Positions 1 through 64,000 of a stretch of DNA of 64,000 bases are shown piece after piece. Each line of letters begins with the position of its first letter. Position 1 is the first letter of the stretch. The position numbers and the translations under genes are program-made. The notes under the pieces are model-generated. The model searched no databases and was not told where the DNA came from. It saw only the letters and a program-made list of their open reading frames with translations. Origin of the DNA: Buttiauxella gaviniae (GTDB lineage Bacteria; Pseudomonadota; Gammaproteobacteria; Enterobacterales; Enterobacteriaceae); contig NZ_JBFMVT010000002.1 of NCBI RefSeq assembly GCF_040786275.1, forward strand, positions 3,844,001 through 3,908,000. The letters run 5' to 3'.

Positions 1-279
<279 letters not shown>

Positions 280-289
280 GGAGAGGCTC

Positions 290-934
290 ATGCACTCATC
301 TACTAATCCCGCGTCAGAGTTACATTCAACCGGCGATATTATCGTTCGGATAGGCAGCCTGACCCGTATGCTGCGCGACAGCTTACGCGAGCTGGGCCTT
401 GATCAAGCGATTGCCGAAGCGGCGGAAGCAATTCCCGATGCCCGTGACCGTCTGGACTATGTGGTGCAGATGACCGCGCAGGCGGCGGAACGTGCGCTGA
501 ACTGTGTGGAGTTATCGCAGCCGCATCAGAACAAACTGGAATCCGACGCCAAAGCCTTAACCGGCCGCTGGGATGCCTGGTTTGAAAATCCTATCGAGCT
601 TGGGGACGCCCGTGAGCTGGTCACCGATACGCGCAGCTATCTTTCCGGCGTGCCGTCTCACACCAGTTTTACTAACGCCCAGCTTCTGGAAATTATGATG
701 GCGCAAGATTTCCAGGATCTCACCGGCCAGGTGATCAAACGTATGATGGACGTTATCCAGGAAATTGAACGCCAGTTGTTAATGGTGTTGATGGAAAACA
801 TGCCGGAGCTGGATGCGCGTGCGAAGCGTCCTGCCGATAGCCTGCTCAATGGCCCACAAATGAACGCCAGTGCGGCGGGCGTGGTGGCAAGCCAGGATCA
901 GGTTGATGATTTGCTGGATAGTTTAGGGTTTTAA
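290..934 (+). CDS. cheZ: Protein phosphatase CheZ
   Basis: CheZ removes the phosphate from CheY-P and so ends the tumble signal; it acts in the cytoplasm and at receptor clusters. The 214-residue length equals that of E. coli CheZ. The segment [18 protein letters not shown] contains the catalytic Gln (Q147 in E. coli) and the neighbouring Asp143. The last 15 residues, with the core [12 protein letters not shown], are the CheY-binding tail. A strong ribosome site (AAGGAGAG) precedes the ATG, which follows cheY closely, so the two are co-translated. In E. coli the next gene is flhB; here an adhesion island of about 15.7 kb follows instead. Confidence 0.98.
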
Positions 935-943
935 TTATTGCTA

Positions 944-965
944 CTGTGCCCCATGCGGGGCACAG
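944..965. terminator. Perfect 9-bp hairpin after cheZ
   Basis: Bases 944-952 (CTGTGCCCC) pair perfectly with 957-965 around a 4-base loop. It starts 9 bases after the cheZ stop and lies between cheZ and the convergent LysR gene. There is no clean T-run on either side, so it may be a weak terminator or an mRNA end stabiliser. It ends the conserved chemotaxis operon at the island border. Confidence 0.6.
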
Positions 966-978
966 TGTGATGAGTATT

Positions 979-1884
979 TTAAATATCACTTTTTAATACA
1001 CTCATTATTTTATTAATTAGCTCATTGTTTTTGTTTTTCTTATTAATATGAGCCTTAACAGGGATTCTTTCATTCGGCATAATATCGCATTTCACTTCTC
1101 TTATATTGATGGTTTCTTTTAATAGTTGAAAGTAGATTTGAGGTATAAATATCACAAAGTCATGATTAAGAAGACTCAATATCATCGAGGTTGCAGACTC
1201 GCTTCTGAAGGCGGGTTCTGCCGTTCTGAGAGAGACAAACTCATTGTAGTTATTAAGTGAAATTGCCCCAGAAAACCGCGTGCTGTATGCGAAGTAGGGC
1301 TCGCTAATGAATTGTTTTTCCGTCATTTTATCGCCTAATGTTGAGTGATTATGACGACATATTAATATATATATCCAATCAAAAAGTGTATGTGAAACAA
1401 TATTTATATCCCCTGTCAAAAACAAACCTACATCTATATCAATTTCCTGAGTACGTAGCTTATGAATACGCTCTTCAGTATCAGCGACTGCGTACTTGAA
1501 TTCAACATTACACTCATCAGGAACAATTCTACTTTTCAGTAATCGGTCCATAATCCAAAACTGAGTGAGCGCATCCGCCCGCATATAAATTGTTTGTGTT
1601 GTATTAACGGTTAAAGATTCGATGTTCAGGGCAGCGTTAATATCATCGTGTATGAGTTTGAACCGATCATAAAGATTGAGTGCAAGAGTGGTGGGTTTTA
1701 CGCCGTGGAGGCTGCGCACAAAGAGCGGATCTTTATAGTGCTCACGAAGTTTCTTCACCGCATAGCTCACAGCAGACGGCGCGACATTAAGCATCTCAGC
1801 GGCATTGACCATGCTTCGGGTATCGACAATCACAACCAGATAGCGAATCAAATTAAAATCAAACTTTTCAGAAGAAAGGGCCAT
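979..1884 (-). CDS. LysR-family transcriptional regulator
   Basis: This is a 301-residue DNA-binding regulator. The N-terminal LysR helix-turn-helix covers roughly residues 10-65 (FDFNLIRYLVVIVDTRSMVNAAEMLN, then APSAVSYAVKKLREHYKDPLFVR), followed by a substrate-binding-type effector domain. The N-terminal style (NL..L..V....S...AA..L...PSAVS.A...LR....DPLFVR) resembles LeuO-like members, but I cannot name the gene. The coding sequence is AT-rich compared with cheYZ and flhBA, which fits acquired DNA. It is transcribed away from the winged-helix and autotransporter genes across a 586-base intergenic region. A role in controlling those genes or the fimbriae is inferred from position only; no ligand is suggested. 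Confidence 0.85.
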   Translation of the reverse strand: MALSSEKFDFNLIRYLVVIVDTRSMVNAAEMLNVAPSAVSYAVKKLREHYKDPLFVRSLHGVKPTTLALNLYDRFKLIHDDINAALNIESLTVNTTQTIYMRADALTQFWIMDRLLKSRIVPDECNVEFKYAVADTEERIHKLRTQEIDIDVGLFLTGDINIVSHTLFDWIYILICRHNHSTLGDKMTEKQFISEPYFAYSTRFSGAISLNNYNEFVSLRTAEPAFRSESATSMILSLLNHDFVIFIPQIYFQLLKETINIREVKCDIMPNERIPVKAHINKKNKNNELINKIMSVLKSDI

Positions 1885-2470
1885 CAGGTAAATCCAGAAA
1901 AATGCAGGTAGGTTTAGTGTAGTTCAGTGAATTTTTACGTGAATATGTTTCTATTCATTCATTTCTCTTGTGAATGTATCCGTGTTTGAATACTCCCCAG
2001 TTGAGCAAGACTTGCAGATACCTCTTTTACCTTGATCAAGGTGATTTACACCAGATGTGATGGAGGTAGCAATAAAGCCAGTTTCCAATGCTGTTTGTAA
2101 CAATAAGTTAACTTATGTTTACTACTGGAGGAGTGTGACAAATAAAACATCATTAAAAGTGATGTTTTTCCGATAGACCATAATGCTGGAAAGTTTAATT
2201 GATTGGACGATAAATCATTTGGTTAGGTGGTTGAGTAGTGTTTTCTTCTTTTCTATGCTCAAAAACAAAATTATCCGTTAAGTCGAAATGTCGCTTATAG
2301 CGTAGCGTTAAATGCTGTTCTTTATAATATTTATAGACACATGCACTAAAAGTTGTGGTGAATTAACATTTTTTGATCTGTGCTTAACATGATTTTAACG
2401 TTTCTCATCAGTACTTTCTATTGGATTACTGATTTTTTGACTTTATATAGAATGCCTCCAGGTTAAATGG
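1885..2470. other. AT-rich divergent intergenic region (586 bases)
   Basis: No gene was found here on either strand. The region separates the divergent LysR gene and the winged-helix regulator, so it should hold both promoters. It is strongly AT-rich with many A/T runs, of the kind bound by H-NS. A 14-bp perfect palindrome at 2029-2042 is listed separately. No clear sigma-70 hexamer pair could be chosen with confidence. Confidence 0.6.
2029..2042. promoter_or_regulatory. 14-bp perfect palindrome, candidate operator
   Basis: The sequence ACCTTGATCAAGGT is a perfect palindrome lying about 145 bases upstream of the LysR start in the divergent intergenic region. It does not match the FNR consensus, because the two TTGAT arms have no 4-base spacer. 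A dyad of this kind near a LysR gene may be a binding site for a dimeric regulator. No function is shown. Confidence 0.35.
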
Positions 2471-2890
2471 ATGCAAGAAGCGATGGTAAGGACATTCAAT
2501 ATGTTTAGGACTACTTTTGGTTTCTTAATAAACGACAATATTCAGGTTGATATCCATCACCGCAGAATTATCAAACTGTATATGGATGAAGCGCGTAAAT
2601 CGTATGCACTTAATGTGAGTGTTATTGCGGTGAAAGACCTGCATATGATGCTTTTAGCCTATTTACTGGCAAATGGTCGTGAACGTCCGGTTAAACGTGA
2701 TGATATTTTGAAGAATGTCTGGGATGACAGAAATCTTAAATCATCGAGCCAGATACTTTGGGCAACTCTAAAAGAGTTGAAAACCGAACTGTCTCTGGTT
2801 GGACTGGGTATGGATTTTATCACTACGGAAAAAGGCGCACATTACAGTATTAATGCGCAAAAAGTGCAGGCGCTCTACGTCAGTACTTAA
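2471..2890 (+). CDS. Small winged-helix (OmpR/ToxR-type) DNA-binding protein
   Basis: This 139-residue protein has an OmpR/PhoB-type winged-helix domain over most of its length: an N-terminal strand region (FGFLINDNIQVDIHHRRI), helices with LHMMLLAYLLANGRERPVKRDDIL, a recognition region (SSSQILWATLKELKTELS) and a wing (DFITTEKGAHYSI). There is no receiver domain and no membrane helix, so it is a soluble stand-alone regulator rather than CadC/ToxR itself. Related proteins often start just before the F-x-LINDNI segment. An ATG at 2501 with the ribosome site TAAGGA eight bases upstream is therefore a serious alternative start and would give 129 residues. It lies 217 bases upstream of the giant autotransporter in the same direction and probably regulates it (inference). 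Confidence 0.75.
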   Translation: MQEAMVRTFNMFRTTFGFLINDNIQVDIHHRRIIKLYMDEARKSYALNVSVIAVKDLHMMLLAYLLANGRERPVKRDDILKNVWDDRNLKSSSQILWATLKELKTELSLVGLGMDFITTEKGAHYSINAQKVQALYVST

Positions 2891-3107
2891 AAACCAGGGA
2901 ATGACTCATATGGTAATGGATTACTGGATAACGAACTACTTTTTAGCACAGCAATAAAAATCAGCTTTTAGAGATTTACTGCATTACCCACATTTCTGTG
3001 GTGGCTTGGCTATGCATTAAATTAACTGATTTTGTCTTAGGGCGTTATTTAAATTTTCATTGTATTCAACATACAACACTCTCATTTAAGCATGGTCAGG
3101 TATTTAT

Positions 3108-6100
3108 ATGAATAAGTTCTATAATGTTATATGGAATGCAACACTTGGACGTTTTGTCGTTGCGTCTGAGTTAGCCCAGGGAAAGAAAAAAAGTAAATCG
3201 TCTTCAGTAGGTTCAACCTTCAGTGATGTGCTTTTTTCTAAGAAAGTTTTATTGACCTGTATACTGTCAGCCCTTGCGGCGGAAAAAAGTTCTGCGGCAG
3301 ACAGTGAAATTGGTTTCTTTACACCACAGGATTCATCCTATTCTATTCTTTCTGGTCAGGTAAATCTTATTACCGGAGGGAGTAATGGTTTTGCTAATAT
3401 TTCAACGGGCGCAGCCGGTTTCACCAATACAACGCTGCAACAAGCGCTGGATGCGGGCGTGGTCGTCACAGGGGCTGATTATATTTCCGGGGATATATTC
3501 CGGATAGGTAATAAAGGGTCAACAATTACTTATGAAGATCCTATTACTCATAATCAGACATCGGTCTCTGTGTATGATAATGCACAAATGAGCGTCGCCC
3601 CTGCTAGAGATTTTATCTTCCCTATGTCATATGCTGTTGGGGAACATGGTCAGTATGTTGATACGTCAATTTATTCCATTCAGCCGGGAGCCGTTGTTGA
3701 TGTTAATGTTGGGGTGACCGATGCTAACTGGATGAATACCGCGTCGAATCAACTATCTGTGATCATGAAAGGCAGCCAGGCGGACGTGACGACTTCTGCG
3801 GTATTTAACGTCGCAGATACCGGTACGCTGAATTATAACTCCAAAACCGTTGCTGAATTGGGGTACATTAGTAATAACAACTCTGACTCTAAATACGCGG
3901 CTTCCTTTAGTGGTGGATTCAAAGGCCAGGTAACAAGTAAAATTGGTGACTTTATTGTTGACGATCTCGCGAGCTTCCAAAGTTATAATACGGCTTTGCA
4001 GCAGGCTATTAGTGGCGGGCGTTTGCTGAGTACAGATTATGATGCGCAACTAGAATTAGCCTACGATAAAACATTAAAACAAGTGTATGTGAATACGGCT
4101 ATTCCAGACAACGATGCAACAAATATGAATGCAGACCGTGGACGAATTGCATTTATCAAAGCTGACGGGGCAGGGGCGAATGTCAATATTAGCCAGGAGG
4201 CTAATATTCAAATGTTCAGGTCTGACGCATCGTTAGTGCGTTTGCTTAACGGGGCAACATTAACCAACCTCGGAACACTGGGTACGGTCTATAACACACT
4301 GCGTGGTGCATACGTTATCTTTGCAAAAGACAGTACCATCAATAACGAAGGTGTTATTGATGCGGGCACTTACTCGGATATGACGGATTTTAATAAGTAT
4401 ACCAAAACTGGATTTAATACCGGGAGGGGAGATCAGGTTGCCATTAATGCTTCGGGTACTAGTACCATTTTAAACAATGGTGTGATTAATGTTGCACCTC
4501 GCCAGGATAATGCTGGGTCGAATGGTATTGTGACTAACGATACGACTCAGTTGACCAACAATGGTTCTATTAACCTGGCAGCCTTAGCGCAACCCGCATC
4601 TGTAAATGGAAACTATAAAGCGACGGGCGTTATTTTACAGAAGAAATCTGTCTTCGAAAATAATGGTGAACTCTATATTGGACGACTGGCACAGCGTAAC
4701 ATAAATGATGTGACGAGCGATGTGGCTGTGACCTCTTTGGGAACGTTGGGGGTTAGCCTGTTAAATGGCGGGACATTAAATAACAACGTGGGTGGGACGA
4801 TGACTATTGGCTCCCAGACCCAGGGCGCTACCGCTATTTCAGCCACCGGGAGTGCCTCTGTCGTTAATCAAAAAGGTACCGTAAACGTTAATGGCCGCCT
4901 GGGAACCGCATCCAATGCCAGCAGCAAAAATATCGGTATCAGTTCTTCATCAGGTGCCAAACAGATTACTAACAGCGGAACCATCAACCTTAATGGGATC
5001 AACTCCGTAGGTCTGCAAGTTCTCGCCGGTAGCGCCGCAACAAATAGTGGCAATATCGTGGTCAACCAGGGGGTGGATCCCGCGACGAAAACGGCTAACT
5101 ACGGTATCTGGTCTGAAGGTGTAGGGGCTAACGTGACACATTCTGGCACCGTGGAACTTAAAGGCGATCGTGCGATTGGTATCCATGCCCGTAGCCAGGG
5201 CATCGTCACACTCGGCGGTACGGGAAAGGTTGCATTTGAATCGGGTGAAAATCAAATAGGTTATTACGTCTATGGCCCTGGTTCGTCTATCAAAGACAAC
5301 AGTACCGGCGAGCAGAATGTTTCGACCAAAGGTTCGACGCTTTACCGCATTGATGGCGGCTCTTCATTTACCGGGAGTGCGGATAACACCTCAACGATGA
5401 AAGCCAGTGGTGTAAACAGCACTATTTTGCTGGTCACCGGGAAAAGTGACGACGGGAAAACCATCAGTAAGTTAAATACCGGGAAAGTGGTGCTGAATGT
5501 TGATGCTGCTGGCGCGACGGCTGTCAAAGTTGAAGGCGGGGCACAGGGCGTTCTGGATCAAGGTGTATTGCTGGCGTTAACGGCTAAAAATGCGACTGCA
5601 GGTATTGTTGACGGTAATTCAACGACTATCACTGGCGCCGCAGGAGCGACTGGAGCTTCACAATTAACCTCCTATGCGACGCTTGATAACTCCAACGCAG
5701 CCAGCGATGCCATGGGCTATATCGCACGCAATAAAGGTACGCTTATCCATAAAGGCTCCCTGAACTTTACTTCGGATAATAGCACCGGTGTATTAGTCGA
5801 CGGCGGAAACCTGGAAAATAGTAGCGATATCGCTGTCAACGGGATTGCCGTTGATATTGTTGGCGGAGACTCTAAGGTCGCCAACACCGGTACCGTTAAA
5901 GCGACAGGTGGAACAGCCGCTTACCGTCTGAAAGATGGCGCCTCTCTGGCTCTTAGCGGGCAGGGTACCACTATCGCCCAGAACGGTGCGCATGGCGTGT
6001 TGATCGAAGCACCAGCAAAATCAACGCTGCTCAAAGCGACCGCAACGTCTCAGTTGACCGTAACAGATGCCACGATCAGCGTGACAGGTACGGGAAATGC

Positions 6101-9100
6101 GATTGAGAACGGGGCGGAAGTTGCTGGCATCCGTCTTAACAATGCCAAACTGAATGTTGATCAGGGCGCGGGAATTCGTACCGGTGCTGAACTGGGAACG
6201 TCCAACAGTGGCGTGATCACAGTCAGTGGGTCTGGGGCAGGTATTGCGCTCAAACATGCTGATGGTTCGTCCACCACGGCGGATCTGAATCTGCTGGATT
6301 CGGATGGTCTGACGATTAATGTCACGGGTGCAAGCGGTTCGGGCATTGTCACCAATACCAGTGGTGAGGTGCAAAACGGTACCGTCATTAACGTAACGGC
6401 AACGGACGGCGGATCGGCTCTGGTGGTCGGTGGCACAACGGCTAACGTGATTCAGTCCGGGGCGCTCACGTCAAAATCACTGACCAAAGAAGTGGTCAAT
6501 CTGGATAACGGTAAGGTCAGCACCTTCACTAATAATGGCTCTATCAAAGCGAACAGTGCCAATCAGGTCGCGGTGGCAAGTCAGTCCGGCGCAGGGATGA
6601 CTTTCACGAACAATGCGGGCTCCAGTATCGTCGGTAAAGTTAACCTCCTGACAGGCAATAACAGCGTAAATCTTCTCAGTGGCAGTACGGGTACAGATTT
6701 CTTTACCGGCACAGGGAATGATGAATTCAATCTTAAGAATGTTAAGTCTGATGAAACCTCTCTCTTCACCTCATTAAATGGTGGCGCGGGTGCGGATACA
6801 CTGAATCTGGATAACTCAGCGTATGTGCTGAAAAACGTCAATGTGCTGACCGGCTTTGAAACCGTGAACCTTAAAAATGGTTCTACCTTTACTGAAGAGA
6901 ACACGTTGCTGGCGTTGGGTGATGACACTAATGACGCCACCGGCACCGTATTTAACATTGATAACAATAGCACCCTGGCTCTGACAAATACCGCTGATGT
7001 GGCTTTCAAAAGCCATCTGAAAGGGACGGGAACGGTCAAAGCAGACCTTTCCAATAAAGCGTTCAGCTTTACGGACAATAACAAAGGTGATGCTTTTGCC
7101 GGCACGCTTGAACTGTTAAACAGCACCTTTGAACTGGGCGGTATAAACACTCGGGCACTCAATTCCGCAAATCTGAAACTGAGCAGCGGCAGTGAGGCAA
7201 CGGTTGGACAAGGCCAGCAGAACGTGGGTGGCCTGAGTTTCAATGGGGGTACGGCAGATTTTGGCGAGCTTAATCCTGGTATCAAACAAGCCAGCAATAC
7301 AGTACACACAGCCAATACGCTGGATATCAGCGGGCAGGGCGTGGTTAAAGTTGCGCTGAATGGTGTCATTAATGACAACCCATTACCGGCAGAAAATCTG
7401 AGCCTGATGGAGCAAGACGATGCCCAGACGTTGGTGAAACTGGCCGATAGTTCAGGCGCAGTGGCCGGCAGCGGTGGCAACCTGAGGCTTAAAGATCAGA
7501 ACGGCGAAACAATCACTGATGCGGTAGTAGAAAATATTACTCAGTCTGGTGAGACTGTTGCAAAAGGAACCTGGGACTACCGTTTGACGGGCGGTGATAA
7601 CGCCGATGGTCTGTATATCAACTATGGCCTCAAGCAGGTTGAGCTTCTGGCGCAGGGAGACAACGCCTTAATACTTAATGGCAATAACGCCACAGGGGTT
7701 GCCAGCGATCTTAGTGCAAAAGTTACCGGTGCGGGTGATTTACATATCGATACCGGAACCAGCAGCGTTTCGCTCTCAAATCTGGATAACGATTATCTCG
7801 GCGAGACAATTGTGGCAAGCGGGACGCTGGCGCTGGCGAATGACAATGTACTCGGCAAAACGAGCAATTTACAGGTAGACGCCCAGAGCAAAGTCGATAT
7901 GCAAGGCCACAGCCAACAGGTTGGGGCGTTGAATACTGCGATGGGTAGCCAGATTCTGCTGGCAGAAGGGAGTGAGCTGACCATTAGCGATTCCCAGAGA
8001 AGCGCAGGCATTCTTGATGGCGGGACAATTAATGCCGATACATTAGCGGGTAGCGGTAAGTTAATTATTGATCCAAGTGTGGTGACAGTGACCGGTGCGA
8101 ATAGCGCTTATACCGGTGATACTCTCATTGAAGGTGGTTCACAGGCACTGCTGAATAATGTTTCAGGTCTGGGTGATTCAGGTACGGTGACACTTGCAGG
8201 TAAAGAAGATCGCCTGATATTTGCCAAACAATTAGCCTCTGATGCTGCAACTGTCGGTAACCTTGGTAAGCAGTTGGCGGGTACCGGTAGCATTGCGTTT
8301 AAGGACAACGCAGACATCACCTTAACCGCTGATAACCGGGCATTTGCAGGTGAATTCTCTGTAGAAGATGCGAGCCATTTACGTGCTTCAAGCGCCGAAA
8401 ATCTTGGAAGCGCTGCAATAACAAATAGCGGCGATTTACATCTGACTGCCGATCAACGCTGGGAGCTGACAAATATTGTTACGGGTAGCGGTAATCTGGA
8501 GAAACTGGGCACCCAAACGCTAATTGTTAACCGTGACCTCGCTTACACAGGTGAGACCCATATTAACGCCGGGCAACTGATCCTGGGCGATAATGCCTCT
8601 GCCAGCGGGATGCTTTCCGGTAATGGCGCGGTGAATATTGCCTCAGGCGCAACCCTGGGTGGTAACGGTGTCGTGACGGGAACGGTAAACAACCTGGGAA
8701 CTTTGGCGGCATTGAACGCCTTACCTGGCTACGCAAGTGATCGTGCCAGTACTCTGAACGTTGGCAGTTTGGTCAATCAGGGTGAAATTAAGTTGGCAGG
8801 CACGAGCGCAGGTAACACGTTGGTAGTGAATGGTAATTATGCTGGTGATAACGGTTTGCTTTCCCTTAATACTGTGCTGGGGGATGACAATTCTCTAACC
8901 GATAAACTGGTCGTAAAAGGTGATACCTCGGGTTCCACTCGCGTGCAAGTGAATAATCTGGGGGGGAATGGTGACCTGACGAACAAAGGGATTGAAGTTG
9001 TACAAGTCGCAGGCCAGTCTGACGGTAGCTTTACGTTACAAGGGCGCGCGGTTGCGGGAGCATATGACTACTTCCTGAATAAAGGGCAAGCGACTGACGG

Positions 9101-10202
9101 AAACTGGTATCTGCAATCCCAGTTGCCGACTCCGTTAGACCCGGTTAACCCAGTTGACCCTGCTAATAATGTGGATCCCGTAGACCCGGTTAATCCAGAT
9201 AAACCTTCCGACCCGATTATTCGTCCGGAAGCCGGTGCCTACACTGCTAACATCGCTGCGGCCAACACCATGTTTGTGACTACCCTGCACGATCGTTTGG
9301 GTGAAACAAACTATGTTGATGCCCTTACCGGTGAAGAGAAAGTCACCAGTATGTGGATGCGAAATCTCGGTGGTCATACAAGGTTCCGTGATGACAGCGG
9401 TCAGTTGAAGACACAAAGCAATCGTTATGTCCTGCAAATGGGGGGAGACATTGCGCAGTGGGGTGCTGAAGATAGCAACCGTACCCACCTTGGTGTGATG
9501 GCGGGTTACGGTAATAACCAGAGTAACACTCGATCTTCAGTCACTCATTATGGTGCGGATGGTTCAGTGAACGGTTACAGCGTCGGTGTTTACGGTACGT
9601 GGTTTGCTAATGAAGCAGAACATACCGGGGCATATGTCGATACCTGGGCCCAGTACAGTTGGTTTAACAACAGTGTGAAAGGTGAAGACCTGGCCTCTGA
9701 ATCGTATAAGTCTGACGGTTTTACCGGGTCAATTGAGACCGGGTATACCTTTAAAACCGGTGAGTTCAAAGGCAGTAAAGGCACGACAAACGCTGTTTAT
9801 GTGCAACCTCAAGCTCAGGCTGTCTGGATGGGCGTTAAGGCTGATTCTCATACCGAAGCAAATGGAACGCATGTGGAATCTCAGGGGGATGGCAATCTGA
9901 TGACTCGCTTGGGTGCGAGAGCTTATCTGAAAGGCCATAGCCAAATTGACGAGGGTAAACAACGTGAATTTGAACCGTTTATTGAAGCAAACTGGATCCA
10001 TAATACCAATAACTTTGGTACTTCAATGAATGGTGTGACTTCATCTATGGCCGGAGCAAAAAATATAGCTGAAGTGAAAGTGGGTGTTGAGGGGCAAATT
10101 AACAACAACCTCAACATTTGGGGAAATATTGGTAACCAGGTCGGCGATAAGGGGTACAGTGATGCCTCTGCAATGATTGGCATTAAATATAACTTCAAAT
10201 AA
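3108..10202 (+). CDS. Giant AIDA/pertactin-type autotransporter adhesin (2364 aa)
   Basis: This is a type Va secreted surface protein. Residues 1-25 (MNKFYNVIWNATLGRFVVASELA) form an extended signal peptide region (ESPR), followed by a conventional hydrophobic signal (KKVLLTCILSALAA). Residues about 65-2000 are a beta-helix passenger built from degenerate repeats rich in N-N-G, N-S-G-T-I and G-A-T motifs. A patch at about residues 1194-1230 resembles acidic RTX-like turns (GTGNDEF, NGGAGADTL). A Pro-Asp-Pro-Val linker with repeated D-P-V-N-P units sits near residues 2005-2040. The C-terminal beta-barrel (about 2045-2364) begins with the family segment RPEAGAYTANIAAANTMF. The last residues are Y-N-F-K, so a Lys follows the usual terminal aromatic. 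No protease triad was seen, so an adhesin or aggregation role is inferred. Expression is probably linked to the flanking winged-helix and LuxR genes. Confidence 0.93.
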   Translation: MNKFYNVIWNATLGRFVVASELAQGKKKSKSSSVGSTFSDVLFSKKVLLTCILSALAAEKSSAADSEIGFFTPQDSSYSILSGQVNLITGGSNGFANISTGAAGFTNTTLQQALDAGVVVTGADYISGDIFRIGNKGSTITYEDPITHNQTSVSVYDNAQMSVAPARDFIFPMSYAVGEHGQYVDTSIYSIQPGAVVDVNVGVTDANWMNTASNQLSVIMKGSQADVTTSAVFNVADTGTLNYNSKTVAELGYISNNNSDSKYAASFSGGFKGQVTSKIGDFIVDDLASFQSYNTALQQAISGGRLLSTDYDAQLELAYDKTLKQVYVNTAIPDNDATNMNADRGRIAFIKADGAGANVNISQEANIQMFRSDASLVRLLNGATLTNLGTLGTVYNTLRGAYVIFAKDSTINNEGVIDAGTYSDMTDFNKYTKTGFNTGRGDQVAINASGTSTILNNGVINVAPRQDNAGSNGIVTNDTTQLTNNGSINLAALAQPASVNGNYKATGVILQKKSVFENNGELYIGRLAQRNINDVTSDVAVTSLGTLGVSLLNGGTLNNNVGGTMTIGSQTQGATAISATGSASVVNQKGTVNVNGRLGTASNASSKNIGISSSSGAKQITNSGTINLNGINSVGLQVLAGSAATNSGNIVVNQGVDPATKTANYGIWSEGVGANVTHSGTVELKGDRAIGIHARSQGIVTLGGTGKVAFESGENQIGYYVYGPGSSIKDNSTGEQNVSTKGSTLYRIDGGSSFTGSADNTSTMKASGVNSTILLVTGKSDDGKTISKLNTGKVVLNVDAAGATAVKVEGGAQGVLDQGVLLALTAKNATAGIVDGNSTTITGAAGATGASQLTSYATLDNSNAASDAMGYIARNKGTLIHKGSLNFTSDNSTGVLVDGGNLENSSDIAVNGIAVDIVGGDSKVANTGTVKATGGTAAYRLKDGASLALSGQGTTIAQNGAHGVLIEAPAKSTLLKATATSQLTVTDATISVTGTGNAIENGAEVAGIRLNNAKLNVDQGAGIRTGAELGTSNSGVITVSGSGAGIALKHADGSSTTADLNLLDSDGLTINVTGASGSGIVTNTSGEVQNGTVINVTATDGGSALVVGGTTANVIQSGALTSKSLTKEVVNLDNGKVSTFTNNGSIKANSANQVAVASQSGAGMTFTNNAGSSIVGKVNLLTGNNSVNLLSGSTGTDFFTGTGNDEFNLKNVKSDETSLFTSLNGGAGADTLNLDNSAYVLKNVNVLTGFETVNLKNGSTFTEENTLLALGDDTNDATGTVFNIDNNSTLALTNTADVAFKSHLKGTGTVKADLSNKAFSFTDNNKGDAFAGTLELLNSTFELGGINTRALNSANLKLSSGSEATVGQGQQNVGGLSFNGGTADFGELNPGIKQASNTVHTANTLDISGQGVVKVALNGVINDNPLPAENLSLMEQDDAQTLVKLADSSGAVAGSGGNLRLKDQNGETITDAVVENITQSGETVAKGTWDYRLTGGDNADGLYINYGLKQVELLAQGDNALILNGNNATGVASDLSAKVTGAGDLHIDTGTSSVSLSNLDNDYLGETIVASGTLALANDNVLGKTSNLQVDAQSKVDMQGHSQQVGALNTAMGSQILLAEGSELTISDSQRSAGILDGGTINADTLAGSGKLIIDPSVVTVTGANSAYTGDTLIEGGSQALLNNVSGLGDSGTVTLAGKEDRLIFAKQLASDAATVGNLGKQLAGTGSIAFKDNADITLTADNRAFAGEFSVEDASHLRASSAENLGSAAITNSGDLHLTADQRWELTNIVTGSGNLEKLGTQTLIVNRDLAYTGETHINAGQLILGDNASASGMLSGNGAVNIASGATLGGNGVVTGTVNNLGTLAALNALPGYASDRASTLNVGSLVNQGEIKLAGTSAGNTLVVNGNYAGDNGLLSLNTVLGDDNSLTDKLVVKGDTSGSTRVQVNNLGGNGDLTNKGIEVVQVAGQSDGSFTLQGRAVAGAYDYFLNKGQATDGNWYLQSQLPTPLDPVNPVDPANNVDPVDPVNPDKPSDPIIRPEAGAYTANIAAANTMFVTTLHDRLGETNYVDALTGEEKVTSMWMRNLGGHTRFRDDSGQLKTQSNRYVLQMGGDIAQWGAEDSNRTHLGVMAGYGNNQSNTRSSVTHYGADGSVNGYSVGVYGTWFANEAEHTGAYVDTWAQYSWFNNSVKGEDLASESYKSDGFTGSIETGYTFKTGEFKGSKGTTNAVYVQPQAQAVWMGVKADSHTEANGTHVESQGDGNLMTRLGARAYLKGHSQIDEGKQREFEPFIEANWIHNTNNFGTSMNGVTSSMAGAKNIAEVKVGVEGQINNNLNIWGNIGNQVGDKGYSDASAMIGIKYNFK

Positions 10203-10212
10203 CACCAGCAAT

Positions 10213-10239
10213 GAAAAGGGGAGTTTCTCCCCTTTTTTC
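10213..10239 (+). terminator. Rho-independent terminator of the autotransporter gene
   Basis: A stem formed by AAAAGGGGAG and CTCCCCTTTT around TTT is followed by extra T residues, 10 bases after the autotransporter stop. It separates that gene from the LuxR-type regulator and excludes the upstream ATG at 10211 as a start for that regulator. Confidence 0.9.
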
Positions 10240-10252
10240 AAAGAGTAATGAA

Positions 10253-10822
10253 ATGGACAATATCTCTGTGTTTTGTGATGACTGCTATGTCAGGGAAGCA
10301 ATAAGTTCAATTCTTAAAGGTATTAAACGTAACGCATTAAATAGTAGTGAGTTATCTGTTTTTTTGTTCGAGAAAACATGGCTGAATGAAACAGAACTCT
10401 CTATGATATTAAATTGTCAATCAGAAAGGATTATTATATTTGCCAGAGAGTCTCTGCTAGGTTTTTTCTCTTCTCTCATGCTTCCTGAACATATATCCTT
10501 CGGGCGATATGATATGCCTATAAACAACCTGCGCAAGATGATGGATGACTTTATAAATCCACCTGTAAAAGAATTTTCAGTGCTCCGACGAAAGGTTATC
10601 CCGGAGAAACAATTGAGTCCAAGTGAGCGAAAAATAACATCGCTATATGTACAGGGGCTATCCGTTGTACATATCGCTGAATCAATGAATAAAAGTTTTA
10701 AAACCGTCAGTAGTCACAAGCGTAGCGCGATGAAAAAAATGGGTATCTCAAGTAATATAGAGTTAATGCAAAAGGGGCGCGTATTTTTAATGATGAATAG
10801 AGAGTACTTGCTGGCATCGTAA
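10253..10822 (+). CDS. LuxR-type helix-turn-helix regulator
   Basis: This 189-residue regulator has a C-terminal LuxR/GerE-type DNA-binding domain (LSPSERKITSLYVQGLSVVHIAESM, then NKSFKTVSSHKRSAMKKMGISSN). The N-terminal half resembles a degenerate receiver-like domain (MDNISVFCDDCYVREAISSIL) without an obvious phosphoacceptor set, as in RcsA, BglJ or fimbrial regulators. The start chosen is ATG at 10253, because the in-frame ATG at 10211 lies inside the upstream terminator hairpin and AAAGAG is correctly spaced for 10253. It sits between the autotransporter gene and the fimbrial operon and could tune either, or the flagellar genes. That target assignment is inference from position. The gene is AT-rich. 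Confidence 0.85.
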   Translation: MDNISVFCDDCYVREAISSILKGIKRNALNSSELSVFLFEKTWLNETELSMILNCQSERIIIFARESLLGFFSSLMLPEHISFGRYDMPINNLRKMMDDFINPPVKEFSVLRRKVIPEKQLSPSERKITSLYVQGLSVVHIAESMNKSFKTVSSHKRSAMKKMGISSNIELMQKGRVFLMMNREYLLAS

Positions 10823-10847
10823 TATTCGGAAAGGGTACCTGTATTGT

Positions 10848-10878
10848 GATCGCTGTTGGCTGTCTGCCAACAGCGATC
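10848..10878 (+). terminator. Terminator after the LuxR-type gene
   Basis: There is a 13-bp perfect stem: 10848-10860 (GATCGCTGTTGGC) pairs with 10866-10878 around TGTCT, followed by TTTATGTCTT. It lies 25 bases after the regulator stop and between two convergent transcription units. Confidence 0.8.
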
Positions 10879-10995
10879 TTTATGTCTTAGTAGTATGAAG
10901 CCTGTATCGAAACGAATTCTGTAAATACTCTCCGCTATCAACACCCCGCGGCCTATCGAGAACTATTTTACCGTAAACTGCACTGATTGGCGCAA

Positions 10996-12171
10996 TCAGC
11001 GCAGTTCCATTTTTACCGTAACATTACCTTCAAATTTTCCTGGCTGTGGTCTCTGTGATTTCGTACTTACCGGTGCCGCTTTCATGACTATTTTGCCATT
11101 ACCTTGCTCATCTAGCGTAACGGGCATATCGAGTGAGCCATCCAGTACGACGTTATTGTCATTGTCATCAAACATACGCACCCCGATGTCATCACGATCA
11201 AGCATTTTAGCAATCATACTATTGCTACCGGGAACTACGCCCTGGTCGGCGTTTAGGCTGAATTTGATTTTCCCCGAATTGCCTGCCGCGGGATCATCAC
11301 AGTGATAAGAGATATCGACATCTTTTAACGTGTAATTTGCTGGTGGCTCGCCTTGCGTGACAAACTGCGATGTCACAATATTCCCCAGCTCCACTTCAAT
11401 GGTACTTCCCTCGTTTATTGTGCAAGTGAGTGGGGCGGTGATTTTGCCCATTAGTTGGATATTGGAGACCAACTTTGTGTCGGCGACAGAACAACTGCCA
11501 CCGAAAGAGAGGCAGGCATAATTTTGGGCGATAATTGTTGGGGGGATAATCTCTTCGCCCAAAATAGCTTTCTTAATGTAGTATTTTAAGACGACGACAT
11601 TCCATTTAAATTCCCTCTTTGTATTACTTCCGTCGGTGGGTCGTGTCGCATCATTACAAACGTCACTGGTTGATTCTTTGATCGTCCTTTTTGTTTCACG
11701 AATACTCGCCATGCTTGAAAACGGTGTCGGGTAGGTATTTATATATATAGCTTGCAGACCCGAACCATCGGGTGAGTTTATTGCATCGGCGTAGGCTGTG
11801 ACATTGATATCTAAATGATCAGTCAGGTAGCCGTAACCACTGACACCTGCTGGCAATGGACTCCCGGCGGCGGATACTTCATACACATCGGTGTTTGAAT
11901 AGAAATTACCCTTCGGACAAGCACAGTCAGCGACAATGGATGAACCTTCAGCAACGAAATGTTCAGCGAGGCTTCCGGAGTTCCCGTCTTTATTTTGATT
12001 GGATGGCAATTCGACATTGGTATTAATGGTGTAATTACCGGGTGCCGGGAAGCAATCTTGTAAAACGGTTGTTGCCGCCCGCGTAATGAATGGCGAAACA
12101 ATGAGTACCAGCAGCAGCGAGAGTTTCAATAGCTTATTATTTATGAAATTTTTGTGTTGTTTATTTTGCAT
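10996..12171 (-). CDS. Two-domain fimbrial tip adhesin-like protein
   Basis: The product is exported: from the ATG at 12171 it starts MQNKQHKNFINNKLLKLSLLLVLIV and has a signal peptide ending near TRAA. The start at 12171 has GGAG eight bases upstream and overlaps the usher stop by 11 bases, whereas a more upstream in-frame ATG at 12258 lies deep within the usher gene. The protein has 391 residues, far longer than a simple pilin. The N-terminal region (Cys-containing, about residues 25-240) is a likely receptor domain. The C-terminal part (GKITAPLTCTINEGSTIEVELG to the end VTVKMELR) is a fimbrin domain with the typical Cys pair. As the last gene of the operon it fits a tip adhesin (inference). 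The receptor is unknown. Confidence 0.8.
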   Translation of the reverse strand: MQNKQHKNFINNKLLKLSLLLVLIVSPFITRAATTVLQDCFPAPGNYTINTNVELPSNQNKDGNSGSLAEHFVAEGSSIVADCACPKGNFYSNTDVYEVSAAGSPLPAGVSGYGYLTDHLDINVTAYADAINSPDGSGLQAIYINTYPTPFSSMASIRETKRTIKESTSDVCNDATRPTDGSNTKREFKWNVVVLKYYIKKAILGEEIIPPTIIAQNYACLSFGGSCSVADTKLVSNIQLMGKITAPLTCTINEGSTIEVELGNIVTSQFVTQGEPPANYTLKDVDISYHCDDPAAGNSGKIKFSLNADQGVVPGSNSMIAKMLDRDDIGVRMFDDNDNNVVLDGSLDMPVTLDEQGNGKIVMKAAPVSTKSQRPQPGKFEGNVTVKMELR

Positions 12172-14716
12172 GTTTTGTCTCCGGTTTACAGATCGCGTCG
12201 ACCTGACGAATTCCCCCTGGTAAGGTTTCAGGGGAAGGGGATAGCACGATATCGGCATGGCATTGCTGTTGTGCAGAATCCCCCCACTTAACCGTCAAAG
12301 GAATATTTTCGCTAACTCCCGCGAGATACAGCACGCCGTGATCGTCGACAATTCCATTGAGAGACAAGCCATCCACATTCGCGACCGCGCCAAATGGGAT
12401 GATGCGACCATCCGGGCGAGTTAGTGAGATGAGTGCGCGATAACCAACATGCGCCCTAAATTGCGTGCTGACTGCGGCGCTGCGGCTTGGGACAAGGGTC
12501 ATCGAGGTTTCATCGGTATCCACATCATCTGGAAGGCTGGTGGTATCGATGCGAATGATATTTTCCTGATAAGGTGTGAGAGAAGGGATAATGGCGTTGC
12601 CAAAGATATCCGTCTGAACACCGCGCTGATTGGCAAAACGAACACCTGATGCACCGTTAGCGCTGACGATGGCAAACTGGTCGCCTAATGGTTGTGAAAG
12701 TGTCACACCTGCGGGATGAGCTACCACAGCGCCGCTCAGACCATAAGTCAATTGCCGCGAGTTATCAGAGGCATAATAGTAACCTGTACTAAGATTGGCA
12801 TACTGCGATCGATAGCTGCCATAAACGCTACTGTTATCCTCACCATCGTGGTTAGTGCGGCTTTGCCGTAATGAATAGCTAAGTCGGTTATCATCCAGAA
12901 GTGTACCGTTAAGACCAACGCTATGGTTGGTATCGCCATGTTTACTGGTGCTGAGGTTGTAACTGGCCCAGCTTTTGGGCAGCCATTGCGATAAGGGGAT
13001 GCTAAAACCTAACGACACCATCTGATCGCTTGGTTCATCGCTGATTTTGCTGTAGGTATAGGCAACGCTGACGCTGATCCCACCGATCGTCCTATTAATG
13101 CCCGATGTAATGCTTCGCTCTTTATGGTCGGTTTGCCAATAATCTTGTTGGTAGCCGGAGAGATATAAATTGCTGTCCAGTATGGTTTGGCTGAGGTTTA
13201 GCTGAATTCTGCTGCGCTTGTTGTAGCGATATGACCAGTCGCTATCATTGGCATCATAGTTTTCGTTAGCATCGGCAAAATTGTAATAACCACTTGTCGA
13301 ATATCGATAGCTTGCCAGCGTAAAGTTTGTGTCTGTTGTTTCTATATTCTTAGTGTACATCAGCCGCCATGACTGCCCATCATGCTGCTCACCGCTATCC
13401 AGTTGCGCGCGGGCCCAGGTCAGATCTGTGGATATTGAGCCAAAATCGCCGAGCACAACGCCAGTACCGCTATTAAGAGCTTGATAATCTTGGGAGGCTG
13501 TTATGCCTCCAAAAACGGTAAGGTTGTTATTAAGGCCATAAATGGCAGTTCCTTGCGCGAAAAGCGGTTCATTGGCTGCGTGATTACCATTGGCCCGATA
13601 GCGTGCGAGGGTCATTTCGTAGCGAATATTTCCCGGACGCTGCATTACGGCAACACTGGAATAAGGTTGCGTATAATGATGTTCGCTTCCGTCCGCTTCT
13701 TTGATAGTGATGTCCAGATCCGCACTGTTGGTCGTGGAGTAAAGATCTGTTATTTCAAACGCTCCGGGGGCAACGTTTGCCTGATAAATGATATAGCCAT
13801 TTTGGCGAACAGTGACTTCCGCATTGGAACTGGCTGTGCCGCGAATCACTGGGGCAAAACCGCGCTGGTTATAGGGCAGCATTTCGTCATCCGACGCGAT
13901 ATTTACACCGCGATATCGCAGGCTATCAAAAACCTCACCGCGGGTACTGTTTTCACCTGCGATAAACTGTGCTTTTAATCGATGGATATCATGCTGGATC
14001 CAAGTGTTAATTGTCTGCCAGGAACTGATGTCATCGGTTTGGCTCCAGGTTGAATAATTCCGCAGCCGCCAACCACCCAAATTGATGCCGCTGCGTAGGT
14101 TGAGATACTGATTGGCATTATTGGTATGATCTGATTCTTCACGCTGTGAACCTGAGAAGGCGTAATCGGCAAAAAAAACCGGCACTCCATCATTCCAGCG
14201 GGAAGGTTCAATGTTGTCATTGTGGTGCATCTCAACTGCCGCTTGCGGCATGCTTATACGCAATGTCATGGCATTAAAGTCTAAGGTCGCTGATGCAAAA
14301 GGAATGTAGTTGCCAATGGTTTTGGGTATTGGCTCGGTTGTAGGAAGGTTCGCCAGTTCCGGATAGGAATCGACACGAATGCCCCATTGGCGTAAGAGCT
14401 GAGGTGTCAACTGTGGTATTAATAATCCGTTTTTGTCATTGACGTAGACAATTGATTCATCTTTAGTCAATCGTTTATTAATATTAATTTTCGTGAGATA
14501 CGTACCTGGTAATTGCCCATTTTCCTTTGAAAATAAGGACAGATTGATATCCTGATTTGACAGGCCATCGCCTTCAAGTGTTGAAGGTGCAAAATAATAT
14601 TCCCGGGCGTTGACGTTGCTGGCGGTCACGAGAAGCAGACCGCTCAAGGCTTTCAATATGGGATTTATCCGCCTCAAGAAACGAGGCGAGCACAGGTGCA
14701 ATTTATTAGCCGCCAT
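12161..14716 (-). CDS. Fimbrial outer-membrane usher (FimD/PapC family)
   Basis: The usher forms the outer-membrane pore that receives chaperone-subunit complexes and assembles the pilus. After a signal peptide (ALSGLLLVTASNVNA) comes the N-terminal substrate-binding domain (REYYFAPSTLEGDGLSNQDINLSLF). A beta-barrel with a plug region follows, and then the C-terminal domains with the conserved end of the family (RPDGRIIPFGAVA and VDDHGVLYLAGV). The length of about 851 residues is normal for the family. The start is uncertain: the frame also contains GTG codons at 14725 and 14722, overlapping the chaperone stop, but the ATG at 14716 begins a better signal peptide. It is co-transcribed with the chaperone and the adhesin on the minus strand. 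Confidence 0.93.
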   Translation of the reverse strand: MAANKLHLCSPRFLRRINPILKALSGLLLVTASNVNAREYYFAPSTLEGDGLSNQDINLSLFSKENGQLPGTYLTKININKRLTKDESIVYVNDKNGLLIPQLTPQLLRQWGIRVDSYPELANLPTTEPIPKTIGNYIPFASATLDFNAMTLRISMPQAAVEMHHNDNIEPSRWNDGVPVFFADYAFSGSQREESDHTNNANQYLNLRSGINLGGWRLRNYSTWSQTDDISSWQTINTWIQHDIHRLKAQFIAGENSTRGEVFDSLRYRGVNIASDDEMLPYNQRGFAPVIRGTASSNAEVTVRQNGYIIYQANVAPGAFEITDLYSTTNSADLDITIKEADGSEHHYTQPYSSVAVMQRPGNIRYEMTLARYRANGNHAANEPLFAQGTAIYGLNNNLTVFGGITASQDYQALNSGTGVVLGDFGSISTDLTWARAQLDSGEQHDGQSWRLMYTKNIETTDTNFTLASYRYSTSGYYNFADANENYDANDSDWSYRYNKRSRIQLNLSQTILDSNLYLSGYQQDYWQTDHKERSITSGINRTIGGISVSVAYTYSKISDEPSDQMVSLGFSIPLSQWLPKSWASYNLSTSKHGDTNHSVGLNGTLLDDNRLSYSLRQSRTNHDGEDNSSVYGSYRSQYANLSTGYYYASDNSRQLTYGLSGAVVAHPAGVTLSQPLGDQFAIVSANGASGVRFANQRGVQTDIFGNAIIPSLTPYQENIIRIDTTSLPDDVDTDETSMTLVPSRSAAVSTQFRAHVGYRALISLTRPDGRIIPFGAVANVDGLSLNGIVDDHGVLYLAGVSENIPLTVKWGDSAQQQCHADIVLSPSPETLPGGIRQVDAICKPETKHAK

Positions 14717-14724
14717 TAGCACCA

Positions 14725-15417
14725 CTATTCCTGGGTTAAAATGGAATTAAATTCATTCGTTGGATTCCCGTAATCAGTAATGCAACGCCAGGTCACCTCT
14801 TTGCCGCTCGCGGTCTTGGGTACCGTAAATTGTGCAGTTGCTTTCGGCGCGACGATCTCGGCATCTTTTATTGATGTGCTTCCGAGTTTCAGGTTATCGA
14901 AAACGCTGTAATAGTCGCCGTCGTTTGTAATAACCAACTGACTAGCACGTCGGCTAAAGCGCAGGCTTTTACAGGTATCAACGGGATTGTTGTGTAATCC
15001 TTTCGGTCGCCAGAATAATTTCAACCGGGTTTTGTAAATAAGTCGCAGAACATTTTTGTTATCATCGTCTTTTGCCATCGCAGGTATTGTGCGAATGTTC
15101 ATATAAAATAAAGACTCTCGATCGGTTGGCAATGCCTGCCCAGACCAGGTAATACGAAGGTTTTGTTCCTTTTGCGGATCAAGTCTAAACAGTGGTGGTG
15201 TAATAATAAATGGCCCGCGAGTTTTTTCATCGCCAGTATCTATCCATGATTGGATAAGCCAAGGTAATTCTTTATCTTTATTTGTCAGTGGTAATGCTAC
15301 CTCTCTTGTATTTGCATCATAAATAATACGCGTTCTTCCCACCTGAACTCCTGTGGCATGGGTGAACATGGTGAAAGTGCAAGTCATAAAACAGATAAAT
15401 AGCAGAAGAATACGCAT
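14725..15417 (-). CDS. Periplasmic fimbrial chaperone (PapD/FimC family)
   Basis: The chaperone folds pilus subunits in the periplasm by donor-strand complementation and delivers them to the usher. The 230-residue protein has a signal peptide (MRILLLFICFMTCTFTMFTHA). Family features are visible: VGRTRIIYDANTREVALPLTNKD with the conserved Arg, PFIITPPLFRLDPQKEQNLRI, ESLFYMNIRTIP, and a C-terminal Ig domain. It is followed with little or no gap by the usher gene. It contains two Cys in the second domain (DTCKSL and WRCIT), as in many chaperones of this group. Together with the pilin, usher and adhesin it makes a minimal four-gene fimbrial operon. Confidence 0.93.
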   Translation of the reverse strand: MRILLLFICFMTCTFTMFTHATGVQVGRTRIIYDANTREVALPLTNKDKELPWLIQSWIDTGDEKTRGPFIITPPLFRLDPQKEQNLRITWSGQALPTDRESLFYMNIRTIPAMAKDDDNKNVLRLIYKTRLKLFWRPKGLHNNPVDTCKSLRFSRRASQLVITNDGDYYSVFDNLKLGSTSIKDAEIVAPKATAQFTVPKTASGKEVTWRCITDYGNPTNEFNSILTQE

Positions 15418-15497
15418 CCTGGCATCCCTTAATAAAAACGTGTTTTGCAGTGCAGGGTAAATCTACCGTTGCGTCTGACCAACTATGTAATACATGA

Positions 15498-15535
15498 CTG
15501 ACGTATTATTAGCTGTAATAGTAATAATACGTCAG
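15498..15535 (-). terminator. 13-bp AT-rich hairpin between pilin and chaperone genes
   Basis: Bases 15498-15510 (CTGACGTATTATT) pair perfectly with 15523-15535 around a 12-base loop. The hairpin lies in the gap between the major pilin stop (15553) and the chaperone start (15417). In chaperone-usher operons a structure at this place commonly stabilises the pilin transcript and lowers expression of the downstream genes; that role is inferred here. Confidence 0.6.
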
Positions 15536-15552
15536 ATGAGGTGGTCGAAGTG

Positions 15553-16134
15553 TTAGCGGTAAAGGATATTAACCGTTAAGTCAGCATCTGCCGGGCCTGG
15601 GGTTACGGTTGAGGTAAAAGATTTATAGCGCGCGTTAAATGATGCGGTAATGGTATCGCCGGCTGTCGTTGGTAACTGAACATAAACTTGACTATCAGAT
15701 CCATCAAATTTGATAAAAGTCGTGCTATCACCGATTGGGCTCATGGCAATACCAACACCCGTTGCAGCAATTGTTCCATCGGTAGTGATTTTACTCACAT
15801 CCAATAAGGTCGAGCTAGCCGTTGCCGTAGTTGTACCGTTAAAGGTTAACTGAATAGCAGCAAGTCCATCACTTTTTAATGGGCAGTCCTTCAGGGTGAT
15901 ATCTACAGGCACGAGAGTGGACTCTTTACCCACTCCTGCATCGTTGAATAGCGAAGTAGGAAAAGTGCCTAGTGGCACGGTAGAGTCTGTGCCGTCAGTA
16001 CCATCTATTACGCAACTTGGCTCAATAATTTCACCAGTAAAATGAATTTTTCCCGCATTCATTTCTGCAGCCAATGCATTATAACTGATCAGGGCAATAA
16101 GAGCGCCTGATAGAAATTTGTAACGAAATCTCAT
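15553..16134 (-). CDS. Major fimbrial subunit (type 1 pilin family)
   Basis: This 193-residue pilin carries a signal peptide (MRFRYKFLSGALIALISYNALA) and the classic fimbrial fold. The first strand is GKIHFTGEIIEPSCVID with the first Cys, the second Cys is in DITLKDCPL, and the protein ends in a beta-zipper (ADADLTVNILYR) with the penultimate Tyr typical of pilins. It is the first gene of the operon, as expected for the most abundant subunit, and is followed by a stem-loop before the chaperone gene. A 518-base AT-rich region without genes lies upstream. The receptor and fimbrial class cannot be named from sequence alone. Confidence 0.9.
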   Translation of the reverse strand: MRFRYKFLSGALIALISYNALAAEMNAGKIHFTGEIIEPSCVIDGTDGTDSTVPLGTFPTSLFNDAGVGKESTLVPVDITLKDCPLKSDGLAAIQLTFNGTTTATASSTLLDVSKITTDGTIAATGVGIAMSPIGDSTTFIKFDGSDSQVYVQLPTTAGDTITASFNARYKSFTSTVTPGPADADLTVNILYR

Positions 16135-16652
16135 GATTTATTTACTCCATGTATTGATTAAATGCTTAATTGAAAACCTTTAAATACAGCATTCAATCAC
16201 TGTGAAAATGTTTGCCGATGTAAACATATTAATCTTCAATGATTAATCTGAATTTAATTGAAGGCTCGCCATTTTATTGTTTAGTTCTTATGGCGTCATC
16301 ATGTATTAAGGAATTTCATTGTTATAGCTTCCGAAAATTACCTTAATTGAGATAAATTGCCAATAATAATTTGAAATGATTCTACATCTATCCTTTTTAA
16401 TTATATTTGACTGCGAATGTATATATAAAACAGATCGGTCATTAATTCTCTGCTTGTATATTAACCTGTGAGTGTAAGTGTTGAGTTAAATAAATATTTA
16501 ATTCCGCTAAATACATATCAGTGAGACTTGGGTTCATCGCCAGCAGGAGATAAACAGCTTAATAGGCCCTGTTTCACGCGGCTTTTCTCCCCATTAGCCT
16601 GAAGGGGGTCTGGCATGATACCTCCAGGTAAAAAGCATCATGAGTAGCTGGC
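16135..16652. other. AT-rich intergenic region between fimbrial operon and flhB
   Basis: No gene was found in these 518 bases. The left part should hold the fimbrial promoter (minus strand). It contains a dyad at 16208-16227 (ATGTTT, 8 bases, AAACAT) and another at 16234-16263 (CTTCAAT, 16 bases, ATTGAAG), either of which could be an operator. The last 130 bases become less AT-rich and mark the right border of the island, where the flhBAE leader begins. I could not identify an FlhDC box or sigma-28 promoter with confidence. Confidence 0.55.
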
Positions 16653-17804
16653 GTGTCAGAAGAGAGCGACGACGACAAAACAGAAGCCCCCACACCCCAT
16701 CGGCTTGAAAAGGCGCGTGAAGATGGGCAGATCCCCCGTTCCCGCGAATTAACCTCGCTGCTGATGTTGTTGGTCGGGATAAGCATTATTTGGCTGGGCG
16801 GCGAACCGTTGGCTCGACAGTTAGCGGCTATGCTCTCTGCCGGTTTGCACTTCGATCACAGCATCATCAACGACCCAAATCTTATCGTCAGCCAAATCAG
16901 TTTGCTAATAAAGCAGGCCGTCTGGGCGCTGTTGCCGCTGATTTTAGGGCTGGTGGTTGTGGCGATTGCCGCCCCCATGCTGCTTGGTGGCCTGTTGTTT
17001 AGCGGCAAATCGATGCAGTTTAAGTTCAGCAAATTGAACCCCATTGCCGGATTAGGGCGCATGTTTTCCGCGCAGGCGGGTGCGGAATTGCTGAAAGCGC
17101 TTTTGAAAGCCGTTTTGGTGGGCAGCGTAACGGTCTGGTATCTGCTGCATAACTGGCCGGAGATGATGCGGCTTATCAGCGAACCACCTCTTGCAGCACT
17201 CGGGCATGCGCTCAATATGGTGGCGGTGTGCGGCTTGCTGATTGTGTTGGGGTTAACGCCGATGGTCGGCTTTGACGTCTTTTTCCAGATTCTCAGCAAC
17301 CTTAAAAAACTGCGCATGAGTCGCCAGGATATCCGCGACGAATTTAAGCAACAAGAAGGCGACCCCCACGTAAAAAACCGCATACGTCAACAGCAGCGGG
17401 CGGTAGCTCGCCGCCGCATGATGGCTGATGTGCCGAAAGCGGATGTGATTGTCACGAACCCGACGCACTACTCGGTCGCCCTGCAGTACGACGAAAACAA
17501 AATGAGTGCGCCAAAGGTGCTTGCGAAAGGCGCGGGGCTTGTGGCGCTACGCATTCGTGAGATTGGCAACGAGCACCGCATTCCGATGCTGGAAGCCCCG
17601 CCGCTGGCGCGTGCGTTATACCGCCACGCCGAAATTGGGCAGCAAATTCCCGGGCAATTATATTCCGCCGTGGCTGAAGTCCTGGCATGGGTATGGCAAC
17701 TGCGTCGCTGGCGCGTGGCGGGCGGTTTAATCCCGAAAAAACCTGAAAATCTACCGGTGCCTGAAGCACTGGACTTTGCAAACGAGAAGGACTCCGATGG
17801 CTAA
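16653..17804 (+). CDS. flhB: Flagellar export apparatus protein FlhB
   Basis: FlhB is the membrane switch protein of the flagellar type III export gate; it changes substrate class from rod/hook to filament by self-cleavage. The 383-residue length matches E. coli FlhB (382). The start is GTG at 16653, giving MSEESDDDKTEAPTPHRLEK as in E. coli. Four hydrophobic segments occupy the N-terminal half. The cytoplasmic domain has the autocleavage motif N-P-T-H with Asn269-Pro270. The stop overlaps the flhA start by 8 bases, showing translational coupling. In E. coli the gene directly follows cheZ; here it follows the adhesion island, so it needs its own promoter in the preceding region. Confidence 0.97.
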   Translation: MSEESDDDKTEAPTPHRLEKAREDGQIPRSRELTSLLMLLVGISIIWLGGEPLARQLAAMLSAGLHFDHSIINDPNLIVSQISLLIKQAVWALLPLILGLVVVAIAAPMLLGGLLFSGKSMQFKFSKLNPIAGLGRMFSAQAGAELLKALLKAVLVGSVTVWYLLHNWPEMMRLISEPPLAALGHALNMVAVCGLLIVLGLTPMVGFDVFFQILSNLKKLRMSRQDIRDEFKQQEGDPHVKNRIRQQQRAVARRRMMADVPKADVIVTNPTHYSVALQYDENKMSAPKVLAKGAGLVALRIREIGNEHRIPMLEAPPLARALYRHAEIGQQIPGQLYSAVAEVLAWVWQLRRWRVAGGLIPKKPENLPVPEALDFANEKDSDG

Positions 17805-19878
17805 CCTCCTGGCGCAGTTGCGCCTGCCGAGCTCGATGAAATCCGGACAATGGCAGATTCTAGCCGGGCCGGTACTTATCTTGCTTATTTTGTCGATGAT
17901 GGTGCTACCGCTGCCGGCGTTTGTACTGGATTTACTCTTCACCTTTAACATTGCGCTGTCGATTATGGTGCTGCTGGTGGCGATGTTCACCCAGCGCACG
18001 CTGGAGTTCGCAGCCTTCCCGACCATTTTGCTGTTTACCACGTTATTGCGTCTGGCGCTGAACGTGGCTTCAACCCGTATCATTTTGATGGAAGGCCATA
18101 CCGGCGGCGCGGCGGCGGGTAAAGTAGTTGAGGCTTTCGGTCACTTTCTGGTTGGCGGCAACTTTGCGATCGGTATCGTGGTGTTCATCATCCTCGTTAT
18201 CATCAACTTTATGGTTATCACCAAAGGTGCCGGGCGTATTGCCGAAGTGGGCGCGCGCTTTGTGTTGGACGGGATGCCGGGCAAACAGATGGCGATTGAC
18301 GCCGATCTCAACGCTGGGTTGATTGGCGAAGACGAAGCGAAAAAACGCCGTTCGGAAGTAACCCAGGAAGCAGATTTTTACGGCTCGATGGACGGTGCCA
18401 GTAAATTCGTGCGCGGCGATGCGGTTGCCGGTCTGATGATCATGGCCATCAACGTAATTGGCGGCCTGTTAGTGGGCGTGTTGCAACATGATATGGCGGT
18501 GGGTGCGGCGGCGGAAACGTACACGTTGCTGACAATTGGTGACGGCCTAGTGGCGCAGATCCCGGCGCTCGTTATCTCGACGGCGGCGGGGGTTATCGTG
18601 ACCCGCGTGGCGACCGACCAGGACGTCGGCGAACAGATGGTCACCCAACTGTTTAACAATCCGCGCGTTATGCTCCTTAGCGCCGGTGTGCTTGGTTTGC
18701 TCGGGATGGTGCCGGGCATGCCGAACTTTGTTTTCCTGCTGTTTACCGCAGCGTTGCTTGCGCTGGCATGGTGGATGCGTGGCCGTCAGATGGAATCCCC
18801 TGCGGCGCCAGCAGCACCTGTGAAACCGCAGGAAAATCCGCAGGCCGTGGAAGCGACGTGGAATGATGTGCAGCTTGAAGATTCGCTCGGTATGGAAGTG
18901 GGTTATCGCCTGATTCCGATGGTGGACTTCCAGCAAGACGGTGAACTGTTAGGGCGCATTCGCAGCATCCGTAAAAAATTTGCGCAGGATATGGGGTTCT
19001 TACCGCCGGTGGTGCATATTCGCGACAATATGGATTTGCCACCTGCACGTTACCGCATTCTGATGAAAGGCGTGGAAATTGGCAGTGGCGATGCCTATCC
19101 CGGGCGCTGGCTGGCCATTAACCCAGGCACGGCGGCGGGTACGCTGCCCGGCGAAACGACCACCGATCCGGCGTTTGGTTTAGCTGCCACCTGGATTGAA
19201 AGCGCGCTCAAAGAACAGGCGCAAATTCAGGGCTTCACCGTGGTCGAAGCCAGTACCGTGGTGGCGACCCATCTGAACCATCTGATTGGGCAGTTCGCAC
19301 CGGAACTGTTTGGCCGCCAGGAAGCGCAACAGCTTCTCGATCGTGTTTCTCAGGAAATGCCGAAGCTGACCGAAGATCTTGTGCCGGGCGTGGTGACCTT
19401 AACTACGCTGCATAAAGTGCTGCAAAACCTGCTGGCCGAAAAAGTGCCGATTCGCGATATGCGTACCATTCTGGAAACGCTGGCGGAGCATGCGCCAGTT
19501 CAAAACGATCCTCATGAATTAACGGCGGTGGTGCGTGTGGCGCTGGGGCGTGCCATAACGCAGCAATGGTTCCCTGGTAATGGCGAAGTGCAGGTGATTG
19601 GCCTGGATGCTGCGCTGGAGCGCTTGTTGTTGCAGGCCCTGCAGGGCGGAGGAGGTTTAGAACCCGGCCTTGCAGACCGTTTGCTTGAGCAGGCGCAGGA
19701 AGCATTGAAACGCCAGGAAATGCTCGGAGCGCCGCCGGTGCTGCTGGTCAACCATGCTTTGCGTCCGCTGCTTGCGCGCTTCTTACGCCGCAGCCTGCCG
19801 CAATTAATGGTGCTCTCAAGCCTTGAGCTTTCAGAAAATCGTAACATTCGCATGACTGCGACGATTGGAGCGAAATAA
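17797..19878 (+). CDS. flhA: Flagellar export gate protein FlhA
   Basis: FlhA is the main component of the flagellar type III export gate; its membrane domain conducts protons and its cytoplasmic ring docks export chaperones. The chosen start (ATG at 17797, MANLLAQLRLPSS) matches the E. coli N-terminus and gives 693 residues against 692. An in-frame ATG at 17776 lies within flhB and is not used. The FHIPEP-family signature region (NFMVITKGAGRIAEVGARFVLD, then MPGKQMAIDADLNAG) is intact. Eight membrane segments precede the C-terminal domain, which begins near residue 330. The stop shares a base with the flhE start (TAATG). Confidence 0.98.
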   Translation: MANLLAQLRLPSSMKSGQWQILAGPVLILLILSMMVLPLPAFVLDLLFTFNIALSIMVLLVAMFTQRTLEFAAFPTILLFTTLLRLALNVASTRIILMEGHTGGAAAGKVVEAFGHFLVGGNFAIGIVVFIILVIINFMVITKGAGRIAEVGARFVLDGMPGKQMAIDADLNAGLIGEDEAKKRRSEVTQEADFYGSMDGASKFVRGDAVAGLMIMAINVIGGLLVGVLQHDMAVGAAAETYTLLTIGDGLVAQIPALVISTAAGVIVTRVATDQDVGEQMVTQLFNNPRVMLLSAGVLGLLGMVPGMPNFVFLLFTAALLALAWWMRGRQMESPAAPAAPVKPQENPQAVEATWNDVQLEDSLGMEVGYRLIPMVDFQQDGELLGRIRSIRKKFAQDMGFLPPVVHIRDNMDLPPARYRILMKGVEIGSGDAYPGRWLAINPGTAAGTLPGETTTDPAFGLAATWIESALKEQAQIQGFTVVEASTVVATHLNHLIGQFAPELFGRQEAQQLLDRVSQEMPKLTEDLVPGVVTLTTLHKVLQNLLAEKVPIRDMRTILETLAEHAPVQNDPHELTAVVRVALGRAITQQWFPGNGEVQVIGLDAALERLLLQALQGGGGLEPGLADRLLEQAQEALKRQEMLGAPPVLLVNHALRPLLARFLRRSLPQLMVLSSLELSENRNIRMTATIGAK

Positions 19879-20270
19879 TGAGCCGCTTGTTATTGTTGAT
19901 TCTTTTGCCTTTTATCGCTCAGGCAAATGGCGAGGGGGCATGGCAGGCAAGTGGGATGGGGGCGACGCTCAGCCATCGCGGCGTGGCCGCATCGTCCCGC
20001 GCGCTGGCACCTTCGCAGCCGGTTAGCGGCGTTATGACGCTGGTTGCCTGGCGTTACGAATTGATCGGTCCAACGCCCGCTGGATTAAACGTAAGATTGT
20101 GCTCGGTTACGCGCTGCGTAGAAATAGAAGGGCAGAACGGAACGACGCGTGGATTTACGAATGTTGCGGCCAGCGAGCCGTTGCGTTTTGTCTGGCAAGT
20201 ACCAGGCGGGGGTAAGCTTTTCCCCGTACTTAAAGTAAGAAGTAATCAAGTGATTGTGAACTATCGCTAA
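19878..20270 (+). CDS. flhE: Flagellar protein FlhE
   Basis: FlhE is a small periplasmic protein of 130 residues encoded last in the flhBAE operon. In Salmonella and E. coli its loss causes proton leakage through the export gate, so it is thought to act as a plug or regulator. The sequence shows a signal peptide (MSRLLLLILLPFIAQA) and a beta-rich mature part with a close Cys pair (LCSVTRCVEIEG). It is coupled to flhA by a TAATG overlap and is followed by a strong terminator. Confidence 0.93.
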   Translation: MSRLLLLILLPFIAQANGEGAWQASGMGATLSHRGVAASSRALAPSQPVSGVMTLVAWRYELIGPTPAGLNVRLCSVTRCVEIEGQNGTTRGFTNVAASEPLRFVWQVPGGGKLFPVLKVRSNQVIVNYR

Positions 20271-20274
20271 ACTC

Positions 20275-20301
20275 AAAGCCGCATGTCAGATGCGGCTTTT
20301 T
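20275..20301 (+). terminator. Terminator of the flhBAE operon
   Basis: The stem AAAGCCGCAT/ATGCGGCTTT around GTCAG is followed by T residues and starts 5 bases after the flhE stop. It is a typical Rho-independent terminator. Confidence 0.92.
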
Positions 20302-20327
20302 CACTCCCATATCTCATTTTCAGCCTG

Positions 20328-20355
20328 TGCTTTTGATAAAAGCAAACCACTGTTT
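20328..20355. promoter_or_regulatory. Two overlapping dyads upstream of rhiT; candidate KdgR-type operator
   Basis: Bases 20328-20344 form TGCTTTT-GAT-AAAAGCA, a perfect 7-bp inverted repeat. It overlaps by one base AAAC-CACT-GTTT (20344-20355), which matches the core of KdgR boxes (GAAA-N6-TTTC type) except for the outer G and C. KdgR controls pectin and rhamnogalacturonan genes in related bacteria, and the next operon is rhiTN. Assignment to KdgR or RhaS is inference from this weak match and the context. Confidence 0.35.
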
Positions 20356-20540
20356 TATAAATCAGTGATGCGGGTGCAGGAACTCTTTGTAATTTTGCCA
20401 GCATTCGCCAGCCGGTGGCAAAAATGGAAAGGTATCAATAGCCCCGTCCTTCTACCTTAGCCTTGTAAGATTCTCGCAGGCCCGATAACAAGCATGGGAC
20501 GTGCAATCTCGAATAACAAAAGCAACGGGGTTTGACGGCA

Positions 20541-22130
20541 ATGAAAACACGTAAGATTGGACTGGCAAATTATCTTGCCTACGGTTCCGGGGATTTCCTC
20601 GGGGCGGGCACCACGGCGCTCACCGCGGCCTGGTTACTCTACTTCTACACCACCTTCTGCGGTCTGACACCCATTGAAGCCACATTTATTTTTGCGATGG
20701 CAAGAGTGCTTGATGCGGTGGTGAGCCCGCTGATGGGCTTCCTGACCGATAACTTTGGTTCAACGTGGCTGGGTAAACGCTTCGGCCGGCGTAAGTTCTT
20801 TATCCTGCTCGGTATTCCTCTCGTCTTCAGCTACAGCTTCATGTGGGTGGGCGAGATGAGCTATTGGTACTACCTGGTCACGTATCTGATTTTTGATGTG
20901 GTCTATACCATGATTCTGGTGCCGTATGAGACGCTGGTTCCAGAAATGACCGATGATTTCAAACAGAAAACCAAGTTCTCCGGCGCACGTATCTCAATGG
21001 CGCAGCTCTCTGCGATTCTTGCCGCCTTCCTGCCAGGCATTCTGTTGAATCACTTCGGTAAAGACAACGCTATCTCCTTCTTCTATTCAAGCCTGGTCTT
21101 TGCCACGCTGTGCGCTATTGTGCTGACACTCGTCTGGTTCTTTACCTGGGAGCGTCCGCGTTCTGAATGGACTGAAGCTGCATTACGTGCAGAAGAAGAG
21201 AAGAAAACGCTGACCTTTGCGCAGAGCATGAAGCGCCTGAACGTGGAGCTGACCTCAACGCTGCGCGTGAAAATTTTCCGCCAGCATCTCGGTATGTATC
21301 TGGGCGGTTATATCGCGCAGGACGTCTTCAACGCCGTGTTTACCTATTACGTGGTGTTTGTACTGATGCAAAGTGCGAGCATGGCATCCAGCCTGCTTGG
21401 TACCATGGCAATCCTGCAGTTTATTGCGGTTATCGGCATGATTCCTTTATGTATCAAATTTGGCCCGGCACCGTCTTATCGCATGGTCGTGGTGCTATTT
21501 GGTCTGAGTTCAATCTCCTATGCGGTGCTCTATTACGCGGGATTGAGCGATGTGTTCTCGCTGCTGATGCTGGTTTCTGCAATCGCGGGTCTGGGGCGCG
21601 GTGGTATCAACTATGTACCGTGGAATACTTACACCTACATTGCGGACGTTGATGAAGTGATCACCGGCCAGCGTCGGGAAGGGATTTTCGCGGGGATCAT
21701 GACGCTTACGCGTAAAGCCTCCCAGGCGGGCGCCGTGATGCTGGTGGGTATCGTGATGCAGCTTTCCGGTTTTGTTTCCGGGCAGACCACGCAGCCGCCT
21801 GCGGTTAGCCATACCATTCTGATGATTTTAAGCTTCGGTACCGTTGCGGTTCTGGCATGTGGTTTCCTGGTTTCTCTGCGCTTTAAACTGAATTTGCAAA
21901 CTCACAGCGTGTTACGCGAAGAGACGGCGAAGATGCGCGCTGCGGGTCGTCCGGTACCAGAAGCGACCACGCCGCAGGCTCGCGCAACGGTCGAAATGCT
22001 GGCCGGTATCCCTTACGAGAATCTTTGGGGTAATAACAATATTGGTTACCTCAACCACAACAAACCTGCTGCGCCCTCGCTGAAACAGGCAGCTGCAATG
22101 AATTCGAATGCTACTCAGAGGTTAAGTTAA
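20541..22130 (+). CDS. rhiT: Rhamnogalacturonide transporter RhiT (GPH/MFS family)
   Basis: This is a 529-residue inner-membrane symporter of the glycoside-pentoside-hexuronide family that imports unsaturated rhamnogalacturonides from pectin breakdown. About 12 hydrophobic segments are visible, with the family motif region DRFGSTWLGKRFGRR-like (here NFGSTWLGKRFGRRKFF) between segments 2 and 3 and a long hydrophilic C-terminal tail (AGRPVPEATTPQARATVEML and beyond). The start is taken as ATG at 20541 (MKTRKIGLANYLAYGSGDFLG); a TTG at 20532 is in frame but unlikely. The gene overlaps rhiN by TAATG, matching the rhiTN operon known in Dickeya. The module is absent between flhE and argS in E. coli. 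Confidence 0.88.
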   Translation: MKTRKIGLANYLAYGSGDFLGAGTTALTAAWLLYFYTTFCGLTPIEATFIFAMARVLDAVVSPLMGFLTDNFGSTWLGKRFGRRKFFILLGIPLVFSYSFMWVGEMSYWYYLVTYLIFDVVYTMILVPYETLVPEMTDDFKQKTKFSGARISMAQLSAILAAFLPGILLNHFGKDNAISFFYSSLVFATLCAIVLTLVWFFTWERPRSEWTEAALRAEEEKKTLTFAQSMKRLNVELTSTLRVKIFRQHLGMYLGGYIAQDVFNAVFTYYVVFVLMQSASMASSLLGTMAILQFIAVIGMIPLCIKFGPAPSYRMVVVLFGLSSISYAVLYYAGLSDVFSLLMLVSAIAGLGRGGINYVPWNTYTYIADVDEVITGQRREGIFAGIMTLTRKASQAGAVMLVGIVMQLSGFVSGQTTQPPAVSHTILMILSFGTVAVLACGFLVSLRFKLNLQTHSVLREETAKMRAAGRPVPEATTPQARATVEMLAGIPYENLWGNNNIGYLNHNKPAAPSLKQAAAMNSNATQRLS

Positions 22131-23269
22131 TGATTATTTATCCCGTCAAACACAGCCCATTACTGTGCCAGCCGGAGCATTTTATTGCCCGGGATGAACT
22201 GAAAACCCTGATCCACAAGGTAACGGACAATCTGATTAATATTAAGGACGAAACGGGCCAATTCTTGCTGCGACTGGATGACGGACGAGTCATTGATACC
22301 AAAGGGTGGGCGGGCTGGGAGTGGACGCACGGCGTCGGTTTGTACGGCATGTATCAGTATTATCGCCAGACCGGCGATAAGAAAATGTGTGAGATTATCG
22401 ATGGCTGGTTTGCGGATCGTTTCGCCGAAGGGGCGACCACCAAAAACGTCAACACGATGGCACCGTTCCTGACGCTGGCTTATCGCTACGAAGAAACGCG
22501 TGATCCTTCGTACTTGCCATGGCTGGAAAGCTGGGCTGAATGGGCGATGTACGAGATGCCGCGCACCGAGCACGGCGGTATGCAACACATTACCCTGGCA
22601 GAGGAAAACCATCAGCAGATGTGGGACGACACGCTGATGATGACCGTGTTGCCGCTGGCGAAAATCGGCAAATTGCTCAATCGCCCGGAGTATGTGGAAG
22701 AAGCCACTTACCAGTTCCTGCTGCACGTTCAGAACCTGATGGACCGGGAAACCGGGCTGTGGTTCCACGGCTGGAATTATGAAGGTAACCATAATTTTGC
22801 GCAGGCGCGTTGGGCACGCGGTAATAGCTGGCTGACAATCGTGATCCCTGATTTCCTTGAGCTGGTGGATCTGCCAGAAAATAACGCCGTGCGCCGGTAT
22901 CTGGTGCAGGTTCTGGAAAGTCAGGTGGCTGCGCTGGCGAAATGCCAGGACGACAGCGGTTTGTGGCATACGTTGTTGGACGATCCGCATTCATATCTGG
23001 AAGCGTCCGCGACGGCGGGCTTTGCCTACGGAATTTTAAAAGGCATTCGTAAACGTTATCTCGGCAAAGAGTATGCGCAAGTTGCTGAGAGAGCGATGAA
23101 GGGCATCGTAAAAAACATCTCGCCAGAAGGGGAGTTGTTGCAGGTTTCGTTTGGCACCGGAATGGGCAGCAATCTGGAGTTCTATCGCCAGATTCCGCTG
23201 ACGTCGATGCCATACGGCCAGGCGATGGCGATTCTTTGTCTGGGTGAGTATCTGCGGATTTATTTGTAA
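22130..23269 (+). CDS. rhiN: Unsaturated rhamnogalacturonyl hydrolase (GH105, RhiN/YesR type)
   Basis: This enzyme cleaves the unsaturated galacturonyl residue from rhamnogalacturonan oligomers, releasing rhamnose and 5-keto-4-deoxyuronate in the cytoplasm. The 379-residue length is usual for glycoside hydrolase family 105. Recognisable segments are GWEWTHGVGLYGMYQYY, NTMAPFLTLAYRY, HQQMWDDTLMMTVLPLA (with the Asp expected to be catalytic) and FAQARWARGNSWLT. There is no signal peptide, in agreement with uptake of the oligosaccharide by RhiT first. It is translationally coupled to rhiT and followed by a terminator. No rhamnogalacturonan lyase is present in the window, so the cell may use products made by other organisms or genes elsewhere. 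Confidence 0.9.
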   Translation: MIIYPVKHSPLLCQPEHFIARDELKTLIHKVTDNLINIKDETGQFLLRLDDGRVIDTKGWAGWEWTHGVGLYGMYQYYRQTGDKKMCEIIDGWFADRFAEGATTKNVNTMAPFLTLAYRYEETRDPSYLPWLESWAEWAMYEMPRTEHGGMQHITLAEENHQQMWDDTLMMTVLPLAKIGKLLNRPEYVEEATYQFLLHVQNLMDRETGLWFHGWNYEGNHNFAQARWARGNSWLTIVIPDFLELVDLPENNAVRRYLVQVLESQVAALAKCQDDSGLWHTLLDDPHSYLEASATAGFAYGILKGIRKRYLGKEYAQVAERAMKGIVKNISPEGELLQVSFGTGMGSNLEFYRQIPLTSMPYGQAMAILCLGEYLRIYL

Positions 23270-23276
23270 CCTTCTC

Positions 23277-23313
23277 GGTGGATGGGTGCTTGCGCCCGTC
23301 CACCCGACATTTT
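23277..23313 (+). terminator. Terminator of rhiTN
   Basis: A stem of 10 pairs (GGTGGATGGG with CCCGTCCACC, including one G-T wobble) with an 8-base loop lies 8 bases after the rhiN stop; a short T-run follows at 23311. Confidence 0.75.
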
Positions 23314-23419
23314 CTCTTCCCCGTTTAGTTCAAAAAATAGAGTAAATATAAAAGGCGTAATGTACCGGGCAATTCATTATGCTCCATACTGTTATTAGCC
23401 TTCCCATCAGGAATACCTT

Positions 23420-24211
23420 TTGTCCATCTCTCCCTTGTCCCGTATCGCCGCCAGCAGTCTGGTTGAGGCGGGTGCCGTCATTGGTGCGCATGTCACCGTC
23501 GGCCCTTTTTGTATCATTTCCGCAGGCGTTGTGATTGGGGAAGGTACCGTTGTTGGCGCTTTTTCGGTGATTAATGGGCTGACAACCATCGGTCGCGATA
23601 ATCATTTTGGGCAATATGCATCCGTAGGGGATGTTAACCAGGATCTTAAATATGCGAATGAGCCGACGACGCTGGTTATCGGCGACCGTAATCACATTGG
23701 CAAAAACAGTACTATTCATCGCGGCACCGTTGAGGGGCTCAGTACCACCGTCATTGGTGACGACAACCATTTTCTCGATAGCGTCCATATCGGGCATGAC
23801 TGCATTGTCGGGAATGGCACGCGGATTGGCGATAACAGTGGCCTTGCCGGGCACGTAGAGCTGGATGACGATGCGCAAATTGGCTATATGTGCGCCGTTC
23901 ACCAGTTTTGCATGTTGGGCAGCGGAGTGAAAATCCTCGACCAGTCGGCTGTGGTTCAGGATGTTCCGCCATTTGTCATGGCAGGGGGCAACCATGCCGT
24001 GCCGCTAGGCGTTAATACTCAGTCGCGCGCGTTTATGGCACTGGATAAAGATCAGCAGGATTTGGTTCATGAACTCTACGAAAGGTTTTATAACCAGGCG
24101 CTATCGATTGAGGAAGTGAAAAGGTCACTAAAAGTGCTGGAGAGTGATTTTCCGGTGATTGGCTTATATGACCGATTTTTTGCGCGATCTGCGCGGGGCA
24201 TTGTTCGTTAA
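23420..24211 (+). CDS. LpxA-like acyltransferase (divergent second LpxA paralogue)
   Basis: This 263-residue protein is a left-handed parallel beta-helix acyltransferase of the LpxA family, which in its usual form transfers 3-hydroxyacyl chains from ACP to UDP-GlcNAc in lipid A synthesis. The hexapeptide rungs run from about residue 18 to 190. The catalytic His (H126, equal to H125 of E. coli), H123, D75, H145 and H161 are all present, as are GNHA and the family C-terminus DFFARSARGIVR. The canonical lpxA lies elsewhere in enterobacteria, between fabZ and lpxB, and this copy differs strongly from it. The hydrocarbon-ruler position (G173 in E. coli) is Asp174 here, preceded by Leu. The start is TTG at 23420 with CAGGA seven bases upstream. 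The function is probably an alternative acyl transfer; the substrate is unknown. Confidence 0.85.
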   Translation: MSISPLSRIAASSLVEAGAVIGAHVTVGPFCIISAGVVIGEGTVVGAFSVINGLTTIGRDNHFGQYASVGDVNQDLKYANEPTTLVIGDRNHIGKNSTIHRGTVEGLSTTVIGDDNHFLDSVHIGHDCIVGNGTRIGDNSGLAGHVELDDDAQIGYMCAVHQFCMLGSGVKILDQSAVVQDVPPFVMAGGNHAVPLGVNTQSRAFMALDKDQQDLVHELYERFYNQALSIEEVKRSLKVLESDFPVIGLYDRFFARSARGIVR

Positions 24212-24225
24212 TCTTCATTATTGAA

Positions 24226-24258
24226 AAAAGGCTCGTTGCTGGAAGCAACGAGCCTTTT
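24226..24258. terminator. Bidirectional terminator between LpxA-like gene and argS
   Basis: There is a 15-bp perfect stem (24226-24240 with 24244-24258) around a GGA loop, bearing A-runs on the left and T-runs on the right. It serves both convergent genes. Confidence 0.95.
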
Positions 24259-24262
24259 ACGA

Positions 24263-25996
24263 TTACATACGCTCTACGGTTTCAATACCCAGCGTATCCA
24301 GACCCAGCTTCAGCGTTTTCGCCGTCAGCAGCGCCAGTTTCAGGCGGCTGTTACGCGCTTCAACGCTATCCGCAGTCAGAATCGGGCAATGTTCATAGAA
24401 GCCAGAGAACAGGCCAGCCAGATCGTACAGGTAAGAACACATCACGTGTGGCGTACCGTCACGCGCAACAACAGTCAGCGTTTCTTCAAATTGCAGCAGG
24501 CGCGCAGCCAGTTGCGCTTCACGGTCTTCACTAATCACCACTGGCGCTTTCAGCAGCTCAGCTTCATTGATGTCGGCTTTACGGAACACTGACAGCACGC
24601 GGGTATAAGCATATTGCATGTACGGCGCGGTGTTGCCTTCGAAGGCGAGCATGTTGTCCCAGTCGAAGATGTAATCCGTGGTGCGGCTTTTCGACAAATC
24701 GGCATATTTCACCGCGCCAATACCCACGGATTTCGCCAGTTGCTCCAGCTCTGCCGCAGGCATGTCCGGGTTTTTCTCGGCAACCAGATTACGTGCGCGC
24801 TCCATGGCTTCGTCCAGCAAGTCGGTCAGTTTTACCGTGCCGCCTGAACGGGTTTTGAACGGCTTGCCGTCTTTGCCCAGCATCATGCCAAACATCTGGT
24901 GTTCCAGCGTCACGGATTCCGGAACGTAACCGGCTTTACGCACGATGGTCCAGGCCTGCATCAGGTGCTGGTGCTGGCGGGAGTCGATGAAATACAGAAC
25001 GCGATCGGCGTGCAGGGTTTCATAACGATATTTCGCGCAGGCGATATCGGTGGTGGTGTACAGGTAGCCGCCATCCTTTTTCTGGATAATAACGCCCATT
25101 GGGTCGCCGTCTTTGTTCTTGAACTCGTCCAGGAACACCACGGTTGCGCCTTCACTTTCGACCGCCAGACCTTTTGCTTTTAGATCGGCCACGATGCCCG
25201 GCAGCATTGGGTTATAGAGGCTTTCACCCATTACGTCATCGCGGGTCAGCGTGACGTTCAGACGGTCATAGGTTTGCTGGTTCTGCGTCATGGTGATGTC
25301 GACCAGCTTGCGCCACATTTCACGGCAGTATTCGTCGCCGCCTTGCAGTTTTACGACGTAGGCACGGGCGCGTTCTGCAAACTCAGCGTCTTCATCGTAG
25401 TGTTTCTTAGCGGCGCGATAGAACTCTTCGAGGTCGGCAAGCGCCATTTCACCTGCGTTTTCTTGCTGTTGCTTTTCGAGATAAGCGATCAGCATACCAA
25501 ACTGCGTGCCCCAGTCACCAACGTGGTTGGCGCGAATAACTTTGTGACCGAGGAACTCCAGGGTGCGCACCGCTGCGTCACCAATGATGGTGGAGCGGAT
25601 GTGACCCACGTGCATTTCTTTAGCAACGTTAGGTGCGGAGTAATCGACAACGATGGTTTGCGGCGCAACGGTATTCACACCAACACGCTCGGAAGCCACC
25701 GCTTCGTCGACATTTTTTGCAAGGAAGGCAGGGTCGAGGAAAATGTTGATAAACCCAGGTCCGGCGATTTCAACTTTGCGGGCAATTCCGGTCAAATCCA
25801 GATTGGCAATCACCAACTCTGCGACTTGTCGTGGCGGCTTGCCCAGTAATTTCGCAACTGACATCACGCCATTGGCCTGATAGTCGCCGAACTGAACTTT
25901 TGCTGACTGACGAACCTGTGGTTCGCAATCCGCAGGCGCACCTGCGGCAATCAGTGCCTGACTGACTTTATCTGAGAGAAGAGCCTGAATATTCAC
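24263..25996 (-). CDS. argS: Arginyl-tRNA synthetase
   Basis: This class I synthetase charges tRNA-Arg with arginine in the cytoplasm. The 577 residues equal the E. coli enzyme and the N-terminus ([20 protein letters not shown]) is the same. The HIGH-type signature is [12 protein letters not shown], and the family lacks a standard KMSK, having [14 protein letters not shown] instead. The C-terminal anticodon-binding domain ends LGIETVERM. The start codon is GTG at 25996. The gene stands alone, divergent from yecM, with the bidirectional terminator immediately after its stop. Confidence 0.98.
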
Positions 25997-26244
25997 CTGG
26001 ATACCTTACATTTTGCTAAGGGCTGCCGTGACGTTACAGCAGCCGTATCGTTGGGGATAAAATTAGGGCGTAAGTATAACTGTATTTAATCCCCTTAGTC
26101 AGCAAAAGCCGTGCCCTGCGCGCCCTGAACTAATATTAACGGTATAGTGAATAACCATTCAGTGACTAAACGCGTAGCGGATGTTGGTGGCGGCCGGAAG
26201 AAAAGGTAGATTAGCCTCCATTCGTGACTTTCGAGGATATGTCG

Positions 26245-26805
26245 ATGGCCAACTGGCAGACAATTGCAGAACTGAATGATATTTCAGCGGATCTCCCGCG
26301 TTTTACACAAGCGTTAACAGAACTTGCCGCGCGGCTGGATCTGGAGATCGCACAACTCGATGCCGATCACATTTCGCTGCGCTGCCACCAGAATACGACG
26401 GCAGAACGCTGGCGTGCGGGGCTGGAAAAATGCGGGACGCTGCTGTCAGAAAATATTATTAACGATCGCCCGATTTGCCTGTTCAAACTCGATGAACCCG
26501 TGTGCGTGGCGCACTGGAAATTTAGCGTGGTTGAGCTGCCGTGGCCGGGTGAAAAACGTTATCCGCATGAAGGTTGGGAGCACGTAGAAATTGTGTTGCC
26601 CGGCGCGCCTGAAACACTGAATGCCCGCGCGCTGGATTTAATGTCCGATGCGGGTTTGCGCCAGACGGGGATTTCTGTGAAAACCAGCTCACCGAAAGGG
26701 GAGCGTGAAAGATTACCCAACCCGACGCTTGCGGTTACCGATGGCAAAGTGACTATCAAATTCCATCCCTGGAGCATTGAAGCGATCGTTGCCAGCGAAA
26801 GTTAA
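26245..26805 (+). CDS. yecM: VOC-fold protein YecM
   Basis: YecM is a conserved enterobacterial protein of the vicinal-oxygen-chelate (glyoxalase-like) fold with unknown reaction. The ATG at 26245 (MANWQ) matches the E. coli start and gives 186 residues; upstream in-frame codons (GTG 26224, ATG 26239) are not needed. Recognisable conserved segments are DHISLRCHQNTTAERWR, ELPWPGEKRYPHEGWEHVEIV and TIKFHPWSIE, which include likely metal-binding His and Glu residues. Its stop codon overlaps the stop of the convergent aminotransferase gene in the palindrome TTAA at 26802-26805. Confidence 0.93.
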   Translation: MANWQTIAELNDISADLPRFTQALTELAARLDLEIAQLDADHISLRCHQNTTAERWRAGLEKCGTLLSENIINDRPICLFKLDEPVCVAHWKFSVVELPWPGEKRYPHEGWEHVEIVLPGAPETLNARALDLMSDAGLRQTGISVKTSSPKGERERLPNPTLAVTDGKVTIKFHPWSIEAIVASES

Positions 26806-27944
26806 GCGAACTGCTCAACGGCTGCATTCATTCGGCGAATCGCTTCTTCAAGCGTTGCCGATGTGCAGCCGAAATTAATACGTACGAATTTCGCTTCACC
26901 AAAGTCAGCGCCCGGTGAGAACCCGAGCCCGGTTTTCTGGAAGAACAGCGTTGGGTTTTCAACGGGTAAGGCCGTCGCATCTACCCATCCCAGATATGTC
27001 GCCTGCGGCGATGCCATCGTCAGTCCTGGCATCGCGTTCACGGCACTCACCAGTCTGTCGCGGTGGCGGCGCAAATAGGGCAGCAATTCCTGCAACCACG
27101 GTTCTCCATCACGCCATGCGGCGGTGGCCGCCGTAAGCGCCAGCACATCGACACTCGGCACAATTCCATCGCGCACTGTATTAAATTGCTTACGCAAGCT
27201 GGCATCCGGAATTATCGCCAGTGAGGCCCCGAGCCCGGCAATATTAAACGTTTTGGACGGGGAGAGCAGAGTGATTGAGCGCTGTTCCGCGTCTGCGCTC
27301 AGTGTGGCAAAAGGAATATGTTTCGCACCGGTTTCGAGCAGTAAATCACAGTGGATTTCATCTGAGCAGACAATCAAATCGTGGCGCTGGGAGAAGGCAA
27401 GCTGCTGCTGTAACTCCTCGCGGGTATAAATTGTACCGCCAGGGTTTTGTGGGTTACACAGCATCAACAACTTTTCTTTGCCGGTGAGCTGTGATTCGAG
27501 CGCCGCTAAATCCATCACCCAGCGCCCATTTTCAAGACGCAGCGGCGCATTCAACTGGGCTCGGTGGGCAAAAGCCGAAGATTTTCTAAAAGGAGGATAA
27601 ATAGGTGTGGGGGCAATGGTTGTTTCATTCGGCGCGGTGAAGGCGCGAACGCTTAAATTCAGCCCGGCTACAACGCCCGGCAAAATGACTATCCATTCAG
27701 GTTTAATGTACCACTGATAACGGCGGGCCATTCTTTCTACCACCACATCCAGCAACTCTTTTGGCCGGACACCGTAGCCAAACACTCCGTGCTCAACGCG
27801 TTGGTGAAGGGCATCAATAATGCAGGGCGGCGAGCGGAAATCCATATCCGCGACCCACATAGGTAATACCTCATTACCATATTTATTCCACTTCGAACTG
27901 TCGCTGTGACGGCGGTCGATGCCTTCCTCAAAATTGAATGTCAT
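26802..27944 (-). CDS. PLP-dependent cystathionine beta-lyase, MalY/PatB family
   Basis: This is a fold-type I PLP enzyme of 380 residues. The MalY/PatB signature is present: LPMWVADMDFRSPPCIIDAL, HGVFGYG, MLCNPQNPGGTIYT, DEIHCDLL and the PLP-binding Lys in SPSKTFNIAGLG. Members cleave cystathionine or cysteine conjugates (C-S beta-lyases), and MalY also binds the regulator MalT. The start at 27944 (MTFNFEEGIDRRHSD) is supported by AAAGGTA upstream and by family alignment; an in-frame ATG at 28001 would add 19 unconserved residues. The gene is not at this place in E. coli. It converges on yecM with overlapping stop codons and diverges from cutC. Whether it is MalY itself cannot be decided. 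Confidence 0.85.
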   Translation of the reverse strand: MTFNFEEGIDRRHSDSSKWNKYGNEVLPMWVADMDFRSPPCIIDALHQRVEHGVFGYGVRPKELLDVVVERMARRYQWYIKPEWIVILPGVVAGLNLSVRAFTAPNETTIAPTPIYPPFRKSSAFAHRAQLNAPLRLENGRWVMDLAALESQLTGKEKLLMLCNPQNPGGTIYTREELQQQLAFSQRHDLIVCSDEIHCDLLLETGAKHIPFATLSADAEQRSITLLSPSKTFNIAGLGASLAIIPDASLRKQFNTVRDGIVPSVDVLALTAATAAWRDGEPWLQELLPYLRRHRDRLVSAVNAMPGLTMASPQATYLGWVDATALPVENPTLFFQKTGLGFSPGADFGEAKFVRINFGCTSATLEEAIRRMNAAVEQFA

Positions 27945-28035
27945 AGTACGGCTACCTTTGTGTGATCGTGGATTCAGATTATCATTCTGACCCAGTGGCA
28001 CAACCGCCAGGCTAAAGATTTTTAAGGAGTAATCA

Positions 28036-28785
28036 ATGCCTTTGCTTGAGATATGTTGTTATGGAATTGACTGCGCAGTCACTGCACAACAAGCTGGAGC
28101 GGACCGAATTGAACTGTGTTCCGCACCGAAGGAAGGGGGCTTAACACCGTCAGCGGGTGTCTTACGCAAAGTGAAAGAGCGCATTTCGATTCCCGTGCAT
28201 CCGATTATTCGCCCACGCGGCGGTGATTTTTGCTACACCGACGCCGAGTTCGACACCATGCTGGAAGATATCGCCTTCGTGCGTGAACTCGGGTACCCAG
28301 GGCTTGTGATTGGTATGCTAGACGGCGACGGGCATATTGATCTTCCCCGCATGAAACGTGTTATGGAACAAGCTCAGGGCATGGCGGTCACGTTCCACCG
28401 CGCGTTTGATATGTGCCATAACCCCCACCAGGCGCTGGAACAATTAACGGATTTGGGTGTGGCGCGCATCCTGACTTCAGGCCAGCAACAGAGCGCTGAA
28501 TTAGGACTTTCATTACTTAGGGAACTAAAACAGCATTCCCGTGCTCCAATCATTATGGCGGGTGCGGGGGTAAGACTGAGCAACCTCGAAAAGTTTGTCG
28601 AGCAAGGCATTGATGAGATGCACAGCTCAGCCGGGCAAACCGTTCCTTCACCGATGCGTTACCGCAAAGCGGGCGTTTCGATGAGTGCGGATGCCGAAGC
28701 CGATGAGTTTAATCGTTACTGCGTTGATGGCGACGTGGTGGCCGCAATGAAAGCTGTGTTAGTTGCCAGCCAAACGGCAGCGTGA
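28036..28785 (+). CDS. cutC: Copper homeostasis protein CutC
   Basis: CutC is a cytoplasmic TIM-barrel protein linked to copper tolerance; its biochemical activity is unsettled and part of the original phenotype is attributed to a downstream small RNA. The 249 residues match E. coli CutC (248), with conserved segments [52 protein letters not shown] and [17 protein letters not shown]. Two His and several Cys suitable for copper binding are present. AAGGAG precedes the ATG with good spacing. A strong terminator follows, and then the dlt insertion replaces the neighbouring genes of E. coli. Confidence 0.95.
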
Positions 28786-29137
28786 CACAAGACCGTTTTT
28801 AACCGCGCATCATGTCGCCCATGTGATGTTGCTCGTACCAGGCCCCGGTGTTTTATCGGGGCTTTTTTTATGCAAATTGTGTACGAATTGTTCTCAGGGC
28901 TTATTTAAAATAGTGTTGGGATGTGCCGAAAATATTTGGTGACTTATTTGTGGTGAAATTGTTAATGCATTGATGCGGCTATTGCGTTGCAGACGTGCCG
29001 TACATTAGGTTACATACGGATACTAATCACCTAAGGAATAACTCGCTCCACTTCTTTAATATTAAAATCCTTTTAAAATATGTTGATAGAATTGGCTTTT
29101 CTATTTTTATTTAGCAGCCTGAAAAGTAGTGTTAATT
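28786..29137. other. Intergenic region with cutC terminator and dlt leader
   Basis: No gene was seen in these 352 bases. The first part holds the terminator at 28842-28869. The remainder (28870-29137) is AT-rich and must contain the dlt promoter, but no convincing hexamers or known operator (PhoP, PmrA, S24-type half-sites) were found. It is the left border of the dlt insertion. Confidence 0.5.
28842..28869 (+). terminator. Terminator of cutC
   Basis: GCCCCG (28842-28847) pairs with CGGGGC (28857-28862) around a 9-base loop and is followed by seven T residues. Confidence 0.92.
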
Positions 29138-30277
29138 ATGAATATAAACAAAACTCTCTTTTTGCATATTGCTATGGCTGTCCTTGCAGCTTTGGTTTTA
29201 ACACTGCCTCCGTATATTAACAGTCGGAAACCTACATTAAAGTTTCAACCATTAATTAAAACCATGGAAGGGACGCGCAAAGTTCAGGCCGAAAAAATTG
29301 CAACCATTTCACATGCGCTGGATGGGAATGCGATCTTTTTTCTGGGGGCATCAGAAGTTTCAACCTCAGAAAAGGAGCATTTTGCGGTTTATAATTTTTT
29401 TAATACCAAACTGCATCACCCGACCGTGGCCTATGGTGACAGCTTTGTCGATAATATGACGCAGCTTGCTTTGTTGACGCGCTTTAAAGAGGATTTGTCG
29501 CCAAAAACGAAACTAGTGTTACTTCTGTCACCGGATAGCTTCTATTTTGATGGTATTCCACCGACAATTTTTGCCGATCATTTCCCAGATTCGATATTTA
29601 AACCATTAATGTCGGATGCAACAATGCATCCTATCTTGGCCCATTATTTAACCCATATGGATCCGCAAGACGTCGACCATTTGACGTTTAGCCAGATGCG
29701 TATTTTTGGTTGGCATTTCAGTATTGTCTGGCGAGAAATTAACTATCAGTTCTCTTCATTTTGTGAATTGATCAGAAATTATTTTTTATCATTCATCCAT
29801 TTTGGTCAATCGAATACACAATCGTGGCCTGCGTCCCCCGATAACTGGTCAAATATTGACTGGAGCGCTGAACTTCAGCAGGCACAGCAACTTAATCTTG
29901 CTCGTCATGAAAGTGCTGCAACTTTATGGATGGATAAAGAGATTTTTGCAGACGATAAAACGGTGGAAGACTGGTATACCGCACCTCCATCGCGCCCAGA
30001 AAGAGAAGCGTTTATAGCGATGATGAAACTGCTACATGAGCGTCAGGTCAATGTAGTCGTGATTATTGACCCGCTTAACCCGTGGGCGCTCAAGAATACG
30101 GAAAAATTCCAGCCGACCGATCGCTTCATCCAACAGACGCTGAAAAAATATAATACCCCATATTTTGATATGTACGACCAAAGCTATCAACCTGGGTGGA
30201 ACTGGGATCGTCTTCATCCAACCGAAGTGGCCTGGGTGGCGATGGATCGTTATATCGCAGAGGCGTTTAAAAAATGA
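29138..30277 (+). CDS. dltD: DltD-like envelope aminoacyl transferase
   Basis: DltD is the membrane-anchored SGNH-type esterase/transferase that moves D-alanine onto the final acceptor in Gram-positive cells. This 379-residue protein has one N-terminal membrane anchor (LFLHIAMAVLAALVLTLP) and then an extracytoplasmic domain. The nucleophile Ser lies in FLGASEVST (family G-x-S-E), near residue 72, and the Asp-x-x-His pair in WDRLHPTEVAW, near residue 360, completes a Ser-His-Asp triad. The start is taken as ATG 29138; a GTG at 29129 is in frame. It is the first gene of a five-gene operon D-X-B-A-C, unlike the Gram-positive order X-A-B-C-D. In a Gram-negative cell the acceptor cannot be wall teichoic acid; LPS or another envelope polymer is inferred. 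Confidence 0.85.
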   Translation: MNINKTLFLHIAMAVLAALVLTLPPYINSRKPTLKFQPLIKTMEGTRKVQAEKIATISHALDGNAIFFLGASEVSTSEKEHFAVYNFFNTKLHHPTVAYGDSFVDNMTQLALLTRFKEDLSPKTKLVLLLSPDSFYFDGIPPTIFADHFPDSIFKPLMSDATMHPILAHYLTHMDPQDVDHLTFSQMRIFGWHFSIVWREINYQFSSFCELIRNYFLSFIHFGQSNTQSWPASPDNWSNIDWSAELQQAQQLNLARHESAATLWMDKEIFADDKTVEDWYTAPPSRPEREAFIAMMKLLHERQVNVVVIIDPLNPWALKNTEKFQPTDRFIQQTLKKYNTPYFDMYDQSYQPGWNWDRLHPTEVAWVAMDRYIAEAFKK

Positions 30278-30393
30278 AAAAAGCAATCAGACTCTTTTTC
30301 CTCTATTTGTTTTTGCTGACAACGGTCATTGCCTGGTCATCTATTGATAACAGTATGAATCTGAAGCTGCATTTCGAATATCAGCAGTTTTAA
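30274..30393 (+). CDS. dltX: DltX-like single-span microprotein with C-terminal F-x-Y-x-x-F
   Basis: This 39-residue gene is too short for ordinary ORF calls. It starts with an ATG overlapping the dltD stop (ATGA) and ends 11 bases before dltB. The product has a basic N-terminus (MKKAIR), one hydrophobic span (LFFLYLFLLTTVIAWSSI) and a short polar tail ending in F-E-Y-Q-Q-F at the very C-terminus. Gram-positive DltX proteins have the same layout and end in F-I-Y-N-E-F-like motifs, whose Tyr has been proposed to carry the D-alanyl group between DltB and DltD. The size, topology, final motif and position between dltD and dltB together make a DltX role likely. The assignment is by motif, not by overall sequence similarity. 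Confidence 0.8.
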   Translation: MKKAIRLFFLYLFLLTTVIAWSSIDNSMNLKLHFEYQQF

Positions 30394-30404
30394 GGGCTAA
30401 AATA

Positions 30405-31526
30405 ATGTATACAAGCGCACCTTTTTTCGCTGTGTTGTTTGCCAGTTCGCTACTTTTCGCCGGGCTTAATCGCCTTGTGGGGAATCGGTTAACCTATGCG
30501 TCACTGTTTTCAGCTTTTGCGATGTTTGCTGTTTGGGGATACATATTCAAAAGCCAGGTAACCATCCCATTACTGATGTTTGTTTATTTGTACGGTATTG
30601 CCACGTTAAAAGACAAATCCTGGATAAAAACCTGGCAATCTGTAATTCTGAGTTTGCTGCCTCTTATTCTGGTGAAGTTGCATCTTAATAATCATTGGGG
30701 CATGTTAGGGCTGTCGTTTATGACCTTCAGAGCGGTGGATGTTTTACTCTATCGCAACAAAAAGGACTCCCGGAACTTTTTCATTTATTTCAGCTATCTT
30801 TTTTTGCCGTTTATTATCCTGGCAGGGCCGATGTATCGCTGGAGAAGTTGGATTCAGGATATTAGCAAAGCTAACTTTCGTTTAACGACGGGGGTGTTCC
30901 TGCAGTCTATGGAACAGATCTTTTATGGAATTGTGCAAAAATTCCTGTTTGCGATGTTGATTGATAACGTCATTATTAGCCACTGGAGTCACCGTCCTTT
31001 TACTCTGACCGTGGGTGTGGTGATGTCCCTGGCCTACAGTTTTTATCTTTATTTCGACTTTGCTGGCTACAGCAATATGGCTATTGGTGCCGGGCGCTTA
31101 TTTGGCCTTAATTTACCTGCCAATTTCAACTTGCCAATCCTTGCAAAAAATCCACAGGATTTCTGGCGTAGATTTCATATTAGCCTGTCGGAGTGGCTGC
31201 GTGATGTGGTCTTTATGCCAATTTATATGAATTTGATGAAGATTGAATTTTTCAGAGGGCACAAAGCCACTGCACAAAATATCGGTGTTTTTTGTACTCT
31301 ATTTTGTATGGGCGCATGGAACGGTCTGGAATTGAATTACGTTGTCAGCGGTGCTCTGTTTGGCGCAATTTCAGTTGTTCATAATATGATTCTTTGGCTG
31401 GCAAAGCGCAGCCCGGAAATGATGCTCTGGTTAAATAACCCAATTGTTTCATTAGTCGGGCGAGTTTTAACGCTGGCGAGTGCCGCAGTCTCTCTTTATA
31501 TTTTTAGCGGGATGTCACCTGTATGA
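30405..31526 (+). CDS. dltB: DltB-like MBOAT membrane acyltransferase
   Basis: DltB takes an aminoacyl group from the carrier protein DltC inside the cell and passes it across the membrane. This 373-residue protein is hydrophobic throughout, with about 10 membrane segments. The MBOAT core is clear: YLYFDFAGYSNMAIGAGRLFG, NFNLPILAKNPQDFWRRFHISLSEWLRDVVF. At the position of the invariant MBOAT His (W-H-G) it reads M-G-A-W-N-G-L-E-L-N-Y, so Asn replaces His at two places where Gram-positive DltB has W-H-G-x-E-W-H-Y. The preceding His in RRFHISLS is kept. This may mean altered chemistry or use of the remaining His. The stop overlaps dltA by ATGA. Confidence 0.88.
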   Translation: MYTSAPFFAVLFASSLLFAGLNRLVGNRLTYASLFSAFAMFAVWGYIFKSQVTIPLLMFVYLYGIATLKDKSWIKTWQSVILSLLPLILVKLHLNNHWGMLGLSFMTFRAVDVLLYRNKKDSRNFFIYFSYLFLPFIILAGPMYRWRSWIQDISKANFRLTTGVFLQSMEQIFYGIVQKFLFAMLIDNVIISHWSHRPFTLTVGVVMSLAYSFYLYFDFAGYSNMAIGAGRLFGLNLPANFNLPILAKNPQDFWRRFHISLSEWLRDVVFMPIYMNLMKIEFFRGHKATAQNIGVFCTLFCMGAWNGLELNYVVSGALFGAISVVHNMILWLAKRSPEMMLWLNNPIVSLVGRVLTLASAAVSLYIFSGMSPV

Positions 31527-32959
31527 CTACTAATTCTGAACTACAGCAACTCAATGATTATCTGCGGGCCATGTTGCTCGACCCGCAAAATGGCCACCAA
31601 CCCGCGATCACGGGTAGTGACAAGAGTCTGACCTGGGCGCAACTTGGGGCTGGTGTTTTTAATTGGTCGGCGCGTTTTTCAACGTTAAAATTGGCAGCTA
31701 ACGTTCCAGTGGTACTTTACGGTCACCAGCAGGCGGAGTTTGCTTGTGCAATTTATAGCTGCTTATTGCATAACATTCCTTATATACCGGTCGATAATAT
31801 CTATCCGGTAGAACGCCTGAAAGAGATCTGCGAATTATCCAGCGCACCTTTCTATTATGACGCTCAGCAATGCTGTTTTGTGGCAACGGGTCTTCCTGCG
31901 CAAGAACTGGAACAACGTGATTTGGCTTACATTATGTTTACTTCTGGCAGCACCGGTAAACCTAAAGGTGTGCAAATTGGTCGGGAAAGCGTGTGGAATT
32001 TCATGCAATGGCTACGTTCTGATTTTTCTCTTCCTGCTAATCCCGTATTGATGAACCATGCCGTATTTAGTTTCGACTTATCCTTAATTCCACTGCTTGG
32101 GAACCTTGCTACAGCAGGGCACCTTGTACTAAATGCAAAAGAAGATATTGCAGGCGAAAACTGGTTAGCAAGTCTTAAGCAAGAAAAGGTGTCAGTATGG
32201 GTTTCTACACCTTCATTTGCTTATCAAAAATTATTGCTTCCTGAATTTCGCGCTGATTATTTGTCCGATCTTAAAGTGTTTATTTTTATCGGCGAAGTAC
32301 TGAGTAAAGCGCTGGTCAAGCATTTGCGCCGTCTGTTCCCTGAGGCAAAAATACTCAACTCCTATGGCCCAACCGAAGCGACAGTCGCCACCACGGTGGT
32401 AGAAATTAGCGATGAAATGCTGAAAGAGTCGTGCGATCTCTTGCCGATAGGCCACATGATGCCGCATTCGGAAATGGAAATTACCGCAGATAACGAATTA
32501 ATTATCTGGGGAAAAAACGTGATGCGCGGCTATCTCGGTTTGCCTGATGAGAATGCCCAAAAACTTTTATGGAATGGAAATAAACAATGGCGCGGCTATA
32601 AAACCGGCGATTTGGGGCATGTCAGGAATAATTACCTCTATTGCCAGGGACGTAACGACAGCCAGATTAAAATGAATGGCTACCGTATTGAAATCCATGA
32701 AATCGAAAACCGTCTGTTGGCACTTTCGGGTATTAGCGAAGCGGTGGTGTTACCCCTGACTAAAAAAGATGGTGCTGTCTTACGCCTTGCCGCTTTTTGC
32801 ACCTCAAAGCTTTCTGAAAAAGAGATCAAAGCGACTCTCGCACAAACTTTACCGTCTTATATGGTGCCATCTCAGATTGTCATCATGGACGCATTACCTC
32901 TCAACCCTAACGGGAAGATTGACCGCAAATTACTCGATGCACAGGCTCGCACCTGTTAA
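31523..32959 (+). CDS. dltA: DltA-like amino acid adenylating enzyme
   Basis: DltA activates an amino acid with ATP and loads it on the phosphopantetheine arm of DltC. The 478-residue protein has all adenylation-domain motifs in order: YIMFTSGSTGKPKGV (A3), FSFDLSLIPLLG (A4), NSYGPTEATVATT (A5), YKTGDLG (A7), GRNDSQIKMNGYRIEIHEIE (A8) and NPNGKIDRK (A10). Length and order fit DltA rather than a fragment of a peptide synthetase. In Gram-positive DltA the segment F-C-G-E contains a Cys important for choosing D-Ala over L-Ala; here it is F-I-G-E, with Ile at about residue 256. The amino acid used is therefore uncertain. No alanine racemase is encoded nearby. Confidence 0.88.
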   Translation: MTTNSELQQLNDYLRAMLLDPQNGHQPAITGSDKSLTWAQLGAGVFNWSARFSTLKLAANVPVVLYGHQQAEFACAIYSCLLHNIPYIPVDNIYPVERLKEICELSSAPFYYDAQQCCFVATGLPAQELEQRDLAYIMFTSGSTGKPKGVQIGRESVWNFMQWLRSDFSLPANPVLMNHAVFSFDLSLIPLLGNLATAGHLVLNAKEDIAGENWLASLKQEKVSVWVSTPSFAYQKLLLPEFRADYLSDLKVFIFIGEVLSKALVKHLRRLFPEAKILNSYGPTEATVATTVVEISDEMLKESCDLLPIGHMMPHSEMEITADNELIIWGKNVMRGYLGLPDENAQKLLWNGNKQWRGYKTGDLGHVRNNYLYCQGRNDSQIKMNGYRIEIHEIENRLLALSGISEAVVLPLTKKDGAVLRLAAFCTSKLSEKEIKATLAQTLPSYMVPSQIVIMDALPLNPNGKIDRKLLDAQARTC

Positions 32960-32976
32960 TCATCTAAGGGCAGAAA

Positions 32977-33195
32977 ATGGAACAGAAAGTTTTAGCATTA
33001 TTTGAAAGTGTTTTATCGCGTAAAGTCGCTTTTCACGATGAGCTGATTGAATCCGATATTCTCGATTCTATTACCGCCGTTGACGTGGTTCTGGAAGTGC
33101 AAGCGGAATTCGGATGCGCCATTCCACCGACCGAAGTGGCAAGTGTCCTGAAAACGCCTGCAATATTAGCGGCATGGCTTGAAGAAAACGCTTAA
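32977..33195 (+). CDS. dltC: DltC-like carrier protein
   Basis: This 72-residue acyl-carrier-like protein receives the activated amino acid from DltA. The attachment Ser is in ESDILDSITAVDVVLEVQ, corresponding to the D-S-L/I motif at the start of helix 2. The protein is short, acidic and helical, as is usual for DltC (about 78 residues). It needs a phosphopantetheinyl transferase such as AcpS, which is not in the window. The gene follows dltA by 17 bases with a ribosome site (AAGGGC) and ends the operon at a strong hairpin. Confidence 0.9.
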   Translation: MEQKVLALFESVLSRKVAFHDELIESDILDSITAVDVVLEVQAEFGCAIPPTEVASVLKTPAILAAWLEENA

Positions 33196-33204
33196 ATAAA
33201 ATAT

Positions 33205-33227
33205 AACCCCGGTTTTTTGCCGGGGTT
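33205..33227. terminator. Terminator between dltC and the S24 repressor gene
   Basis: AACCCCGG (33205-33212) pairs with CCGGGGTT (33220-33227) around TTTTTTG. The minus-strand side is followed by a T-rich stretch, so the hairpin probably stops both convergent transcripts. Confidence 0.8.
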
Positions 33228-33245
33228 AGTCAACGGATGTAGCTA

Positions 33246-33263
33246 TTTGCGTTTTGCGCAAAC
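33246..33263. promoter_or_regulatory. Operator-like half-sites downstream of the S24 repressor
   Basis: TTTGCG followed directly by the dyad TTTTGCGCAAA repeats the half-site (TTTGCG) found in the repressor promoter. It lies in the 48 bases between the dltC terminator and the repressor stop codon. The role is unknown; it could bind the same repressor and form a loop with the promoter sites. Confidence 0.35.
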
Positions 33264-33275
33264 TAGCCCATTTGT

Positions 33276-33989
33276 CTAACCGTGACGACGGAACTCCTGC
33301 GTCTGGCTTATCAGCACTTTTCCATAGATATAAAAGCGGTGCTCATTGCTTTTTTCTATCGCCCATTCGCGGTACTTAGTGTTGTCGGAAAGAACCAGAA
33401 TGCGGTCCGGCACCATTTGCAGCCGCTTGACGTGAATTTTATCGTCAAAGCCAAAAACATAAATTCCGTCGCCGTCAAACTGACGAACCGCCACGTCGAC
33501 AAAGATCAAATCGCCAGGCTCCAGAGTGCCGGACATACTGTCGCCGCGTACGTTGATGACTTTTACCGCCGATTCGGGCCGGCCGCCGAATAGCGCTGCG
33601 GCGTGTTCGGCGTTGTAGACAATAGAGTGGATGATATCAACCACATCGCTCCCGCTTACGTACCCCTCACCAGCACTGGCGCTGACATCCAGTATTTCTA
33701 CACGAAACACATTTCCATCCTTCTGTTCACTTTCAACAGGGCTACTGGTTTTATGTACAGTATAGTCAGTTTCGTTGTGAGTAAACAGATCGTTGACGTT
33801 GATGGCAAGCGCCTCGGCGATACGCCCAAGCAGGTCTTCAGTGAAGGACTTTTGTTTACCGGTTTCCAGGCGCGAGATATTGCCAGCATCGCTCCCAATA
33901 GCTTCAGCCAGATCGGTAATGGTCATGTCTCGCCGCTGGCGAATTTCACGAATGCGTTTTCCAATATTCATAGCGTCATTAAAAGTCAT
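33276..33989 (-). CDS. XRE-family repressor with S24 (LexA/CI-type) peptidase domain
   Basis: This 237-residue regulator joins an N-terminal XRE helix-turn-helix (IGKRIREIRQRRDMTITDLAEAIGSDAGNISRLETGKQ) with a C-terminal S24 self-cleaving domain. The cleavage region is DVSASAGEGY (Ala-Gly), the catalytic Ser lies in NVRGDSMSGTLEPGDLIFVD and the Lys in KIHVKRLQM. It therefore resembles phage CI-type repressors that are inactivated by RecA during DNA damage. No other phage gene is found around it. The start is uncertain: the ATG at 33989 has no ribosome site and directly follows operator-like repeats, and the ATG at 33971 is an alternative. It is divergent from the DUF1996 gene and probably controls that gene and itself. 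Confidence 0.88.
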   Translation of the reverse strand: MTFNDAMNIGKRIREIRQRRDMTITDLAEAIGSDAGNISRLETGKQKSFTEDLLGRIAEALAINVNDLFTHNETDYTVHKTSSPVESEQKDGNVFRVEILDVSASAGEGYVSGSDVVDIIHSIVYNAEHAAALFGGRPESAVKVINVRGDSMSGTLEPGDLIFVDVAVRQFDGDGIYVFGFDDKIHVKRLQMVPDRILVLSDNTKYREWAIEKSNEHRFYIYGKVLISQTQEFRRHG

Positions 33990-33990
33990 T

Positions 33991-34106
33991 TTTGCGTTAT
34001 GTGCAAATTTATTTGCATGAAGTGATAAATATGCCTAGTATGCAAATAACGCAAATTTACAGGTATCCATACGCAATGTGAGCACCTTGTTTTGCGTTAA
34101 ACGCAT
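33991..34106. promoter_or_regulatory. Operator array with repeated TTTGCGTTA half-sites
   Basis: The divergent promoter region holds several copies of one half-site: TTTGCGTTAT at 33991-34000; its exact reverse complement ATAACGCAAA at 34046-34055; ATTTGCAT at 34011-34018 with ATGCAAAT at 34040-34047; ATACGCAA near 34069; and the dyad GCGTT-A-AACGC at 34094-34104. The layout resembles multi-operator phage control regions. Binding by the adjacent XRE/S24 repressor is inferred. Confidence 0.6.
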
Positions 34107-34165
34107 ATTTTGACACTATCGGGCCCGGTTCTGTCATCATCCTGAGCTATCTCGAGGAGATAAAC

Positions 34166-35584
34166 ATGAAATTATTACTGACCACCCTGGCGCTGGTTGG
34201 CGGATTGATGGGATGCCATGCAGCTATGGCTGAAGATACTCTGCCCGATGGGTCTGTAAACGTTGTTTGCAGCTATTCCCACACTCTGCCGGACGATCCG
34301 ATTCTTTATCCCGGAAAACCCGGCGTTGCGATGTCTCACGATTTCTTTGGCAACACCACCGCCAATGGTAATTCAACGGGCACCAGCCTGCTGGCTAATC
34401 CAACCAGCACCTGTGAAAACGTGGCTGATGCGACATCCTATTGGGTGCCGTCGCTGCGTCTTGCGAATGGCACTATTGTGAAACCCGCATATCAGAAAAC
34501 CTACTATACCAACGAGGCTATTCCGAGTAGCAACCGCTATCCTATCAACGCTTTCCCGTCTGGCATTCAGATGCTGGCGGGTAACCATATGGGTACGGGG
34601 CCAAATCCGAACGTCTCGTTTTTGTGCACCGGCAGGGGGTATAGCAGCACAGTGCCGACGAATTGTGTCCCCGACCCGGAGAAGGGAACGCAGTTTAATA
34701 TCGGCATCAGTTTCCCTACCTGCTGGGATGGGCAAAATCTGGCTCCGATGGTGATGATGGGCGGGCCGAACAATATTGCTTATCCGAACAGCAGCGGGGC
34801 CTGTCCTGCCGGGTATCCGGTGCGCCTGCCGCATATCAGCCTGAACGTGGCTTACATGATCGGCAACGTGACGGATTTAAGCCACGCGCAGCTTTCCATG
34901 GATCCAACGCTGGATGCCCAGGGGAACGTGACTCAGCTTAACTGGGGCTCGATGTATACGGCTCACGCTGACTTTTTCAACGCCTGGAAAGCCACTGCCG
35001 CGCAGTTTATGGCGGACTACTGCCTGAACAAAGGCAGAGTCTGTAGCAAAGAAATTGCCTATAACTACTCTGAACCGACGGCGGATGCGACGGTGCGGGG
35101 CGGGGATGCTCATGCGACTAACTTTGGCAGCGACCCGACGCTGGTGGCCCAAAATGCCGGAGCAGGGTATCCGCAGTCAAATAGCTACATGCGTTTCACC
35201 ATCCCCACCGGGGCGAGTAATTTCCCGGCTAACTTTAAGCCTACCTATAAGCTGATGATGTACGGCGGCAATAGCATTAATACTAACGCTCAAATGCTCT
35301 ATTTCACCCCGGTTAGCAATACATGGGATGAGAACAGCATCACGATGGATAATGCTCCAGCCTGTAGCGGCTCATCGTCTTCACTTTATTTGGATAACGT
35401 GCAGCAATATCGCACTGTGGATGTGACTGATGCGGTGAACAATGCGCTGAAGGCGGGGCAAACCTCAATCTCCTTCTGCATGCGCGATGGCACCAATAAC
35501 AACGATGCCTTCACGTTCAGCAGTAAGGAAGGGGCGAATAAACCGGTTCTGTATGTGATCTCAGTGAATCCACTGGGGGTTTAA
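34166..35584 (+). CDS. Secreted DUF1996 protein with C-terminal DNRLRE/CBM96-like domain
   Basis: The 472-residue protein has a signal peptide (MKLLLTTLALVGGLMGCHAAMA), probably cut after AMA; a lipobox reading (LMGC) is possible but less likely. Residues about 30-270 form a DUF1996 domain, known mostly from fungal secreted proteins and some bacteria: VSFLCTGRGY, FNIGISFPTCWDGQNL and YPVRLPHISLNVAYMIGNV with several Cys. Residues about 300-470 (DATVRGGDAHATNFGSDPTLVAQ, then YKLMMYGG and VDVTDAVNNALKAGQTSISFCMRD) look like a DNRLRE/CBM96-type beta-sandwich. A glycan-related function is suggested by that fold only. A GGAG-type ribosome site (GAGGAGATAAAC) precedes the ATG, and the gene faces the S24 repressor. 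Confidence 0.8.
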   Translation: MKLLLTTLALVGGLMGCHAAMAEDTLPDGSVNVVCSYSHTLPDDPILYPGKPGVAMSHDFFGNTTANGNSTGTSLLANPTSTCENVADATSYWVPSLRLANGTIVKPAYQKTYYTNEAIPSSNRYPINAFPSGIQMLAGNHMGTGPNPNVSFLCTGRGYSSTVPTNCVPDPEKGTQFNIGISFPTCWDGQNLAPMVMMGGPNNIAYPNSSGACPAGYPVRLPHISLNVAYMIGNVTDLSHAQLSMDPTLDAQGNVTQLNWGSMYTAHADFFNAWKATAAQFMADYCLNKGRVCSKEIAYNYSEPTADATVRGGDAHATNFGSDPTLVAQNAGAGYPQSNSYMRFTIPTGASNFPANFKPTYKLMMYGGNSINTNAQMLYFTPVSNTWDENSITMDNAPACSGSSSSLYLDNVQQYRTVDVTDAVNNALKAGQTSISFCMRDGTNNNDAFTFSSKEGANKPVLYVISVNPLGV

Positions 35585-35592
35585 ACGTAAAG

Positions 35593-35626
35593 CAGGGCAG
35601 CGGCTAAGCAGGCTGCCCTGTTTTTT
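35593..35626 (+). terminator. Terminator of the DUF1996 gene
   Basis: CAGGGCAGC pairs with GCTGCCCTG around a 10-base loop and is followed by six T residues, just before the convergent cmoB stop. Confidence 0.93.
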
Positions 35627-35630
35627 CTTC

Positions 35631-37381
<1,751 letters not shown>

Positions 37382-37777
37382 TTAATGCAGCGAGAAAACC
37401 AACTCCCATGGCATATACCACAGGTTAGCCAGCACCATAAGTATCAATGAACACCAGGTCGCGCTCATACCAGAGCGACGCCAGCGGATTAAACGGTGAT
37501 GAAAACCGTAGGCATGCACCAGGCGCCCGACAATCAGCAGCAGCCCACAAATATGCACCATCCAGGTTTCGGCACCGTTCATTTCCATCAATAACAAAAG
37601 CAGTAATGCGATGGGAATATACTCCACCGCATTACCGTGAATTCGAATCGCACTCTGTAGTTCGCTAAAACCGCCGTCACCATACGAGACGCGGTACTGC
37701 AAACGCATACGAACAACATCAAACGAGAACTTAATCAGTAACAAAGCACCCAAAACGGCGTAGAGCGCGCTTACCAT
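37382..37777 (-). CDS. yecN: MAPEG-family inner membrane protein YecN
   Basis: YecN is a small integral membrane protein of the MAPEG family (glutathione-linked membrane enzymes); its reaction is not known. From the ATG at 37777 (MVSALYAVLGALLLIKFSFDV) it has 131 residues, as in E. coli, with four hydrophobic segments and the family motif ELQSAIRIHGNAVEYIPIAL. The longer frame beginning at 37807 is rejected because AAGGA lies seven bases before 37777. In E. coli torY/torZ are nearby; they are absent here. Confidence 0.93.
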   Translation of the reverse strand: MVSALYAVLGALLLIKFSFDVVRMRLQYRVSYGDGGFSELQSAIRIHGNAVEYIPIALLLLLLMEMNGAETWMVHICGLLLIVGRLVHAYGFHHRLIRWRRSGMSATWCSLILMVLANLWYMPWELVFSLH

Positions 37778-37847
37778 ACTCACATCCTTTAGAGATAGTT
37801 CCAGCACCGCCTATGATAGCAGTGCAACCTGTAAGCTGTCGCTACTC

Positions 37848-38666
37848 CTAAAATAGGGTGTCTTGTTTGGGGATAGCCGGTTCGTTACCGAGCGCCGGGA
37901 AAGCCTGTTGCAGCGCGGGCCAAAGAGTGTGGACTAAATCATAAACTTGCCCAATATCCGGCGTATGTAAAAACAGATAGGGCGTGGAGTTTTGCTCCCA
38001 TTTGGGCAATGTTTTTAACCAGGCATCAAAAAACGCCTGGTTTTGCTGCATATCGTTGCTGCCGATAAAACGCACCATGGGGTGACTGGCGGTGAGAAGG
38101 GCATGAACAGGGACTATAGGTTTTTTACGTTGGGCTTCGCGAATAGCTTCGTTGTCGGGCTTTGCGCTATGAACCGGACGGCTATCAAGAATCACGCGGT
38201 TGACGCCGCGCTCATGTAGACCGCGATTCAAGGCTTGTTCGTCCGGCCCTTTATCGAAAAATAGCGGGTGCCTGACTTCGACGCCATAGGTGAAAACTTT
38301 CGGCAAGGTATCGAGGAAACTCCAGAGCGCGGGCAAATCCGTTGGGCCAAAACTTGCCGGAAGCTGAAGCCAGTATTGCCCGATGCGATTTGCCAGGGGC
38401 GACATACGGTCGAGAAATTCCGCGGTTAAATCACCGCACTGGCGCAAAGAAGCCTGATGCGAAATCGTGGCAGGAAATTTAAAGCAGAAACGGAAATCGT
38501 CGCGGGTCATCTCGCGCCAGCGCTGCACCGTTTCCGCTTTAGGTAGCGCATAGAGCGTAGTGTTGCCTTCCACACAGTTAAAGTGGCGAGCGTAATCTTC
38601 AAGAGACGTTATGCCCAGTCGCCCCCATTTGGGGTGTGACCATTGTGGAAGGCCGACATAAATCAC
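37848..38666 (-). CDS. yecE: DUF72 family protein YecE
   Basis: YecE is a cytoplasmic TIM-barrel-like protein of the DUF72 family with unknown activity. The 272-residue sequence has the family start [18 protein letters not shown], then [24 protein letters not shown] and [11 protein letters not shown], and ends with the domain [19 protein letters not shown]. It overlaps yecD by 4 bases, so the pair forms an operon. Confidence 0.94.
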
Positions 38667-39229
38667 AGCGCTGCGAGGACCTCTTCAGTGCTACGAACGC
38701 GGGCGATACGCGGGAAGATATTCGTCATGCTGCCCTGATGTTGGTCGCTGCTGGCGGCACTACAGGCATCTTCTGCAATCACCAGATTAAAGCCCAATTC
38801 CCAGGCGTTACGCGCGGTGGATTCCACGCCAATATTGGTAGAAATACCGCACAGCACGATGGTGTCAATGCCGCGACGGCGTAACTGGAGTTCCAAATCC
38901 GTGCCGTAAAATGCGCCCCACTGGCGTTTGGTCACTTCGATATCGCTCTCTTGTTTACCCAGTGCCTGCGGGTATAACCACCAGTTTTCAGGTAAAGCAT
39001 GCGCGCCTGCTTGCGCATCGACGGGTTGTTTCAGGGCTTCTGCAAAGTCTTTTGACCAGCCAACGCGCACCATAATCACTGGCGCATTGTTTGCGCGGAA
39101 TTTTTCAGCGAGTTTGGCTGAGCGAGCCACCACATCCTGTGCGCTGTGCGGGCCGCCCGCAAACGGCAGGATCCCTTCCTGCAAATCAATCACAACCAGC
39201 GCGGTTCGGGAAGTATTCAGTTCTAACAT
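38663..39229 (-). CDS. yecD: Isochorismatase-family hydrolase YecD
   Basis: YecD belongs to the isochorismatase-like cysteine hydrolases; its natural substrate is unknown. Starting at the ATG at 39229 ([21 protein letters not shown]), preceded by GGAG, it has 188 residues like the E. coli protein. The Asp-Lys-Cys triad is visible: Asp in VVIDLQEG, Lys in VTKRQWGAF and Cys in [15 protein letters not shown]. An in-frame ATG at 39247 is unlikely. It is co-transcribed with yecE and divergent from aspS. Confidence 0.94.
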
Positions 39230-39369
39230 TCGGTGACTCCGATTCAAAATGAGGTTTGCGCTTAATACCTTACGATGGAACGAGGGCGCGATCGTTTACA
39301 AATTTTGTTAATTTTTGTGAGTTTTGCCCAAACAGGCGCTTTGAAACGCGCCAGTCAGTTGTATCGGAC

Positions 39370-39398
39370 TTATCGCCGGGCATTATTTCCAGTATAAT
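39370..39398 (+). promoter_or_regulatory. Putative sigma-70 promoter of aspS
   Basis: A perfect -10 hexamer TATAAT (39393-39398) lies 17 bases after TTATCG (39370-39375), about 100 bases before the aspS start. The position and the perfect -10 support a strong housekeeping promoter. Confidence 0.6.
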
Positions 39399-39500
39399 GG
39401 CCCCCTTTTTTCATCTATTACTGACATACAAAATAGCGGCCACCATGTAGCCTGTAAGCGCAGGTCACAAACAGCGAGCGGCTAATTTAAGGGATATCTC

Positions 39501-41273
39501 ATGCGTACAGTATATTGCGGGCAGCTCAATCAATCTCATGTGGGACAACAAGTAACACTGTGTGGTTGGGTAAATCGTCGTCGTGACCTCGGTAGCCTTA
39601 TCTTTATTGATATGCGCGATCGCGAAGGCATCGTGCAGGTGTTTTTCGACCCGGATCGCCAGGACGCATTCCAGCTTGCCTCCGAACTGCGTAATGAGTT
39701 CTGCATTCAAATCACCGGCACCGTTCGTCCGCGTGATGAGAAAAATATCAACAAAGATATGGCTACCGGTGCGGTAGAGGTTTTCGCCACCGATTTAACC
39801 ATCATCAACCGTTCAGAAGCGCTGCCGCTTGACTCCAACCACGTCAACACTGAAGAAGCGCGTCTGAAATTCCGCTACCTGGATTTACGTCGCCCGGAAA
39901 TGGCAAACCGCCTGAAGACGCGTGCGAAAATCACCAGCTTCGTGCGCCGCTTTATGGACGATCACGGCTTCCTGGACATCGAAACCCCAATGCTGACCAA
40001 AGCCACGCCAGAAGGTGCGCGTGACTATCTGGTTCCAAGCCGCGTGCATAAAGGTAAATTCTACGCGCTGCCGCAGTCTCCACAGCTCTTCAAACAGCTG
40101 CTGATGATGTCCGGCTTCGATCGCTACTACCAGATCGTGAAATGCTTCCGTGATGAAGACTTGCGTGCTGACCGCCAGCCTGAATTTACCCAGATCGACG
40201 TTGAAACCTCCTTCATGACCGCACCGCAAGTGCGTGAAGTGATGGAAAAACTGGTTCGCGATCTGTGGCTGGATGTGAAAAGCGTCGATTTGGGCGATTT
40301 CCCGATCATGACCTTCGCCGAAGCCGAGCGTCGTTACGGTTCTGATAAACCAGACTTGCGTAACCCGATGGAGCTGGTTGACGTTGCCGATCTGGTAAAA
40401 GACGTTGAGTTCAAAGTGTTCTCTGGCCCGGCAAATGACGCGAAAGGTCGCGTTGCAGCGCTGCGTGTGCCAGGCGGCGCACAGTTAAGCCGTAAACAAA
40501 TTGACGAATACGGCAAGTTCATTGAGATTTACGGCGCGAAAGGGTTGGCTTATATCAAAGTCAACGAGCGCGCTAAAGGCATCGAAGGTATTACTAGCCC
40601 GGTTGCTAAGTTCCTGAATGCGGAAATCGTTGAAGCGATTCTGGCTCGCACCGGTGCGCAAGATGGCGACATGATCTTCTTCGGCGCAGACAGTAAAAAA
40701 GTGGTTGCCGATGCGCTTGGCGCACTGCGTTTGAAAATTGGTAAAGACCTGAGCATTACCGATGAAAACGCATGGGCACCGCTGTGGGTTATCGATTTCC
40801 CAATGTTTGAAGACAACGGTGAAGGCGGCCTGACCGCGATGCACCATCCGTTCACCGCACCGAAAGATATGACGCCAGAAGAGTTAGCGGCAGATCCAGA
40901 AGCGGCTGTAGCGAACGCTTACGATATGGTGATCAACGGTTACGAAGTGGGTGGCGGTTCCGTACGTATTCACAATGGTCAGATGCAGCAGACCGTGTTT
41001 GGCATTCTGGGAATTACCGAAGAAGATCAGCGTGAGAAGTTCGGCTTCCTGCTCGATGCACTGAAATACGGTACTCCTCCGCATGCGGGCCTGGCTTTTG
41101 GCCTGGACCGTCTGACCATGCTGTTGACCGGCACTGACAACATCCGTGATGTTATCGCGTTCCCGAAAACAACTGCAGCAGCGTGTCTGATGACCGAAGC
41201 GCCAAGTTTCGCGAACCCAACGGCTCTGGCTGAACTGGGTGTAGCCGTCATTAAAAAGGCTGAGAAAGAATAA
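39501..41273 (+). CDS. aspS: Aspartyl-tRNA synthetase
   Basis: This class IIb synthetase charges tRNA-Asp. The 590 residues equal the E. coli enzyme. An N-terminal OB-fold ([21 protein letters not shown]) binds the anticodon. The catalytic core has motif 2 ([18 protein letters not shown]) and motif 3 ([11 protein letters not shown]), with the bacterial GAD insertion domain between. AAGGGATATCTC precedes the ATG. It leads a run of genes aspS-nudB-yebC-ruvC with short spacing. Confidence 0.98.
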
Positions 41274-41274
41274 C

Positions 41275-41718
41275 ATGGCCTATAAGCGTCCCGTCTCGGT
41301 GTTGGTAGTGATTTTCGCGAAGGATACCGGACGGGTGCTCATGTTACAGCGGCGCGACGATCCTGAATTCTGGCAGTCGGTTACCGGCAGCATAGAAGAG
41401 GGTGAAACCGCGCTGGAAGCCGCACAGCGTGAAGTAAAGGAAGAGGTCGATGTTGATGTTGTCTCAGAACAACTGGCCTTGAATGACTGCCAACGCTGTG
41501 TGGAGTTTGAGATTTTTACACATTTGCGTCATCGCTATGCGCCGGGCATTACGCGCAACACAGAATATTGGTTCTGTCTTGCGCTGCCAAACGAAAGGCC
41601 GATTACCATTTCGGAACATCTGGCCTGGGAGTGGACAGACGCACACGCTGCGGCTGCTATGACTAAGTCGTGGAGCAACCGGCAAGCGATTGAAGAGTTT
41701 GTAATTAACGCGGCCTGA
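41275..41718 (+). CDS. nudB: Dihydroneopterin triphosphate diphosphatase NudB
   Basis: NudB hydrolyses dihydroneopterin triphosphate, an early step of folate synthesis. The 147-residue protein carries the Nudix box GSIEEGETALEAAQREVKEEV (G-x5-E-x7-R-E-V-x-E-E). The ATG lies one base after the aspS stop. The E. coli protein is 150 residues with a slightly longer N-terminus. The rest (CVEFEIFTHLRHRYAPGITRNTEYWFCLALP) aligns without gaps. Confidence 0.95.
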   Translation: MAYKRPVSVLVVIFAKDTGRVLMLQRRDDPEFWQSVTGSIEEGETALEAAQREVKEEVDVDVVSEQLALNDCQRCVEFEIFTHLRHRYAPGITRNTEYWFCLALPNERPITISEHLAWEWTDAHAAAAMTKSWSNRQAIEEFVINAA

Positions 41719-41745
41719 GAAGGCGCGCTCTTTGAGGAAATATGT

Positions 41746-42489
41746 ATGGCAGGTCACAGTAAGTGGGCCAACACGAAACACCGCAAAGCGGCACAAGATG
41801 CCAAGCGCGGTAAAATTTTTACCAAAATCATTCGTGAGCTGGTAACCGCAGCTCGTCTGGGCGGTGGTGATGCAGGTTCTAACCCGCGTCTGCGCGCAGC
41901 GATTGATAAAGCGTTATCCAACAATATGACGCGTGACACGCTAAACCGTGCGATTGCACGTGGCGTTGGCGGTGACGAAGACGCGAACATGGAAACCATC
42001 ATTTATGAAGGTTACGGTCCTGGCGGTTCTGCGGTCATGGTTGAGTGCCTGAGCGACAACCGTAACCGTACCGTGGCGGAAGTGCGTCATGCGTTCAATA
42101 AATGTGGCGGTAACCTGGGAACTGACGGCTCTGTAGCGTACCTGTTCACCAAAAAAGGCATCATCTCCTACGCACCGGGCAAAGATGAAGATACCGTGAT
42201 GGAAGCCGCGCTTGAAGCGGGTGCTGAAGACGTCGTTTCTTACGATGACGGTGCAATCGACGTGTTCACAGCCTGGGAAGAAATGGGCGCAGTACGTGAC
42301 GCGCTGGAAGCCGCTGGCCTGAAAGCTGACGAAGCAGAAGTTTCCATGATCCCATCCACGAAAGCGGATATGGATGCGGAAACGGCACCGAAACTGATGC
42401 GCCTGATCGACATGTTGGAAGACTGTGACGACGTGCAAGAGGTTTATCACAACGGTGAGATCTCTGACGAGGTGGCGGCGACGCTGTAA
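41746..42489 (+). CDS. yebC: YebC/PmpR/TACO1-family protein
   Basis: YebC is a conserved cytoplasmic protein; members have been described as DNA-binding regulators and, more recently, as helping ribosomes pass difficult sequences. The 247 residues start [22 protein letters not shown], the family signature, and continue with [21 protein letters not shown] and [15 protein letters not shown]. The ribosome site is GAGGAAA. It sits directly before ruvC, as in E. coli. Confidence 0.97.
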
Positions 42490-42532
42490 TGGCGTTGTCT
42501 GAATCCGTCCTGCTGTTTATGAGGAACGCGTG

Positions 42533-43054
42533 ATGGCGATTATTCTCGGCATCGACCCGGGGTCACGCGTTACCGGCTATGGCGTTATTCGTCAGACCGG
42601 TCGGCAGCTAACCTATCTGGGTAGCGGCTGTATTCGTACTCAGGTGACCGACTTACCCTCGCGTTTGAAGCTTATATACGCGGGGGTGAGCGAAATTATT
42701 ACCCAGTTTCAGCCTGAATATTTTGCCATCGAATCCGTTTTTATGGCGAAGAATGCCGATTCTGCACTTAAACTCGGCCAGGCACGTGGCGCGGCGATTG
42801 TCGCGGCGGTAAACCACGACTTACCCGTGTTTGAGTATGCGGCCCGTCAGGTAAAACAGACGGTAGTTGGCATCGGGAGCGCCGAGAAAAGCCAGGTGCA
42901 ACATATGGTGCGCACCTTACTAAAACTCTCCGCAAATCCGCAGGCCGATGCGGCCGATGCGCTGGCAATAGCGATCACCCATTGCCACGTTACGCAGAAC
43001 TCAATGCAGATGAGTGACACGCGGCTTAATTTGTCGCGGGGCCGGTTAAAATAG
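42533..43054 (+). CDS. ruvC: Holliday junction resolvase RuvC
   Basis: RuvC cuts Holliday junctions symmetrically at the end of recombinational repair. The ATG at 42533 gives 173 residues as in E. coli; the GTG immediately before it is rejected. The four catalytic acidic residues are in place: Asp7 ([13 protein letters not shown]), Glu66 (FAIESVF) and Asp138/Asp141 ([13 protein letters not shown]). A terminator separates it from ruvAB, which are expressed separately under LexA in E. coli. Confidence 0.98.
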
Positions 43055-43063
43055 ATATAAAAT

Positions 43064-43092
43064 AAAAGGCTGGATATCTATCCAGCCTTTTT
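43064..43092 (+). terminator. Terminator between ruvC and ruvA
   Basis: AAAAGGCTGGA pairs with TCCAGCCTTTT around TATCTA and is followed by one more T residue, 9 bases after the ruvC stop. Confidence 0.9.
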
Positions 43093-43136
43093 AATATGAT
43101 AAGCAAAATTTTTTGCATAAGCTCAGGAGCAGCATT

Positions 43137-43748
43137 GTGATTGGACGACTCAGAGGCATCATCCTGGAAAAACAGCCCCCGCTGGTATTAATGGAAGTGG
43201 GTGGCGTAGGGTATGAAGTGCATATGCCGATGACCTGCTTCTATGAATTACCGGAAATCGGTAAAGAAGCGGTGGTGTTTACCCAGTTTGTGGTGCGTGA
43301 AGACGCGCAATTGCTCTACGGTTTTAACAATAAACAAGAACGTACTCTGTTCCGTGAGCTTATCAAAGTGAATGGCGTAGGCCCAAAACTGGCGCTGGCA
43401 ATCCTTTCCGGCATGTCGGCACAGCAGTTTGTGAATGCCGTCGAGCGTGAAGAAATTGGCTCGTTGGTCAAACTACCTGGGGTCGGTAAAAAAACCGCAG
43501 AGCGCTTAATTGTCGAAATGAAAGACCGCTTTAAAGGCATGCATGGCGATCTGTTTACGCCGGCAGCTGACTTGGTCCTTACCGCGCCAGACAGCGGAGC
43601 AACGGATGACGCAGAAGCGGAAGCGGTTGCCGCGCTGGTATCTCTGGGCTATAAACCACAAGAAGCCAGCCGCATGATCAGTAAAGTCGGCCGAGCCGGT
43701 GCCGATTGTGAAACTCTGATTCGTGAAGCATTACGCGCTGCACTTTGA
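43137..43748 (+). CDS. ruvA: Holliday junction DNA helicase subunit RuvA
   Basis: RuvA binds the Holliday junction and loads the RuvB motor. The GTG at 43137 with AGGAG upstream gives 203 residues ([31 protein letters not shown]), equal to E. coli. An in-frame ATG at 43113 would add eight unconserved residues. The helix-hairpin-helix motifs [13 protein letters not shown] and [12 protein letters not shown] are present, and domain III at the C-terminus binds RuvB. No clear LexA box was found in the short gap after the ruvC terminator. Confidence 0.97.
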
Positions 43749-43767
43749 AGCCCCTTGAGGTAGATGA

Positions 43768-44781
<1,014 letters not shown>

Positions 44782-44793
44782 TGTCTTTTAGCT

Positions 44794-44815
44794 CCTCCCC
44801 CTGGCAAGGGGGAGG
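44794..44815. repeat. G/C-rich hairpin between convergent ruvB and znuB
   Basis: CCTCCCCC pairs with GGGGGAGG around TGGCAA and is followed by TTGGGTAAGGGTGG. There is no T-run next to the stem, so it is not a standard terminator. It looks like one copy of the short extragenic palindromic repeats found after enterobacterial genes. Confidence 0.5.
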
Positions 44816-44831
44816 TTGGGTAAGGGTGGTT

Positions 44832-45617
44832 TTAAGCCCCTTGCTTCTTCGCCATACTCAATACAAACAGTACCGCCGAACTCAGCACCACTGATGGGCC
44901 GGCTGGCGTGTCATAGAACGCGGAGAACGTCAGCCCGCCGGTGACAGAAATCATCCCAATAATCACCGCAAAACCTGCCATTTGCTCTGGCGTGCGGGCG
45001 AAGCGACGCGCGGTTGCCGCAGGGATAATCAGCAGGGAGGTGATTATCAGCGCCCCGACGAATTTCATCGCAACACCAATCGTCAATGCCGTCACCAGCA
45101 TCAGCAACATTTTCACGCGTTGCAGATTTACTCCATCAACATGGGCAAGATCCGGGCTAATGGTCATCGACAATAAATTACGCCACTGCCAGAGCAGCAC
45201 ACCGACCACAACCCCAACGCCAAGCGCGATAGAGATAATATCGGGCATCGTCACGGAGAGCAGATCGCCAAACAGATACGCCATTAAATCGACACGCACG
45301 TTGGACATTAAACTTACGACGACCAAACCCAGCGAGAGTGCGCTGTGAGCCATAATTCCGAGTAATGTATCTAATGCCAGATGTGGGCGCTTCTCAAGCC
45401 AGACCAGCCCTAATGCCAGCATTAGCGTAACGGCAATGACGGCGTAAAACGGATTAACATTAAGCAGCAAGCCGAAGGCCACGCCGAGTAAGGATGCATG
45501 GGCGAGGGTATCGCCAAAGTAGGACATCCGACGCCAGACAACAAAAGACCCTAGCGGGCCTGCGGCACATGCCAGAAGAATCCCGGCAAGCCAGCCGGGC
45601 AATAACAATTCAATCAT
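44832..45617 (-). CDS. znuB: Zinc ABC transporter permease ZnuB
   Basis: ZnuB is the membrane channel of the high-affinity zinc uptake system ZnuABC. The 261-residue protein has about eight hydrophobic segments and the family features [32 protein letters not shown] and [20 protein letters not shown]. It overlaps znuC by 4 bases and is transcribed from the Zur-controlled divergent promoter region. Confidence 0.97.
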
Positions 45618-46369
45618 GACTGGCCATTCCCTCTGCGCAACACAATGCGTCCGGTAAGATCGTGACGGTGGTTATGGTGATGACGATAAATTCCCAGTTG
45701 TTCCGCACCGCGTGCACCAAACATCGAAATGAATTCAGGATGCATTGAGACCACTTCAGGCGTGCCGGAGCAGCAAATATGGTGATTCAGGCACAACACA
45801 TCATCCGTTTTCGCCATAACCAAATGCAAGTCATGGGAAACCATTAACACCGCGCAATTAAGTTCATGGCGCAACTGGTCGATTAGGTTATACAGCGCCA
45901 GCTGGCCGTTAACATCCACGCCCTGAGTCGGTTCATCAAGAACTAACAACTGCGGCTGATTTAACAAAGCTCGCGCCAGCAGAACGCGCTGGTTTTCGCC
46001 GCCGGAAAGTTTTTGCATCGGGGCTTCAATCAGATGTGCGGCCTGAACGCGTTTTAGCGCGGGCAGAATATCGGCCTTTTTTACGCCCGGGCGCAGCCGC
46101 ATAAATCGGCTGACGGTTAATGGCAGGGTCGCATCCAGATGAAGTTTCTGCGGTACATACCCAATACGCAAATCGCGGTCCCGCTTGATAACGCCTTCGT
46201 CAGGTGCGACCAGGCCAAGTACTACGCGGACCAGCGTGGATTTTCCTGCTCCATTCGGACCCAGCAGCGTCAAAATTCGGCCAGGTTTCAGGTCGAGAGA
46301 AATATCAGACAGCACACGGCGTTGTCCGAAGGAAACAGAGATATTTTCTAGTGATACCAGATTTGTCAT
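45614..46369 (-). CDS. znuC: Zinc ABC transporter ATPase ZnuC
   Basis: ZnuC powers zinc uptake. The 251-residue protein shows Walker A ([12 protein letters not shown]), the ABC signature ([15 protein letters not shown]) and Walker B ([12 protein letters not shown]), plus a His-rich stretch near the end ([10 protein letters not shown]), which is typical of ZnuC. The start is the ATG at 46369, close to the Zur box. Confidence 0.97.
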
Positions 46370-46397
46370 GACAATTTCAGGGGTTGCAGAAGTTAGC

Positions 46398-46419
46398 GGA
46401 TGTTATAATATCACACATC
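46398..46419. promoter_or_regulatory. Zur box between znuC and znuA
   Basis: The core TGTTATAATATCACA matches the known Zur operator of E. coli znu. It lies midway between the divergent znuCB and znuA genes and should repress both when zinc is plentiful. Identification rests on the motif and on the gene context. Confidence 0.85.
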
Positions 46420-46448
46420 TCATATTCATAACGATGAAAAGTCGCATT

Positions 46449-47393
46449 ATGTTACATAAAAACTCATTTCTTTGCGCAGCTTTAACAACTGCTTTTCTGG
46501 GTACCGCAGCACTCCCGGCTCAAGCCGCCGTGGTTGCCTCTATTAAGCCGTTAGGTTTTATCGCCGCAGCAATTGCAGACGGTGTTACGCCCACGGAAGT
46601 TTTGTTGCCTGATGGTGCTTCTGAGCATGATTATGCACTTCGTCCATCCGATGTAAAACGCTTACAAAGCGCGGACTTAGTCGTATGGGTTGGCCCGGAA
46701 ATGGAGGCCTTCATGCAGAAGTCGGTTAATCAATTAGCTGAGCAAAAACAAGTGCAACTGGCAGCTTTACCCGGCGTAAAACCGTTGCTTATGAAAGGTG
46801 ACGATGATGATGACCACGGGCATGAAGGTCACGAACATCATGGTGAAAACAGTGACGAAGATCATCATCATGGTGAATACAACATGCATATTTGGCTCTC
46901 ACCTGAGGTGGCGCGCCTGTCAGCGGTTGCAATCCACGATAAATTAGTGGAACTTATGCCCCAAAATAGAGCCAAACTAGACGCCAACTTGCAGACCTTC
47001 GAGTTAGGATTAGCCAACATCGACAAGCAAGTTGGTAGCGTGCTCGCGCCATTTAAAGGAAAAGGGTATTTCGTTTTTCACGACGCCTATGGCTACTTTG
47101 AAAAACACTACGGTCTTACGCCGCTTGGTCATTTTACCGTTAACCCAGAAATCCAACCCGGTGCGCAGCGTTTACATGAAATAAGAACACAGTTGGTTGA
47201 GCAAAAAGCCGTGTGCGTATTTGCTGAACCACAATTCAGGCCAGCAGTCATCAATGCTGTTGCCAGAGGTACTAACGTCCGTTCCGGAACGTTGGACCCG
47301 CTGGGAATTGAGGTCAAGCTCGGCAAAGACAGCTATATGCAGTTTTTGAGCGGGCTTGCGAACCAGTATGCGAGCTGCCTGAAAGGAGATTAG
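46449..47393 (+). CDS. znuA: Periplasmic zinc-binding protein ZnuA
   Basis: ZnuA captures zinc in the periplasm and delivers it to ZnuB. The ATG at 46449 ([18 protein letters not shown]) gives 314 residues with a signal peptide ending AQAA; ATG 46434 is a possible earlier start, and frames further upstream lie in znuC. Metal ligands are His in [21 protein letters not shown] and [14 protein letters not shown] long His/Asp loop ([20 protein letters not shown] and on) is characteristic of ZnuA and not of manganese-binding relatives. Confidence 0.96.
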
Positions 47394-47408
47394 TGAGGAA
47401 GTGAATAC

Positions 47409-48731
47409 GTGCAACAGATAGCCCGCTCTGTCGCCCTGGCATTCGACAATTTGTCCCGGCCCCATCGCGTTATGTTGGGGTCTCTTACAGTTCTTACACT
47501 TGCGGTCGCTGTCTGGCGGCCGTACGTCTATCATCCAGAAGCCAGCCCCGTTATTAAAACCATTGAGCTTGAGAAAAACGAGGTTCGCTCGTTACTTCCC
47601 GAGGCCAGTGAGCCGTTAGATCAATCCCCAGACGCCGAAGACGACACTATCCCCCAAGATGAACTGGACGATAAAACCGCCGGTGAAACGGGTGTTCACG
47701 AATATGTCGTCTCCACAGGGGATACGCTCAGCAGCATTCTGAATCAGTACGGCATTGATATGGGCGATATTAGCCAGCTTGCCGCCGTGGATAAAGATCT
47801 GCGTAATCTGAAAATCGGCCAACAGGTTTCCTGGACCTTAAACGATAATGGTGAACTACAGCGTCTGACATGGGAAATGTCGCGCCGTGAAACGCGCACC
47901 TATGATCGTTCAGGTAGCACCTTCAAACTCAGCAGCGAAATGCAGCAAGGCGAGTGGGTGAACAACGTGCTGAAAGGTACGGTGGGTAACAGCTTTGTCA
48001 GCAGCGCAAAAGATGCAGGATTGACCAGCGCTGAAATTAGCGCAGTGATTAAAGCTATGCAGTGGCAGATGGACTTCCGCAAACTCAAGAAAGGTGATGA
48101 GTTTTCGGTGCTGATGTCCCGCGAAATGTTGGAAGGAAAACGCGAGCAGAGCCAATTGGTGGGCGTGCGCCTACGCAGCAGCGGTAAAGATTACTACGCG
48201 ATTCGCGCTGAAGACGGCAAATTCTACGACCGTAGCGGTTCTGGTCTTGCAAAAGGCTTTATGCGTTTCCCAACGGCGAAACAATTCCGTATCTCTTCAA
48301 ACTTTAACCCGCGCCGTCTTAACCCGGTAACGGGTCGTGTCGCTCCGCATAAAGGTGTCGATTTTGCTATGCCGCAAGGTACTCCGGTGCTGGCCGTGGG
48401 TGATGGTGAAGTTGTGATGGCGAAACGGAGTGGCGCGGCAGGGTATTTCGTCGCTATTCGTCACGGTCGGACCTATACCACGCGTTATATGCACCTGAAA
48501 AAATTACTGGTGACACCAGGTCAGAAAGTAAAACGCGGCGACCGCATCGCACTTTCAGGTAATACCGGGCGTTCTACCGGGCCACATCTGCATTATGAAG
48601 TGTGGATTAACCAGCAGGCGGTGAATCCGTTAACGGCGAAACTGCCACGGACTGAAGGTTTGACAGGCTCGGATCGTAACGATTACCTGGCACAAGTTCG
48701 TGAAGTTATGCCCCAGCTTAGATTTAATTAA
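47409..48731 (+). CDS. mepM: Murein DD-endopeptidase MepM
   Basis: MepM cuts peptide cross-links in peptidoglycan and allows insertion of new strands during growth. The 440-residue protein starts at GTG 47409, 15 bases after znuA. It has an N-terminal membrane anchor (RVMLGSLTVLTLAVAVW), a LysM domain (VHEYVVSTGDTLSSILNQYGI), a middle OapA-like domain, and a C-terminal M23 peptidase domain. Zinc ligands are in PHKGVDFAMP (H-x3-D) and GPHLHYEVW (H-x-H). Length and layout equal E. coli YebA/MepM. Confidence 0.97.
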   Translation: MQQIARSVALAFDNLSRPHRVMLGSLTVLTLAVAVWRPYVYHPEASPVIKTIELEKNEVRSLLPEASEPLDQSPDAEDDTIPQDELDDKTAGETGVHEYVVSTGDTLSSILNQYGIDMGDISQLAAVDKDLRNLKIGQQVSWTLNDNGELQRLTWEMSRRETRTYDRSGSTFKLSSEMQQGEWVNNVLKGTVGNSFVSSAKDAGLTSAEISAVIKAMQWQMDFRKLKKGDEFSVLMSREMLEGKREQSQLVGVRLRSSGKDYYAIRAEDGKFYDRSGSGLAKGFMRFPTAKQFRISSNFNPRRLNPVTGRVAPHKGVDFAMPQGTPVLAVGDGEVVMAKRSGAAGYFVAIRHGRTYTTRYMHLKKLLVTPGQKVKRGDRIALSGNTGRSTGPHLHYEVWINQQAVNPLTAKLPRTEGLTGSDRNDYLAQVREVMPQLRFN

Positions 48732-48747
48732 TCCAGCCTTATGAACT

Positions 48748-48774
48748 AAGCCGGTACTCTGTTACCGGCTTTTT
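48748..48774 (+). terminator. Terminator of znuA-mepM
   Basis: AAGCCGGTA pairs with TACCGGCTT around CTCTGT, with T residues after the stem, 17 bases past the mepM stop. Confidence 0.93.
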
Positions 48775-48854
48775 CTTTGTCTGACAGGCAATACCCCGCT
48801 AAGATACCTACACATTCTTATCATCAATGATTTGATGCTGTACTGAGAACATGC

Positions 48855-49829
48855 ATGGAAAAAGCAAAAAAAAGTCACAGTGAGTTCATTCCTGAATTTC
48901 AAAAGGCCTTCTTGCTCCCGAAATTTTGGGGCGCCTGGCTGGGCGTTGGCGCTTTTGCAGGCCTCGCCATGTTACCGCCATCATTACGTGATCCATTATT
49001 AGGCAAAGTGGGGCGCATTGCCGGTCGCTTTGGAAAAAGTGCTCGCCGCCGTGCGCAAATTAACCTGCTGTACTGCTTCCCGGAAATGCCGGAAGAGGCT
49101 CGCGAAGCGGTTATTGACGACATGTTTGCCACGGCCCCGCAGGCAATGGTTATGATGGCTGAACTTGCGATTAAAGGCCCGAGCAAAGTTATGCAACGCA
49201 TTGACTGGCACGGTAAAGAGATTATCGACGAGCTCAAACAGCGTGAAGAGAACGTGATTTTCCTGGTGCCGCATGGCTGGGCGGTGGACATCCCTGCCAT
49301 GGTGATGTCGGCTAATGGTCAAAAAATGGCGGCGATGTTCCATAATCAGGGAAACCCACTATTTGATTATATGTGGAATACCGTGCGTCGCCGCTTTGGT
49401 GGGCGCTTGCATGCCCGTAACGATGGGATAAAGCCGTTTATCAGTTCAGTGCGTCAGGGGTATTGGGGATACTATTTACCCGATCAGGACCACGGTGCGG
49501 AACACAGCGAATTTGTTGATTTCTTCGCGACCTACAAAGCGACGCTACCTGCTATTGGCCGCTTGATGAAAGTGTGTCGGGCGCGCATCGTGCCGCTGTT
49601 CCCTGTCTATAACAGTGACACTCATCGCCTGGATATTTATATTCGCCCGCCGATGGACGATTTAGCAGAGGCTGATGACAATACGATTGCCCGCCGGATG
49701 AACGAAGAAGTGGAAGTTTTTGTCGGCCCGAATCTCAAACAGTATACCTGGATTCTTAAGCTGCTGAAGACACGAAAAGAGGGGGAGATGGAGCCCTATC
49801 GTCGTAAAGAGCTGTTCCCAAAGAAATAG
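48855..49829 (+). CDS. lpxM: Lipid A myristoyltransferase LpxM (MsbB)
   Basis: LpxM adds the last secondary acyl chain (myristate) to Kdo2-lipid A on the inner face of the inner membrane. The 324-residue protein has the catalytic H-x4-D motif in VPHGWAVDIPAM and the conserved MFHNQGNPLFDYMWNTVRRRFGGRL and YYLPDQDHG. One hydrophobic N-terminal segment anchors it. E. coli LpxM is 323 residues. Its neighbour pykA in E. coli is displaced here by the type VI cargo cluster. Confidence 0.96.
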   Translation: MEKAKKSHSEFIPEFQKAFLLPKFWGAWLGVGAFAGLAMLPPSLRDPLLGKVGRIAGRFGKSARRRAQINLLYCFPEMPEEAREAVIDDMFATAPQAMVMMAELAIKGPSKVMQRIDWHGKEIIDELKQREENVIFLVPHGWAVDIPAMVMSANGQKMAAMFHNQGNPLFDYMWNTVRRRFGGRLHARNDGIKPFISSVRQGYWGYYLPDQDHGAEHSEFVDFFATYKATLPAIGRLMKVCRARIVPLFPVYNSDTHRLDIYIRPPMDDLAEADDNTIARRMNEEVEVFVGPNLKQYTWILKLLKTRKEGEMEPYRRKELFPKK

Positions 49830-49927
49830 AGAATCGATCATCCGCTAGAACCATAGTGAATACTATGTGTTTCATAAAATGTTTGGTCGATATTCTTGCG
49901 ACCAGCCAGGTTGCCGCAAAAAATAAG

Positions 49928-49963
49928 CGTACACACTATGTATTTTGTGTGTACGTTTTTTTT
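49928..49963 (+). terminator. Terminator of lpxM
   Basis: CGTACACAC (49928-49936) pairs with GTGTGTACG (49947-49955) around a 10-base loop and is followed by eight T residues. Confidence 0.93.
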
Positions 49964-50039
49964 GGTTTTTACCCGATTTAGCTCACCCCTCTGGGCAATT
50001 TACACCCATTTCTTTTGTCTACTTTTCTACATTTCACAA

Positions 50040-50055
50040 TGTGACACAGATCACT
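50040..50055. promoter_or_regulatory. CRP-like site upstream of vgrG
   Basis: TGTGA-CACAGA-TCACT matches the CRP consensus TGTGA-N6-TCACA at nine of ten fixed positions. It lies 135 bases before the vgrG start. Control of the cargo cluster by carbon status is inferred. Confidence 0.55.
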
Positions 50056-50189
50056 TTAGCTTTCCCACTGCCAGGATACCTTTCTGACATATTTATATCA
50101 TTGATTTTATTATATTTATTTAAATTATGAATCTCACAAAATTATAGGTTCATATCAATGATTCCATAATTTGTTGAAGGAATAACAAA

Positions 50190-52148
50190 ATGGCCTCAGA
50201 CGGCACCCGCTTCACCTTTACCGCCGGGCGGACCCCGGATGACACCTTTACCGTGGTGGATTTCCAGCTCACCCAGTCCCTCTCCTCCCTGTTTCGCCTT
50301 GAACTGACCCTCGCCAGCAGCAACCCGGCCCTGGAATTCCGTAAAGTCCTCGACCAGGGGGGGACGCTGATTATCCGGCAGGGTGAGGAGATTAAACGCC
50401 GCCTGCGCGGTATCGTGACCTTCTGCGAGCAGGGCAACACCGGTAAACACCAGACCCTGTACCACATAACCCTGCGCCCGGAGCTCTGGCGCAGCAGCCA
50501 GCGGCAGAACTGCCGCAGCTTCCAGAATGTCGATATCCGCGCCATCTTTCAGACGCTGCTCAAGGAGACGGGTGTGCTCACCCACGACGCGCTGTTCCGC
50601 CGCCCGCACCCTTTCCGTGAGTTCTGCGTCCAGTATCAGGAAACCGACTTCGATTTCATCGCCCGGCTGGCCGCCGAAGAGGGGATTTTCTTCTGCGAGG
50701 AAGAATATCTGGAGCGCAACCTGCAGAAACTGACCTTCGCCGATGACAGCCGCGTGCTGCGCAGACTCGACCCGCTGCCGTACAACCCCAACGGCGCCAG
50801 TGAATCCAGCCGCTACTGCATCAACAGTTTCTGCCGCCGCGCACAAATCCGCCCGGCCCAGGTCACCACGCAGGACTACACCTTTAAGGCCCCGCTCTGG
50901 CCCGGGCAGTTTAATCACCGCCCGTCGGAGATGCCCAACCAGCGGGCGGTGTATGAGATTTTTGACTACCCGGGGCGTTTCAAGGACGCGCAGCGCGGGG
51001 CAGACTTTGCGAAATATCAGGTGGAAGGCTGGCGCAGCGACGTGGACTACGCCACCGGCACCAGCAACTCACCCCAGCTCCAGCCGGGGCGCTGCTTCAG
51101 CCTGACGGACCACCCGCGCGCAGACCTCAACGACCTGTGGCAGGTGGTGTCCTGTCAGTTAACCGGCAGCCAGCCGCAGGCGCTCACCGGCAGCGAAGGC
51201 CAGGGCACCACGCTCACCAACAGCTTCAGCGTCATCCCCGCCATTCAGACCTGGCGCGCACAGCCCCCTCTCAAACCGCGGGTCGACGGCCCGCAAAGCG
51301 CCATCGTCACCGGCCCGCCGGGGGAAGAAATCTTCTGCGACGAGCACGGACGGGTGCGGGTGAAATTTGCCTGGGACCGCTACAACCAGGCGGATGCGAA
51401 AAGCTCGTGCTGGATACGCGTTTCACAGGCGTGGGCGGGCGCCGGGTTCGGCAACATCGCCATTCCGCGCGTCGGCCAGGAAGTGATTGTCGATTTTCTC
51501 AACGGCGACCCGGACCAGCCCATCATCACCGGGCGCACCTACCATGCCGGCAACCGCGCCCCGGGCGACCTGCCGGGCACCCGAACGCAGATGGCCATCC
51601 GCTCGCAGACCTACAAGGGCAGCGGCTACAACGAGCTGTTGTTCGAGGACGAGACCAATCAGGAGCTGCTGTCGATGCATGCCCAGAAGGACATGCAGGT
51701 AAAAGTACTTAACAGTAAAGATGTACGCGTAAATTACGACCGGACAGTTAGCATTGGGCACAATGAATCGCTCGTTGTGGCAAATGACAGAAAAATCACT
51801 GTTGAAGGTCAACAAGATCACAAAACCACCAAAAACTATCTGAATCTGATTGAAGGTGAGCACCATATTGAAATCAAAGGGGATCTTGCCCAAAAAATTG
51901 CTGGTGTAATGGGGATTAAAGTTCAGGGTGATATTGTATTACAAAGCGATAGCAAAATTAGTTTTCGTGTAGGTGGTTCATTTATTTCTATTCATGCTGG
52001 TGGTGTTGATGTCAAAGGACCCAAGATAAACCTGAATGGCGGAGGTAGCCCAGGAGAAGTTATTTTACCCATGAAACCTGCGATTCTTAAAGCCGCGGCG
52101 GGTGAAGGAACAATGTTTGTTTCTCATTGCCCTGAGGAGGATAAATAA
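50190..52148 (+). CDS. vgrG: Type VI secretion spike protein VgrG
   Basis: VgrG forms the trimeric spike on the type VI secretion tube and carries cargo effectors. The 652-residue protein starts with the gp27-like domain (FTFTAGRTPDDTFTVVDFQLTQSLSSLFRLEL, FREFCVQYQETDFDFIARLAAEEG). It continues with the gp5-like OB region (GEEIFCDEHGRVRVKFAWDR, SCWIRVSQAWAGAGFGNIAIPRVGQEVIVDFLNGDPDQPIITGR) and a C-terminal beta-helix. There is no fused effector domain. Base composition changes abruptly inside the gene: GC-rich up to about 51700, AT-rich after it, at the end of the segment SMHAQKDMQVKVL. This suggests that the tail was exchanged together with the downstream cargo genes. No other structural type VI genes are in the window. 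Confidence 0.95.
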   Translation: MASDGTRFTFTAGRTPDDTFTVVDFQLTQSLSSLFRLELTLASSNPALEFRKVLDQGGTLIIRQGEEIKRRLRGIVTFCEQGNTGKHQTLYHITLRPELWRSSQRQNCRSFQNVDIRAIFQTLLKETGVLTHDALFRRPHPFREFCVQYQETDFDFIARLAAEEGIFFCEEEYLERNLQKLTFADDSRVLRRLDPLPYNPNGASESSRYCINSFCRRAQIRPAQVTTQDYTFKAPLWPGQFNHRPSEMPNQRAVYEIFDYPGRFKDAQRGADFAKYQVEGWRSDVDYATGTSNSPQLQPGRCFSLTDHPRADLNDLWQVVSCQLTGSQPQALTGSEGQGTTLTNSFSVIPAIQTWRAQPPLKPRVDGPQSAIVTGPPGEEIFCDEHGRVRVKFAWDRYNQADAKSSCWIRVSQAWAGAGFGNIAIPRVGQEVIVDFLNGDPDQPIITGRTYHAGNRAPGDLPGTRTQMAIRSQTYKGSGYNELLFEDETNQELLSMHAQKDMQVKVLNSKDVRVNYDRTVSIGHNESLVVANDRKITVEGQQDHKTTKNYLNLIEGEHHIEIKGDLAQKIAGVMGIKVQGDIVLQSDSKISFRVGGSFISIHAGGVDVKGPKINLNGGGSPGEVILPMKPAILKAAAGEGTMFVSHCPEEDK

Positions 52149-52972
52149 TGGGAGCGGTTCGTTACGCAATCGTTGATGGTTGCATTGTCGATGATCTTTT
52201 AGATTATCTCGCTGGGCTTAATTCCCCACATAGTTGTTTATACGCCGAACCTTTGCAGCCAGAATTGGTAAAACTGGCTCCTTATATTCTTGAAGTTACA
52301 TCTGAGGTAGAACATTGGCTAAGTGCAAAAATAATTCCGTGGGGCATATATTTAACCACCGAAGCAACGATGCGTGTTTTGCGGCAACATTTGAGGAAAT
52401 ATTTACAGGTAACTCTTCCTGATGAGAGCAAGCCTGTAATTTTTAGATTTTATGACCCAAGAAATATTTGGGATGTTCTAAGTGTTTTATCAGACTGGGA
52501 GAAACATCTTTTTCTTAGCAAGATTAGCAAAATAGAAACTGATTATCAGCAATACCGGTCATTCTCAGTTCAAGATTTACATGAGCGCTATCCAGATGCC
52601 TCACTTGTCAAGCCTAAGTTCATGGAAATCAATAAAGAGCAATATAAGAAGTTAGAACAAATATTTGAAAAAAGATATATTGAAGAACTAGCATTGCTAA
52701 TTCCACTTGCACCGGAGGAAAAAATAGACATCGCTTTTCCTCTTGCGGAATTATTTTTTTATTATATGCGTAATATTGGCATTACAGACAAAAGAAGCAT
52801 TGATGAAATAGTAAGGCTATTTGCCCATGAAAATATACGTTCTCCTGAAGCTATACCTACTGAATATAAAAGTATTTTAGAAGATAGTCACAATCCCGGA
52901 CATTATCGAGCTGAAAAGTTATTATTGCATGTTTACGGTAAAATACCAGCATGGAAAAGGAGTAATGCATAA
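52148..52972 (+). CDS. DUF4123 type VI effector adaptor/chaperone
   Basis: DUF4123 proteins (Tap/TEC type) load a specific effector on its VgrG before secretion. The 274-residue protein begins MGAVRYAIVDGCIVDDLLDYLAG and contains the domain's LYAEPLQPELVKLAPYILEV and IFRFYDPRNIWDVLSVLS in the first 140 residues, with a helical C-terminal region. It overlaps vgrG by TAATG and also overlaps the next gene by TAATG, so three genes are translationally coupled. The gene is AT-rich like its downstream neighbours. Its cargo is expected to be the following protein. Confidence 0.88.
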   Translation: MGAVRYAIVDGCIVDDLLDYLAGLNSPHSCLYAEPLQPELVKLAPYILEVTSEVEHWLSAKIIPWGIYLTTEATMRVLRQHLRKYLQVTLPDESKPVIFRFYDPRNIWDVLSVLSDWEKHLFLSKISKIETDYQQYRSFSVQDLHERYPDASLVKPKFMEINKEQYKKLEQIFEKRYIEELALLIPLAPEEKIDIAFPLAELFFYYMRNIGITDKRSIDEIVRLFAHENIRSPEAIPTEYKSILEDSHNPGHYRAEKLLLHVYGKIPAWKRSNA

Positions 52973-54591
52973 TGGGCATTAGTTTAACTGCTGGCTCACC
53001 TAAATGTTCGTGTAAAAATCCAGACACTTGCACACATGCTATAAAAATAAAAACATCTTCACCAGAGGGTAGCTATGAGTACAAGCAGGGTGAGTCTTTA
53101 CCTGTAATTTACCTTCATGATGCTGAAGCTAAAGGTGTGGACTTTAAAACAACACTGATTGGCAAAACTTGCGTTAGCAACAGCCCTGACTGTCCCTCAG
53201 GCGTAATCCATAATGATTATTATCTTAGTCAACTAGTGAAAGGAGAGAATAGCAATACATTAAAATATTATAGCTCCGAAGATAAAGTAAAATTAACCAT
53301 GGGTAGCGTTAGTACTGACAAAGTGGAAAAACTAGGTGTCCAAAATGTCTATAGCGCATTGGACTCTTTAGATATTGTGACATTTCTGAGTGATATCCTA
53401 TTCAAAGGACTAGAAAATGTAGATAGAACAGAGTATCAGCTACAAATAGGTGAATGCCTGGGGCAACCTGTTCAAGAGTTTATATACCCGCTAAAAACAG
53501 CAGTAGATGGTAAAGCAAAACTCCCAATTTATACCTCGGTAGATACCAGAATAGTTGTTTTCCCGAAATTCGCGTGGTCTGTAAACGTGAACATCTCCAG
53601 TTCTGAAAATGACGGGACTAAAGAACTTTCCGATGATGAACGCTATAAAATAGTTCAAAGCAGAGAAAATAACAGCTCCATGAGTGTTGGTAAATATTCT
53701 ATTACCCATGGCGTACATATTTCTGGCAGTGGTTCAATAAGCGTCGGAAGTAGCAGTAAAGATTATAGCAAGACAATGGATAAAGAATTCACTCGCTATA
53801 AAGATAAATTAACGCTTTTAAGGAATGCAGATAAAACACTGGACACAGTGACAAACCTACTCAAAGCAGATGACGATAAGATACAGCTATTAAAAATAGA
53901 TATAAAATACCCATTCCTTGATATTACCGGCAGTGGAGACCTTCATCTTCGTAAGAACAATACACCTTATGTAAAATGTGCTGCAGATGTGAAATTATCA
54001 CCCTTGATTGAATTTACGATCACCCTAGATTTAATACAGGCATTCGCAACTTATTTTCATCAAGAGAAAAATATTGCAAAGATAAGAGAAAAGGCACAGT
54101 CAAAAGAAGGTGACGTCAAAGCAGGCAAGAATGGAGTTTACGCAAAAGCAGTTTTAAACTTAGTAGTATCAGGGAATATAAACCTTTCGTATCGATATTT
54201 GTCCGATGAGAATTATGATTTCCATTCAGAATTAGGGAATGAAAATGAAGGCCAACTGGGTCTGGCTTTAGAATCTAAGGTCGAGGCAGGCCTAAAAATA
54301 CTTATCGTTGAGGCTTATTTTAGCGCAGAAGCAAAAATCACTGCCGAATGCTGTTTTGCATTAGAGAAAAAAGATGATAAAGATCTGGAACTTGTCTTTT
54401 TCCATAATGGTATTGCTATGTATGCAAAATATAGAATAAAGGTTAGTGTGGGTGATGAAGATGATGATAACGATCCGGACATGAGTAAGAAAAAAATAGA
54501 TGATTCTGATAATTGGGAAGAGGGAGAAGGTGAATGGGTTATCTGCCACAAATTAAACAAAGAAAAATCCCCTTATAGGATTGTTTTTTAA
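52972..54591 (+). CDS. Putative type VI cargo effector, unknown family (539 aa)
   Basis: I do not recognise this protein. It is coupled to the DUF4123 gene (TAATG) and precedes a gene for an exported protein, the usual layout adaptor-effector-immunity. It has no signal peptide. The N-terminus carries Cys12, Cys14, Cys20 and His22 (KCSCKNPDTCTH), a possible metal site. The middle is Ser- and Lys-rich with beta-strand pattern (VGKYSITHGVHISGSGSISVG), and the C-terminal third alternates hydrophobic and polar residues (AVLNLVVSGNINLSYRYL, KVEAGLKILIVEAYFSAEAKI). No lipase GxSxG, amidase or nuclease motif was seen. A toxic effector with a membrane or cell-wall target is inference from context only. 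The gene is AT-rich. Confidence 0.65.
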   Translation: MGISLTAGSPKCSCKNPDTCTHAIKIKTSSPEGSYEYKQGESLPVIYLHDAEAKGVDFKTTLIGKTCVSNSPDCPSGVIHNDYYLSQLVKGENSNTLKYYSSEDKVKLTMGSVSTDKVEKLGVQNVYSALDSLDIVTFLSDILFKGLENVDRTEYQLQIGECLGQPVQEFIYPLKTAVDGKAKLPIYTSVDTRIVVFPKFAWSVNVNISSSENDGTKELSDDERYKIVQSRENNSSMSVGKYSITHGVHISGSGSISVGSSSKDYSKTMDKEFTRYKDKLTLLRNADKTLDTVTNLLKADDDKIQLLKIDIKYPFLDITGSGDLHLRKNNTPYVKCAADVKLSPLIEFTITLDLIQAFATYFHQEKNIAKIREKAQSKEGDVKAGKNGVYAKAVLNLVVSGNINLSYRYLSDENYDFHSELGNENEGQLGLALESKVEAGLKILIVEAYFSAEAKITAECCFALEKKDDKDLELVFFHNGIAMYAKYRIKVSVGDEDDDNDPDMSKKKIDDSDNWEEGEGEWVICHKLNKEKSPYRIVF

Positions 54592-54601
54592 GGAAAATGG
54601 C

Positions 54602-55546
54602 ATGAAGCTAAAAACATTGATTTTGGGCACATTACTTTTATCAACTAATGTACTTGCTGAAGGAAATATGGATAACGTAAGATATTCTGCATATTTTAAC
54701 ACTAGGAATGCGATTTGTATTTTATCTATCAATGGATTGGATTATCTTAGTACTCTTAAGGGACCAAGAACAATCAGTACAGGAAGTGACATCACGGATG
54801 CGCTCGAAAACAATAAACATAACAATATTGGGCTTATATTTTTCCCTTCTGAATCAGATAAAAAAAATGATACTTATAGCTGCGAAGTAAAAATTGTCAA
54901 ATCAACTGAGGACAAAAAAGATGAAACAATAACCAATTTTAAGGTTGTTTTTGATAGCACGAATGGCCTTTCATTCAATGACCCGACAGGTTATTCAATA
55001 GAAAACATTAGTGATAAAACCAATAGTTCTATTGTCAGAGGGATATCGAACAGAATTAAATTTAAGGGTGATGAAAAGCCTGAGGATTGGTTAACCGCAT
55101 ACCGTAGTTTTAACGTAACTGGTATCCCAGTGTGGGAATGGACTAAAGCTACGCCGCAAGTTAATAATCAGGATTTAAGAAACCAGCTCATTATAGCTTA
55201 CAAGGATTTGATTGAAGATTTGAAACGCAATGATCTTTCCACGATCAAGAAAAAATACTCCATTGCATTAGATGAGTATGCTAAAACAGACTTAACTGAT
55301 GATACTGAAATATTTTTCGATTCAATTGGAATCGTCAATGCTGCACGAAAAGGTAAAGTAGATTTAAATCCCAACTGGGATAAATTCAAAGTATTAACTT
55401 ACCAAAATAATAGAATTTTCTGCCTGGGTATCGGCGGTGTCAGTAGAAAATCCCCGATCCAATTTATCAATGATAAAGGCAAACATATTTTTTCATGGAA
55501 CCCATTCTTCGCCGTCATAGATAACAAAATGGTACTCGTTCGTTGA
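54602..55546 (+). CDS. Exported protein, candidate immunity partner
   Basis: The ATG at 54602 (MKLKTLILGTLLLSTNVLAEGN) has AAGGA upstream and starts a signal peptide; the earlier in-frame ATG at 54581 lies inside the preceding gene and would bury the signal. The mature 295 residues go to the periplasm. No known domain was recognised. There are few Cys (NAICILS, YSCEVKI, IFCLGIGG), and the C-terminal half is helical around DLIEDLKRNDLSTIKKKYSI. The position directly after the putative effector suggests that it protects against that effector in the periplasm, or that it acts with it. It has no similarity that I can name. Confidence 0.6.
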   Translation: MKLKTLILGTLLLSTNVLAEGNMDNVRYSAYFNTRNAICILSINGLDYLSTLKGPRTISTGSDITDALENNKHNNIGLIFFPSESDKKNDTYSCEVKIVKSTEDKKDETITNFKVVFDSTNGLSFNDPTGYSIENISDKTNSSIVRGISNRIKFKGDEKPEDWLTAYRSFNVTGIPVWEWTKATPQVNNQDLRNQLIIAYKDLIEDLKRNDLSTIKKKYSIALDEYAKTDLTDDTEIFFDSIGIVNAARKGKVDLNPNWDKFKVLTYQNNRIFCLGIGGVSRKSPIQFINDKGKHIFSWNPFFAVIDNKMVLVR

Positions 55547-55571
55547 GTAATAAATTTAAGGGAAGTCATTT

Positions 55572-55859
55572 ATGCCACTTGCAGCAAAACTTAATGATCA
55601 AGGAACAGAGCACGACGGCTTTCATTCCACGCCAATAACCGCGGGCTCTGCAACAGTGTTTATTGACGGGCTGCCCGCTGCACGATTAGGCGATCCTTTA
55701 GTGGAACATAATGCACCACCACATCACCCGCCACATCCTCGGGCGATATCGAGTGGTTCTCCAACAGTATTTATTGATGGTATCCCAGCAGCCAGAACAG
55801 GTGACAGTATTAGTTGTGGTGGCGTTGTAGTGGGTAGCGGTACAGTCAATATCGGCTAA
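55572..55859 (+). CDS. PAAR-domain spike tip protein
   Basis: PAAR proteins form the sharp tip on VgrG and bind a metal ion through His and Cys. This 95-residue protein has two copies of the name motif (GLPAARLGDP and GIPAARTGDS) and the metal-ligand region EHNAPPHHPPHP with the later SCGG. It consists of a single PAAR domain without fused toxin. It closes the five-gene cargo cluster, with a terminator 7 bases after the stop. Confidence 0.93.
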   Translation: MPLAAKLNDQGTEHDGFHSTPITAGSATVFIDGLPAARLGDPLVEHNAPPHHPPHPRAISSGSPTVFIDGIPAARTGDSISCGGVVVGSGTVNIG

Positions 55860-55865
55860 TAAACA

Positions 55866-55899
55866 AAAAGCACTGGGGAGAGCATCGCCCAGTGCTTTT
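55866..55899 (+). terminator. Terminator of the type VI cargo cluster
   Basis: AAAAGCACTGGG pairs perfectly (12 bp) with CCCAGTGCTTTT around a 10-base loop; T residues end the stem. Confidence 0.93.
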
Positions 55900-55999
55900 G
55901 TAGGCATTAATTTAACTGTGTCTTAACGACGTTCCAAAATCTTGAGGCAGTAACAGTACGTTACTACTCCCTCTGCTTGTTTTTCACAAGGCGGCGGAA

Positions 56000-57442
56000 T
56001 TACTCAACGCACAAAATACGCGTGGTATTGGTTGTGCCAATGGTACTCATCACATCGCCTTGGGTGACGATAACTAAATCGCCTGACACCAGATAGCCTT
56101 TATCACGCAGCAAATTGACGGCATCATTTGCCGCTGCGACGCCGTCGCTTGCGCTGTCAAAGTATACTGGCGTCACGCCACGGTACAAAGAGGTGAGATT
56201 CAGCGTACGTTCATGGCGAGACATGGCGAAAATTGGCAAGCCGGAACTGATACGTGAAGTCATCAGCGCAGTACGGCCAGACTCTGTCATGGTGATGATG
56301 GCGGTAACCCCTTTCAGGTGGTTAGCAGCATACATCGCAGACATCGCAATCGCTTCTTCGACGTTGTCGAACTGTACGTCAAGACGGTGCTTGGACACGT
56401 TGATGCTTGGGATTTTCTCAGCACCCAGGCAGACGCGCGCCATCGCCGCAACGGTTTCAGCTGGATATTGACCCGCCGCCGTTTCGGCAGAAAGCATAAC
56501 CGCATCGGTGCCATCGAGGACGGCGTTTGCCACGTCCATGACTTCCGCACGGGTTGGCATTGGGTTGGTAATCATCGACTCCATCATTTGAGTCGCAGTG
56601 ATGACCGCGCGGTTCAGTTTGCGCGCACGGCGAATCAGGGTTTTCTGAATGCCGACCAGCTCAGGGTCGCCGATTTCAACGCCCAGGTCACCACGGGCAA
56701 CCATCACTACGTCAGAGGCGAGGATAACGTCGTCCATTGCCGCTTCGTCACACACAGCTTCAGCACGTTCAACTTTAGCTACAATTTTCGCGTCACAGCC
56801 TGCATCACGCGCCAGGCGGCGAGCGTAGTTCAGGTCTTCACCACAGCGTGGGAAAGAAACGGCCAGGTAATCAACGCCGATCTTCGCCGCGGTCAGGATA
56901 TCGGCTTTGTCTTTATCGGTCAGGGCTTCGGCAGACAGGCCGCCGCCGAGCTTGTTGATGCCTTTATTGTTTGATAGTGGACCGCCAACGGTCACTTCGG
57001 TAAACACTTTCATGCCCTGAACTTCGAGGACTTTTAGCTGTACCCGGCCGTCATCCAGCAACAGGATGTCGCCGGTGACAACATCAGCAGGCAGACCTTT
57101 GTAGTCGATTCCGACTTTTTCTTTATCGCCTTCGCCTTTGCCAAGGTTGGCATCTAGCAGGAATTTATCACCGATGTTGAGGAAAACTTTACCTTCTTTA
57201 AAGGTAGAGACACGAATTTTTGGTCCTTGCAAATCGCCCAGGATCGCGACGTGGCGACCCAGTTTTGCGGCAATTTCACGAACTTTATCGGCACGGATCT
57301 GGTGATCTTCTGCGGTGCCATGGGAAAAGTTCATACGCACCACGTTAGCGCCAGCAGCGATAATCTTTTCCAGATTATTGTCGCGATCGGTTGCCGGGCC
57401 TAAAGTGGTAACGATTTTGGTTCTACGTAGCCGTCTGGACAT
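56000..57442 (-). CDS. pykA: Pyruvate kinase II
   Basis: PykA converts phosphoenolpyruvate and ADP to pyruvate and ATP. The 480 residues equal the E. coli enzyme and align almost without change. Visible are the N-terminal [12 protein letters not shown], the active-site regions [14 protein letters not shown] and [23 protein letters not shown], and the C-terminal allosteric domain. GGAG precedes the ATG. The gene is transcribed toward the cargo cluster and is separated from it by a 140-base gap. Confidence 0.98.
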
Positions 57443-57573
57443 GTATTACTCCGTTGACTGAAACAACTTTGGTGTTGCGTTAACAAAAGATTCGGTAAAT
57501 CAGGATGCGCTGAAAAACGCAAAGCAACAACTTAACCGAATGACCTAAAAAGTTACAGCTTTGTTATAAAATC

Positions 57574-58443
57574 TTAAGGTTTATCGATATTGATAAACAG
57601 GTCCTTATCAAAACGCGATTCCTTGAGCGCTTCTTTGACTCGCTTCAAGTTATCTCTGAATTTCGCGCCGCGGCGTAAAGTAAAGCCGGTCGCTAAAACA
57701 TCAATTACCGTTAATTGCGCCAGGCGTGAAACCATCGGCATATAAATGTCGGTATCCTCTGGCACATCAAGCAATAAAGAGAGGGTTGCCTCGCGTGCAA
57801 GCGGTGAGCCTTCAGAGGTTATCGCCAGCACAATGGCATCGTTTTCACGTGCCAGTTGCGCGAGCTCCACTAGATTTTTGGTGCGCCCGGTATGCGAGAT
57901 AAGCACCACGACATCCTCTTCGCTACAGTTCATGCAGCTCATGCGCTGCAAAACTACATCGTCGGAATAGATGACCGGCACATTAAAACGGAAGAATTTG
58001 TTCATCGCGTCATGCGCGACGGCGGCGGAAGAGCCCAAGCCAAAGAAGGCAATTTTTTTTGCCTGGGTCAGTAAATCGACGGCGCGATTAACCGCGGCCA
58101 TATCCAGTGATTGCCGCACCTGATCAAGACTTGCCATGGCGGATTCGAAAATTTTGCCGGTATAAGCCTCAACGCTATCGTCTTCGTCAACATTCCGGTT
58201 TACATAAGGGGTGCCATTCGCCAGACTCTGCGCTAAATGTAATTTAAAATCCGGGAAGCCTTTTGTTTCCAGACGGCGGCAGAAGCGGTTGACCGTAGGT
58301 TCGCTGACATCGGCACTGCGGGCGAGAGTGGCAATGCTTGAGTGAATGGCATCTTGCGGTGCGGTAAGAATCACTTCTGCGACTTTACGTTCTGATTTGC
58401 TAAGGTGTTCCAGTTGAGTCTGGATTTTGTCCAGCATATTCAT
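57574..58443 (-). CDS. hexR: Transcriptional regulator HexR (RpiR family)
   Basis: HexR represses sugar catabolism genes such as zwf and edd and is released by keto-deoxyphosphogluconate. From the ATG at 58443 the product has 289 residues, the same length as E. coli HexR; the longer frame from 58509 adds 22 unconserved residues. An N-terminal helix-turn-helix (ATLARSADVSEPTVNRFCRRLETKG) is followed by a SIS sugar-phosphate domain (KIAFFGLGSSAAVAHDAMNKFF, VLISHTGRTKNLVELA). It is divergent from zwf, whose promoter contains a perfect HexR box. Confidence 0.97.
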   Translation of the reverse strand: MNMLDKIQTQLEHLSKSERKVAEVILTAPQDAIHSSIATLARSADVSEPTVNRFCRRLETKGFPDFKLHLAQSLANGTPYVNRNVDEDDSVEAYTGKIFESAMASLDQVRQSLDMAAVNRAVDLLTQAKKIAFFGLGSSAAVAHDAMNKFFRFNVPVIYSDDVVLQRMSCMNCSEEDVVVLISHTGRTKNLVELAQLARENDAIVLAITSEGSPLAREATLSLLLDVPEDTDIYMPMVSRLAQLTVIDVLATGFTLRRGAKFRDNLKRVKEALKESRFDKDLFINIDKP

Positions 58444-58740
58444 AAGGGTTCGGCACTCATGGATTTTGTCGATTTCAACAAATGGAGAAATCATGGCACG
58501 ATTTAGCAAGAATATACGCCTCGCCCACGGTGAAAGGGCAAGTTAATCCATGTAATATTGTTGTTTTTTTTCATTACATGATCGCCGTCTAACTTTAGAG
58601 ATGATAAACGTCGATACCCAAACATCAGAAATGCTGGGGGTTATCTCTGAATCTGGCATTCACGGGCAAATATTGCGCACTAACGCGATCAATTTATCGG
58701 CAATGGTTTACCTGGAATTATCAAAAGCAGTACATTGTTC
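58444..58740. promoter_or_regulatory. Divergent hexR-zwf control region
   Basis: The region carries promoters for hexR and zwf but no gene. A notable inverted repeat, CATGTAAT (58549-58556) and ATTACATG (58573-58580) with 16 bases between, contains two HexR half-sites (TGTAAT and ATTACA) in wide spacing. It could serve in autoregulation. A frame at 58601-58828 runs into zwf and is not a gene. Confidence 0.5.
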
Positions 58741-58755
58741 TGTAATAAAATTACA
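58741..58755. promoter_or_regulatory. HexR operator before zwf
   Basis: TGTAATAAAATTACA has both arms of the HexR consensus (TGTAATTAAATTACA), differing only at one central base. It lies 41 bases before the zwf start codon, in the usual place for repression. Confidence 0.9.
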
Positions 58756-58796
58756 AGAGCGACCTGGTACAAGATACCCGAAACGAGGAGAACAAC

Positions 58797-60272
58797 ATGG
58801 CGGTAACACAGACAGCTCAGGCATGTGACCTGGTGATTTTCGGTGCAAAAGGCGACCTTGCGCGTCGGAAACTGCTGCCATCCCTGTATCAGTTGGAAAA
58901 GGCGGGGCAGATCCACCCGGAAACACGCATCCTGGGCGTGGGCCGCGCAGATTGGGATAAAGAGGCTTATACCAAAGTCGTGCGTGAGGCGATCGAAACC
59001 TTTATGAAGGAAAAGATCGACGAAAGCCTGTGGGATAAGTTGAGCAGCCGTCTCGATTTTTGCAACCTGGATGTTAACGATACCGCAGCGTTTACCAAAC
59101 TCGGTAAGATGCTCGATCAGCAAAAACGCGTCACGATTAACTACTTTGCCATGCCACCGAGTACTTTTGGCGCGATCTGCAAAGGCTTGGGTAAGGCGAA
59201 GCTGAACGCGAAACCAGCCCGTGTTGTAATGGAAAAACCGCTCGGCACTTCCCTTGTGACCTCCCAGGAAATCAACGACCAGGTTGGCGAGTATTTTGAA
59301 GAGTGCCAGGTTTACCGTATCGACCACTACTTAGGTAAAGAAACGGTCCTAAACCTACTGGCGCTACGTTTTGCGAACTCCCTGTTTGCTAATAACTGGG
59401 ATAACAAAACAATCGACCATGTGGAAATCACCGTTGCGGAAGAAGTCGGCATTGAAGGGCGCTGGGGTTACTTTGACCAGGCCGGTCAGATGCGCGATAT
59501 GATTCAAAACCACCTGCTGCAAATCCTCTGCATGATTGCCATGTCTCCACCGTCTGACCTAACCGCCGACCATATCCGCGATGAGAAAGTCAAAGTGCTG
59601 CAATCTCTGCGCCGCATTGACCGCAGTAATGTGCGTGAGAAAACCGTTCGTGGGCAGTACACATCGGGTTTTGCTCAGGGCAAAAAAGTCCCTGGCTACC
59701 TGGAAGAAGAGGGCGCGAACAAGTCCAGCAGCACTGAAACCTTCGTGGCTATCCGCGTGGATATTGATAACTGGCGTTGGGCTGGAGTGCCGTTCTACCT
59801 GCGTACCGGTAAACGCCTGCCAACGAAATGTTCAGAAGTTGTGGTGTACTTCAAGAGCCCGGCCTTGAACCTGTTCAAAGATTCCTGGCAGGATTTGCCG
59901 CAGAATAAACTCACTATTCGCCTGCAACCGGACGAAGGCGTGGATATTCAGGTGCTTAACAAAGTTCCAGGGCTTGATCACAAGCACAACCTGCAAACCA
60001 CTAAATTGGATCTGAGCTACTCCGAAACCTTCAATGAATCCCATCTGGCCGATGCCTACGAGCGCCTGTTGCTGGAAACCATGCGTGGTATCCAGGCGCT
60101 GTTCGTGCGTCGCGATGAAGTTGAAGAAGCCTGGAAATGGGTAGATTCAATCACTGAAGCGTGGGCTGCCGACAACGACGCGCCAAAACCATACCAGGCC
60201 GGTACCTGGGGGCCAGTCGCCTCCGTTGCGATGATCACCCGAGATGGGCGTTCATGGAACGAGTTCGAGTAA
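58797..60272 (+). CDS. zwf: Glucose-6-phosphate 1-dehydrogenase
   Basis: Zwf oxidises glucose 6-phosphate to 6-phosphogluconolactone with NADP and feeds the pentose phosphate and Entner-Doudoroff routes. The 491 residues equal E. coli Zwf. The NADP-binding region is [19 protein letters not shown], and the active-site motif is [16 protein letters not shown] with the catalytic His. GAGGAGAAC precedes the ATG. It is controlled by HexR (box at 58741) and probably also by oxidative-stress regulators as in E. coli. Confidence 0.98.
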
Positions 60273-60326
60273 TTTAGCGGATGAAACAGGTGTAAGTATG
60301 CAAACACCCCGTAACAGGTGATTCAT

Positions 60327-60342
60327 ATTTTACCGGTAACAT
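60327..60342. promoter_or_regulatory. GntR-type operator upstream of edd
   Basis: ATTTTACCGGTAACAT differs at one base from the perfect palindrome ATGTTACCGGTAACAT, the gluconate repressor site. It overlaps a possible -35 (TTTACC, 60329-60334), with a weak -10 (TAAAGT) 18 bases on. This fits induction of edd-eda by gluconate. Confidence 0.75.
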
Positions 60343-60377
60343 GACATAACGCTAAAGTGGTGTGAATTTTTTAAATT

Positions 60378-60414
60378 AAAAGCCCTGACTGGATTCACCA
60401 GCAGGGCTTTTTTA
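60378..60414 (+). terminator. Terminator or leader attenuator between zwf and edd
   Basis: AAAAGCCCTG pairs with CAGGGCTTTT, with an inner CTGG/CCAG stem, followed by T residues. It lies after the GntR operator and 124 bases before edd, so it either ends zwf transcription or acts within the edd leader. Confidence 0.85.
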
Positions 60415-60537
60415 TTTACACTAGCTGAAGCGATTTTGCCCCTGATGGCACGGATTGCCGCCTCATGAGAAGAAAACCGAGCCGGCAGCAGTGACCACCT
60501 GCCCAAAGCGACGGCAGCCACTTTATGAGGACCTGTT

Positions 60538-62349
60538 ATGAACTCTGTTTTGTTACGCGTAACAAATCGTATCGTTGAACGATCTCGCCAGAGCCGCGAA
60601 ACCTACCTGGCGCGTATTGAAAAAGCGAAGACCAATACCGTACATCGCTCTGAACTGGCCTGTGGGAATTTGGCCCACGGTTTTGCCGCCTGTCAGCCGG
60701 AAGATAAAGCCGCGCTAAAAAGTATGCTGCGTAACAACATTGCGATCATTACGTCCTACAACGATATGCTTTCGGCACATCAGCCGTATGAATTTTACCC
60801 GGATCAAATCCGTAAAGCGCTGCACTCGGTTGGCGCGGTAGGGCAAGTGGCGGGCGGTGTACCTGCGATGTGCGATGGTGTCACGCAGGGCCAGGATGGC
60901 ATGGAGCTGTCCCTGTTAAGCCGCGAGATAATCGCGATGTCTACTGCGATTGGCCTGTCTCACAATATGTTTGATGGCGCGCTGTATCTCGGTGTGTGCG
61001 ACAAAATAGTCCCGGGCCTAACTATGGCTGCGCTGTCATTTGGTCATTTACCTGCGGTATTCGTCCCATCAGGCCCAATGGCCAGCGGTCTGCCAAACAA
61101 AGAAAAAGTTCGCATCCGCCAACTCTATGCGGAAGGAAAAGTGGATCGTCTGGCGCTGCTGGAATCGGAGGCCGCCTCTTACCATGCACCCGGCACCTGT
61201 ACCTTCTACGGTACCGCCAACACCAATCAGATGGTGGTCGAATTCATGGGCATGCAGCTTCCCGGCTCTTCATTCGTGCATCCCGATGCGCCATTACGCC
61301 ACGAGCTAACGGCCGCGGCGGCGCGTCAGGTAACGCGTCTTACCGGCAATGGCAATGAATGGATGCCGCTGGGTAAGATGATTGACGAAAAAGTTGTGGT
61401 TAACGGCATCGTGGCGCTATTGGCGACTGGCGGCTCAACTAACCACACCATGCACCTGGTGGCGATGGCTCGCGCCGCGGGCATTATCATCAACTGGGAT
61501 GATTTCTCTGATCTTTCGGATGTGGTGCCTTTGCTTGCGCGCCTGTATCCAAATGGCCCGGCCGACATCAACCATTTCCAGGCGGCTGGCGGCGTGCCGG
61601 TGCTAATGCGTGAGCTGCTGAAAGGCGGTTTGCTGCATGAAGATGTGAACACCGTAGCGGGCTTTGGTTTGCATCATTACACCATGGAACCGTGGCTGGA
61701 TAACGGCCAACTGGCCTGGCGTGAGGGGGCAATGGCCGCGCTGGATACCGACGTCATCGCGACCTTCGAAAAACCTTTCTCCAGACATGGCGGGACTAAA
61801 GTGCTCAGCGGTAACCTGGGGCGTGCAGTTATGAAAACCTCTGCGGTACCGGTAGAAAACCAGATTATTGAAGCGCCGGCTGTCATTTTCGAAAGCCAGC
61901 ATGACGTTTTACCCGCCTTCGAAGCGGGGCTATTGGACCGGGATTGTGTGGTTGTTGTGCGTCATCAAGGGCCAAAAGCGAATGGGATGCCAGAATTACA
62001 TAAACTTATGCCGCCACTTGGGGTATTATTGGACCGCTGTTTCAAAATTGCGTTAGTCACTGATGGACGGCTGTCAGGCGCTTCAGGTAAGGTGCCTTCT
62101 GCCATCCATGTTACCCCAGAAGCTTATGATGGTGGGCTGCTGGCGAAAGTCCGGGACGGCGATATGATTCGCGTCAACGGTCAAACGGGTGAACTGACAT
62201 TGCTGGTCGATGATGCCGAGTTGGAAAAACGCACTGCATACCACCCGGACCTCAGCGCTGAACGCGTTGGAACCGGTCGTGAACTATTTAGCGCGTTACG
62301 CGAACAGTTATCTGGCGCGGAACAGGGCGCGACCTGCATTAAATTTTAA
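60538..62349 (+). CDS. edd: 6-phosphogluconate dehydratase
   Basis: Edd dehydrates 6-phosphogluconate to 2-keto-3-deoxy-6-phosphogluconate, the first dedicated Entner-Doudoroff step. The 603-residue iron-sulphur enzyme belongs to the IlvD/Edd family. Cluster-binding Cys regions are [29 protein letters not shown] and GVCDKIVPG, and the C-terminal [19 protein letters not shown] is the family signature. GAGGAC precedes the ATG. eda follows closely. Confidence 0.98.
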
Positions 62350-62413
62350 GGACCGGATGTAGCATTTGCTGCACTGGAAACGAATTATAAAGTTGGTTGA
62401 AGAGGCTCTTGAG

Positions 62414-63055
62414 ATGAAAAACTGGAAAACTACTGCGGAACAGATCCTGAAAACAGGACCGGTCGTTCCGGTTATCGTAGTAAACAAACTGGAACACGCT
62501 GTGCCAATGGCTAAAGCATTGGTCGCAGGCGGCGTACGCGTTCTGGAAGTCACCCTGCGTACTCCATGCGCAATGGATGCTATTCGTGCCATCGCTAAAG
62601 AAGTCCCGGAGGCGATTATCGGTGCGGGTACCGTTCTGAATCCTCAGCAGTTGGCAGAAGTGACCGAAGCGGGTGCGCAGTTCGCCATCAGCCCAGGCCT
62701 GACTGAGCCATTGCTGAAAGCGGCAACCGAAGGCACCATTCCATTGATCCCAGGTATCAGCACCGTTTCTGAACTGATGCTGGGTCTGGACTACGGCTTG
62801 AAAGAATTCAAATTCTTCCCGGCTGAAGCCAATGGCGGCACGAAAGCACTGCAAGCTATCGCGGGTCCATTCTCTCAGGTTCGTTTCTGCCCAACCGGCG
62901 GTATCTCACCGGCTAACTACCGTGACTACTTAGCGCTGAAAAGCGTTCTGTGCATCGGCGGTTCATGGTTGGTTCCGGCTGACGCGCTGGAAGCGGGTGA
63001 TTACGATCATATCACCCAGCTTGCTCGTGAAGCTGTTGAAGGTGCAAAACTGTAA
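62414..63055 (+). CDS. eda: KDPG/KHG aldolase
   Basis: Eda splits 2-keto-3-deoxy-6-phosphogluconate into pyruvate and glyceraldehyde 3-phosphate. The ATG at 62414 ([12 protein letters not shown]) with GAGG upstream gives 213 residues as in E. coli; the frame is open from 62366 but the extra 16 residues are not part of the family. The Schiff-base Lys is Lys133 in [12 protein letters not shown], and Glu45 in VLEVTLRT assists. Confidence 0.98.
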
Positions 63056-63063
63056 TTTGAAAC

Positions 63064-63090
63064 CGCTCCCTGCAAAGGGAGCGTTTTTTT
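63064..63090. terminator. Terminator of edd-eda
   Basis: CGCTCCCT pairs with AGGGAGCG around GCAA and is followed by seven T residues. Its T-run touches the convergent purT stop codon. Confidence 0.93.
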
Positions 63091-64000
63091 AACCTCTAAC
63101 GCTCACCGCTTTTGTCGCCGCAATGGCGCGTCCAATCGCCTCTTCAACGCTCGTTCCTGTCGCCAACGCCACGCCCATTCGACGTTTACCGCTGATTTCC
63201 GGTTTGCCAAAAAGACGCACCTGCAAGCCCGCGCCAAGTGCCGCCCCCACATTGCCATACTGGACGTTATCGCTGGTCAACTCCGGGAGAATCACAGCCG
63301 ATGCGGCAGGGCCGTACTGGCGAATCGCGCCAATCGGCAGGCCGAGAAAAGCACGTACATGCAGTGCGAACTCTGATAAATCCTGAGAGATCAGCGTCAC
63401 CATGCCGGTGTCATGCGGGCGAGGGGAGACTTCACTGAAAATAACGTCGTCGCCACAAACAAAAAGTTCAACGCCAAAGAGCCCAAATCCGCCCAGGGCT
63501 TTCACCACTTTCTCGGCAATCTCCTGCGCACGAGCGAGAGCTATGTCACTCATCTTTTGCGGCTGCCAGGATTCACGATAATCGCCGTCTTCCTGGCGAT
63601 GACCGATTGGATCACAGAAATGCACACCGTCGACCGCGCTGAGGGTCAGCAGCGTGATTTCAAAATCAAAATTGACCACGCCTTCCACAATCACCCGGCC
63701 TTTACCCGCACGACCACCCACCTGCGCATATTCCCAGGCCTGAGCAAGCTGTTCAGCATGGCGAATAAAGCTTTGCCCTTTACCGGAAGAACTCATCACC
63801 GGTTTCACAATACAAGGCAGGCCGATCTCTTCGACGGCGCTAAGAAACGCGGCTTCGCTATCGGCAAAGCGGTAGCTGGAGGTTGGAAGCCCCAGTTCTT
63901 CGGCGGCAAGGCGACGAATACCTTCGCGGTTCATGGTGAGCTGCGTGGCTCTGGCGCAAGGCACAACGCGCTGGCCCTGCTGTTCAAGCTCAACCAGCAT
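63089..64000 (-). CDS. purT: Formate-dependent GAR transformylase PurT (5' end outside window)
   Basis: PurT makes formylglycinamide ribonucleotide from GAR, formate and ATP in purine synthesis. The window contains about the last 304 residues of some 392; the first 88 lie beyond the right end. The ATP-grasp fold is clear: [69 protein letters not shown]. The window edge is at a Met codon that equals an internal Met of E. coli PurT, so this is not the true start. Confidence 0.96.

What the first reader, a model, noticed from the sequence alone, without database searches (positions are those of the whole stretch)
30274..30393. Hidden 39-residue DltX-like gene in a Gram-negative dlt operon
Seen: a coupled small gene between dltD and dltB encodes a single-span peptide whose last residues are F-E-Y-Q-Q-F. 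Known: Gram-positive DltX is a microprotein ending in F-x-Y-x-x-F, and its C-terminal Tyr has been proposed as an acyl carrier between DltB and DltD. Inference: the aminoacyl relay mechanism exists in an enterobacterium, where there is no teichoic acid. Such short genes are usually missed in annotation.
Basis: partly seen in the sequence, partly recalled or inferred. Interest (0 to 1): 0.88.

Follow-up and report, generated by a model that had tools for sequence, protein, structure and literature searches.

The report
Split acyl-shuttle microprotein in enterobacteria

Summary
ORF 30274-30393(+) encodes 39 residues, one membrane span and the tail FEYQQF, between dltD and dltB in the order D-X-B-A-C. 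It is a real gene: 50 of 50 DltB loci from named genomes have it before dltB, ending F-E-Y-Q-[QK]-F, and pooled dN/dS is 0.14. Of 198 genomes sampled in the window's family, 16 carry it, exactly the 16 with a short DltB. The 12 with a long MBOAT carry the motif fused to it. It works like DltX, but sequence tests do not place it in Pfam DltX.

Two unexpected changes accompany it. The MBOAT histidine called universal (His336 in Streptococcus DltB) is Asn in the window and 50 of 50 loci, against His in 32 of 32 other MBOATs compared. The DltA cysteine that selects D-alanine is Ile in 51 of 51 readable operons of 53. Some other Gram-negative short-MBOAT operons have different tiny membrane proteins with variant tails.

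Shown: gene, selection, co-occurrence, substitutions. Inferred: the relay. Unknown: acyl group, acceptor.

The parts
29138..30277 (+). dltD: membrane-anchored SGNH-type acyltransferase; nucleophile motif GASE and block-V motif DRLHPTE present (a GTG at 29129 is an alternative start)
   Evidence: PF04914 E 7e-25; weak match to solved DltD 6o93, E 0.00027; GASE and D..HP each read in 50 of 53 operons
30274..30393 (+). dltX-like microprotein gene, 39 aa, one membrane span, ATGA overlap with dltD
   Evidence: conserved in 16 of 198 genomes and 50 of 50 loci; dN/dS 0.137
30373..30390 (+). C-terminal hexapeptide F-E-Y-Q-Q-F; codon of the proposed acyl-carrying Tyr36 at 30379-30381
   Evidence: Tyr in 44 of 44 distinct sequences, TAT and TAC both used
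30405..31526 (+). dltB: short MBOAT, 373 aa, without a C-terminal FxYxxF of its own
   Evidence: TIGR04091 202 bits; profile match to solved DltB 6bug and 8jem, E 4e-33 and 5e-33
31176..31178 (+). DltB His258, equivalent of DltB His289 (FWRRFH); kept
   Evidence: His in 13 of 13 enterobacterial and 32 of 32 other MBOATs
31320..31322 (+). DltB Asn306, at the position of the invariant catalytic His336 (AWNG instead of WHG)
   Evidence: alignment to 6bug; AWNG in 50 of 50 loci; both AAC and AAT used
31523..32959 (+). dltA: aminoacyl-carrier-protein ligase
   Evidence: TIGR01734 360 bits; 3fcc and 3dhv, E 3e-79
32288..32290 (+). DltA Ile256, at the position of Cys269 of Bacillus cereus DltA, the D-/L-Ala selector
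   Evidence: alignment; FIGE in 51 of 51 readable operons of 53
32977..33195 (+). dltC: carrier protein with an LDS phosphopantetheine site
   Evidence: PF00550 8e-8; S[DG]ILDS found by the script in 47 of 53 operons, in some others it picked another ORF

Best explanation
It is the separate acyl-shuttle subunit of an enterobacterial Dlt-type envelope-modification machine. DltA activates an amino acid and loads it on DltC. DltB (MBOAT) takes it through the inner membrane from DltC and puts it on Tyr36 of the microprotein's periplasmic C-terminal hexapeptide. The tail swings to the SGNH enzyme DltD, whose Ser takes the group and passes it to an envelope acceptor. Shown here: gene, selection, pairing with short DltB, complementarity with fused-motif MBOATs, intact DltD and DltC motifs. 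Inferred: topology, Tyr acylation and complex with DltB and DltD. In this lineage DltB must do the transfer with His258 and Asn306 (or another base such as the conserved His97) instead of the usual His336. The amino acid is probably small but need not be D-alanine. The acceptor is not expected to be teichoic acid (none in enterobacteria) and is unknown.
For: Gene order and ATGA overlap. Tail invariant in 44 distinct sequences under dN/dS 0.137. The 16 genomes with short DltB are the 16 with the microprotein, and the 12 with only a long MBOAT lack it. Of 66 long-type loci given to the script, 59 end in FxYxxF and all 59 have WHG; 15 of 15 readable short enterobacterial DltB have neither. In the window's genus, 9 of 12 genomes have the ORF, and the 3 without it also lack dltB. 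A tree of 45 MBOATs (midpoint root) puts this clade on one side of a 100/98 branch together with Gram-positive DltB, the clade known to use a separate DltX. Published chemistry: Tyr of DltX (Gram-positive) and of PatA (fused, Gram-negative) carries the acyl group (PMC12148441, passages). A Dickeya dltB mutant is polymyxin-sensitive (PMC3544676, passages); both Dickeya loci read here have the microprotein and Asn (L065, L080).
Against: Outside the FxYxxF tail no similarity to Gram-positive DltX is found: hhalign probability 4.8% over 6 columns that do not include the tail, 3.4% with 36 sequences, and 2.4% against 58 fused C termini, whereas Gram-positive DltX aligned to those fused C termini through the tail at 58%. 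Pfam DltX does not match. The catalytic His described as universal in MBOATs and needed in PatA and DltB is Asn, so the canonical chemistry cannot be copied as it stands. No structure or complex could be predicted. DltB of the Dickeya strain used in the mutant study was not itself read here.
Confidence: 0.82

Rival explanations
1. The microprotein is only a structural or regulatory subunit that joins DltB and DltD. DltB, lacking its catalytic His, is not a transferase but a conduit, and the acyl group reaches DltD by another route.
For: Asn at the position of the catalytic His in every enterobacterial operon read; no profile similarity to DltX outside the tail; other small single-span proteins act as structural subunits (general knowledge).
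Against: A purely structural subunit does not need an invariant C-terminal F-E-Y-Q-x-F that ends at the last residue. His258, the neighbouring Trp254, Arg256 and Trp305 and much of the MBOAT core are kept.
Confidence: 0.12
2. The relay works, but with another acyl group than D-alanine (glycine, another D-amino acid or another small acid), which would explain the joint change of DltA Cys to Ile and of DltB positions 306 (His to Asn), 257 (Trp to Phe) and 315 (aromatic to Ser).
For: DltA Cys269 equivalent is Ile in 51 of 51 readable operons but Cys in 5 of 5 Gram-positive DltA fetched; Cys269 is a major determinant of D-/L-Ala choice (PMC4176424 passages). DltB positions 257, 306 and 315 differ from the 32 other MBOATs compared.
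Against: Asp197, Leu198 and Val301 of the alanine pocket are conserved in the alignment. No activity data. It is compatible with the main explanation, so the two confidences do not add up to one.
Confidence: 0.4
3. Chance ORF or translational-coupling spacer, not a functional protein.
For: It is short and overlaps the end of dltD.
Against: dN/dS 0.137, near-constant length, invariant tail, and stops in the two other frames of 44 of 44 sequences.
Confidence: 0.01

Closest known systems
Gram-positive DltX (Pfam PF12459), Staphylococcus, Streptococcus, Bacillus
   Same: Single-span microprotein of about 40-50 aa in a dlt operon, N-terminal positive charges, C-terminal FxYxxF ending at the last residue, partner of a short DltB without its own motif.
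   Different: No sequence similarity found outside the tail; tail FEYQ[QK]F instead of the FIYNEF of the four compared; lies between dltD and dltB, not before dltA; partner DltB has Asn for the catalytic His; no teichoic acid in enterobacteria.
PatA/AlgI-type MBOATs with fused C-terminal FxYxxF
   Same: Same terminal hexapeptide pattern, paired with an SGNH protein; acyl-Tyr shown for PatA (PMC12148441, passages).
   Different: Motif is on the MBOAT itself (59 of 66 long-type loci read) and WHG is kept; PatA uses acetyl-CoA, not a carrier protein (PMC12148441, passages).
Gram-negative dlt/dltBAC operon of Dickeya and Pectobacterium
   Same: Same operon family: Dickeya and Pectobacterium loci are among the 50. 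The Dickeya paper reports dltBAC induction and polymyxin sensitivity of a dltB mutant (PMC3544676, passages).
   Different: In the passages read, that paper names pbpG as dltD and mentions no small gene; the two Dickeya loci here show a dltD and the microprotein directly before dltB.

Membership tests
DltX (Pfam PF12459) | Match to the Pfam profile | tested here: not met
   0 matches in own genome while Bacillus subtilis and Lactococcus lactis controls ring; no DltX match for 13 of 13 aligned members at E up to 10
DltX (Pfam PF12459) | C-terminal FxYxxF with invariant Tyr | tested here: met
   53 of 53 sequences end FEYQ[QK]F
DltX (Pfam PF12459) | Single membrane span, about 40-50 aa, in an operon with dltA, B, C, D | tested here: met
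   (span by hydropathy only)
DltX (Pfam PF12459) | Homology by profile-profile comparison | tested here: not met
   hhalign probability 4.8% and 3.4%; peptides this short give little power
DltX (Pfam PF12459) | Tyr carries the acyl group between DltB and DltD | not testable with these tools
   needs biochemistry
DltB (TIGR04091, MBOAT) | Score over the curated cut-off | tested here: not met
   202 of 375 bits; 0 of 198 family genomes over the cut-off
DltB (TIGR04091, MBOAT) | Closest kinship with Gram-positive DltB | tested here: met
   same side of a 100/98 branch, long stem, midpoint root
DltB (TIGR04091, MBOAT) | Invariant catalytic His of MBOATs | tested here: not met
   Asn in 50 of 50 loci and window
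DltA (D-alanine ligase) | Cys at the D-Ala selecting position | tested here: not met
   Ile in 51 of 51 readable operons of 53
DltA (D-alanine ligase) | Score over the curated cut-off | tested here: not met
   360 of 559.85 bits with TIGR01734
DltD | Pfam DltD with Ser and Asp/His motifs | tested here: met
   PF04914 88.6 bits, cut-off 22.7; motifs read in 50 of 53; NCBIfam TIGR04092 71 of 150 bits, below its cut-off

The most novel reading that the evidence does not exclude
A separate Gram-negative branch of split acyl-shuttle machines whose MBOAT works with the mirror image of the usual dyad (His on the horizontal helix, Asn on the transmembrane helix), together with a ligase that has lost the D-alanine-selecting Cys, so that a different aminoacyl group is passed over a Tyr relay to an unknown envelope acceptor. 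Independent tiny shuttle proteins with variant tails serve further Gram-negative MBOAT operons.
Probability: 0.4. Interest if true: 0.86.

Novelty: new variant of a known kind. Interest (0 to 1): 0.72.

Why it matters
The 2025 PatAB paper says that MBOAT/SGNH pathways other than Dlt lack a DltX-like microprotein, and that the catalytic His is found in all MBOAT proteins (PMC12148441, passages). The conserved enterobacterial operon extends the microprotein to Gram-negative bacteria and contradicts the second statement. It gives geneticists a missing subunit for Gram-negative Dlt work, where a dltB mutant is sensitive to polymyxin but the modified molecule is unknown. It also gives enzymologists a natural MBOAT without the supposed catalytic base.

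Tried and rejected
Rejected: chance ORF (selection and frame controls). Membership of Pfam DltX by sequence. Solved structures for the small protein: two weak hits to unrelated proteins, E 0.1 and 0.9. E. coli: no match of 30000-31600 in the E. coli genome collection. PhoP-box pattern with up to 2 mismatches: 18 matches in the window against 17.9 expected, none between cutC and dltD. Promoter-like sites: 7 found, 9.5 in shuffles. The small-protein profile finds only the window's own genome among 369 sampled class genomes, a thin sample. With DltB as query, 6 of 398 phylum genomes have a near relative (70% identity or more) and all other hits listed score at most 109 bits; 8 of 394 order genomes match at E 1e-30. 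A Burkholderiaceae-like family gave 57 of 250 genomes with an MBOAT, most listed ones of long type. The Bordetella 'dra' lead was tried only as a literature search; no Bordetella genome was identified among the unnamed ones. The primary paper on the DltX relay (Schultz and colleagues 2023, recalled) is not held, so whether it mentions Gram-negative microproteins is unknown. Ascertainment caveat: one of the two peptide patterns of the genome-contig scan (FCMGAWN) contains the Asn, the other (LNNHWGM) does not. The independent profile search gives Asn in 15 of 15 readable short DltB, many of them in the same species.

Full report
What is there. The window comes from an enterobacterium close to Buttiauxella: its DltB is 87-92% identical to those of the seven Buttiauxella loci, and another genome of the same genus has an identical microprotein. 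Positions 29138-33195(+) hold a five-gene operon, dltD, a 39-codon gene, dltB, dltA, dltC. The small gene starts inside the stop of dltD (ATGA) and ends 11 nt before dltB. Its product has a positive N terminus, one hydrophobic span and the tail FEYQQF at its very end.

It is a gene. The peptide is found in 16 of 198 genomes sampled across the window's family, one of them (G028) with a disturbed 5' end. A scan of the species-genome collection with a DltB profile gave 78 pattern matches, 54 relatives and 50 distinct loci: Buttiauxella, Pectobacterium, Dickeya, Kosakonia, Enterobacter, Phytobacter, Cedecea, Lelliottia, Pluralibacter, Symbiopectobacterium and a few others. All 50 have the tail F-E-Y-Q-[QK]-F just before dltB; in two (L089, L100) the 5' part is out of frame. 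Over window, 50 loci and two plasmids, 42 end FEYQKF and 11 FEYQQF. Among 44 distinct nucleotide sequences (L089 and L100 dropped) pooled dN/dS is 0.137, and pN/pS is 0.219 against 0.202 for 49 dltB sequences. Codons of the five fixed tail residues vary only synonymously.

Split or fused. In the same 198 genomes the DltB profile finds 28 with an MBOAT: 16 short ones (about 373 aa; the one of G028 broken), in exactly the 16 genomes, and 12 long ones (469-496 aa). The 12 long ones all end in FxYxxF on the MBOAT itself and keep WHG; the 15 readable short ones end in SGMSP[LV], without the motif. Over all 66 long-type loci given to that script (L044 and L120 are one gene), 59 showed the fused motif with WHG, 4 gave no frame to the script, and 3 had frames without it (L025 and L029, cut by a contig end, and L042). 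In the window's genus 9 of 12 genomes have the small gene, and the 3 others also lack dltB. A tree of 45 MBOATs (midpoint root) places enterobacterial and Gram-positive DltB on one side of a 100/98 branch, apart from fused-motif enzymes; the enterobacterial stem is long (2.58 changes per column).

An unexpected DltB. Aligned to solved DltB (6bug), the invariant His336 corresponds to Asn306. Asn is found in 50 of 50 loci, with both Asn codons in use, against His in 8 of 8 Gram-positive (two of them lone plasmid dltB), 20 of 20 fused and 4 of 4 other short MBOATs. His258 (His289 in DltB) is kept. Position 257 is Phe instead of Trp, position 315 is Ser instead of an aromatic residue, and His97 occurs only in this group. 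The papers read call the His universal in MBOAT proteins and required in PatA and DltB (PMC12148441, passages) and invariant in DltB, with His289 on the other side of the inhibitor (PMC11035591, passages). Eukaryotic MBOATs have Asn or Asp at the first position and His at the second (PMC11035591; PMC8316800, passages); here the pair is reversed. One of the two scan patterns contained the Asn, but the other did not, and the independent profile search also gave Asn in 15 of 15 readable cases.

An unexpected DltA. The cysteine at the bottom of the D-alanine pocket (Cys269 in Bacillus cereus; PMC4176424, passages; also PMC8972799, passages) is Ile256 here, in 51 of 51 readable operons of 53, while 5 of 5 Gram-positive DltA fetched have Cys. 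D-alanine should therefore not be assumed.

Most likely mechanism. DltC delivers an aminoacyl thioester to the cytoplasmic side of DltB. DltB transfers it to Tyr36 of the microprotein in the periplasm. DltD takes it on its Ser (GASE, with DRLHPTE; 50 of 53 operons) and passes it on. The gene, its selection and its pairing are shown; the topology, the acyl-Tyr and the ternary complex are inferred from the Gram-positive and PatA work. A Dickeya dltB mutant had 99% mortality with polymyxin (PMC3544676, passages), so the pathway presumably works despite the Asn. The two Dickeya loci here (L065, L080) have the Asn, but the strain of that paper was not read.

Membership. By position, size, span, tail and DltB kinship it works like DltX. 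By sequence it cannot be filed in Pfam DltX. Profile comparison gives no support: 4.8% and 3.4% against Gram-positive DltX and 2.4% against fused C termini, while Gram-positive DltX reached 58% against the same fused C termini through the tail. For 39 residues of low diversity this has little weight, but it is a result against homology. I file it as DltX-like.

Wider pattern. Five short MBOATs in other Gram-negative operons have WH at the active site and an adjacent tiny single-span protein. Tails: L162 GFIYWDN, L161 AFLYLHR, L159 ATLAYLH, L160 AYFRYQRN, and Sulfitobacter plasmid L204 QIIYIDLQEAQ, where no gene is listed. In L161 the ligase is fused to a carrier domain; L162 and L204 have an AMP-binding protein in the same place, with a carrier-like end seen by eye only. 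The 906-aa frame in L159 and the surroundings of L160 were not searched for a ligase. These rest on single loci and were not tested for selection.

What is already known. Gram-negative dlt operons, and the acyl-Tyr relay in fused form, are in print. I found no printed mention of a separate microprotein in Gram-negative bacteria in searches, of which I saw listings and passages of the papers cited; PMC12148441 states that MBOAT/SGNH pathways other than Dlt lack one. The primary 2023 paper was not available. The gene is annotated as a hypothetical protein in two plasmid records.

Noticed in passing
L162:4936-5091(+), L161 within 4855-5070(-), L159:4964-5101(-), L160:6111-6239(-), L204:5014-5175(+): Other Gram-negative short-MBOAT operons have an adjacent tiny single-span protein whose tail holds an x-x-Tyr motif but not the final Phe (FIYWDN, FLYLHR, LAYLH, FRYQRN, IIYIDL). 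They may be independent shuttle microproteins.
   Followed up: partly
L047, L048, L173: Enterobacterial operon on plasmids of Klebsiella electrica and Enterobacter cloacae (D-X-B-A-C, IS elements on both sides) and of Klebsiella pneumoniae (only the end of dltB, dltA and dltC read, since the match begins at the record start); the DltB proteins of L047 and of Phytobacter diazotrophicus (L074) are identical.
   Followed up: partly
L061: A record titled Chryseobacterium sp. carries an enterobacterial dlt operon whose microprotein differs by one residue from that of a genome of the window's family (L016); perhaps contamination of the assembly.
   Followed up: no
L089, L099: In two Symbiopectobacterium records the operon shows disturbed frames (microprotein 5' end and a short dltA frame in L089, dltB in L099), consistent with decay of the pathway.
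   Followed up: no
L164:3650-4849, L168:3674-4861: dltB homologues on Gram-positive plasmids with no other dlt gene annotated in the stretch fetched; the one in L168 follows a bactofencin-type bacteriocin gene (annotation only).
   Followed up: no
window 33276-33989(-): Directly after the operon, convergent to it, lies a 237-aa ORF that reads like a helix-turn-helix/S24-type repressor (by eye only, no family search).
   Followed up: no
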